The notes under the pieces were generated by a model. That model did not search any database, had not been told where the DNA came from, and worked only from the letters and a program-made list of their open reading frames with translations. A program made the position numbers and the translations under genes. From positions 1 to 35,090 of the IMG/VR virus record IMGVR_UViG_3300031707_000087: a stretch of 35,090 nt of DNA; one strand, written 5' to 3'. Position 1 is the first letter of the stretch. The number at the start of each line of letters is the position of its first letter. This stretch comes from a virus. Below are positions 1 to 35,090 of the stretch, piece by piece.

Positions 1-1
1 G

Positions 2-94
2 GGAGATTTTAAGTTTGCTTGGAAGCCCTACCGCGTCGTCCGTGCCGAACTACGCTACCCCGTCAAGGGGAAGGGGAGGAAAGACAATGCCTAA
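2..94 (+). CDS. 3' end of an unknown protein (5' end outside window)
   Basis: An open frame runs in from the left edge for 30 codons and stops at TAA 92-94. Its residues include FAWKPYRVVRAELRYP and a basic tail KGKGRKDNA, which looks like genuine protein rather than noise. It overlaps the start of the next gene (ATG 87) by 8 bases, matching the overlapping style of the whole operon. The fragment is too short to name a family. Confidence 0.5.
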   Translation, partial: GDFKFAWKPYRVVRAELRYPVKGKGRKDNA

Positions 95-287
95 AGTTAA
101 GATGTGGGCGGTGTTCGGGAGAAACCACGCACTCGGCAATAATTCAGTTTTTATGACTCAGCGACTGGCCGAGGAGAGCATGAGAGGGCGGCGAAATCTC
201 ATTGCCAGTTTTGGTGATATTGCCTATTTAACCGTAGAGCCCGTCACCATCACTTGGGCTAAGCCCGCCCCCGCGAAGGAGAAGTGA
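87..287 (+). CDS. small hypothetical protein, 66 aa
   Basis: I do not recognise this protein. The start ATG 87 was chosen over an upstream in-frame ATG at 15 because GGGGAGGA lies just before it at a good distance, and because the upstream extension would read across the end of the preceding gene. It begins MPKVKMWAVFGRNHALGNN and ends in a Pro/Lys-rich tail. No membrane segment or Cys cluster is visible. The stop overlaps the next start as TGATG, so the two genes are probably translationally coupled. Confidence 0.6.
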   Translation: MPKVKMWAVFGRNHALGNNSVFMTQRLAEESMRGRRNLIASFGDIAYLTVEPVTITWAKPAPAKEK

Positions 288-496
288 TGACGAAACTGTT
301 GATTGAGGTTGAGTGCGGGAAAAAATTATGCGGAAGACCCTGCCTAGTTTCTTATGGTAATTGCGACGCCTTTAAGACCGACAAATTCTCTGGGACTCTC
401 CTTGAATGGAATGAGAGGGGGTGCTGGTGGGAGCGTTGCCCCGCCTGCCTCGCCGCCGAGCAAGAAGCGAAGGAGCTAAGCTATGACCATGATTGA
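287..496 (+). CDS. small Cys-rich hypothetical protein, 69 aa
   Basis: This is a short protein with six cysteines, at VECGKKLCGRPC, GNCDAF and WERCPACL. The spacing could hold one zinc ion, but no named finger type is recognised. I placed the start at ATG 287, with AAGGAG at 275-280; a GTG at 284 in the same frame is the alternative. It overlaps the preceding stop (TGATG), and its 3' end overlaps the next start by 14 bases. Confidence 0.55.
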   Translation: MTKLLIEVECGKKLCGRPCLVSYGNCDAFKTDKFSGTLLEWNERGCWWERCPACLAAEQEAKELSYDHD

Positions 497-977
497 CGCC
501 GAGCGGGTGAAGGAACTGGAGGCGAGGATTTGTGCGAGCATGGGGGAAAGGCCGGGGCCGGTTATTTCGACGAACGATATGCCCGACCTCCTCGCCATCG
601 TTGGCGACTACTCCACGTTCAAGGCCGAGAACGAACAACTCAAGGAAAAGGTGGAGGCGTTCCGAGATACGAGGGAGTCTTGGCAACTGGCAGTCGAAGG
701 AAGGATGAAAGCCGAGGCCGAACTCGTTGCCCTGCGATTTGAACTCAAGGTGGCGCAGGAAACCGCCGAGGGGATGAGCCAGCAAGCATCGGCGGCGGGA
801 GCGTTGGGGGCCGCCGTCATTCGGTTGGAGGCCGCCCTCGCCAAGCAAGCCCCGCTGATCGAAGCGGCGATGGGGGTATCGAGGGAATCCCTGCGTCAAT
901 GCTGTTTGTATTTCGAGGAAGAAAGTCTTCTCCGCCTATCCCGCGCCGCCCTTGCGCTGAGAGAGGAGAAGATTTGA
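483..977 (+). CDS. coiled-coil hypothetical protein, 164 aa
   Basis: The protein is almost wholly helical with heptad-like spacing. The clearest stretch is around residues 45-110 (FKAENEQLKEKVEAFRDT, then a long Glu/Lys/Ala-rich helix). It has no membrane segment and no recognisable catalytic motif. The ribosome site GAAGGAG precedes ATG 483. Coiled-coil proteins of this size are common in phage early operons and have no general function. The stop TGA 975-977 overlaps the TTG start of the ASCH gene, giving TTGA. An antisense open frame over the same region is treated as a GC-rich shadow. Confidence 0.7.
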   Translation: MTMIDAERVKELEARICASMGERPGPVISTNDMPDLLAIVGDYSTFKAENEQLKEKVEAFRDTRESWQLAVEGRMKAEAELVALRFELKVAQETAEGMSQQASAAGALGAAVIRLEAALAKQAPLIEAAMGVSRESLRQCCLYFEEESLLRLSRAALALREEKI

Positions 978-1324
978 AAGCGCTATCGATGACGCCGCCG
1001 TTCGGCCAGTTCGTCCGGGACGGGAAAAAAACGATAGAAACGCGGGTATGGAAGCCGCCGTATCTCGGACCCGTCCTTTTCGTCTGCGCGAAGAAACCCC
1101 CAAGCCCCGAAACGGGCATGGCCCTCTGTGTCGCCGAGGTGACTCACTTCCGCAAGATGGTTGAGGCAGACGAGGTGGCCGCATGTTGTTCCATCTATGC
1201 CGGGGCATGGGCCTGGATTTTAACCAATGTTCGGCGTATTAAGCCGTTCCCGGTTAGGGGTCAACTTGGCCTTTTCAATGTGCCGGATGAACTCATTATT
1301 TACGAGGAGAGGAGTCCCAAATGA
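974..1324 (+). CDS. ASCH-domain protein, 116 aa
   Basis: The ASCH fold (PUA-like, RNA- or nucleotide-binding) is recognised from the N-terminal KALSMTPPFGQFVRDGKKT and the signature G-x-K-T-x-E-x-R at about residues 17-24. The following strand, GPVLFVCAKKP, and a later WILTNVRRIKPFPVRGQLGL are typical of the family. The start is TTG 974, with GAGGAGAA upstream and a TTGA overlap with the previous stop. ATG 989 is an alternative that would clip the first strand. Some ASCH proteins hydrolyse N4-acetylcytidine and others bind RNA, so the exact role here is open. The gene ends overlapping the next start by 4 bases. Confidence 0.8.
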   Translation: MKALSMTPPFGQFVRDGKKTIETRVWKPPYLGPVLFVCAKKPPSPETGMALCVAEVTHFRKMVEADEVAACCSIYAGAWAWILTNVRRIKPFPVRGQLGLFNVPDELIIYEERSPK

Positions 1325-2154
1325 ACGAACTAACCAAAGAGCAGATGCGTCAATTTATGCGGGAATTAGAGGCAGACCTTTTCGTCCAGACTCCCGAGGG
1401 GCCGAATGAGCCGGATTATTTGAAGGCAGAGCGCAAGAGAACGGCTCAGTGCTTCTCGGCTATTAACGCCCTCATCGAGTCCTCGGGAGAGAAGGAGAGC
1501 GGCACAGACAAGATAATTAGCGATATCCATGTCTGCAACATTGCCCACACCCCGGGTGAAGTGAACAAGGAATTTCAGAGAAGAATGAAACAAATGGGCC
1601 CAGACGGAAAACTAGAAAAAACTCAAGACTGCCTACATTACGGCGATTCTCCCGCCCCTTTCCCCGCCCAAACTATTAAGCAGAACTTAACGGATGGCCC
1701 GTCCGCAGAGGACGAACTAGAGGAAGATGACCTTATACCATTGACTCCCGGAGAACTAGAGGCACTTAAGAACCCCGCCCCGCCCGTAGAGCGTAGAGAG
1801 GGGCATTGTGCGCTCAAGTATGACGAGGCTACGCGAACGATAAAGACCTTCGACCCCAACCCGGCACCTCTCCCGAAGGAGGTCGAGGAGGCGATGGGGA
1901 GAATGGCCGGAGCCATAGCAGGAGATTATTGCTACCTAAAGAACGCCAAGTATGAGAAGGCGCAAGTGGAATATGACGCTGATCGCGCCGCCCTCGCCGT
2001 CATCAAGGCCGCGCTCAAGCCCAAGGTCGTGACGAGGGAGTGGGTGGAAAAATTTGTCACAGATAACCACCTTTGGGGTGCCGGGCTGAGGCCGTTGCTC
2101 AAAGAAACAATCATAGCGGCCTTCCGCGAACGAGGCATCGAGGTCGAGCCGTGA
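1321..2154 (+). CDS. hypothetical protein, 277 aa
   Basis: I do not recognise the family. The N-terminal third is helical and charged (MNELTKEQMRQFMRELEADL). The middle is acidic and Pro-rich (EDELEEDDLIPLTPGELEAL), suggesting a flexible linker. The C-terminal 90 residues are helical, with a small domain ending EWVEKFVTDNHLWGAGLRPL and then a short tail. Start ATG 1321 follows GAGGAG and overlaps the ASCH stop. About 35 bases separate it from the next gene, one of the few gaps in this operon. Confidence 0.7.
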   Translation: MNELTKEQMRQFMRELEADLFVQTPEGPNEPDYLKAERKRTAQCFSAINALIESSGEKESGTDKIISDIHVCNIAHTPGEVNKEFQRRMKQMGPDGKLEKTQDCLHYGDSPAPFPAQTIKQNLTDGPSAEDELEEDDLIPLTPGELEALKNPAPPVERREGHCALKYDEATRTIKTFDPNPAPLPKEVEEAMGRMAGAIAGDYCYLKNAKYEKAQVEYDADRAALAVIKAALKPKVVTREWVEKFVTDNHLWGAGLRPLLKETIIAAFRERGIEVEP

Positions 2155-2189
2155 AACTCGACCGCGTCGCCAAGGTCGGTTAGGAAAGC

Positions 2190-2747
2190 ATGACCGCCCC
2201 CCAGTCTGCCCTCTTTAAGCACCGTAAGGCCCGCGGCATCCGTCAACTGGACCTTGCGCGGTTGGCCCACGTCGCTCAGGCGGATCTCGTGTCATTCGAG
2301 AAGGGGAGGCGACTCCCCTCCATCGGCCAAGCGAAGCGGATCGCCCTGGCCCTCGGATTCAAAGTCAAGGCGTTATTCACCGATGGATTCCGAGAGGAGA
2401 GCAAGAACACGGGACGGCCAATCAGGAACTACATGCCGCCGGCGCCGGTCCCGCGCCCGAGTATCGATCCGCGTCCGGTCGGATCGCGCCGCCTCATCTG
2501 CCCCCACTGCGGGGCGTCTAGTTACAGCCTGTTCGAAGGCGATATCCCGGGGCTGGCATTCAAGTGCTTCTCATGCGGGCGGGCGTTTGGGATGGACGGG
2601 AGCATGGCGGAGACGGTAACGCCGAAGGCCGTGCACGACAGGCCGTGTTATGCCAGGGACCGGGAGGATTCGCTCGTGACGAAAGACCGGAAGTCGGCCG
2701 GCCAGCGGAGACGGCACGCCAGGGAAAGGGCAGAGGCTAAACAATGA
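2190..2747 (+). CDS. XRE-type HTH protein with zinc ribbon, 185 aa
   Basis: Two domains are visible. Residues 6-65 form a Cro/C1-type helix-turn-helix (FKHRKARGIRQLDLARLA, then the VSFEKGRRLPS turn). Residues 104-129 form a zinc ribbon with the pairs CPHC (C104, C107) and CFSC (C126, C129). A basic tail ends RQRRRHARERAEAKQ. The design suggests a DNA-binding regulator, or a DNA-binding protein that contacts another nucleic acid or polymerase through the ribbon. It overlaps the next gene (XRE/sigma region 4) by ATGA, so the two are probably made in fixed ratio. The ribosome site is a modest TAGGAAAG before ATG 2190. Confidence 0.75.
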   Translation: MTAPQSALFKHRKARGIRQLDLARLAHVAQADLVSFEKGRRLPSIGQAKRIALALGFKVKALFTDGFREESKNTGRPIRNYMPPAPVPRPSIDPRPVGSRRLICPHCGASSYSLFEGDIPGLAFKCFSCGRAFGMDGSMAETVTPKAVHDRPCYARDREDSLVTKDRKSAGQRRRHARERAEAKQ

Positions 2748-3334
2748 GGGTTAGGGCCATTGTTCGATTCAAGAACGATAACTTCGCCCAGGCTAGGAAA
2801 GCGGCCGGATTTCCGACGATAACGGCACTTAGTTTGGCTACTGGAATCTCTGCGGCAACACTTTGTAATTATGAAAATTTTAGAGAATATCCACGGACCC
2901 GTCCCGGACGAGCGGGGCGACCAATATCTAAACATGTCTCTATTCTTGAAGCCGCTTTACACCTGCCCATTGAAATGCTTTTCGATGAATTCTATCAACA
3001 AGCTGTCGACGAAAAACGCGGACGACCGATTGAGTTTATAAAAGATATTTTGGAATTGCCGGAATGGGCGACTCTAAAGGGTCTCTTGCCCGCATATGAC
3101 AAAGAGGCTGAATTACGGGAACAAGTCGGAGAGGCCCTGAAATCGCTGACGGATCGCGAGGCCTACGTCCTCAAAATGCGATTCGGCCTGGAAGACGAGG
3201 ACGAGTACGGCTTGAAAGAGGTAGGCGATCAGTTAAACCTTTGCAAGGAGCGTATCAGCCAGATCGAGCGCAAGGCCCTGCGCAAGCTCCAGCATCCGAG
3301 CCGCGGCCGCAATCTAAAATCCTTCTGGAGATAA
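2744..3334 (+). CDS. fusion of XRE-like HTH to sigma-70 region 4, 196 aa
   Basis: Residues 13-80 resemble a Cro/C1 helix-turn-helix (QARKAAGFPTITALSLATG, then ISAATLCNYENF). Residues 127-196 closely match sigma region 4 of housekeeping RpoD: ALKSLTDREAYVLKMRFGL, then LKEVGDQLNLCKERISQIE, then KALRKLQHPSRGRNLKSF. Sigma regions 1-3 are absent, so it cannot act as an ordinary sigma factor by itself. At the minus-35 recognition helix, K168, E169, R170, S172 and Q173 stand where E. coli RpoD has R584, E585, R586, R588 and Q589. It probably binds TTGACA-like DNA and/or the core flap as a transcription regulator; that role is inference. It overlaps the preceding XRE gene by ATGA. Confidence 0.8.
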   Translation: MRVRAIVRFKNDNFAQARKAAGFPTITALSLATGISAATLCNYENFREYPRTRPGRAGRPISKHVSILEAALHLPIEMLFDEFYQQAVDEKRGRPIEFIKDILELPEWATLKGLLPAYDKEAELREQVGEALKSLTDREAYVLKMRFGLEDEDEYGLKEVGDQLNLCKERISQIERKALRKLQHPSRGRNLKSFWR

Positions 3335-3355
3335 AATTTTAATTGGAGGTTTATT

Positions 3356-3550
3356 ATGAAAGATTTTCTTTCGCGGGAATGGAAGGCCATCAAGGGGATC
3401 CGATGGGGTTGGGGGGCACTCTTCGCCGCCTACACCATCATCGTTTACCTGAGACTCGTCGACGTATTCGGCTCGACCCTCCTGGGGACGGTCCTCCTTT
3501 ACGTCACGCTCTGCGTCGTCGCGTCGATCATGCGACGCAAATCATCGTAG
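3356..3550 (+). CDS. small two-helix membrane protein, 64 aa
   Basis: Two hydrophobic stretches are clear: residues about 20-34 (ALFAAYTIIVYL) and 40-58 (TLLGTVLLYVTLCVVASI), followed by a basic RRKSS tail. This predicts an inner-membrane hairpin protein. GGAGG at 3344-3348 precedes ATG 3356 at a normal distance. Its place in the early operon, far from the endolysin, argues against it being the main holin. A role in superinfection exclusion or membrane modification is possible but not shown. Confidence 0.65.
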   Translation: MKDFLSREWKAIKGIRWGWGALFAAYTIIVYLRLVDVFGSTLLGTVLLYVTLCVVASIMRRKSS

Positions 3551-3631
3551 GGACCGAGTGCACCCGGACCGACGGGAAAATCGGCGGAGGGAGGGCTGGA
3601 GGGTAAGGAAATTTTTGAAAGGAGAAACGGC

Positions 3632-3913
3632 ATGGGAGACCTTGGAACGAAGGCGCGGAAGAATTTCCGCGCCGAACTCAGCGAGGAGCTGGTGCAGACC
3701 GTGGAGTTCGGCCGGAAGGTCGCCGAGATGGCGGAGGCTGTCAACCTGAGGCTTTTCGGACCGCAGTCGACGCCCGAGCTGTCGAAGTCGTCGTCGCCCC
3801 CGGTCAGCCCGGACGCGCCGCTCGAGTCGATCTTCATCGACGGGATCCGGTCCGTCAAGATCGCGCAGGAAGAGACGGGAGCGACCCTGCAGGATATCCT
3901 GAACCGTCTCTAG
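3632..3913 (+). CDS. hypothetical protein, 93 aa
   Basis: The family is not recognised. The first half is helical (MGDLGTKARKNFRAELSEEL, then VEFGRKVAEMAEAVNLRLF). A Ser/Pro linker follows (SKSSSPPVSPDAP), then a short amphipathic C-terminus ending TLQDILNRL. AAGGAG lies before ATG 3632. It is followed by a 126-base non-coding stretch rich in inverted repeats. Confidence 0.65.
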   Translation: MGDLGTKARKNFRAELSEELVQTVEFGRKVAEMAEAVNLRLFGPQSTPELSKSSSPPVSPDAPLESIFIDGIRSVKIAQEETGATLQDILNRL

Positions 3914-4039
3914 GCTTGTCCACTGGCATCGCGGGATCCTGCTGGCCCGCCCTGTCGCTGGCCCGACAGGTTGCCAGCCATCCCGGGGGAAAGGGCGGAT
4001 AGACGCCCGGGATAAATTTTATAACAGGAGGAAAGACAA
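3914..4039 (+). promoter_or_regulatory. structured non-coding leader with competing hairpins
   Basis: The 126 bases between two co-directional genes hold several inverted repeats. CCTGTCG 3951-3957 pairs with CGACAGG 3964-3970. CTGGCA 3923-3928 pairs with TGCCAG 3972-3977 around it. ATCCCGGG 3980-3987 pairs with CCCGGGAT 4006-4013. GGGCG 3993-3997 can pair instead with CGCCC 4004-4008. GCGGGAT 3931-3937 can alternatively pair with ATCCCG 3980-3985. Stems 3980-3987/4006-4013 and 3993-3997/4004-4008 exclude each other. The last stem is followed by AAATTTTATA and then the ribosome site AGGAGG of the next gene. It may be an attenuator, a terminator plus restart, or a protein-binding leader. Confidence 0.45.
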
Positions 4040-4330
4040 ATGGATGAGGCGAAACAGGAAAAGCTAAACAGGGTGGACGGTCCGAGGATTGCGGCAGTTC
4101 GGGAGCGGGAGATCCCATCGGTAGGGATCATGCGGGTCGGGGAACACTACATCGTCCATGCCGGATGCAAGACAGCGGTGTTCCACTTCCCCTCAGAGGT
4201 AGGCGTGTTTCTTGAGGGTCTTTTGAGGGATTGGATCCAAGAAAACCTGGCGAGGGGCGGCACCGGGGCCGTCGAGACCGAGAAGAGCCCCGTTGAACTC
4301 CGCGCGGTTTTGGCTCGGGAGAGGCTATAA
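4040..4330 (+). CDS. hypothetical protein, 96 aa
   Basis: The protein is not recognised. It opens with a charged helix (MDEAKQEKLNRVDGPRIAAV), then a beta-rich middle (SVGIMRVGEHYIVHAGCKTA, then VFHFPSEVGVF) and a helical C-terminus. AGGAGGAAAGACAA precedes ATG 4040, a strong ribosome site. The gene sits directly behind the structured leader and may be controlled by it. Confidence 0.65.
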   Translation: MDEAKQEKLNRVDGPRIAAVREREIPSVGIMRVGEHYIVHAGCKTAVFHFPSEVGVFLEGLLRDWIQENLARGGTGAVETEKSPVELRAVLARERL

Positions 4331-4340
4331 GGAGGGGAGC

Positions 4341-4445
4341 ATAAAAGGCGAATGGGTTATCTTCTTCATCGCCCTGGCTTTCTGTGCCGGGACGGTTTTG
4401 GGCTTCATCATAGCCTCATGGTTCGCCAAACCCCATTACCGCTAG
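4341..4445 (+). CDS. 34-aa single-pass membrane micro-protein, apparent AUA start
   Basis: The frame reads (ATA)KGEWVIFFIALAFCAGTV and continues LGFIIASWFAKPHYR to a TAG at 4443-4445. That is a near-ideal single transmembrane helix with a short basic C-terminus. AAGGAGGGG at 4329-4337 sits six bases (from AAGGAG) before ATA 4341. No ATG, GTG or TTG lies in this frame near that site; the nearest in-frame candidate is TTG 4293, inside the previous gene and without a ribosome site. ATG 4352 is in another frame, encodes a non-hydrophobic peptide and is too far from the site. Either AUA is used for initiation or an ATG has been lost. Confidence 0.5.
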   Translation: MKGEWVIFFIALAFCAGTVLGFIIASWFAKPHYR

Positions 4446-4483
4446 GATAGCCCAGGACTGGACGAAAAGGGAGGGGAAGGAAG

Positions 4484-4744
4484 ATGCGGACAGCTTCTAA
4501 ACGTGCCGTTGTAACGCGTGGAACGGCAAAAGCGGGCCAAAAGAGCGTAGGCTCGACCCCTTTCCTTGAATGCCCCAATTGCCACCGCAAATTCAAGCGC
4601 AGGAAGAAGAACCAAAAGTTCTGTTCCGCGGGTTGCCGGGTGAAGCATTGGCAGTTCTCGAACGCAGGGCAGCGGATAATCGCCGACCATGAGGAACGGC
4701 TTCGGGCCATCGAAGCGAAACTTGGAATAAAGGAGAAATTATGA
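4484..4744 (+). CDS. small FCS-type zinc-finger protein, 86 aa
   Basis: A basic N-terminus (MRTASKRAVVTRGTAKAGQK) is followed by a compact C-x2-C-x13-C-x3-C finger: CPNC at residues 30-33, then KNQKFCSAGCR with C47 and C51. This arrangement is common in tiny phage and host proteins that bind nucleic acid. A helical tail (HEERLRAIEAKLGI) may mediate oligomerisation. GGAAGGAAG precedes ATG 4484. The stop overlaps the next start by 4 bases. Confidence 0.75.
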   Translation: MRTASKRAVVTRGTAKAGQKSVGSTPFLECPNCHRKFKRRKKNQKFCSAGCRVKHWQFSNAGQRIIADHEERLRAIEAKLGIKEKL

Positions 4745-4998
4745 TCGTCAGAAAAAAACCCGTAACCGTCGAGGCTCATAAATGGACGGGTCTCAATATC
4801 GGCGACACCTGGGTCTTCATGGGATGCCCATCTGGAGGGTTGAACGTCATCCCAGACCAAAAGGACCTCGTCCTTATGATTCCGACACCCGTAGGCATCA
4901 TGCTTGCCCGGCCCGGCGATTGGATTATAAAGGCCGGCGGGGGTAAGTTCCATCGCTTTAAGCAGGACATCTTCGATCAGACCTATGAGGTGGTATGA
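4741..4998 (+). CDS. conserved phage protein of the 'PGDWI' type, 85 aa
   Basis: The opening MIVRKKPVTVEAHKWTG and the end RPGDWIIKAGGGKFHRFKQD followed by IFDQTYEVV match a small protein found in very many tailed phages and prophages (typically KKPVxVEAxQWTG ... PGDYIIxG..GEFYPCKPDIFxxTYE). The function of the family is unknown. The length is normal for it. The gene overlaps both neighbours by 4 bases, placing it in the same translation-coupled run as the RusA-like gene. Confidence 0.75.
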   Translation: MIVRKKPVTVEAHKWTGLNIGDTWVFMGCPSGGLNVIPDQKDLVLMIPTPVGIMLARPGDWIIKAGGGKFHRFKQDIFDQTYEVV

Positions 4999-5381
4999 CG
5001 ACCTTCACCTTCACCATCCCGGCCATTACGCCGTCCAACAACAAGCTCGTCAAGGGCCGGACCCATTGGTCGAGTTACCGACGGATGAAGGAGGATTGGT
5101 TCTACCTCCTCAAACTCGGGAGCCAGGATCTCGATATTCCCGCGGCCGCAGATTTCGAGAAACGCAAGGTCGAGGTCATATCCTACCGCCTCGCCCTTCT
5201 TGACCAGGACAACCTCGCCGGCGGGATGAAACTCTTGTGGGATGCGATGGTCGACGCGGGCTATCTCTACGATGATGGGCCAAGTTTTCTGGATGCGCCG
5301 AAGCCGGTCCAGGGCGTAGTCCATAAGCGGAAGGACCAACGGACCGAGGTCAGACTGACTATTTTCGAGGAGGGATCATGA
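4995..5381 (+). CDS. rusA: RusA-family Holliday-junction resolvase, 128 aa
   Basis: RusA enzymes are small dimeric nucleases that cut four-way DNA junctions, used by phages to resolve recombination or replication intermediates. The family pattern is present: an N-terminal strand FTFTIPAITPSNNK, then LLDQDNLAGGMKLLWDAM with D70 and D72, then GYLYDDGPSF with D93/D94. E. coli RusA uses D70, D72 and D91, so the acidic residues are conserved in place. The length of 128 is close to the usual 120. It overlaps its neighbours by 4 bases on each side. Confidence 0.8.
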   Translation: MTTFTFTIPAITPSNNKLVKGRTHWSSYRRMKEDWFYLLKLGSQDLDIPAAADFEKRKVEVISYRLALLDQDNLAGGMKLLWDAMVDAGYLYDDGPSFLDAPKPVQGVVHKRKDQRTEVRLTIFEEGS

Positions 5382-5644
5382 ACCGAAAAGCGAATTACAT
5401 CATCGTCGGATATGACCGCCACTATCCAGGCACCCCGCTCGTTATCAAAGACGTCGGGCCGTGGGATCAGCACCCGTCGGTTACTAACGATGCCGAGAAT
5501 GTCGTCCGGAGCCTAGTCGCCCAAGGGTATCTCGCGGGGGGCCGGCGACTACTCTACTACGATTCAGATGGCCGGCTGGATGAGCTCCTGGTCAAGGATG
5601 GCCAATTCGTCGGCTTCGCGCTCGGGCCGGAGGCGAAGGCATGA
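5378..5644 (+). CDS. hypothetical protein, 88 aa
   Basis: The protein is not recognised. It starts MNRKANYIIVGYDRHYPGTP and has a C-terminal beta hairpin (GRRLLYYDSDGRLDELLVKD, then GQFVGFALG). It looks like a small alpha/beta domain without Cys or membrane segments. ATG 5378 overlaps the rusA stop, with GGAGGGATC upstream; its own stop overlaps the next gene. Confidence 0.65.
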   Translation: MNRKANYIIVGYDRHYPGTPLVIKDVGPWDQHPSVTNDAENVVRSLVAQGYLAGGRRLLYYDSDGRLDELLVKDGQFVGFALGPEAKA

Positions 5645-6090
5645 AGAACTATACGAGTTCCGTTCCCGTCGAGATCACGGTCATGCGGATCGAGAAGATT
5701 CTCGCCAAGAATTACGCTACGCAAGTCGCCAAGGAATATAAGAACGGCGAGGTTCACGCGCTGACGTTCTCTGTCCATAACCCGACAACCGGGAAAGACT
5801 CGAGGATCCGTCTGCCCGTGGAGAAGAAGGGGATCATCGCGGCCCTCAGCAATCAATATAAGCGGAGGATTTCCGCCTCCACCAAAGCGAGAATCGAGGC
5901 TCAGGCCAACCGGACAGTATGGAAACTGTGGCAGGATTGGCTGGAGGTTCAGATGAGCCTAGTTGAAATGGAACAGGCCGAATTCGTCCAGATCTTCCTC
6001 CCGTATTTCTGGGACGGCCGGAGGAGCTATTACGAGATGGTGAAGGGGGATGGATTCAAAATGCTACCGGAGGCGAAGGAGCCAAAATGA
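5641..6090 (+). CDS. conserved phage hypothetical protein, 149 aa
   Basis: This resembles a widespread phage family of unknown function. In that family a beta-rich N-terminus (VHALTFSVHNPTTGKDSRIR then LPVEKK) is followed by a helix with the A.RTVWKLWQDWLEVQMSLV pattern and a closing FLPYFWDGRRSYYEMVKG. The conserved Trp-rich helix and the LPY...DG.R..YE end are what I recognise. The role is unknown; family members tend to sit near recombination or single-strand binding genes, which agrees with the RusA-like neighbour. It overlaps neighbours by 4 bases. Confidence 0.65.
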   Translation: MKNYTSSVPVEITVMRIEKILAKNYATQVAKEYKNGEVHALTFSVHNPTTGKDSRIRLPVEKKGIIAALSNQYKRRISASTKARIEAQANRTVWKLWQDWLEVQMSLVEMEQAEFVQIFLPYFWDGRRSYYEMVKGDGFKMLPEAKEPK

Positions 6091-6323
6091 GACAACCCTT
6101 CTACGGGAAAGACCACAAGGAAGAGATCGAGAAGCTACGGGCCCTCCTCGTCGCAATCAAGCCCCTCAAGGATATCGTCCCGGAGCACCTCTACGAAGAG
6201 ATCCGCTACCGCCTTGCCGCCGGGTCGATGGCAGAGCAGGAGGCCGAGTTTCTTCAAGACAGGCGACGGATGACCGTGTTCAAATTTTTGGAGGGGAAGA
6301 CCTTGGGCCTGGACGACATCTAG
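6087..6323 (+). CDS. small helical hypothetical protein, 78 aa
   Basis: The protein is mostly charged helix (HKEEIEKLRALLVAIKPLKD, then LYEEIRYRLAAGSMAEQEAE), with no recognised motif. It is probably a small adaptor or regulator. ATG 6087 overlaps the preceding stop by 4 bases. Its TAG stop lies within the ribosome site of the next gene. Confidence 0.6.
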   Translation: MRQPFYGKDHKEEIEKLRALLVAIKPLKDIVPEHLYEEIRYRLAAGSMAEQEAEFLQDRRRMTVFKFLEGKTLGLDDI

Positions 6324-6331
6324 GAGGCGTC

Positions 6332-6721
6332 TTGAAAAAAGAAAAAAAATGGGTTTACTACTGCGACTTCTGCAAAAAGCGGGGCCTCCGATCGCTCAAG
6401 ACACACGAGGCTCATTGCACGCTGAACCCCGGGAGGTCCTGCCGGCTATGCAAAAATAAGCCGGATTATCCGGTTCGCGTAGATAAACTCCCGTTCACCA
6501 CGGAAGACGCGGAGGTTGGCCACCACTGTGAGGTCAACGGGGCCGACCTCATGGACTTGGCTCAGAATTGTCCGATTTGCGCCCTGACCATCTTTCGCCT
6601 GTTCCTGAAAAAAAGGCATGAGGACTTCTGGAACATCAAGACGGACTTTGACTACAAGAAGGAACTCGAAGCCTGGTGGGCTGACGCGAATGTGCGTTCC
6701 GAGAGAGACAGCTACTACTAA
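6332..6721 (+). CDS. multi-Cys zinc-binding-type phage protein, 129 aa
   Basis: The start is TTG 6332, four bases after AGGAGG (6322-6327); a longer frame upstream overlaps a real gene and was dropped. The N-terminus carries YYCDFCKKRG with C11 and C14, then THEAHC (H25, H28, C29) and CRLCK (C37, C40). A later CPIC pair falls at C80/C83. This looks like one C2H2-type finger followed by further Cys pairs, as in several phage proteins beginning YxCDFC. DNA or RNA binding is likely. The start is followed by an A-rich stretch that includes A8. The stop ends at 6721, directly against the stop of the opposing operon. Confidence 0.7.
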   Translation: MKKEKKWVYYCDFCKKRGLRSLKTHEAHCTLNPGRSCRLCKNKPDYPVRVDKLPFTTEDAEVGHHCEVNGADLMDLAQNCPICALTIFRLFLKKRHEDFWNIKTDFDYKKELEAWWADANVRSERDSYY

Positions 6722-6877
6722 CTACTTCTTTCTAGGCTTCATGCCGTGTTCCACGCCATACATTAGCCTCATGTGAGCGATAGCTTTCTCCCGGCTATCT
6801 GACGCCCCCTTGTCCTCGCCGGTCTCCTTGTTATAGACATGAAACTTGTTACCCTTCTTCCTGATTTCATACGGCAT
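6722..6877 (-). CDS. 51-aa conserved small phage protein
   Basis: The reading frame encodes MPYEIRKKGNKFHVYNKETG, then a helix with SREKAIAHMRLMYG and a basic end MKPRKK. It resembles a very common phage micro-protein in which a small beta hairpin (MPYxVxKxGxKFxVxNxxTG) is followed by KAxAQMRALY. Its function is not established. AGAGGT lies before ATG (6877-6875) and overlaps the upstream gene's stop. It is the last gene of the 25-kb minus-strand operon and ends with no space against the converging plus-strand operon. Confidence 0.75.
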   Translation of the reverse strand: MPYEIRKKGNKFHVYNKETGEDKGASDSREKAIAHMRLMYGVEHGMKPRKK

Positions 6878-6879
6878 GG

Positions 6880-7176
6880 CTACCTCTTGTCTTTTCCGTT
6901 GTCGACCATTTTCTCGATTCTATCGAGGGTTTTCTTGACGCCAGCCAGTGACTCCTTGAGGGCGGAGACCTCAACGGGCAGGGGACGAAGGGAAATAATG
7001 ACATCCTCGAGCGCGGCAATCTTCTGGGCCTGAGCGTTCACCTGGTCGGCGAGCTTCCCGCTGCCAACTGCGGGGAGGATGATTTTATCGATGGCGAGAA
7101 AGCCAAGGGTTACGATAAGTAGGAATGCCTGAAGGCTTCTCCACGTCCGGTTATCCCCATTTTTTGCTACTATCAT
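6880..7176 (-). CDS. membrane-anchored coiled-coil protein, 98 aa (lysis region)
   Basis: One hydrophobic helix at residues about 15-35 (LQAFLLIVTLGFLAIDKIIL) is followed by a long coiled coil at about 45-92 (AQAQKIAALEDVIISLRPLP, then KESLAGVKKTLDRIEKMVDN). The pattern resembles membrane-bound accessory proteins of phage lysis cassettes (XhlA- or i-spanin-like), but no family signature is certain. GGGAGG precedes ATG 7176. It lies downstream of the endolysin and two other membrane proteins. Confidence 0.65.
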   Translation of the reverse strand: MIVAKNGDNRTWRSLQAFLLIVTLGFLAIDKIILPAVGSGKLADQVNAQAQKIAALEDVIISLRPLPVEVSALKESLAGVKKTLDRIEKMVDNGKDKR

Positions 7177-7187
7177 ATTTCACCTCC

Positions 7188-7829
7188 CTACTTGAATATC
7201 AGCGACAAGCCTGCGAAGACCGGCGGTTCGACAAGGGCGATGACCTTCCAGAACTTCCCACCGTAGAGTTTCTTCTCAAGGCCGAGCCGGAGCGAATCAG
7301 ACCAGAGCCGGAGTGCATGCTCTCTCTCGTAGGCAGCCCAGGCCTCTTTGAACTGGACGTCCTTCGCGTTGTACTTGGCAATCCAGTCTCCCTTCGCCAT
7401 GCGCTCCTCGTCGATTATGCTGACAAGAGTTAAGATCTGCTTTTCATAGCCGACGCAACGTAACTCGAAATTCTCCACAAGGGCCCGGACCGCGGGGTTC
7501 GCGTCGATGACAGCCTGGGCGTTCGCTTTGAGGACGGCCATCTCTCTGGTCAGAGCCCCAATGCGAACAGAGTTCGAGCCGGCCTGGGATTCGAGGTCAT
7601 CAATCCTGGTCTCCCGACCCTCAAGCGTCTTGTCCCTCTCGGCGATCGTCCGGTTCTTTTCGGCGATGATCGCCAGGGCCGCGCCGACCTTCTGTTCCTG
7701 GGTCTTGACATCGGCGTCGTATTTCGCCCGCTCGATCCAATAGGCCTTGTTCGGGCCACAGGATTTAAGGACGATGCCAGCGCCGAGGGCGAAGCCGATG
7801 ATAGCGACCAACAGGGTTTTCTTAGACAC
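7188..7829 (-). CDS. spanin/Rz-like membrane-anchored coiled-coil protein, 213 aa
   Basis: The start chosen is GTG (7829-7827), preceded by AAGGAGG; the longer frame runs back into the upstream gene with Pro/Arg-rich noise. Residues 4-22 (KTLLVAIIGFALGAGIVL) are a signal-anchor or lipoprotein-like segment ending LKSC with C24, a poor lipobox. A coiled coil follows at about 35-125 with many Glu/Arg heptads. The C-terminus ends in a hydrophobic VEPPVFAGLSLIF. Size, topology and position next to the endolysin suggest an Rz-like spanin or another lysis accessory. It overlaps the preceding gene by 8 bases. Confidence 0.6.
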   Translation of the reverse strand: MSKKTLLVAIIGFALGAGIVLKSCGPNKAYWIERAKYDADVKTQEQKVGAALAIIAEKNRTIAERDKTLEGRETRIDDLESQAGSNSVRIGALTREMAVLKANAQAVIDANPAVRALVENFELRCVGYEKQILTLVSIIDEERMAKGDWIAKYNAKDVQFKEAWAAYEREHALRLWSDSLRLGLEKKLYGGKFWKVIALVEPPVFAGLSLIFK

Positions 7830-8157
7830 TCTCGGCCTCCTTTCCCAGGTCGGGGGGCGGCGGGCAGGGTACGGGGATCCCCGCGGCCGCGGCCTTGATA
7901 ATGTTGAGCGCATCGCCGGCCTTCGCCTTGGCCGCGTCGACGTCGAGCTTGTTGTTCTCGACCTTCATCTTGAGCATCGTTGCGCTGATGGCCCAAATCG
8001 CGGCCTCGCCGGCGATGAAGTTGTCGGCCATCGGCTTGACCCACAACGTCAACACCGCGTACAGCATGGCAGCAGTCATGGCGATGATGTAGACGGCGCC
8101 GTCGTTGACCTTGAGCCGGAACGACAGGTTGAGATTATGCCAACGCATCTGTACCAT
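7822..8157 (-). CDS. putative holin, 111 aa
   Basis: Two hydrophobic segments are seen: about 20-41 (AVYIIAMTAAMLYAVLTLWV) and a weaker one at 46-62 (NFIAGEAAIWAISATMLK). A charged helix and a Pro-rich tail (PVPCPPPPDLGKEAESV) follow. It lies 2 bases downstream of the amidase gene. Small size, two membrane segments and position make it the best holin candidate, although no holin family is specifically recognised. GGAGG precedes ATG 8157. Confidence 0.55.
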   Translation of the reverse strand: MVQMRWHNLNLSFRLKVNDGAVYIIAMTAAMLYAVLTLWVKPMADNFIAGEAAIWAISATMLKMKVENNKLDVDAAKAKAGDALNIIKAAAAGIPVPCPPPPDLGKEAESV

Positions 8158-8159
8158 TT

Positions 8160-8618
8160 TTACCTCCGAAGCAGGTCGATGAATTTAGCCCAAGGAAAGA
8201 GCTTCCCCGGGCAGGTCTTCGCCGCAACCTCCGAATGCCGGCGGACCTTCTCAATCGGGATTCCGTAGAGATCCATCCAGAAGCGGATGAACTTCGCGCC
8301 GCGCTCAAGCATCGCAGCTGGGGGTTCGCCGAGGTCGAAGTTGCCGATGAAGACGAAACCGAGAGACCCCGCATTATGCCCAGCTCCGGCGTGAGCTCCT
8401 TGCTCGTTCCAGAGCCGACCGACGAGAATCTCGAAGTACAGAACCCCACCGCTCTCAACGAGTTCGATACCGGCGTGATAGCCGATATCCTTCCAGGGCC
8501 CGTCTGCCGGGCCGCCCTGAATTGCCGGCGTCATGTGGTACTTACGGATCGCTCCCCAGGAGACCGTCGGCCCGTCTTTCGTAAGGCTGTGATGAATAAA
8601 TATCTCTTGAACTACCAT
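8160..8618 (-). CDS. endolysin: N-acetylmuramoyl-L-alanine amidase, 152 aa
   Basis: This is an Amidase_2/PGRP-fold zinc enzyme that cuts the bond between muramic acid and L-alanine in peptidoglycan to release virions. Family landmarks are IFIHHSLTKDG (H9/H10, zinc), DIGYHAGIELV (Y47, catalytic tyrosine as in T7 lysozyme Y46), GRLWNEQGAHAGAGHNAGS, GFVFIGNFD, and HSEVAAKTCPGKLFPW with H128 and C136 as zinc ligands and K134 matching T7 K128. The length equals T7 lysozyme. There is no signal peptide, so export needs the holin. In T7 the homologue also inhibits RNA polymerase; nothing here shows that. Confidence 0.93.
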   Translation of the reverse strand: MVVQEIFIHHSLTKDGPTVSWGAIRKYHMTPAIQGGPADGPWKDIGYHAGIELVESGGVLYFEILVGRLWNEQGAHAGAGHNAGSLGFVFIGNFDLGEPPAAMLERGAKFIRFWMDLYGIPIEKVRRHSEVAAKTCPGKLFPWAKFIDLLRR

Positions 8619-8636
8619 TCCTCTTCTCCCATGTTT

Positions 8637-11600
8637 CTATTCTCGAATGTCCTCTATTCGCTTCCTTATCTTCTCGAGTTCATCTTGCAGCCAGGTCGCC
8701 CGCTCCTCTGCCTCGGCCTCGTCCTTCGGCGGCGTGGCCTTGTTGGCCTGCTTGAAGACATCGAGCATCTGGGTCATCTCATACATGAACCGGCGGTCCT
8801 GGGTCGACCTTATGTAGGGGATGGAGTAGAGCCCCATGAAGAGGCCTCCGACCTGGCCGAGGTCTTTCTGGAGGGCCGCCCAGGCCTTGCGCTTACTCAG
8901 GTTCCCCTGGCCTTGCTCGGGGAGCAGCTCGGTGATCCTGAGGACCCGGCGGGTCGCGTAGAGCAGGGCCTTCTTCCGGCCCTCGAAGGCCGAATCCCAC
9001 GGGTTCCAGACCGGCGTCCCATCCATCCGCTTATTCGACAGGACCTCGAGACCCATCACCCACATCGGATGGAGCTTCCAGGTCAGCCGGTCAAACATCG
9101 TCTTAGCCTTATTCTCGGCCTTGCCGACGAGCCGGAGGTCATTGAGGTAACGGATGATGACGTTATCCGGGGCGGCCATGTGAACGACAAGTTCGCGCTC
9201 GTTCCCCTCCTCGTCTTCGACCGTCTTCGACCATTTCAGGCCCCAGACGTCGGTCTTGTAGCCGAGTTTGTGCATCAGCATATTCTTCAGAACGAGTCCG
9301 CCCGTGAGAAAGACCGCCCCCTTGGCCATCTGCCGGAGATACTTCGCATCCCCCGTTTTGTCGAAGAGGAGCTTCGGCTTGGCCATGATCTTCGCGCCCG
9401 CCACGACCATCTCGCCCTGCGCTTTGAACATGGCGATTGTGAAAGAGGGCGTGAAGAGGACGGTGTTGAGGATCTTCCGCGTAGCCGGCGGCAGCGTCGC
9501 ATAGTCGCCCCCCGTGAGGGCCGCGAGCTGGGCCGACTCCCGCTGCGAGAACCCTTTTTCCCGGAGGTAGTTGTAAGAGGCCATCTTGAAGAAATTTTCC
9601 ATCTTCCAAGCGGCCATCAGCGACCAATGGTAGGGATTGATCTTCGTCAGGACCTTCTTCAGGACGGGGTCATCGCCGATGATGGTCTTCGCCCTGGCCT
9701 CGGCCTGCCGGAATGTCGGCGAGAACGGGTCAGGGAACGCGCCCCAGTAGTTCGCCTCCCAGTAGTCCGGCGTCTTGTGCATCATGTCCTTGACGGCCTT
9801 GCTGAAAACTTTCGGCATCTTCAGGGTCGTCACGGCTCCGGTCCATGCCGTCTGGATAAGGGAGTATTGCGAGAGGTTAAGCGGGTTCCAGAATTGGGCC
9901 ATCTTGACCGTCCCGAGAATCGCTCCTACCGTCGGGGGCTTCCATCCCCGCTTGAGGTAGTTGGTCTCCAGGAAATCAAGCATCTCGGGGTTCATCCGGT
10001 AGCCGGTGAGGCTCGGGAAAGACCGATGAGAAAGGCGCGGCCATGTCTCCGGGGCCTCGTCGGCCGGGAGGATTAATCCGTCCCTTTTGCCGGTCTTGAT
10101 GATCTCGCCAAGGGCGATCTTGTGGCCGGCCTTGTGGGCGTACATCAGCATAATGCGCCGCACGTCCAGGTCCCCGGGCTTGATATGGCCGTCGATGAGA
10201 AGTTTGTTAGCCAGCCACTCGATGTCGAGCGTCTCGCGCTTTCCGAAAAGCTCGCTCAAGACGCCGGGGGCCTTTTCCGGTTGGGCGTCCATGAAAGCCT
10301 CGAGCCAATAGCGGGGGATATGGACATACCGCATCCCGGTCGACTCAAGGAATCCGATCGCCCTGGCCCGCTCCTTGATTTTCTCCTTTAAGGCGTCGGA
10401 GTTCCTGGCCCCGCGGCCGACCCTTTCCTTGTAGTCCTGGATCTCCGCCTTCATCCGCCGGATGGCACTCAACGGCCAGGGATCCTCGATGACACCGGCG
10501 GCCCGGAGGCGCGGGACGTAGTTGTCGAAGAATGACCGGACGGCCCGGACGACGGGACCGAACTTAGCTTTCTCCGCATCGGTCAGGCTGGCGAATGACT
10601 TGGGCTTCGAGGCCAGGACGAAGATCCGCTGGTATTCGGCAGGGGAGAGGTCCTTGCCACCGTTGGCCCGCTTGGCTATCATCTTGAGGTCCTTGACGGC
10701 ACCCTCGGCCAGTTCGAACTCCCGGTTTTTCCTGGTGTGATAAAGCTTCGTTGCCAAGCCCGTGTCCTTGGCCTTGAGGCGATTGAATAGGGCCTCGACA
10801 TCGAATTTCTCTGCGATCCTGGCTATCCTCTCGCGGATTGATTTCGACACGGGGAGACCGGCGAAAAGCTCCCTCTCTGTGTCCTTGTCTCCGAGTAGAT
10901 CATCCTCAGCCTTCCGGTTTGCCGCCGGGGCCTCATACTCCACCCGCGTCTCATCAAGCCAGTCCATCGTTTCTTTCGCTATATCGAGTTCTTTCGGCCC
11001 CGTGACGCTTTCGGCCTTGGCGTTGAATGTATCGCCGAAAACGATCTTATCCTCGACGCCTTTCTTCTTAGCGTAGGCCTCAAGTTCTGCCCGGGATTCT
11101 TCTGAGTAGTTCCCGAGGGGCCTTTCCGTTCCGGTCGGATCCTTCATATAGAGCTTGAAGGCCTTGACCTGGCGCCCAGGCGTGGCTTCGGCGGCCTTGT
11201 CGTATTCCTCCATCTGAGACTTATACCAAGCCTCGAACTCGTCCGGCTCGGTCGGCTTGTCGGCCCCGGGCTCCTGGACCTTGATGTCCTCGCTGGTCTT
11301 CAGCAGCTCCGGCTTCATCGGAAGGGACCCGGAAAGCTCGTCGTCGATGGAGAGCTGGGCCTCCTCGGACTTCGGCTTGCCGAACTCGGGGACCTTGACA
11401 TCGCCCCGCTCGAGTTTCCCCTCGCCGGCGGCCGCACGCTCCTTCAGCCTGGCCCAGGTCTTCCCTTCGGGCGACTGACCGTACTCGGCGACCCATCCCT
11501 GCGTGATGAGCGGGTTCACGTCCCGGCGCATGGATTCCTGGTCCGGCCACGTTCCGATCCCGCGGTTGTCGAATCCGGGCGGGTAGGTCCTCTCGACCTT

Positions 11601-14474
11601 CCCTGGTTCGAAGAGTGTCGGCTGGGCGGCCTCGGCCTGTATTGTGGGGGTGACGAATGACTCCCGGGAGAGGGCGAACTCGCCAGGCTTTTTGGCGACC
11701 CTGGCAACGGTAGGCGTGATGTCGGGATAGTCTGCCAAAACCTCGGGCGGGACCTCCTCTCCGGCTCTCAGGGCTTCTTCGACAGACGCCCGATGGATGT
11801 CCTTGGCCTCGGCCGGGTCGAGAGAGAATTGACCTTCCTTCCGAGAATCGTAGAACTCGGCGATAGTCTTTCGCCAGGGCTGGTCTGCCGGGGCCTCTCC
11901 GGACTCTACCCCAAACTCCTCCGGCTTGAAACTGGTCGATACCATGTCATCGACGCGGTTCTTGAGCTCGGCCATCGCATCGGCCTCGGAGACCTTCCCG
12001 TCCATGACCTCGCGGGCGAGCTCCCTGGCCTTTTCGCCATCGTAGTAGGTGTCGTCCAGGAACTCCTCGATATCGATTTTCTTGAGGAGCCCGTCTTTCT
12101 CCATGCGGTCGAGGAGTTCGTTCCGCTTGAGGTTCTCGCTTCGCGTCCGGCGGAGGCCCGCGGCGTCGAAATGATTATCGACCGATTCAAGCACATCCTT
12201 TTCAAGGTCGGCCGGGACGTCCTTGCCGTTCAGCCACTCGTTGAGGCCCCGCTCCAGACCCTCTTCCAAATGCCGGGCATTCGACTCACCTTGGAAATCA
12301 CGCTCGTCCTCGACGTGCTCCATTTCTTTATAACTGTAAAAGTTCCCTCGGCCGAAAGCCTCATCGTTAAGGGCCGCGACGAACTCATTAAAGTCTTCTT
12401 CCTTTATCCGCCCATCTTCGGCGGCGGCTTCAATGAGTTCATCGACTGTCTTTCCGCCCTTCCGTCGGAAGAGCCTCTTCCAGGTCTTATCCTCGAGGAG
12501 GTTCTGGAACTCACCTTTCATCCTGCGGGATTCTAAGTTATCGAGCGAGATTCCGCCCTCCCGCCGGATCCATGTCAGCATGGGATTCTGTGTCGGCGGC
12601 CTAAGTGTTTTGCGGCGGGACCCGCCGACGGTGGCCTTCACCATGCCCGACTCGGGCTTTGCCTTGGCGGCGGGGGGAACTGGTACCGGGGCGGCGACGG
12701 GAGGAGCGGCGGCCGCTGGGGCGGCGGGGGGCGTCTTCGGCGGCTCGGGCTTTTTCAGTCTTCCGGCGACGTCCCTCAAGATCGTGTCGTCGCCTCTCAA
12801 TCCAAGGGCCTTGGCGAGCTCCGTGTAGGCGGCCATGTCGCTGTCGTTGGTCGGGTCGTAGGTGATCCTGAAGCGGGGGTTGGCCCAGGACTTGAACCCA
12901 TCCACGTCGAGCTTCGCGGCTTCCTCGGGAGCGAGCATCTGATTGACCATCGGCGGGGCGGGCGGCTTCGGCTTCTCGGCCTTCTTCCCTTTCGCGGGGG
13001 CCTCGGGCTTTGCCGCGACCGCGGGGCCTCTCTGGGCTTCGAAGAAACCGGCAAGTTCCGCCGGCGTCATCCTTCGGCCGAGTTCCTGCTCACGGTAGCC
13101 AAGGCGGAGGAGGATATCCTCGGGAAATTCCGTCCCGACGACCTGCCCCGTCTCCGTGACTTTGAAACGTGCCGGGGTTCCGGCCCGGATGGTTTCAGGT
13201 CGGGCCGGGGGAAGAGCGGACGGCCTTTCTTCCGTAACTCCCATCATCTCCCTGAAGAGCGGAATCATTTCCGGTTTATTAAGCATGGCTTGTAGGGCGG
13301 CTGGGTCCTGACCAGACTTTTTAAAGAGCTCCATGACCGATGCGAACTTGTCCTTGAGGCCGATGAACTTATCGAGCATGGCCTTCGGGCCGCCGTATTG
13401 AGCCATGACTTCCGGCGTGATCTCCGGCGTAAGCGTCTGGAGGACCTTCATCGCGGCATTATCATCGACCCGCTTCTGCCACTTCGGGTATCTTTCAATG
13501 AACTCCCGAACCGTGACCTTTTCCTTTCCTCTCGCCCCACTCAGGCCGAGGCCCGCCCACGTCAATCCGCCGACGACTCTATCTTGGACTCCGCCCGGGG
13601 TGATCGCCGCGCCCATGCCGAACCATGTCGGGAGCTGGACTCCCGAGGGAAGGAGGCCGACGGCGTGGATCATGGTCTGAAGCATGGCCCCTTCGATACC
13701 TCCCAGGACCACCCCCTCCGCGGTTCCTTTCTCTGCTAATCCCCTGGCCGCACCGACAATAGGGAGAGCGGCCGGTCCGCCCATCATATAGATTGGGACG
13801 TCGACGCCGGCCTGACCGAGGCCTTGATAAACCTGCCGAATGACCTCCGTGACCTTGTTCTCCGTCATGGGGATACCGGCCGCGGCGTGAGCCTGAGCCT
13901 GTTTCGTTAAAGCATCTCTGGCGGCGCCGAGGAACTTCGCCTTATTGTTCTTGAGCCACTCATCGAGCGGGCCGAGCTTCTCGAACATCGCCATCTTCGC
14001 TTCTCTGATTTGTTGAGGCGTCATGGACTCCGAGCCAGGAACGGGAGCCTTGACTATGTGGCCATAGAGGCCCTGATATTCCTTCGTGAGCCCCTGCTCG
14101 GAGAGTTTGTCGAGAAGGTCCATCCACCCGGCGAGGCCTTGGTATCCCCCTGCGCCGATGGTGTGAACGGCCTGGCCCGCGCCCTTGAGGATTCCGTCTA
14201 ATGCCCCAGGCGTTTTCTTTGGGGATGGGATGGCCCCAGGCCGGAGCATCTGATAGTTCGAGGGGTAGGCCGTCTCAAGCTCCTGGAGGAGCCTCTGCAT
14301 CCTGGCATCGGCAGCAGGGTCGACGACGGTCTTCTTTTTTTCAATCGTCGTCCCCTGCGGAAGCCCCTGGCCGGTCTTCGACTGGCCAAGTCCCGGAAGG
14401 ATAGGCTCCGCGCGGTATGCCCCCTCGAGCTCCTCGAGGATCCGCTGAAGCCTATCCTGCTCGCCGAGTTGCAT
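8637..14474 (-). CDS. giant internal virion / polyvalent-type ejection protein, 1945 aa
   Basis: This is the longest gene of the window, in the position where podoviruses keep internal virion (DNA-ejection) proteins, between tail/fibre genes and the endolysin. Two short related helices open it (DRLQRILEELEGAYRAE and ARMQRLLQELETAYPSN). A Gly/Ala-rich, partly hydrophobic region follows at about 220-310, then a Pro/Ala linker at about 570-610 (PPAAPAAAAPPVAAPVPVPP), an acidic middle, and a helical C-terminal 750 residues with hydrophobic stretches (AVFLTGGLVLKNMLM). The mosaic resembles 'large polyvalent protein' architectures delivered with DNA. No lytic transglycosylase, polymerase or protease motif was found. 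ATG 14474 overlaps the previous stop (TGATG). Confidence 0.7.
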   Translation of the reverse strand: MQLGEQDRLQRILEELEGAYRAEPILPGLGQSKTGQGLPQGTTIEKKKTVVDPAADARMQRLLQELETAYPSNYQMLRPGAIPSPKKTPGALDGILKGAGQAVHTIGAGGYQGLAGWMDLLDKLSEQGLTKEYQGLYGHIVKAPVPGSESMTPQQIREAKMAMFEKLGPLDEWLKNNKAKFLGAARDALTKQAQAHAAAGIPMTENKVTEVIRQVYQGLGQAGVDVPIYMMGGPAALPIVGAARGLAEKGTAEGVVLGGIEGAMLQTMIHAVGLLPSGVQLPTWFGMGAAITPGGVQDRVVGGLTWAGLGLSGARGKEKVTVREFIERYPKWQKRVDDNAAMKVLQTLTPEITPEVMAQYGGPKAMLDKFIGLKDKFASVMELFKKSGQDPAALQAMLNKPEMIPLFREMMGVTEERPSALPPARPETIRAGTPARFKVTETGQVVGTEFPEDILLRLGYREQELGRRMTPAELAGFFEAQRGPAVAAKPEAPAKGKKAEKPKPPAPPMVNQMLAPEEAAKLDVDGFKSWANPRFRITYDPTNDSDMAAYTELAKALGLRGDDTILRDVAGRLKKPEPPKTPPAAPAAAAPPVAAPVPVPPAAKAKPESGMVKATVGGSRRKTLRPPTQNPMLTWIRREGGISLDNLESRRMKGEFQNLLEDKTWKRLFRRKGGKTVDELIEAAAEDGRIKEEDFNEFVAALNDEAFGRGNFYSYKEMEHVEDERDFQGESNARHLEEGLERGLNEWLNGKDVPADLEKDVLESVDNHFDAAGLRRTRSENLKRNELLDRMEKDGLLKKIDIEEFLDDTYYDGEKARELAREVMDGKVSEADAMAELKNRVDDMVSTSFKPEEFGVESGEAPADQPWRKTIAEFYDSRKEGQFSLDPAEAKDIHRASVEEALRAGEEVPPEVLADYPDITPTVARVAKKPGEFALSRESFVTPTIQAEAAQPTLFEPGKVERTYPPGFDNRGIGTWPDQESMRRDVNPLITQGWVAEYGQSPEGKTWARLKERAAAGEGKLERGDVKVPEFGKPKSEEAQLSIDDELSGSLPMKPELLKTSEDIKVQEPGADKPTEPDEFEAWYKSQMEEYDKAAEATPGRQVKAFKLYMKDPTGTERPLGNYSEESRAELEAYAKKKGVEDKIVFGDTFNAKAESVTGPKELDIAKETMDWLDETRVEYEAPAANRKAEDDLLGDKDTERELFAGLPVSKSIRERIARIAEKFDVEALFNRLKAKDTGLATKLYHTRKNREFELAEGAVKDLKMIAKRANGGKDLSPAEYQRIFVLASKPKSFASLTDAEKAKFGPVVRAVRSFFDNYVPRLRAAGVIEDPWPLSAIRRMKAEIQDYKERVGRGARNSDALKEKIKERARAIGFLESTGMRYVHIPRYWLEAFMDAQPEKAPGVLSELFGKRETLDIEWLANKLLIDGHIKPGDLDVRRIMLMYAHKAGHKIALGEIIKTGKRDGLILPADEAPETWPRLSHRSFPSLTGYRMNPEMLDFLETNYLKRGWKPPTVGAILGTVKMAQFWNPLNLSQYSLIQTAWTGAVTTLKMPKVFSKAVKDMMHKTPDYWEANYWGAFPDPFSPTFRQAEARAKTIIGDDPVLKKVLTKINPYHWSLMAAWKMENFFKMASYNYLREKGFSQRESAQLAALTGGDYATLPPATRKILNTVLFTPSFTIAMFKAQGEMVVAGAKIMAKPKLLFDKTGDAKYLRQMAKGAVFLTGGLVLKNMLMHKLGYKTDVWGLKWSKTVEDEEGNERELVVHMAAPDNVIIRYLNDLRLVGKAENKAKTMFDRLTWKLHPMWVMGLEVLSNKRMDGTPVWNPWDSAFEGRKKALLYATRRVLRITELLPEQGQGNLSKRKAWAALQKDLGQVGGLFMGLYSIPYIRSTQDRRFMYEMTQMLDVFKQANKATPPKDEAEAEERATWLQDELEKIRKRIEDIRE

Positions 14475-15469
14475 CACTCCACCTTGCCCGTCTGAATTGC
14501 CTGGATCAGGGCCATCGCCTGTTTCATCAGTTTTTCGTTGGGGGCGTTGCCTTTCTCATTGGGCCTCTCGAGGACCTTCTGGAGGCCGAATACGAAGTCT
14601 GGGTCGTAGCCGAGGAAGAGCAGGTCATACCAGGACGGGAGTTCGCCCTTCGTCGCATAGCGGGTGAGGATGGCCAGGCCGGCCTTGAACATCTCCTGGG
14701 GGGCCTTGATGGGGCTCTCGATACCGGCCGATACCGCCGCGGCGGCAATCCTCCGGTTGGCGTTCTTGATGCTGGCCTTGAGAGCCTGCGTGGCGTCCGC
14801 TGATAGCCCGAAGATATTGCCGACCCCGCCGTACTTCAGGATGGACGCCTCTCTGTCGTTCTGCGCCTCTTTCATCACGGCGGCCGCGTCCTTCGCCCCG
14901 CCGCCCTTAACCTCTTTTTCTTTGACCGCGAGTTCCTTCTCCCGGATTCCCAGGCCCCTCTCTTCGAGGTTGTATCCCCTTTCCGTCAGGCCTTGCCGTC
15001 CGCGTTCGAGCCCACTAGACACCGACCCCTTGACCACGTCGAGAGGGATGTCTCCCTTGACTCGGCCAACAACGGCCCGAAGGGCCTCGGGGGAGATTTT
15101 CTCGCCGGTCTGGAATTGATTGTAAATGTCGACGAGGTTCTGCGTCACAGCGTCAAGCTCGGCGGGAGCGTTGGGGAGTTCCTCGATCCCCGTCGTGAAG
15201 CCTGGGAGGGTGGTTTTCAGGGCTCCCGGCATGCGGTACTGACCACCCGGGACAGTCTCGAAATACTGAGAGAGAGATCTCGCCAGCGTCTCCTTGATGG
15301 CGTTGGACGTAGACTGATCCTGGAGGCGGCCCTGCGATGCCTCCCTCGCAGAGAGTTCCTGGAGGTTGCTTTCAAGCCAGTGTCGGATTTGTTCGCGCTG
15401 TTGCTTCTCTTGGGCGAGGAAGGGCAGTATCCGGCTTAACGTCGCGCCGAATCTTCTGAGGTCAGGCAT
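14474..15469 (-). CDS. virion-associated protein with long coiled coil, 331 aa
   Basis: The N-terminus is helical (LPFLAQEKQQREQIRHWLES). A central coiled coil at about 150-215 contains LTERGYNLEERGLGIREKEL and a Lys/Glu-rich run. The C-terminus is a helical domain (SWYDLLFLGYDPDFVFGLQK). It lies directly upstream of, and overlaps, the giant protein gene. Together they resemble the group of two to four internal core proteins in podoviruses. No enzyme motif is seen. GGAGGGAGAC precedes ATG 15469. Confidence 0.6.
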   Translation of the reverse strand: MPDLRRFGATLSRILPFLAQEKQQREQIRHWLESNLQELSAREASQGRLQDQSTSNAIKETLARSLSQYFETVPGGQYRMPGALKTTLPGFTTGIEELPNAPAELDAVTQNLVDIYNQFQTGEKISPEALRAVVGRVKGDIPLDVVKGSVSSGLERGRQGLTERGYNLEERGLGIREKELAVKEKEVKGGGAKDAAAVMKEAQNDREASILKYGGVGNIFGLSADATQALKASIKNANRRIAAAAVSAGIESPIKAPQEMFKAGLAILTRYATKGELPSWYDLLFLGYDPDFVFGLQKVLERPNEKGNAPNEKLMKQAMALIQAIQTGKVE

Positions 15470-15481
15470 GTCTCCCTCCGT

Positions 15482-16081
15482 TTACCGATTAATTAAGTAA
15501 GGCAAGTACGCAAGCCCGGACATGTCCGTCCCCCCGCCCTGGCCATATTGCGTTTGCACGGCGGCGGCATAGGGATTTATTGCGGCCGCCTGCTGGCCGT
15601 AAAGTATCTGAAGGAGCTGAAGGAGCATCTGGATGTCCGTCCGTCCTTCGCCCCGCCTTGCGAGGTTCATGCCTTCGACTCCGGCCTCGCCCCCCATGAG
15701 CAATCCGAGGCCGCTGCCAGCAGCATTGGCCGAGGCGATGGTCTCGGAGGCCTTCCGGCGCATCTCGTCGATCGCCACGTCCCGCTTCGCGCCGGCTACA
15801 TCCACGTCGTAGCCGCGCTCGATCTCTCCAGTCCTGGCTTCCTCGATGCCCGACCCGAGGAGTCCTTGCCTGGCCATGCGAACCCGCATGGACTCGACCT
15901 CGGGCTTCTCCCCGGCCCGGATCTTCTCGGTCATCTGATTGATGACGGCGTTCCTTTCCTGCGGGGACATCCCCGCCGGGTACTGCGTGAGCGACCCAAC
16001 CTTCGAGCCGTATCTCGAGAGAAGGTCTTTCAGTTGTGGGGAGTAGCTAAAATAGTTGAGATTTCTGTCGAGTAGGGCCAT
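15482..16081 (-). CDS. putative internal virion protein, 199 aa
   Basis: The family is not recognised. The N-terminus is MALLDRNLNYFSYSPQLKDL. A helical middle includes MRVRMARQGLLGSGIEEART and ERGYDVDVAGAKRDVAIDEM, followed by Gly/Ala-rich stretches (GSGLGLLMGGEAGVEG) and Gln-rich helices near the end (MLLQLLQILYGQQAAA). The '...GLLGSGI...' with following helix is reminiscent of podovirus core and scaffold-like internal proteins. AGGAGGACAAC precedes ATG 16081. Confidence 0.6.
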   Translation of the reverse strand: MALLDRNLNYFSYSPQLKDLLSRYGSKVGSLTQYPAGMSPQERNAVINQMTEKIRAGEKPEVESMRVRMARQGLLGSGIEEARTGEIERGYDVDVAGAKRDVAIDEMRRKASETIASANAAGSGLGLLMGGEAGVEGMNLARRGEGRTDIQMLLQLLQILYGQQAAAINPYAAAVQTQYGQGGGTDMSGLAYLPYLINR

Positions 16082-16091
16082 GTTGTCCTCC

Positions 16092-16415
16092 TCATGTTCC
16101 CGACGGCCAGCCCCAGCCGCCGCCGCTGCGACTCATCTGGTTCATCACGGCTTTGAGCGTAGCCTCATCCACTTGTGGGAGATTGGGCGACATATACATG
16201 GGTTGAGAGGGCTTCAAATATTTTAGGAGTTGCGTCATGTCCCTCTGCCCTCGGTTCTGCCCGAAAAGCGCGGGGATCAGCGCGAGGAGCAGGGTGAGCG
16301 GAAGGGTCGCCCCACCTGACGCTCCCGCTCCGGCCGCTGACCCGAAAAGGTCGGTTGTCCCCGTCCCCCCGAATGTCGATGTCAAATCTAAAAGTCCAGG
16401 TCCAAGTGTTGGCAT
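16092..16415 (-). CDS. small Gly/Thr-rich virion-region protein with hydrophobic segment, 107 aa
   Basis: The first 30 residues are low-complexity Gly/Thr/Ser (LDLTSTFGGTGTTDLFGSAA). A hydrophobic helix follows at about 37-51 (ATLPLTLLLALIPALF), then a charged C-terminal half ending SRSGGGWGWPSGT. A membrane-active virion component is possible, since ejection proteins must cross the envelope, but this is inference. GAGGAGGATAAG lies before ATG 16415. Confidence 0.6.
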   Translation of the reverse strand: MPTLGPGLLDLTSTFGGTGTTDLFGSAAGAGASGGATLPLTLLLALIPALFGQNRGQRDMTQLLKYLKPSQPMYMSPNLPQVDEATLKAVMNQMSRSGGGWGWPSGT

Positions 16416-16425
16416 CTTATCCTCC

Positions 16426-16620
16426 TCATTTCGACGGCACGACGCAACCGACTGCCTTGATGGCGACGATTTGCGCGTCGACGGTGACGAGTTCGGCCTG
16501 AAGTCTGGCTATCTGCGTGACGAGCATCTTGCGGTGCTCGGCGTATTGTGCCGTCGGAATGACGGAAACAACCGTGTTAGACTCCTCTACCGTGTCTGCA
16601 TCTATTTTTCTGTATGTCAT
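16426..16620 (-). CDS. small hypothetical protein, 64 aa
   Basis: I trimmed the frame to ATG 16620, which has AAGGAGGATGAG directly before it; the longer frame extends 30 residues into the end of the preceding fibre gene. The product begins MTYRKIDADTVEESNTVVSV and has a C-terminal helix with heptads (QIARLQAELVTVDAQIVAI). This resembles small accessory proteins that sit beside phage fibre genes. Confidence 0.65.
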   Translation of the reverse strand: MTYRKIDADTVEESNTVVSVIPTAQYAEHRKMLVTQIARLQAELVTVDAQIVAIKAVGCVVPSK

Positions 16621-16630
16621 CTCATCCTCC

Positions 16631-17320
16631 TTATTCGATATAGACGACCCCGCCGAATCTGACGTTGTTCGGATTGGTCGAGAAATTCGGGCACACAATT
16701 TTGATCTCAAAATAATGGTTCTGAGAAACCGAAATGCTCAGATCAGTTCTCGACACCGTATAAACGGCTGATGATAAATCCGCGTTACCAATTAGAGTGT
16801 CTGCGGAGTTGTTCACGCGGATATAGATAGGCACTTCCTCCGGCGTTCCCGTTGTGCCAGAGAAAATGAGGACGTAAACACACTTGATAGTCCCAGCTTT
16901 TGGAATATAAACAATACACCGTAGAGCTGTCGTCTGCGGAGCGACGCCCGCCATGCTGCCAAAAAAGTAGGTAGTGTTATCAGACATGGGGGTGAGGTTG
17001 CCAGCGATCAACGAGAGAGCATAGCCCATCCCGCTGGCGGCCGGAACGAGCACATCCCAAGCTGTGCCGTTGTGCTTTACGAAGAGATCTTCGTCCTTTA
17101 CCCAGCAGACCAGGCCCTCGACCGGGGCGATAAAGACCCAGGTCGAACCGTTGTAGTACGTGATCGCGTTGTCGTGCCCGGCCCAACCGCCGGTCCCCGT
17201 GGCCTTGACGATATAGCGGTCGCCCTTGGCCGGACTCCCTGGCGGGCTGGAGAGGTCCCGGTCTATGACCTGACCCTGCCAGGGAAAAGCGTCAAGTTCT
17301 GCGGCTCGATACATGGCCAT
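16631..17320 (-). CDS. fibre-type protein with DUF2793-like N-terminus, 229 aa
   Basis: Residues about 1-90 show the DUF2793-like pattern found in phage fibres: PPGSPAKGDRYIVKATGTGG, then GHDNAITYYNGSTWVFIAP and VKDEDLFVKHNGTAWD. The remainder is a beta-rich C-terminal domain (KAGTIKCVYVLIFSGTTGTP, then IYIRVNNSADTLIGNADLSS) that could be a receptor-binding jelly roll. AAGGAG precedes ATG 17320. It is paralogous in its N-terminal half to the next gene upstream, so the two may form alternative or stacked fibres. Confidence 0.75.
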   Translation of the reverse strand: MAMYRAAELDAFPWQGQVIDRDLSSPPGSPAKGDRYIVKATGTGGWAGHDNAITYYNGSTWVFIAPVEGLVCWVKDEDLFVKHNGTAWDVLVPAASGMGYALSLIAGNLTPMSDNTTYFFGSMAGVAPQTTALRCIVYIPKAGTIKCVYVLIFSGTTGTPEEVPIYIRVNNSADTLIGNADLSSAVYTVSRTDLSISVSQNHYFEIKIVCPNFSTNPNNVRFGGVVYIE

Positions 17321-17329
17321 TAAAACTCC

Positions 17330-17944
17330 TTAAATGGTGAACAGTAAGCACTTATAGTCGGCGTCGTAAGCGGCCCGCCTCGTGTAGGCTTCCTTTACCT
17401 GCGCCGCGGTCGTGGCATTCCCGGCTCCATCATCTACCGCCTCGGCCTTGTCCACGATGTTGTCTGCGTCCGTATCGTAAACGGCCTTCGTCATGTCGCC
17501 GCCGCCCGGCGTGGCCCAGGTGTCATCGTCCTTGAGGAATTTTCCACTCGGTGTGCCGGTAGCCTTGACGCCGCCTCGTTTCGTCGTCGTAGGCGCGGCC
17601 AATCGGTCGCCATCGAGACTTCCCGAAGTGATTTCCGATGCTGCGTGGGCGTGGGTCTTTGGCTTCATGTCCAATTCGGCCCAGACCGCCCCACCATAAT
17701 ACATATACTTGGAGCCGGTTTGAAGATACGTCACCCAGCCGACGGCACCAGGAAGATCGAATAACCAGTTTGTCCCGTCAAAAGTGGCGATTGCCTCGTC
17801 ATGGCCGGCCCAGACTCCCGTGCCAGTCGTCAAAACAATGTAGCGCTGCCCCTTGGCTGGAGAGCCCGGCGGGGCCGATTGATAGTTTATGACCGGGGGT
17901 TGCCACTCAAACTTTTCTAATGTCGGAATTCTGTATGTTGCCAT
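17330..17944 (-). CDS. fibre-type protein, paralogue of its neighbour, 204 aa
   Basis: The N-terminus repeats the DUF2793-like pattern (APPGSPAKGQRYIVLTTGTG, then HDEAIATFDGTNWLFDLPG). The middle contains the fibre motif THAHAASEITSGSLDGDRLA. The C-terminus carries GGGDMTKAVYDTDADNIVDK and YDADYKCLLFTI, a module shared with the next upstream gene including a 37-bp identical DNA segment. This is typical of phage fibre genes that evolve by module duplication. AAAAGGAGGACGTT precedes ATG 17944. Confidence 0.75.
   Translation of the reverse strand: MATYRIPTLEKFEWQPPVINYQSAPPGSPAKGQRYIVLTTGTGVWAGHDEAIATFDGTNWLFDLPGAVGWVTYLQTGSKYMYYGGAVWAELDMKPKTHAHAASEITSGSLDGDRLAAPTTTKRGGVKATGTPSGKFLKDDDTWATPGGGDMTKAVYDTDADNIVDKAEAVDDGAGNATTAAQVKEAYTRRAAYDADYKCLLFTI
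17468..17504. repeat. 37-bp direct repeat, copy 1 (fibre gene)
   Basis: This segment is identical over 37 bases to 18074-18110. It encodes the GGDMTKAVYDTD part of the shared fibre module. The identity at nucleotide level, within otherwise diverged flanks, suggests recent duplication or continuing recombination between the two genes. Confidence 0.85.
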
Positions 17945-17956
17945 AACGTCCTCCTT

Positions 17957-18253
17957 TTATTTCACGACCAGGAGGCACTTGAAGTCGACGTCGTAAGCGC
18001 CCCCAAGAAAATCGCTCGCGTGTTTCCCGTCAACCGTGTCGGCGTTTGCCGCCTGGTTGACCTTGCCGTCGTTGTCCGTATCGTAAACGGCCTTCGTCAT
18101 GTCGCCGCCGGCGGACCCGGTTAGGCCGGCCTTATGGGTTCCCCGAGGGATGTTATGCTCGACGGAGAACATTCTAGACAGACGGGTCAGGCCGAGTTCC
18201 TCAAGCCTTGCGGCGATGATCCTCTGGATGTCCGGCTTATTCAGGTTGTTCAT
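17957..18253 (-). CDS. short fibre-like protein, 98 aa
   Basis: A helical N-terminus (NKPDIQRIIAARLEELGLTR) probably docks the protein. Then follow GGDMTKAVYDTDNDGKVNQA, the common fibre repeat ADTVDGKHASDF, and YDVDFKCLLVVK. The last 60 residues parallel the end of the neighbouring fibre protein. It may be a truncated or capping fibre, or a mobile C-terminal cassette. ATG 18253 overlaps the nozzle stop by 4 bases with only a weak ribosome site (AGGCGA), so translation is probably coupled. Confidence 0.65.
   Translation of the reverse strand: MNNLNKPDIQRIIAARLEELGLTRLSRMFSVEHNIPRGTHKAGLTGSAGGDMTKAVYDTDNDGKVNQAANADTVDGKHASDFLGGAYDVDFKCLLVVK
18074..18110. repeat. 37-bp direct repeat, copy 2 (short fibre gene)
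   Basis: This is the second copy of the repeat at 17468-17504, in the same orientation and the same reading frame. Recombination between the copies would delete or swap the intervening fibre module. Confidence 0.85.
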
Positions 18254-21200
18254 GTCGCCTGGACCCCTATGCCTTTTTCGCGGACGATGATTTCACAGTT
18301 GATACGCGAGAGCTTCACCTTGGCCGCTTCGGAATTGGTGAAGCGGAAGGAGAACGCCTTGCCCCGAATGGCCATGCCAAGGCGGACCTTGATGCTATCC
18401 CTGATCTCCGGGCTAAGGCCCGCCGGCGTGTTTCCAGGCAGAGATTTTTCATACGATGCCGTCCCCTTGAAATTCCGGTAGACCCTGAGGGAGAGGGTCA
18501 TGCTTTCCGGGAGGATGTAGTCGAGGAACGTCCTGAAAATCTTGACCTTCGTCGGCGTCGTGAACCAGCCAGTCTGCACGTCCATCGTAATCCCGGTCCC
18601 GTCATCCGTGGTCGCATCCTCGTCAACCCGGTAGATGGACCCCGCCGAGGATCCTTGGACGAGGGCCCTGGACCCGAGGGAGTAGTCCGTTAGATTCATG
18701 GAGGTCGGGTTGTGGTTATAGGTGTCGAGGCCGAATGTCCAGCGGAGATAGTTAAAGACGATGACCGTGTCCGGTTCGGTGTTCGTTCCGGTCGGGACAG
18801 CCAGTCGGTACTCGCCTCTCTCGATATAGTTACCAGCGACGCACTTGTGGATGGCAGCCGAGTTGATGCTGGCCAGGGTCGTCTTCACTTTGGAAGAAAT
18901 AGGAACATCTGTCTTGGCCAGACCGGATGGGGTGAGGATCTCGATTTTCTTGTGGTTCGACAGGAAGATGAGCATATCCTTCCCGCACCGGACCGCAGAC
19001 CCCGCCGCTCCGAGACCGACGTCCTCAACGATCTTGTCGACGATGTAAGAATTGCCGCCCCGGGCGATCTTCCAAATCGAGGCCGCCTTGAAGGCCGAGA
19101 GTTCGTTTTCGAACTCCATTATTTTCAGGATCTTCCCGGCCTCCCTCTCCCGGCACGTGGCGTTATAGGTGATGTCGAACTGCTCAGGGGTGTCGAGGCC
19201 CGAAGGGAAGATGATCTCATCGTAACCCGGGACCCCGGCGACCCAGAGCCGGCCGTCCCACGTCTCGATGGTCATCCCCGGCGGAGGAGGGGAATTCCCG
19301 TAGCTCACCTCGTCGCCCAGGCCGGCGTCGTCGGTGTTGTCCGTGGCCGCGGCCGTCGTGTTATCGCCGATCTGGAAGGCCCACTTGTGGCTTGCCCCAT
19401 CGGCCTCCGTCCGGTAGACGTTCCTGGCGGTAACGCTCGAGTCGGCAGAGACGGGGATCCCCGTGAGGCTCACGGATTGGCCGGCCACAACGGTCACGTC
19501 GACCGATGCCGGGGAGGGGCTGCTTTCGCAAGGGTAATTCCCGCCCCTGACGAAGGTCACGACGTAGGAATAGGTCCCGGCGATGTCCCCGGCGGCCCTC
19601 CAGATATAGTAGACCATCGCGGCCCCGAACTTCTGCGTCCAGTCGTAGGAACCGTCGATGTCGAAAAGATAGCCAGACGTCTCGGGGATGTCCTTGTCCA
19701 TGCCGACCTTCACAAAGGCCGTGGCTGAGACGGCGAAGCTTCCATAGACGACGATGTAATAGATCGTCCCCTTGACCAGGGTCGGCTTCGTTCCGCTGAA
19801 GGTGAGGGTCTTAACGGCGAAAGTCGGGAAGGCGTCGAGGGTCGAGACATCTATCTCATCGGAAGCTTGACCAACCTGGTTCGTTGAGGAGTTTTTGCTC
19901 CCGGATGTCCCGGCCTGGGACTGATGGATTTCGGCCCAGATGTGTCCGGTCGGCGAGCCAAACTTGGACAGGTAGAGTTGGATCTTAGCGATGTCCCCGT
20001 CGAATGTGGCGACGAACGATTGAGCGAGGAGCGTCTGGGCCGCCGTCTCTTTAAGACCGTTGTAGACATCGAGGTTGGAGGAGGGGTATTCCGCGGCGTT
20101 TTGGTCGGCCACGCCGTATCCCCAAACCTCGAAAGAAAGGTCATGATCATATAAAACAAAAGACCAAAACGCGCTACTATTGATGGTAAAAGCCTCCCCG
20201 CCTTGCCAGTTATCAACCTGGTCCCATTTGACATATTTCGATGTGCTGATGGCGAAGTCCCCATAAAGCATAATGTAGTAGGTCTTTCCGGCCGAAAGCC
20301 TTGGCATGGAGGCGGTAAAATAAAAAATTTCGTTCCACGAATAGGGGCACTGTTCTAGGTTGCTAGCGTTTACGTTATCCGACGCCAACCCAACTATGTC
20401 AGCAGAACCATTCTTTGTGAGCGACGTGGCCTTTTGAAAAAAAACCTCTTCGCCTATGGATGAGGACCTCCCGGAAGGAATAGCATCGTGGATAACGACC
20501 GTATCTGCGTCGGTGATGGAATCTATGATGCTCCAATGGATCGTTCGAGGGTTTACGGGGTCGGCATCGAGGGCTATTGCGATCTTGTCTTCAACTACCA
20601 TTCCCGTAGTGCTGACGACCTCGATAGTTGTATTCCCTGAGTTGGCCTTAACTCGAATTGTCGTGTCCCCCCTGGAGTGAATCTCGACCCACAGAGACCC
20701 GATAGGCGAGCCGAGCTGGCAAAGAGGAAGAAGGACCTTACAAACATCAATTTCTTTCTCGACCGTAAAGGATGAAGCGAGCACGACCTTATTCGCAGAA
20801 TACCGAAGAGTATCTTTTGTCGGTACCGGGTCCCACCCGGAATTTGCAACAAGCTCAGGCTCGCCGGAAACGTCGGGAGGACCGTTTACCTCGAATATCA
20901 GGTCCGCGTTATCGTTCCCGGACCAAACCATGCTCCCGTTGACCTCGTAATACTTTCCATCCTCATAGCCAGGAGAACTTGAATCGAAGCCGACCAGTGC
21001 ATAGGCCGAGGGACTTACCGTAAAATCACCATAGACGACGATGAAATAGGTTGAGCCAAGCTCTAGGGCGGGCTTCGTTCCGCTGAAGGTGAAAGTGGCC
21101 GAGGAAAAAGCATTCGTAAGCGTCGAAACGTCCACATTGTCTGAGGCCTGGCCAACTATTCCCGTTGAGACGTTTTTCGTCCCGGACGTCCCGGCTGTCC

Positions 21201-21867
21201 CGCTGTGGATCTCGACCCAGATATTTCCAGTTGGACTGCCGACCTTGCGGAGCCGGAGCTCCACCTGGGAAACATCGATAGCCTTCGTCGCCTTGAAACT
21301 CTGGGCGATAAGCGTCCTGGCCGCGTCTTGGCGGAGTTCCCCAAGGTAGTCGACGTTGGTCTCATCGTACTTTTCCGCCAGGACCTCGCTTCCGGACGAA
21401 ACGGCCTCGACCATCGGGGCCTCCGTCGGGGCCTCGAGGCCGGGGTAGAGGCCGACGCCGCTCCTGACCATGATGGGCTTCTCGTACCCCCCGATGAAGG
21501 TCAGGCCCTTGTGCTGGGCGATCTGGACGGGAGACACGGCGACTTTCGTCGGCGTGAAAATCGACCCCCAGGACCCGCCGCTCTTGAGTTGGATGTCATC
21601 CTCGAGGCAAGCCAGGAGCCTCGTCTCGTCTGTCTCGTTGATGCCGTAGACCCCCAGGACCTTTTTCGTGAAGGTATGGAGCTTGACCGTCCCCGGCCGC
21701 CTTTCGAAGCTCTTGGCATCGTCGCAGACCCGGGCATTATTGAACCGGAGAAAATCGTTCACCGGGACCTTGTCCGGCGGGGCGGCCTGGTTGAGCGACC
21801 CGGAAAAATCATCGAGCGTGAACTCATCCCGCAGGGTGATCCGGGGCTCGGGACGGTTATAGGTCAT
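18250..21867 (-). CDS. tail nozzle / stabilisation protein with three inserted beta modules, 1205 aa
   Basis: Gene order (directly after the adaptor) and the ends of the protein point to the podovirus tail nozzle (P22 gp10- or T7 gp12-like), a beta-propeller channel. The N-terminus has FLRFNNARVCDDAKSFERRP; the C-terminal region has ETWDGRLWVAGVPGYDEIIF, IPISSKV-type strands and FNYLRWTFGLD. Between them lie three copies of a roughly 145-residue module at about 185-328, 355-582 and 610-756, marked by AQSF, GSPTGNIWVEIHS, ASDNVDVSTL and YYIVVYGDF. These resemble choice-of-anchor R domains. Copy 2 is longer because a small beta domain at about 400-475 is nested in one loop. The modules may bind host surface sugars. 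Confidence 0.75.
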   Translation of the reverse strand: MTYNRPEPRITLRDEFTLDDFSGSLNQAAPPDKVPVNDFLRFNNARVCDDAKSFERRPGTVKLHTFTKKVLGVYGINETDETRLLACLEDDIQLKSGGSWGSIFTPTKVAVSPVQIAQHKGLTFIGGYEKPIMVRSGVGLYPGLEAPTEAPMVEAVSSGSEVLAEKYDETNVDYLGELRQDAARTLIAQSFKATKAIDVSQVELRLRKVGSPTGNIWVEIHSGTAGTSGTKNVSTGIVGQASDNVDVSTLTNAFSSATFTFSGTKPALELGSTYFIVVYGDFTVSPSAYALVGFDSSSPGYEDGKYYEVNGSMVWSGNDNADLIFEVNGPPDVSGEPELVANSGWDPVPTKDTLRYSANKVVLASSFTVEKEIDVCKVLLPLCQLGSPIGSLWVEIHSRGDTTIRVKANSGNTTIEVVSTTGMVVEDKIAIALDADPVNPRTIHWSIIDSITDADTVVIHDAIPSGRSSSIGEEVFFQKATSLTKNGSADIVGLASDNVNASNLEQCPYSWNEIFYFTASMPRLSAGKTYYIMLYGDFAISTSKYVKWDQVDNWQGGEAFTINSSAFWSFVLYDHDLSFEVWGYGVADQNAAEYPSSNLDVYNGLKETAAQTLLAQSFVATFDGDIAKIQLYLSKFGSPTGHIWAEIHQSQAGTSGSKNSSTNQVGQASDEIDVSTLDAFPTFAVKTLTFSGTKPTLVKGTIYYIVVYGSFAVSATAFVKVGMDKDIPETSGYLFDIDGSYDWTQKFGAAMVYYIWRAAGDIAGTYSYVVTFVRGGNYPCESSPSPASVDVTVVAGQSVSLTGIPVSADSSVTARNVYRTEADGASHKWAFQIGDNTTAAATDNTDDAGLGDEVSYGNSPPPPGMTIETWDGRLWVAGVPGYDEIIFPSGLDTPEQFDITYNATCREREAGKILKIMEFENELSAFKAASIWKIARGGNSYIVDKIVEDVGLGAAGSAVRCGKDMLIFLSNHKKIEILTPSGLAKTDVPISSKVKTTLASINSAAIHKCVAGNYIERGEYRLAVPTGTNTEPDTVIVFNYLRWTFGLDTYNHNPTSMNLTDYSLGSRALVQGSSAGSIYRVDEDATTDDGTGITMDVQTGWFTTPTKVKIFRTFLDYILPESMTLSLRVYRNFKGTASYEKSLPGNTPAGLSPEIRDSIKVRLGMAIRGKAFSFRFTNSEAAKVKLSRINCEIIVREKGIGVQAT

Positions 21868-22571
21868 CGAATGTATCCCCCTCTAAAAATCTCCCCTGTC
21901 GGGACGAGGATGCTATGCCTGGCCATCTGGACTCCCGAGAGGTTCCAGGCTATATCGAAAAGGAGGTCTTGCTTGCGTTTCTCGATGTCCGCCGGCGATC
22001 TCTCGTTGGCGATCATGGCGATGAGAGCCGCCTCGTAGGCGATGAGCGGATGGGCGATGGCGTTGAACCCCGGCGTGGCGACATTGGGAGAAACGTCCGA
22101 GGTGTCGTGGTTGAGGTCGGGGAATTTCTTGACGTAGACGACCTTGTATCGGTCTGTCGCCGTCTCTTTCGGAGGAGGAGAGAGTTCGACGTAGCCGGCC
22201 TTCTCCTGGCCCCAGAGGATAGGGTCCGTGTTGGGGATATTCGACATGAGGGCCAGGTCTTCGCTTCCCGGTGAGAAAAGGACCGGGAGCCGGCCCTCGG
22301 TCGTTTTGTTTCTGATGATGGTGACGACGGCGAGGCAATCGTCGATGTCCCAGTCTTCGCTGATGTCGTAACTTGAAACGCCAGCCTCGACATCAACCAA
22401 CGCCGTCCCCTGGAACATCCAGGGAAGGAAGGAGGCCAGGGCGAGGGTGGCCTTGTCCTTCGCCGTGTTGATGAGGCTGTCGAGCTGCGGCTCCGTGAAC
22501 GTGCCATCCGGGTAAGGCTCTGGCTCGTCGATGAGCAACCTGACCAGCGACCGGATTTCGGCTCTTATCAT
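21864..22571 (-). CDS. head-tail adaptor protein, 235 aa
   Basis: Sequence and position fit the podovirus adaptor (P22 gp4 / T7 gp11 role), a ring that joins portal to nozzle. It opens MIRAEIRSLVRLLIDEPEPY, followed by FTEPQLDSLINTAKDKATLA (the N-terminal helical pair common in these adaptors), a beta middle (YVELSPPPKETATDRYKVVY) and a helical end HPLIAYEAALIAMIANERSP. CCAAGGAGGGCGAG precedes ATG 22571. The stop overlaps the nozzle start by ATGA, giving coupled production of the two interacting parts. Confidence 0.75.
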   Translation of the reverse strand: MIRAEIRSLVRLLIDEPEPYPDGTFTEPQLDSLINTAKDKATLALASFLPWMFQGTALVDVEAGVSSYDISEDWDIDDCLAVVTIIRNKTTEGRLPVLFSPGSEDLALMSNIPNTDPILWGQEKAGYVELSPPPKETATDRYKVVYVKKFPDLNHDTSDVSPNVATPGFNAIAHPLIAYEAALIAMIANERSPADIEKRKQDLLFDIAWNLSGVQMARHSILVPTGEIFRGGYIR

Positions 22572-22631
22572 CTCGCCCTCCTTGGTTATGGTCAGGGCGA
22601 GGAGAACGGTCTCCCCGCCCTGCCAGAGTTT

Positions 22632-23021
22632 CTACTCCCCTGCCTTGAGGACCGCCCCGATAGAGAACGTGAAGTTGGGGGTGGTCCCGCCAAGGGCCCA
22701 GGTGGCGGCGAGGTCGGCCCCGAGGTTGCCCGTGAGGACCTTCCTTTCCGTGGTCACGCCGGTAGCCTGGGTGAACGAGACCAGCGTAAACCATTTGCCC
22801 GAGATCGGGTCCTTCGTGACGATGACCACATTGAGGGTCGGGCTGCTCCCCGAGGCGGCGGTCACGTCCAGGAAGAACTCGCCTTCCTTGAACTGCTTGA
22901 CGTTGACCGGGGTCGCCTTGGAATCGCCGCTCGCGGTCACGGCCCCGCTGGCCTTGAACGTGGCATCCCAGGCGCGGATGGCGACGAGTTCGTTTTTGTT
23001 CTTCAGAGTTTCATTGCCCAT
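22632..23021 (-). CDS. decoration/head-fibre-like protein B, 129 aa
   Basis: This small beta-rich protein is paralogous to the gene just upstream: both contain QFKE..FFLD, SGKWFTLVxFTQA and a final FS..AVLK. The start context is GGGAGGCGATC before ATG 23021. Position between capsid and adaptor genes, all-beta composition and the tandem duplication suggest a capsid decoration or head-surface protein; the role is inferred. A 60-base gap separates it from the adaptor gene. Confidence 0.65.
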   Translation of the reverse strand: MGNETLKNKNELVAIRAWDATFKASGAVTASGDSKATPVNVKQFKEGEFFLDVTAASGSSPTLNVVIVTKDPISGKWFTLVSFTQATGVTTERKVLTGNLGADLAATWALGGTTPNFTFSIGAVLKAGE

Positions 23022-23033
23022 GATCGCCTCCCT

Positions 23034-23405
23034 TCAGACCTTCAGGACCGCGGAGAGAGAGAAGGTAACCGAGGTCGCGGCACCGATGGTCCAGACGCAA
23101 GCGACGTACGCGCCGAGGTTGGCCGCGACGGTCTTCATTTCGGTAGTGACATCGGACGCCTGGGTGAAAGCGACAAGCGTGAACCACTTGCCGCTGACCA
23201 GGTCCTTCGTGAAGACCGAGATGTTGAAGGTCAGGGTTCCCGCCTTGGCGGTCAGATCCAGAAAGAAATTGGCTTCCTTGAACTGGCTGACCCGCTGCGG
23301 CGTCGACTGAGTGTTCCCGCCGGCCGTAATCGTGCCGCTTTTGATGGTGACGCTTATCGCCCTTTTCGCCCGAAGCTCATTGACATTTAAGAGTTGATCT
23401 CCCAT
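23034..23405 (-). CDS. decoration/head-fibre-like protein A, 123 aa
   Basis: The start was set at ATG 23405, with GGAGGATAAAA before it, rather than at an upstream start inside the preceding gene. It begins MGDQLLNVNELRAKRAISVT and contains FKEANFFLDLTAKAGTLTFN and SGKWFTLVAFTQASDVTTEM, matching its downstream neighbour along nearly the full length. The two are a tandem duplication with clear divergence. A capsid surface role is inferred from context. Confidence 0.65.
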   Translation of the reverse strand: MGDQLLNVNELRAKRAISVTIKSGTITAGGNTQSTPQRVSQFKEANFFLDLTAKAGTLTFNISVFTKDLVSGKWFTLVAFTQASDVTTEMKTVAANLGAYVACVWTIGAATSVTFSLSAVLKV

Positions 23406-23407
23406 TT

Positions 23408-23839
23408 TTATCCTCCGTAAACGAAAGTCTTTTGAGTCTTGAATTTCCAAATCTTCTTGAAGAGCTCGCATACGGCATGGTGCCTGAATCTCACGCCCGC
23501 CTTGGCCTTGAGGAACTCTTCCTCGTCCATCGCATCACACATTTTCTCGACCGAGAATCCATGAGGGCCATAGAACTTGTTCTTTTCATAGAACGTCCTG
23601 CGGATGACGGACACGATCCGCGGGTCGAGCTCGAGGGCCCGTCCTCGGTCGTCCTCAAGGATGATCTCCACGATGTAGTGCTTCCCCGTGGTCGGGTCGT
23701 ACTCGGTAATGCCCGGAACCCTGCGGGAGAAGTCTTTGACGATCATCCATTTGCCGTAATTCGGGAACCACTTGGGATAGAGTTCGGGGTCGGAGAGGCG
23801 TATCTCCTTTACGATGGCCGGGTCAGGCTGCCGTTGCAT
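23408..23839 (-). CDS. hypothetical head-region protein, 143 aa
   Basis: It starts MQRQPDPAIVKEIRLSDPEL, has a beta middle (GITEYDPTTGKHYIVEIILE) and a basic helical end (KIWKFKTQKTFVYGG). The family is not recognised. TGGAGGACAA precedes ATG 23839. It is the first gene after the hairpin that follows the capsid gene and leads the decoration-protein pair, so a head-completion or accessory role is plausible. Confidence 0.6.
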   Translation of the reverse strand: MQRQPDPAIVKEIRLSDPELYPKWFPNYGKWMIVKDFSRRVPGITEYDPTTGKHYIVEIILEDDRGRALELDPRIVSVIRRTFYEKNKFYGPHGFSVEKMCDAMDEEEFLKAKAGVRFRHHAVCELFKKIWKFKTQKTFVYGG

Positions 23840-23857
23840 TTGTCCTCCAGAAGATCA

Positions 23858-23885
23858 AGAAGGGGGAAGGGGGCTTCCCCCTTCT
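23858..23885 (-). terminator. strong hairpin after the capsid gene
   Basis: AGAAGGGGGAAG at 23858-23869 pairs perfectly with CTTCCCCCTTCT at 23874-23885 around a 4-base loop, a 12-bp stem. On the minus strand it follows the capsid stop by about 23 bases. Only a weak T-rich stretch (TTGATCTTC) follows, so it is more likely a partial terminator or an mRNA 3' stabiliser than a full stop. It would set high capsid expression relative to downstream genes. Confidence 0.65.
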
Positions 23886-23906
23886 GTCATTCTGTCAATC
23901 TGTCAC
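23883..23906 (-). repeat. three tandem 8-bp repeats after the capsid gene
   Basis: TCTGTCAT, TCTGTCAA and TCTGTCAC lie head to tail at 23883-23890, 23891-23898 and 23899-23906. On the transcribed strand this reads as (TGACAGA plus one base) repeated. They sit exactly between the capsid stop and the hairpin and slightly overlap the hairpin stem. Confidence 0.7.
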
Positions 23907-23908
23907 CG

Positions 23909-25156
23909 TCAGCTCGAGGGCTCGTTGAGGTCCGAGAGTTTGAAGCCGACCGCCTTGCGGAACCCGGTTCCGAGGTTGGCGAAGATATGACCTTCGGCCA
24001 CAAACTCGTTCTTTCCGGCGACCTTCTGGAGAATCCCGCCGGCGTCGCCCTTCTCCCAGGTGATCTCCTGCCCGACCTTCGTGACGTAGAGGTTGAGCAT
24101 GGCCTCGTCGAGGCCATAGAGACACCCATCAGGAACGTACTTGTCCGGGACCAAGGCGAGTTCCTTGCCGTCGTAGATGTACGGAAGGCCGGACCAGCCA
24201 CCCCACATGACCTTCTGATTGACGAGCGCCTTGAAATTTTCGAGGTAGGAGGCCCAGACGCGCCGGACCTTGTGCGTCCCCAAGAGGACGCTGACCCGGC
24301 TGAAGGGGTCGACCTCGTCCATGCAGGCCGTGATGAGATCCTCGGTGAGATCTCGCTTAACGCCGCCGTTGCTGTTGACGTAGCACTTCCAGTTGGCGTC
24401 GGTGGCGACGAGGAGGGCCTGGAGGCCGGCCGAGGCGTTCGGCAGGGGCGGATCGGTGTCGCGGATCATGCCGTCGAGGCCCATCATTTCGCCGAGGCCT
24501 GCGCCTTCCGTGGCGGTGTAGACGTCTTCCTGCTTGACCACGGCGTTGTCGGCGATCGTCTGAGCGACCGTGAACTTGAACTGCGTCGGGCTATCGATGG
24601 ACAGGACCTCTCCGCTGTCGACCTGCTTCGTGGCCCCGTTGTAAACATCGAGAAGCTGGCCGACCTTCAGGAACTTGGTCGCGTCGGCATAATAGGGGCT
24701 GTCGACGATGACCGTCTGCGACGCGCTGACCGCACCGTTGACGACGCACAGGTCGCCCGCGCCGGCCAGCATGAGCTGGCGCGAGAGGTCGTCGGCCTGG
24801 GTGATGAAGAGGCCCTTCTTCTCGAACTCGATGGGGTCCATCGACGCCCCGCTCTTGGCCGCGAGCTCCAGGCTGAAGCCGTCGAACTGCATGGTGAACA
24901 TCTGGGCTCGCTTCATATAGACGAGATGGAACTGGGGCGTGGACGATTTGGCGAGCGGGTAGCCGGAGTTCGAGGAGGCCCTGGTGGACGTGCCTCCCGC
25001 CGACATGAGCTTCTGCTTGGCGTAGAGGCCGTGGGCCTCGATCTTGTCGCTCTTCTTGAGCCTGGCCCAGAGCTTCGACAGGGAAACGATCTCCGCGATG
25101 ACCCCGGGGCTGAGGAACTCGTTAAAGAGCTTTAATTGCTCTGCGATAGTGAACAT
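23909..25156 (-). CDS. major capsid protein, 415 aa
   Basis: The gene follows portal and scaffold and has the size and composition of an HK97-fold capsid protein from podoviruses. Features are the helical N-terminal arm (MFTIAEQLKLFNEFLSPGVI), an E-loop region with YAKQKLMSAGGTSTRASSNS, a beta-rich insertion at about 143-212 (VIVDSPYYADATKFLKVGQL, then FKFTVAQTIADN), and a C-terminal A-domain region (LVPDKYVPDGCLYGLDEAML). The fold is inferred from context rather than a short signature. AAGGAGCTAAAATCCC precedes ATG 25156, and a hairpin follows the gene. Confidence 0.8.
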   Translation of the reverse strand: MFTIAEQLKLFNEFLSPGVIAEIVSLSKLWARLKKSDKIEAHGLYAKQKLMSAGGTSTRASSNSGYPLAKSSTPQFHLVYMKRAQMFTMQFDGFSLELAAKSGASMDPIEFEKKGLFITQADDLSRQLMLAGAGDLCVVNGAVSASQTVIVDSPYYADATKFLKVGQLLDVYNGATKQVDSGEVLSIDSPTQFKFTVAQTIADNAVVKQEDVYTATEGAGLGEMMGLDGMIRDTDPPLPNASAGLQALLVATDANWKCYVNSNGGVKRDLTEDLITACMDEVDPFSRVSVLLGTHKVRRVWASYLENFKALVNQKVMWGGWSGLPYIYDGKELALVPDKYVPDGCLYGLDEAMLNLYVTKVGQEITWEKGDAGGILQKVAGKNEFVAEGHIFANLGTGFRKAVGFKLSDLNEPSS

Positions 25157-25173
25157 GGGATTTTAGCTCCTTG

Positions 25174-26193
25174 CTAGAATTTGGAGGTTTCACCTCCCTT
25201 AGCGAGGCTCCGCTTGTAACGTTCCATAGCGTCTTCGACGCCGGTGAACGGCTTCTCCTCTTCCTTCGCCGCTCCGCCGACCCCTCCCGGGGCGGCGCCG
25301 GCCGGGGACCCTACGGGGGCCTCTTCGGCCTTGGCCTTATCGGCGAGGTACTTGGCGATGACCTCCTGGCGTCTTTTTTCGGAGATGGGTTTCGATTCGA
25401 GGTAGATGGTCTCGTCTTCGTGGGATTTTTTCATCGCGGAGGCGGCATTGTAGCTGGCCTTCCCGGTCTTCTCTTCCTGGAGCTCCAGGAGTTTCCAGAC
25501 ATCGGATTCCCGGGCGTTGGGGAACTCGGCCTTTTTGGCGTTGATCTGCGACTTGAGTTCCTGAACCTCCTTTTCGATGGCCCCCGTGACGAAGAGCCCA
25601 GCCGTTCTCTTGAGGTCCTCCTCGGTTTTCTTGACCCTCTCCTTGAGTGCCTTCACCTCGGGGTCGGCCAGCAGATCCTCTTCGGTCTCCTTTTCCGCGA
25701 CGGCGGGGGGAGTTTCGCCCGGCTTCCCGAGTTCCTTGATGATGAGCCGTCCTTCCTTCATGGCGAGGTCGATGGCCTCGAGGATGCCGAGTTGCGAATC
25801 GACCAGTTTCTCTTTGGCGTTCAACGTCTCGGCCCGCTGGCTGGCATGGTAGCCGTGTTCGACGTACTGCCGGATCTTGTCCGGGTCAGACTCCGAAAGG
25901 TCCTTGTCGTCGGCCCGGAAGACGAGAGGCGTTGGTTCGCCTTTTTCGTTCACAAGCCGGAAGGTCGGACCTTTTTTCTCGACCACTTCGCCAGCCGGTT
26001 TGCCCTTGTCCGCGGAGCCTTCGATGGACTCGGGCTTCTTTTCTTCAGCCTTGACCTCGCTGGCGGCCGGGACCTCTTTTTTCTCGGTCTCGGCGGCCGC
26101 TTTGGCCTGGCTCTCTGTGAACATGCTGAAAGCTTCGCCGACACCGGAGGGCGACTTCGCTTGTTCCGTGCCCGGATTAGCTTCGGTTGACAT
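25174..26193 (-). CDS. capsid scaffolding protein, 339 aa
   Basis: This is a highly charged, mostly helical protein directly upstream of the capsid gene. Ala/Glu/Lys-rich low complexity fills residues 25-75. A central coiled coil around 165-250 (DPEVKALKERVKKTEEDLKR) and a basic C-terminal helix (FTGVEDAMERYKRSLAKGGE) follow. Scaffolds are typically acidic helical rods whose basic C-terminus binds the capsid, as seen here. An equally long open frame on the other strand is a mirror of the codon bias. TAGGAGG precedes ATG 26193. Confidence 0.8.
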   Translation of the reverse strand: MSTEANPGTEQAKSPSGVGEAFSMFTESQAKAAAETEKKEVPAASEVKAEEKKPESIEGSADKGKPAGEVVEKKGPTFRLVNEKGEPTPLVFRADDKDLSESDPDKIRQYVEHGYHASQRAETLNAKEKLVDSQLGILEAIDLAMKEGRLIIKELGKPGETPPAVAEKETEEDLLADPEVKALKERVKKTEEDLKRTAGLFVTGAIEKEVQELKSQINAKKAEFPNARESDVWKLLELQEEKTGKASYNAASAMKKSHEDETIYLESKPISEKRRQEVIAKYLADKAKAEEAPVGSPAGAAPGGVGGAAKEEEKPFTGVEDAMERYKRSLAKGGETSKF

Positions 26194-26207
26194 GATGAAT
26201 TAGCCTC

Positions 26208-26543
26208 CTATTTAGGTTTTTTTGTGGTCCCTTTCGGGGCCTTTTTCGGCTTCTCTTCGACCGGAGCCTTCGGCTCTCCGGGGCCCTCGGCCTTCGCCTC
26301 GAGGGCGATCTTGTCACCTTCGGGAAGGTCGAGGGGGATGGCCCCCATCGCCTTCATTTCCACGTCGCTGAAGAGGCGAGGGAAGAAGGGCTCGGCCTCG
26401 GGGAAGGGGATCAGAGTGATGCCCTCCCGGACATGGTAGGGGACCTTTTTGTTCCGGACGTAGGCCTCGACGATGGCCTCTATGTAACCCTGATCCTTCA
26501 GCCTCTCGGCGGTCTCTTTGATGGTCAGAAATTTTTCTATCAT
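26208..26543 (-). CDS. winged-HTH-like small protein in head operon, 111 aa
   Basis: Residues 5-50 resemble the excisionase/MerR-type small winged helix: FLTIKETAERLKDQGYIEAI, then VRNKKVPYHVREGITLIPF. The second half is Pro/Lys-rich and ends in a basic tail (KPKKAPKGTTKKPK). It lies between portal and scaffold, where some podoviruses carry small accessory proteins. DNA binding is possible but not shown. AAGGAG precedes ATG 26543. Confidence 0.55.
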   Translation of the reverse strand: MIEKFLTIKETAERLKDQGYIEAIVEAYVRNKKVPYHVREGITLIPFPEAEPFFPRLFSDVEMKAMGAIPLDLPEGDKIALEAKAEGPGEPKAPVEEKPKKAPKGTTKKPK

Positions 26544-26565
26544 GGTGTCTCTCCTTGCGGATTAT

Positions 26566-28566
26566 TTACGCTTCGCCCCCCGCCATCTGGGCCATGAGGG
26601 CCTCCAGCAATTCAGGCGGGACACCCCCACCGCCCCCTCCATCCGGAGGAATCGGCATACCGCTGACGCCGGGAAGGGGAGCGGCCATCTCCGCCCCGGG
26701 AAGCGGGGCTGTGCCGGGGACGCCCGGCTGTGTCGGTTTCTCGACTGGAGACGGGGCCATCATAGCCAGGAACTCTTTATGCTGGTTGAGCCTCTGGATG
26801 ATGAATCCCTGCGTTGTTTCATCGAGCGACTCGAACTCCTCGCCCTTCCGAAAGTCGTTGAAGAACTTGTAGGAGAACTCATGGTTGTCCGACGGGTCGG
26901 CCGGAATGAATTTCTTCTTTGTGACCATCTGCTCGACGTGCCGTGTGCATTGGTACTCGTCGGCCTTGTCTTCCTTGAGCCAGCCCTCGACCCCTTTGAA
27001 GCGCATGATCTCGAGGGCCTGTTTCGCGTCGATGGCCCGCATCTCGACGAACTTGATGGCGATGTCCTCGCGCCGCTTCCGGGACGTGAAGATGTCGACA
27101 CCGGGAACGACCATGATGTCGGTTGAATCGCGGAGGTCCGAGCCGATGAACGACCGCACCGCCGGCAACTTGCCCTTCCCCAGGTTCTTGATGAGCCGCG
27201 GCTCCTTGTAGTGTTTCTTCGCCAGGGACAAGCGGACCCTCATGCAGTAGATGAGTTCGGAATCGATGTTGATGAGGCCGGGCTGCATGACGGAGGCATC
27301 CGCGCCCTTGAGGCTTTGAAAAAGCTGGTTGGAGGGCCGGGAGGCGTATTTCGGGAGTTGACCGTAGGAGGTTTTCCTGACCGATGTTTCTATTTCAAAC
27401 TCGCCCTCGAGCATCTGGCTATACCCGAGGCTTGACTCCGGGAGTGCCGGCGGATTCTGCCAATAGGGGGCCCCGACCCGAGGATTATAGGTGATGAAGT
27501 CGACGCCTCCCATGCGCTTGAAGGCCTGCTCGTCGCCGGGGCGGAGGGAGCCGAAGGGGAGAAGGCCCTTGGCCCGGAAATTCTGAAAATGCTCGTCGAC
27601 CATCGAAAGGTGGCGGTTGATCTGCCGCTGCGGGGTTTGACCGATGGCGACCATTGACTCGTCGAACTGCGTCCCGATAATGGGAATCCCGCTCTTGAAA
27701 TGCGCGTAGTTGCACTTCGCTTCCGGCGTCGGGTTGTCGCCGTTGTAGAGGATCATGTCGTTGGCGATGACCATGAACCGGCCCTTCGGCCTTTCGGCAT
27801 TGGCGAACTCCCAATACTCCTTCCTCACCGCCGACGGCTCCTTGGGCGTATCGATGCCGTGGCGCGTGAAACGGTTTTGCTCGAATCCTTGGTAGCCCTC
27901 GTTGCTGATGGAGTTCTTGTCGAGGCCGAAATCGAGCTCAATGGACCTCGTCGGGACCCGCTTCCCTTCGACGACGTATCGCCATTCCTCCCGGCTCATG
28001 GCGTGGGGGTCGGGCCGGAAATTGAATGGGCTGACAACGGCGAAGTCGAGATCCCCGTCGACGGGAACGACCTTGCCCTTCAGGATCGAGAGGCCTCGGA
28101 GGTTCTTGTTCCACCATTCCTTCCAGTAGCAGTTGCCGAGGAGGAGGATGAGGAGCTTCGCTTCCATGAGCTTGCGCTGTAAATCGCGGTCATGGTTCGT
28201 TTGCTCGATGATGATGGAGCCGACGGCGGCCGCCCGGCGGTCGTCGGACTCCTCGGTCGCCCCGATCGTGTAGAACTCGTGGTCGAAGATGAGGTCGCCG
28301 TGCTGCTGGCGGATCATCGGCAGGATGCGGTTGTAGACGTTCTTCACCTCACGGTCGACGAAGGCCGAGACATCGAACCACTCGGAATGCTTCTTGCCGG
28401 TGACGTAGCCGTACTGGTCGCCCTCGAACCAGCGGATGTACTCCTGGTACTTGTTGTAAAGCGACAGGAAGGCATGATTCTCCCACTCCTCCTGCGTCCG
28501 GTCGAAGGCCTCCTTCATCGGCCCCTCGGCCTTCGTCCCTTTGATCGGCGTGAACTTCTCGGCCAT
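26566..28566 (-). CDS. portal protein, 666 aa
   Basis: Portals form the dodecameric ring through which DNA enters and leaves the head. Size, position between terminase and scaffold/capsid, and sequence fit the large podovirus portal group (P22 type). Features are WFEGDQYGYVTG near residue 45, RILPMIRQQHGDLIFDHEFY, ERTNHD-like helix EQTNHDRDLQRKLMEAKLLI, CYWKEWWNKN, VVSPFNFRPDPHAMSREEWR, and a stem region EIETSVRKTSYGQLPKYASR. The last 60 residues are Pro/Gly-rich with a G6 run, probably disordered. The start lies 2 bases after the previous gene with a weak ribosome site (AAGGGG). Confidence 0.88.
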   Translation of the reverse strand: MAEKFTPIKGTKAEGPMKEAFDRTQEEWENHAFLSLYNKYQEYIRWFEGDQYGYVTGKKHSEWFDVSAFVDREVKNVYNRILPMIRQQHGDLIFDHEFYTIGATEESDDRRAAAVGSIIIEQTNHDRDLQRKLMEAKLLILLLGNCYWKEWWNKNLRGLSILKGKVVPVDGDLDFAVVSPFNFRPDPHAMSREEWRYVVEGKRVPTRSIELDFGLDKNSISNEGYQGFEQNRFTRHGIDTPKEPSAVRKEYWEFANAERPKGRFMVIANDMILYNGDNPTPEAKCNYAHFKSGIPIIGTQFDESMVAIGQTPQRQINRHLSMVDEHFQNFRAKGLLPFGSLRPGDEQAFKRMGGVDFITYNPRVGAPYWQNPPALPESSLGYSQMLEGEFEIETSVRKTSYGQLPKYASRPSNQLFQSLKGADASVMQPGLINIDSELIYCMRVRLSLAKKHYKEPRLIKNLGKGKLPAVRSFIGSDLRDSTDIMVVPGVDIFTSRKRREDIAIKFVEMRAIDAKQALEIMRFKGVEGWLKEDKADEYQCTRHVEQMVTKKKFIPADPSDNHEFSYKFFNDFRKGEEFESLDETTQGFIIQRLNQHKEFLAMMAPSPVEKPTQPGVPGTAPLPGAEMAAPLPGVSGMPIPPDGGGGGGVPPELLEALMAQMAGGEA

Positions 28567-28568
28567 TG

Positions 28569-28841
28569 TCAGAACCCCTTGGCCCGCTCGAAGGCTTCTT
28601 TCTGGGCGGAAGTCAGCTCCACGGTCTTGTTCTTTTCTTTCCTGATATCCTCGAGGACCTGCTTGTTGTGCTCGACCTCGAGCTCATGGCCATCCCGCCA
28701 GTAATGAAAATCCTCTAGGCTTTTCGAGGCCAGCCGCAGATGGAGGTCCTTCGTCTCCGCGACATGGCTCTTGATGAGGAGGATGATGATGGCCCCGAAG
28801 ACGACGGCCTCGATGGCTGCGACGAACGCTATTGCGAGCAT
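28569..28841 (-). CDS. small membrane-anchored coiled-coil protein, 90 aa
   Basis: Residues 1-24 (MLAIAFVAAIEAVVFGAIII plus a few more) form a transmembrane helix. The rest is charged helix (HELEVEHNKQVLEDIRKEKN) likely to coil. It sits between the homing endonuclease and the portal and overlaps the former by 13 bases. Its function is unknown; similar single-pass proteins beside portal genes are often of unknown role. Confidence 0.6.
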   Translation of the reverse strand: MLAIAFVAAIEAVVFGAIIILLIKSHVAETKDLHLRLASKSLEDFHYWRDGHELEVEHNKQVLEDIRKEKNKTVELTSAQKEAFERAKGF

Positions 28842-29305
28842 GGCTGTCGCCTTTGCCAGTGGTAGTCGGTATGTTCCGAGTTATTGGGAAAGAGCCTCAG
28901 TTTTTTAATTCGGTCGTCGTCCTTTTTGCCCTTGTGGTGGACAACTTCCTCCGGCAAAAGAAACCTGCCCAGATGACCTTCCATTACTAGCCGGCCTCTT
29001 CTGACGTAGCCCCCGCCATTGGCGAAGGGATGATCTGGGCGTTTCAGCAAGACATATCCGCCGGCGATGGCCTTACCGCCCTTCCAATTAGAATTATTCT
29101 TCCCCGCGTGTGTTCCCGCCCGTGCATTCGGTCGAGGTCGTCTCATCTTTGCCTTCGCTTCTTCGGTGTGTTTGTGACCAAGGAGAGCCGCCGAAATCTT
29201 TGCACGATGCTCTGGGGTATGCTTGTGACCGAGATGCGCGGCCGACATCTTGGCGAGAGACTCCGGATTGTGCTTACGGCCCGCGAAGCCTTTGCTTATC
29301 GTCAT
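28829..29305 (-). CDS. HNH homing endonuclease with NUMOD3 repeats, 158 aa
   Basis: The N-terminal half contains repeated NUMOD3 DNA-binding motifs (HNPESLAKMSAAHLGHKHT, then PEHRAKISAALLGHKHT, then EEAKAKM). The C-terminal half is an HNH_3-type nuclease: LVMEGHLGRFLLPEEVVHHK with H123/H124, then IKKLRLFPNNSEHTDYH with H145. Such enzymes are free-standing or intron-borne selfish genes that cut phage DNA lacking them. It is inserted between terL and the portal side of the operon and is linked to terL by a TGATG overlap. The start is ATG 29305; a GTG two codons upstream is possible. No intron signature was seen around it. Confidence 0.85.
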   Translation of the reverse strand: MTISKGFAGRKHNPESLAKMSAAHLGHKHTPEHRAKISAALLGHKHTEEAKAKMRRPRPNARAGTHAGKNNSNWKGGKAIAGGYVLLKRPDHPFANGGGYVRRGRLVMEGHLGRFLLPEEVVHHKGKKDDDRIKKLRLFPNNSEHTDYHWQRRQPCSQ

Positions 29306-30897
29306 CACCACATCCCCCTGATCTGCTGTGCCGCGGTCGGCTGGTACGGCTGGAACTGCCGGTCCTTGGCGATCTGCTTGGCGAACTCGTTAAGCCGAAT
29401 GTCCTCCTCCGATGGAGCCTCGACCTCCTTCGGGATGAGGCGGAGATCGAGTTGATGAGCCAGGGTGTCGAGGATCCCAGTCTCCTGTCCTTTCTTTCCG
29501 CGCCGATAGCCGGTCAGCTGGGCTTCGTACTTGTCGAGGCCGGCCCGGCTCCTGACGCGCTGGCTCTCATAAAGGCCCTGGAGCGGCAGGATGCGGGCCT
29601 CGCGGGTCCGGCCGAGAAGCCGGAGCGGGACGAGCGGGATGTCCGGGCGGGAGACTTGGAGTTCCTGGACGAGATAGATGCCGTATTTTTCCCATTCGAC
29701 CCCGACCTGGTCGATGCCGCGGCCGTCCTTGAGGGACTTGTCGTAGAGGCCGCAGACTATTTCCTTGAGCGAGAGGACGTCGACCTTCATGTCGTCGGCG
29801 TAGTCGATGTGCATGATGCCGTCGGAGTCCCACTCGCAAATGGAGATCGCCGTCGGGGTGGATTGGGCGGAGGTCGTGCCGGAACAATCGACGACGATGT
29901 TGCGGGAGTAGTATTTCGGCAGCTCCTCGAAATGCTTGATGAGGAGGCCGGGGAAGACTTGTTCGTCGTCGGCGAGGATCTGGCCCTCGTACATCCTGGC
30001 GTAGATAAGCGACCCCTGCTTCCGATGCTTTCGGGCGAGATAGGCCTCGTCGAGCTTTTCGGGGAAATTCAACTCGCCCTTCTCGTTCCTGACGAAACAG
30101 GAGAAGACCGAATAGCCCGTCGTCGAGACAAACATGGCGGGGCTTTTGCGGTGGAGTTTGGAGTAGTCGAAATGTCCGTCCGGGTCGAGGATGAGACCAG
30201 ATATGTCGTCCGGTTCCCAGGGCGTCTCGAAAACCCACTCCCAGCCGCCCTCGGCGATGAGCGACTCGCCCTGCCGCCACCTTTTCATGGCCCATTTTCG
30301 GAGGTCGACCGTGGCCGAGTTGACCTCGTTCATCAGGTTGTCGTTCCAAATGCCAAGGTAGTGACGGCCAGTGAGAGACTTTCGAAGAGAACCCGTGTCG
30401 ATGCCGACCCGCCGCCAACGTATCTGCTCCGAGTTCCAGGCCTCGGCGTCAGCGCGTTTGGCTGGGACATAGCCGGAGAAGAACGCTTGGATGAGGTCGT
30501 TCGTCTCGACCTCGTACTCGATCTTCGTGATGTGTTCGATCGACAGTTTCTCGTCGCCCGTGACGATCCCCAGGAGGGCCTCGTCGGCGGCGTAGGAATG
30601 CTTGAGAAATTTCTGGATAAGGCCGCCACGGCCGATGGTCGACTTGAGAGAGTCTCGGCTCATCAGAAGGAGCTTCTGGAGGTTGGGGTCGGCCACCAGC
30701 CAATCGCAGAGCTTTCGGTGGATGCGATTGAGGTCGCGGTACTCGACTTTCTTGCCGCGCCTGAGGACGAAGGCGCAGACGAAGAAGAGGTCCTCGAGAG
30801 TACGCTCGATAAAATCCTTGGGCGACCGGATCTCCTCCGGAAGCCGGCCCGTCGAGGTCAGCTTGTCGATGTAGGCTTCCTGGTCGCGGAGCTTCAT
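29305..30897 (-). CDS. terL: terminase large subunit, 530 aa
   Basis: This is the packaging motor: an N-terminal ATPase and a C-terminal RNase H-like nuclease. The Walker A-like loop is SRDSLKST at residues 80-87, a form with an early Arg and K85/S86 as in other terminases. The Walker B region is probably HYLGIWNDNLMNEV at 179-192. Nuclease acidic residues are likely D337 (NIVVDCSG), E401 (VGVEWEKYG) and D477 (GILDTLAHQLD). A WRRVGIDTGSLRKSLTG region and FPGLLIKHF support the family. The length is normal. It overlaps the upstream micro-gene by 4 bases and the HNH gene downstream. Confidence 0.88.
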   Translation of the reverse strand: MKLRDQEAYIDKLTSTGRLPEEIRSPKDFIERTLEDLFFVCAFVLRRGKKVEYRDLNRIHRKLCDWLVADPNLQKLLLMSRDSLKSTIGRGGLIQKFLKHSYAADEALLGIVTGDEKLSIEHITKIEYEVETNDLIQAFFSGYVPAKRADAEAWNSEQIRWRRVGIDTGSLRKSLTGRHYLGIWNDNLMNEVNSATVDLRKWAMKRWRQGESLIAEGGWEWVFETPWEPDDISGLILDPDGHFDYSKLHRKSPAMFVSTTGYSVFSCFVRNEKGELNFPEKLDEAYLARKHRKQGSLIYARMYEGQILADDEQVFPGLLIKHFEELPKYYSRNIVVDCSGTTSAQSTPTAISICEWDSDGIMHIDYADDMKVDVLSLKEIVCGLYDKSLKDGRGIDQVGVEWEKYGIYLVQELQVSRPDIPLVPLRLLGRTREARILPLQGLYESQRVRSRAGLDKYEAQLTGYRRGKKGQETGILDTLAHQLDLRLIPKEVEAPSEEDIRLNEFAKQIAKDRQFQPYQPTAAQQIRGMW

Positions 30898-31094
30898 CCG
30901 AGCATCTCCCGGTTGAACTGCTGAGCGGCGAATTTACGGAAGTCGTGGTGGTAAATGAATTCTCTCCAGAAGGCTTGCCGCTTCCAGGAGGGCTTATCGA
31001 CCATGAGTTTGTCGGTTCGGCGAACGATCCCCCAGGCCCACCGCAACTTACGGAACCACCACCAGACCCTAAGCGCCTTGAATACTCGCCTCAA
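30894..31094 (-). CDS. Trp/Arg-rich micro-protein between terS and terL, 66 aa
   Basis: The start is a TTG (31094-31092) with AAGGAGG six bases upstream. Seven of 66 residues are Trp and many are Arg/Lys (MRRVFKALRVWWWFRKLRWA, then WKRQAFWREFIYHH). It overlaps terS by 26 bases and terL by 4. No family is recognised. It could be a terminase accessory, or a membrane-interfacial peptide given its amphipathic Trp/Arg content. Confidence 0.55.
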   Translation of the reverse strand: MRRVFKALRVWWWFRKLRWAWGIVRRTDKLMVDKPSWKRQAFWREFIYHHDFRKFAAQQFNREMLG

Positions 31095-31704
31095 GGACGG
31101 CCTCCTTCCTCATGCGACGGTATTTCCCGAGGGCTTCGTGATCGGCCGATGTCAGATGAATGGTCACAATGCGCTTATCGACCTGCTTATGGATCTTCGT
31201 CTCGGGCCGGAGGTCATGGAGGTCGATCGCCTCCCGAAGGAACCGGGCGATGGCGTTGTAGTCCTTGGGGATGTAGGCCGAGCCGTCCTTCCTCATCCTA
31301 GCCCCCGCCGTGGGATGCTCGGCCTCGACCCCCTCGGCGATGACCGTGGCGATCTTGTCGTAGCTGACCCCGGCCTTCTCCAGAGCCTCGGCGATGCGCT
31401 GGCGGATGAAGGGCTTGGAGAGCACGTTGTCGATGGCCTGGCCGCTTGTCGTGGGGGAGTAGCCGGCGGCGACGGCGCACGCGGCCTTCTTCGACGGATC
31501 GAGCTCGGCCTCGATGTAGTTCTTCATGGCGTCACGCTGGCGCATCGTCAAGAGCCGTATCTCGGACTTGGGGATCTTGCCGAGGAGTCCCTTGCGGCGG
31601 AGCTCCTCCTTTTTCGGCTTGCGGCCGCCGAAGCGATGGGACTTGCGATAATCTCTCGCCCCGACGATGACCGGGGTCCCGTCCTTCGCCTTCGTGATTC
31701 TCAC
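31069..31704 (-). CDS. terS: terminase small subunit, 211 aa
   Basis: It is the first gene of the late operon, just before terL. The central region has the DNA-binding helices of small terminases: LTMRQRDAMKNYIEAELDPS, then KKAACAVAAGYSPTTSGQAI and a helix with RQRIAEALEKAGVSYDKIAT. A basic N-terminus (RKPKKEELRRKG) precedes it. TerS recognises the viral packaging site. The start is GTG 31704 with GAGGAG seven bases before; the promoter lies about 50 bases upstream. Confidence 0.8.
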   Translation of the reverse strand: MRITKAKDGTPVIVGARDYRKSHRFGGRKPKKEELRRKGLLGKIPKSEIRLLTMRQRDAMKNYIEAELDPSKKAACAVAAGYSPTTSGQAIDNVLSKPFIRQRIAEALEKAGVSYDKIATVIAEGVEAEHPTAGARMRKDGSAYIPKDYNAIARFLREAIDLHDLRPETKIHKQVDKRIVTIHLTSADHEALGKYRRMRKEAVLEASIQGA

Positions 31705-31756
31705 TTTATCTCCTCACGACACGCTCCTGACTCGCAGTTCTCATACCATATCTATA

Positions 31757-31785
31757 ATAACACACGTTTAATATTACATTGTCAA
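31757..31785 (-). promoter_or_regulatory. leftward (late operon) promoter
   Basis: On the minus strand, TTGACA (complement of 31780-31785) is followed after 17 bases by TGTTAT (complement of 31757-31762), four of six matches to TATAAT. Other A/T-rich options (TATTAT, TATAGA) lie slightly further. It points at terS with a predicted leader of about 45 bases. It looks like a standard sigma-70 promoter. Confidence 0.6.
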
Positions 31786-31803
31786 GACGTGCTTTCTTGA
31801 CAA
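31779..31803. promoter_or_regulatory. operator-like inverted repeat over both minus-35 boxes
   Basis: TTGTCAAG 31779-31786 and CTTGACAA 31796-31803 form a perfect 8-bp inverted repeat with a 9-base spacer. Each arm contains the TTGACA of one of the two divergent promoters. A dimeric regulator bound here would cover both minus-35 boxes at once. Confidence 0.55.
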
Positions 31804-31825
31804 CAGGCGCTTTAGGGCCGATTAT
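31797..31825 (+). promoter_or_regulatory. rightward promoter P1
   Basis: TTGACA 31797-31802, a 17-base spacer and GATTAT 31820-31825 face right. The next gene's ATG 31832 lies only 7 bases after the minus-10, so the mRNA is predicted to be leaderless. The element is nearly a copy of the promoter at 33797-33825. Confidence 0.6.
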
Positions 31826-31831
31826 GTGAGG

Positions 31832-32047
31832 ATGAGCGAAGACAGAGCCCCTTACAAACGTCCCGGCCAGCCCGAAGAAAATTCTTTATTGGACCGCATG
31901 AGCCGCGCCCTTCAGGTTCACAAGGAATGGATCTGGAACGACGGCCTGAGGATCCTCAAGCTCGCCCACCGGATCGAGAACCTCGAAAAAGAGATGGCCG
32001 ACGTGAAGGGGATTCTCGAGCGAATCACCAAGCCGGGGGCGAACTGA
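31832..32047 (+). CDS. small helical protein, 71 aa, probably leaderless
   Basis: It begins MSEDRAPYKRPGQPEENSLL and ends in a coiled coil (AHRIENLEKEMADVKGILER). No family is recognised. ATG 31832 is chosen over GTG 31826 because the latter adjoins the predicted minus-10. No usable ribosome site precedes it, in keeping with a leaderless mRNA from P1. The stop overlaps the next start (TGATG). Confidence 0.6.
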   Translation: MSEDRAPYKRPGQPEENSLLDRMSRALQVHKEWIWNDGLRILKLAHRIENLEKEMADVKGILERITKPGAN

Positions 32048-32283
32048 TGACCCTCGCCAAGGCCAGGGTCGAGGCCAACGGCTTCTTCAAGGACGCCCGA
32101 CTAGAGGTTCGTTCCGGCAGAAGGTCGACTAGGTCGGCAGCGGAAATACTCATCGCCGTCTTCTGGCAACTCAGCCGTCAACTCGGGGGTCGGGATAAGA
32201 TCCTGTTCCAAAATTGGTTCGACAAGAAACACGATGCGCTCGGGAAGGAGCTCGGGGCGATGCCGTCGAGGAGGGGAGGATGA
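32047..32283 (+). CDS. small hypothetical protein, 78 aa
   Basis: The start ATG 32047 overlaps the previous stop; a longer frame starting inside the previous gene was trimmed. The product is basic at its N-terminus (MTLAKARVEANGFFKDARLE) and contains an amphipathic helix (AAEILIAVFWQLSRQLGG). It is not recognised. The stop overlaps the next start by 4 bases. Confidence 0.55.
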   Translation: MTLAKARVEANGFFKDARLEVRSGRRSTRSAAEILIAVFWQLSRQLGGRDKILFQNWFDKKHDALGKELGAMPSRRGG

Positions 32284-32600
32284 GCGAAATCCGCATCAGT
32301 AGAAAGCAGCGCAGGGCCATTAAGTTCATCCTGATCGTGACGGCCGCGCTCTTGCTCCTGGGGCTGATAATTGATGCGGCGGGACAGGCCTGGAGTCCGA
32401 CCCAGCGCACAATCAATGGAACCGCCTACAATCTCGACCCGATAACCTCCTGGCACTACTCGGGCGCAGTTGGCGAATCTGGGGGACCGACCCCGTTTAT
32501 CAGTTTTATCTCCGCCCTCTTGCGCTCGCCCCGCCTTTACATCGCCGGACTGCTCGTCGGCCTGGCGGTGTTCGTTGGACCCAAGGATGAAAAAGCATGA
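32280..32600 (+). CDS. two-pass membrane protein, 106 aa
   Basis: Hydrophobic segments lie at about 14-33 (IKFILIVTAALLLLGLIID) and 84-101 (LYIAGLLVGLAVFVG), flanking a polar, probably periplasmic, loop. I took ATG 32280 (GGAGGGGAGG just upstream, ATGA overlap) rather than an upstream start. The next gene also encodes a membrane protein, so the pair may act together, for instance in superinfection immunity; that is inference. Confidence 0.65.
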   Translation: MSEIRISRKQRRAIKFILIVTAALLLLGLIIDAAGQAWSPTQRTINGTAYNLDPITSWHYSGAVGESGGPTPFISFISALLRSPRLYIAGLLVGLAVFVGPKDEKA

Positions 32601-32860
32601 AGAGATTGAACGCACAGGAAAAGAAAGCCGCCGCGGAGCGCGAGAGGCTGAGGGATGAAAAGAAGGAGCAGATCCTACATTTGGCACTCGATACAGAAGG
32701 CAACCGGGCCATAATGGAAGGCCTCCTGATTTACAGCATCGACCGAGCATCCAAGACGGCCGATAAGCTGTCGCGGAGACTATTCTGGCTCAATATGCTC
32801 ATCCTCATCATCGGCACGGCGGCTCTCGTCGTGGCCGGCTATGAGGTGTTTTTCAAATGA
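32597..32860 (+). CDS. C-terminally anchored membrane protein, 87 aa
   Basis: A strongly charged N-terminal helix (AQEKKAAAERERLRDEKKEQ) precedes a single transmembrane segment at about 63-82 (FWLNMLILIIGTAALVVAGY). The topology is tail-anchored with the charged part likely cytoplasmic. It overlaps both neighbours by 4 bases. Confidence 0.65.
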   Translation: MKRLNAQEKKAAAERERLRDEKKEQILHLALDTEGNRAIMEGLLIYSIDRASKTADKLSRRLFWLNMLILIIGTAALVVAGYEVFFK

Positions 32861-33120
32861 CGAAGAGCCCCCGCCGCCTTAGCCCCTGGCCCGATGGCCT
32901 GGTCACGGTCACCGACCTCGCCGCCAGCCGCGAGTACGACCGCATCCTCGGCCTCCTCCGCTCCGGCGACCTCAAGGCCGACCCGACCCTCATTGTCTTC
33001 ACCACCGACGGCCTCCTCCAATTCGCCCGGGCCGACCTCATCCCCTTCTTCCATTGCTCCGGGGAGAGAGTCGAGGAGCTCCTCCAATATTGGACGGGTG
33101 ATGCGGAGGACCCATGCTGA
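32857..33120 (+). CDS. small excisionase-like (wHTH) protein, 87 aa
   Basis: The order LVTVTDLAASREYDRILGLL, RSGDLKAD and LLQFARADLIPFF resembles small winged-helix excisionase/HTH_17 domains, which usually read L(T/L)VxE(V/L)A..., R..GxLxA, and end RRxDLxxFL. A degraded or variant fold is equally possible. If DNA-binding, it is a second small regulator near the divergent promoter. ATG 32857 overlaps the previous stop. Confidence 0.5.
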   Translation: MTKSPRRLSPWPDGLVTVTDLAASREYDRILGLLRSGDLKADPTLIVFTTDGLLQFARADLIPFFHCSGERVEELLQYWTGDAEDPC

Positions 33121-33314
33121 CCAACGCCCCTGAATTCCTGGCCAACCTGGCCGCGACTCTGTACGAGGAAGACCCTATCTATTTCGACGTGAAACGCCTC
33201 ATGCCGGAGGCTGTCAAAAACTATATCGAGGCGGAGGTCAGAAGGCTATGGCGAACCCTCGTACCAATTCCTGTCCGACCTCGAGTAGACCCGGGTCAAG
33301 ATGGGCCTGAGTAG
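33114..33314 (+). CDS. small hypothetical protein, 66 aa
   Basis: It begins MLTNAPEFLANLAATLYEED, with a helical middle (MPEAVKNYIEAEVRRLWRTL) and a Pro-rich tail. GGAGG lies four bases before ATG 33114, and it overlaps the previous gene by 7 bases. It is not recognised. It is the last gene before a 520-base non-coding region. Confidence 0.55.
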   Translation: MLTNAPEFLANLAATLYEEDPIYFDVKRLMPEAVKNYIEAEVRRLWRTLVPIPVRPRVDPGQDGPE

Positions 33315-33834
33315 GATTCAATAGTGAAAAGTTTAGAGATAGATTTTGATGAATGAAATTTTATTGGGAAAAAATAGTGCGGATGGAGCGAGGGTAATGT
33401 GTGAGGGGGGGGGGCTGTTTGAAAGTGTCCAGTGGGGGGGCCTTCGTTCTTCTTCATCGATGGGGACGCGCCGCGCCCGCCTGTCCTCTGCGGGATACAA
33501 TTCCCGGTCGCATAACAGAGATTATGTCCACTAAGCCCACGTAATAGACCCTCTCTCACTCATCCCGACCCGCTGGGGCCTCGCCTTGCCTTCATCCTCT
33601 GCCCTCTGCCGTTGATCGCCCGCTACCTGGACCCTCTCCCCGTACAACAAACCCTCACCCCCTCTCTTATATAATCTATTATATATAATATATAAGCCCA
33701 CATCATTAATATCTATATCTTTATTCTTTAACCTCTCCCTTTCTTTTCCATCCCTCAATAAATCTATAATTATCTCCCGCCCGGGATGTCCCCGGCTTGA
33801 CAATAGGACGCCCCCGCCCGATTATATATATGCC
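33315..33834. other. 520-bp non-coding region: G-tracts, pyrimidine tract, AT-rich palindrome
   Basis: Base use here differs sharply from the coding flanks. It holds a run of ten G (about 33405-33414) and another of seven G (33434-33440), then a pyrimidine-rich top strand (about 33545-33670). An A/T block at 33667-33735 follows, containing the perfect 14-bp palindrome TATTATATATAATA (33677-33690). Next come a small hairpin CCGGG-ATGTC-CCCGG (33781-33795) and a promoter. Open frames on either strand lack ribosome sites and read as low-complexity. A replication origin or packaging/regulatory region is the best guess. Confidence 0.5.
33797..33825 (+). promoter_or_regulatory. rightward promoter P2
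   Basis: TTGACA 33797-33802, 17 bases, GATTAT 33820-33825. It shares TTGACAA-Y-AGG, the C just before the minus-10 and GATTAT with P1 (31797-31825). The arm CTTGACAA of the P1 operator is also present at 33796-33803, but here without its inverted partner. The radC-like ATG 33835 is 10 bases after the minus-10. Confidence 0.6.
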
Positions 33835-34590
33835 ATGTATCAACCCACCTTAGAGGGAACCGGGACCCCTGAAACCCGGACAGGTCAACGGCCGCGCCCG
33901 TCGCGTCCGCTTCCCTTCACCCTTCGAATCGCCGAGCTGCCCGCGCCCATCGCCGGCGCCCCGGCCCTCCATTCCTCCGCCGAGGTCGTCGACTACATGC
34001 GACCACAGATCGGCGCTGCCGACCGCGAGACCTTCGTCATCCTCCACGTCGACTGTAAGAACCAGGTCCTCGACGTGGAGCTCGCCGGATTCGGTGACGT
34101 CGACTCCTCGGCCGTCTACCCCCGCCAGGTTTTCAAATCCGCCCTGCTGCGCAATGCCTGCGCTCTCATCTTCTGCCACAACCACCCCTCGGGCGACCCC
34201 GAGCCCTCTCTCTGCGACCGCGAATTGACCCGCGACCTCGTGACCGGAGCCCGCGTCCTCGGCATCAAGGTCCTCGACCATATCATCGTTGGCCGGACCG
34301 CCGCCTTTTTTTCTTTCGCGGACCAAGGCTTGATTGACGACTACGCCCTCGCCGCCCCCGCCCTCGGCCAGGTCCGCGAGGACCCCGACGACTACGACTA
34401 TGCGCCCGTCGATGGGGTCGGCTTCGCCGACCCGGGGGGCCGGTCCGCCCTGCGGGCCGCGACCAAGCGCAACCCCCGCAACCTGCCCTGCCCGACGTGC
34501 CACCGGGCGAACCGCCTGACCCCGCTCGACCGCGCCCACGGCTATCAGTGCGACGACTGCGCCGACCGGGCCGAAGGCTACGGGGATTGA
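33835..34590 (+). CDS. radC: RadC-family JAMM protein with C-terminal zinc ribbon, 251 aa
   Basis: The JAMM/MPN+ metal site of RadC (DUF2466) is complete: E65 in RETFVI, HNHPSGDPEPS with H115, H117 and D121, and the following LDHIIVG. The usual N-terminal HhH domain of bacterial RadC is replaced by about 35 low-complexity residues. The C-terminus adds CPTC (C219, C222) and CDDC (C239, C242), forming a zinc ribbon after an acidic DDYDY linker. RadC-like JAMM proteins are common in mobile elements; some are metal-dependent DNases or anti-defence factors, and the cellular role is unsettled. No ribosome site precedes ATG 33835, so translation may be leaderless. Confidence 0.82.
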   Translation: MYQPTLEGTGTPETRTGQRPRPSRPLPFTLRIAELPAPIAGAPALHSSAEVVDYMRPQIGAADRETFVILHVDCKNQVLDVELAGFGDVDSSAVYPRQVFKSALLRNACALIFCHNHPSGDPEPSLCDRELTRDLVTGARVLGIKVLDHIIVGRTAAFFSFADQGLIDDYALAAPALGQVREDPDDYDYAPVDGVGFADPGGRSALRAATKRNPRNLPCPTCHRANRLTPLDRAHGYQCDDCADRAEGYGD

Positions 34591-34592
34591 CC

Positions 34593-35090
34593 ATGAGCCG
34601 CACCGCCCACACGACCCCCGGCTTCCCCCGGACCCTTCGGGGTCCGAGGGGAGGCCGCCACATCGCCCCGACGCCCTGCGTTGAGTGCGTCGGCTTCACC
34701 TCCTGCCGCCCCGGGACGTGCTCGGCCCCCTACGGCTGCGAATCTTGGGTTGACGAGGACGGCCGCCGCGTCGACCTCGACGACCCGCTCGACCTGGCCG
34801 CCCTCGACGAGCCCGACCCGGACGACCCTAACCCCTACGCTCCCAGCCCGGCCACGCTCGCGGAGATCTCCGGCGTCTTCCCGACCGACGACAACGCCCC
34901 CGAGCCGGACGGGGGCGGGTTCACCTTCGAGACGATGGGCGGACTTGTCAAAGGAAAATGCGGGACTGCCGACCGCATAGCTGCCGCCCTCCCGGCGGTC
35001 GCCGCGGTCCTCGACGCGAATACCGAACCGCTCGACGCCGACCGGCCCGGGTCCATCGCCCACCGCTTGATTGAACTCAACGACCCCGGC
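34593..35090 (+). CDS. Cys-rich hypothetical protein, 3' end beyond window
   Basis: From ATG 34593, three bases after the radC-like stop, a frame stays open for 166 codons to the window edge. Five Cys fall in residues 29-50 (CVECVGFTSCRPGTCSAPYG, then C), a possible metal-binding knot. A very acidic stretch follows (VDLDDPLDLAALDEPDPDDP). The rest has SPATLAEISGVFPTDDNAPE and a helical part (TADRIAAALPAVAAVLDANT). No family is recognised, and the N-terminus lacks a clear ribosome site, so coupling to the upstream gene is likely. Confidence 0.55.
   Translation, partial: MSRTAHTTPGFPRTLRGPRGGRHIAPTPCVECVGFTSCRPGTCSAPYGCESWVDEDGRRVDLDDPLDLAALDEPDPDDPNPYAPSPATLAEISGVFPTDDNAPEPDGGGFTFETMGGLVKGKCGTADRIAAALPAVAAVLDANTEPLDADRPGSIAHRLIELNDPG

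Follow-up and report, generated by a model that had tools for sequence, protein, structure and literature searches.

A palindrome of two back-to-back -35 boxes at the terminase junction of a phage genome is probably the by-product of divergent promoters

At one junction in the viral DNA analysed here (the window, a stretch of 35,090 bases), two operons run away from each other, and the gap between them holds a perfect inverted repeat in which two TTGACA words face in opposite directions. The question this raises is whether the repeat is a regulatory site in its own right, as proposed in an earlier note that saw a compact switch in which one bound dimer would control both operons, or is what two neighbouring promoters leave behind in the DNA. 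We favour the second answer, with a probability of roughly 0.8, namely that two host promoters of the RpoD/SigA class stand back to back in a gap of 127 bp, and that the palindrome is their by-product, since the DNA between two promoters that both use the -35 word CTTGACAA is necessarily palindromic.

The palindrome and the genes around it

A motif scan of the whole window recovers TTGTCAAG-N9-CTTGACAA at 31779-31803 with no mismatches, so that the earlier claim of a perfect inverted repeat holding both TTGACA boxes is borne out, as is the sequence given for it; the arms are longer than had been supposed, with an inverted-repeat search giving perfect arms of 9 bp and 7 bp between them (TTGTCAAGA-N7-TCTTGACAA). 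The left arm, TTGTCAAGA, occupies 31779-31787 and the right arm, TCTTGACAA, 31795-31803, the first eight bases of the former and the last eight of the latter being found by the motif scan as well. With spacers of 17 bp, the two -10 boxes have their outer edges at 31757 and 31825, where the region originally singled out begins and ends.

Symmetry of this kind is common in the window. Perfect inverted repeats with arms of at least 8 bases and loops of 3-30 number 25, against 10-23 in ten shuffles, and one of such size, taken alone, is ordinary. When the 127-bp gap was shuffled 2000 times, an inverted repeat of this kind arose in 43 shuffles while the TTGTCAAG/CTTGACAA pair arose in none (0/2000), and the non-random signal is thus the pair of -35 words rather than the symmetry. 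No second TTGTCAAG-N9-CTTGACAA site is found in the window at up to three mismatches, where shuffles lead one to expect 0.05. The exact octamer CTTGACAA occurs three times in the window and is a -35 box every time, in the two arms and once more at 33796.

This third copy belongs to a lone promoter on the plus strand (33796-33825), in which CTTGACAA is followed by GATTAT at 17 bp upstream of a RadC-like gene, and no inverted partner was found for it. Because it lacks a partner, the C and the A that extend TTGACA can be assigned to this phage's promoter word, and a dimer is unneeded to explain the extra bases of the arms. A comparison of the promoters at 31796 and 33796 led us to reject a shared motif beyond the hexamers (spacer identity 6/16, permutation p 0.32); the two have in common only the -35 and -10 words with their immediate neighbours. 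The region in which the lone promoter lies, 33315-35090, comprises a gap of 520 bp that includes an AT-rich tract (about 33660-33780), the promoter itself and the RadC-like gene in DNA of about 70% G+C; it may be of host origin, may have been acquired recently or may be where the early operon starts.

The gap that houses the palindrome has 43% G+C, against 53-63% for most of the genome, and separates a leftward gene starting at 31704 from a rightward gene whose ATG is at 31832. The leftward operon opens with a gene resembling that of the terminase small subunit (TerS; 31069-31704, minus strand), which begins with GTG and has GAGGAG upstream; its family match is weak (phrog_641, E 7.7e-4), and the protein can be aligned with the TerS of relatives. 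It is followed by the terminase large subunit (TerL; 29305-30897, minus strand; phrog_38, E 1.9e-30) and, farther on, by genes with family matches to portal, major head protein and endolysin. The rightward operon begins with a gene for a 71-aa protein (31832-32047, plus strand), the best match of which is a weak one to a coiled-coil DUF (E 0.073), and the small rightward ORFs up to 33314 gave no family match above its cut-off.

Searches with TerS and with the 71-aa protein returned no relative or one short match (L005), and an alignment search with TerS returned only three viral relatives, L003, L004 and L009. The same three were obtained from viral contigs in TerL searches (42-48% identity), together with L130, a TerL relative at 39% identity in a Candidatus Aminicenantes MAG; the TerS proteins of L003, L004 and L009 are 33-36% identical to that of the window. 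A much closer contig, L002 (TerL 99%), ends 13 bases before TerL, so that comparison of the gap covers distant relatives only. In all four relatives (L003, L004, L009 and L130), a small gene diverges from TerS. A TerL search across the phylum of genome G001 gave 12 of 396 genomes at E <= 0.001, with a strong match in G001 only (1.0e-192, the next being 1.7e-9), and the other 11 were left unused.

Predicted promoters facing both ways

On the rightward side, a consensus scan finds TTGACA-17-GATTAT at 31797-31825 (plus strand), with the -35 at 31797-31802, the -10 at 31820-31825 and agreement at 10 of 12 consensus positions; with its hexamers spaced within 16-18 bp, this is a convincing candidate promoter, predicted from sequence. 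The ATG at 31832 lies at about the expected transcription start, with the first base of GATTAT 12 bp upstream of it. In leaderless genes, according to one account (PMC3160421), the start codon follows a -10 signal, TANNNT, at a distance of about 12 bp, and because the ATG here stands at that distance from GATTAT, the mRNA of the 71-aa gene is probably leaderless; the hexamer here has G in place of the T, and there is an in-frame GTG at 31826. A further 10/12 promoter match in the window, at 27654-27681 (plus strand), runs antisense within the portal gene and is probably due to chance.

On the leftward side, an exact TTGACA (31780-31785, minus strand) is accompanied by two candidate -10 elements: TGTTAT at 31757-31762 (minus strand), with a 17-bp spacer and without the A at position 2, and an extended TGT-TATTAT at 31754-31762 (minus strand; TATTAT at 31754-31759), with a 20-bp spacer. 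One or other of these probably serves as the leftward -10, predicting a start at about 31750 or about 31747 and hence, probably, a leader of some 45 bases that carries a good Shine-Dalgarno sequence ahead of the GTG at 31704. As the -10 is poor at normal spacing, this promoter is predicted to be weaker than its rightward counterpart. The divergent promoters of the earlier note thus hold good as regards the junction of a leftward morphogenesis operon with a rightward operon and the -35 words in both directions; the leftward promoter as such was missed by consensus scans of the window, which report the rightward one.

It is possible, though we think it doubtful, that a full promoter exists on the rightward side only, with the leftward TTGACA lying idle and TerS being transcribed from the extended TGT-TATTAT or from elsewhere. 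Such a view fits the missing A in the hexamer at 17 bp, the 20 bp that part the TGn-bearing TATTAT from the -35 and the outcome of the scans, but it leaves unexplained an exact CTTGACAA, which is unlikely by chance given that no gap shuffle produced the motif pair. It also sits poorly with the relatives, of which L003 and L009 carry a TTGACA directed towards TerS and spaced from a -10-like hexamer by 18 and 17 bp, respectively; the corresponding word in L004 is TTGTCA, and no exact -35 word with this direction is found in L130.

The symmetry in relatives and in other viral contigs

A second alternative, which we consider unlikely, is that the palindrome is an operator whose arms are bound by a dimeric phage regulator that switches both operons, the protein with an HTH_3 domain encoded at 2190-2747 (E 7.9e-7) being an example of what might bind there. 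The perfect 9-bp arms speak for it, and the gene divergent from TerS matches a DNA-binding family in two relatives, a ribbon-helix-helix in L009 (344-493, E 1e-7) and a weak HTH in L130 (7073-7273, E 7.3e-5, below the curated cut-off), with none matched in the window, L003 or L004. The gap of L130, moreover, contains an inverted repeat that matches in size and spacing and differs in sequence, TTGATGAT-N9-ATCATCAA; its TTGA words, however, point inward rather than outward, and the gap, at 24% G+C, has five inverted repeats in all. We take this one as chance, although other readings could be made.

Against a single dimer acting as the switch stand several observations from within and beyond the window. 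The palindrome is single-copy, its half-site occurs elsewhere only as the partnerless -35 box at 33796, and no repeated or conserved operator that differs from the promoter words was found. Comparison with related phages, put forward at the outset as a check, goes against the proposal: the palindrome is present in one of five gaps, that of the window itself, and in none of those of L003, L004, L009 and L130, all distant relatives and three of them at 33-36% TerS identity. The nearest approach to it among them, in L009, is ATTTGTCAA and TTGACAGAT with 31 bases between. Two other features of these regions may be recorded, namely repeated CGTTTAAACACT words in the gap of L130 and, upstream of TerS in L009 (569-634), a 24-base direct repeat, 88% identical, with TTGACAGATAA in each copy.

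The spacing of the two octamers was followed in other viral contigs by two partly overlapping scans, the first over spacings of 0-30 (at least 120 stretches; 82 pairs among the 80 loci listed) and the second over spacings of 7-11 (at least 119 stretches; 80 loci listed). Pairs in the first scan are spaced by 1-30 bases, with a spacing of 9 in 2 of the 82 among the loci listed, and in the second the spacings 7, 8, 9, 10 and 11 account for 8, 4, 13, 25 and 30 of the 80 listed. Almost every spacing of the octamer pair is thus represented, and 9 is not favoured among the matches listed. Spacings of 21-25 are also common in the first scan, among the loci listed.

We counted as -10-like any hexamer with at least four of six consensus positions including A2 and T6, or with at least five of six, at 16-18 bp. 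On this basis, 40 of the 82 pairs listed in the first scan have a -10-like hexamer on both sides, 15 on one and 27 on neither, the figures for the 80 in the second being 26, 28 and 26, against 1, 10 and 69 at a control distance of 30-32; for the 13 pairs listed there with a spacing of 9, they are 3, 1 and 9. Deduplication among the loci listed leaves 38, 14 and 27 of 79 pairs in the first scan and 25, 19 and 23 of 67 in the second. Flanks with divergent ORFs are not enriched among the loci listed when pairs with both -10s are compared with those with none (6/33 vs 7/23 and 5/21 vs 6/21), so that an ORF check lends no support to labelling the -10-bearing pairs as promoters of divergent genes. 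A preferred base before CTTGACAA was also looked for and rejected, the 76 arms of 38 deduplicated pairs with both -10s having A in 36, T in 19, G in 11 and C in 10 among the loci listed; with bases so mixed, the ninth arm pair of the present palindrome reflects no general rule. At a spacing of 1 (TTGTCAAG-N-CTTGACAA), all five pairs among the loci listed (L017, L026, L049, L080 and L087) have a strong -10 on both sides, possibly a recurrent compact arrangement.

What of the switch as first conceived? Its positive evidence was the symmetry, and this is explained by the promoter words.

Possible regulators and known divergent promoters

A regulator of the junction may nonetheless exist, and the phage encodes a protein of interest in this respect. 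Adjoining the HTH_3 gene is that of a 196-aa protein (2744-3334, plus strand) with a C-terminal RpoD/SigA-like region 4, recognized by Pfam and by a structure-database match; residues 123-194 are close to RpoD (1tlh chain B, E 2.3e-17; Pfam Sigma70_r4, 1.4e-15), and the N-terminal part matches an HTH only weakly (E 0.17). The RpoD-like region 4 is the fold that reads TTGACA, and in E. coli sigma-70 contact with the -35 is made by E585 and Q589. In the phage protein, the recognition helix is CKERISQIERK, against TRERIRQIEAK in RpoD, presumably with the residues matching E585 and Q589 kept. Its region 4 makes the protein a candidate reader of TTGACA. That it reads both arms, possibly by dimerizing there, and blocks or recruits polymerase at both promoters simultaneously, which would make a region 4 domain into a switch that binds an operator, seems to us highly improbable. 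The records of L003, L004 and L009, which are possibly fragments, yielded no such protein, and an AlphaFold model of it made without an alignment was too poor to use (mean pLDDT 38.5).

There is next to no chance that the palindrome acts instead as a terminator or hairpin in RNA or DNA, as a perfect inverted repeat might, and we reject a terminator or structured RNA given that scans find no terminator-like site at it and no Rfam match within 31600-32000, and that both predicted starts are downstream of it, so that transcripts from them would not include it.

Back-to-back divergent promoters are familiar from PRM and PR of phage lambda, the starts of which are about 82 bp apart, with one transcript probably leaderless and with a set of three operators for the repressor that lie between the promoters and overlap them; the flanking genes are the repressor pair. 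The present junction resembles this arrangement in its back-to-back divergent promoters, in its predicted starts 82-85 bp apart and in a transcript that is probably leaderless; it differs in that no operator set was found in the gap and in being flanked by terminase genes and genes of unknown function, where lambda has its repressor pair.

The divergent promoters Pc and Pr of plasmid pLS20, too, lie close together and differ in strength, as is predicted here; they overlap, so that polymerase occupies only one at once, and their regulator, RcoLS20, has been demonstrated together with its looping and its repeated binding motifs (PMC4207663). By comparison, the motif at our junction is single-copy, and a demonstrated regulator is a feature of pLS20. 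The bidirectional promoters of Escherichia coli and Salmonella (PMC12825309, PMC10268837) share with it divergent transcription (predicted here) and symmetrical promoter words. Their -10 elements overlap, however, and only 7-25 bp separate their starts (PMC10268837), whereas the predicted starts here are separated by 82-85 bp, outside that range, and the symmetry resides in the -35 boxes.

Returning to the two host promoters that we favour, host polymerase with its primary sigma factor would start in either direction, the leftward promoter driving the terminase-led morphogenesis operon and the rightward promoter the small operon. With predicted starts at about 31750 or 31747 and at 31832, 82-85 bp apart, two polymerases would probably exclude each other at the junction, in line with what is said of overlapping promoters (PMC4207663). 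The promoters would compete weakly, and perhaps negligibly if basal activity is weak, as reported for five tested bidirectional promoters in which basal transcription was too low for competition (PMC12825309).

More generally, a palindrome made of two back-to-back -35 boxes should not, on that ground alone, be read as an operator. For the little-known phage group to which this genome belongs, the junction probably controls the whole morphogenesis operon, and the protein with region 4 provides a concrete candidate for a regulator.
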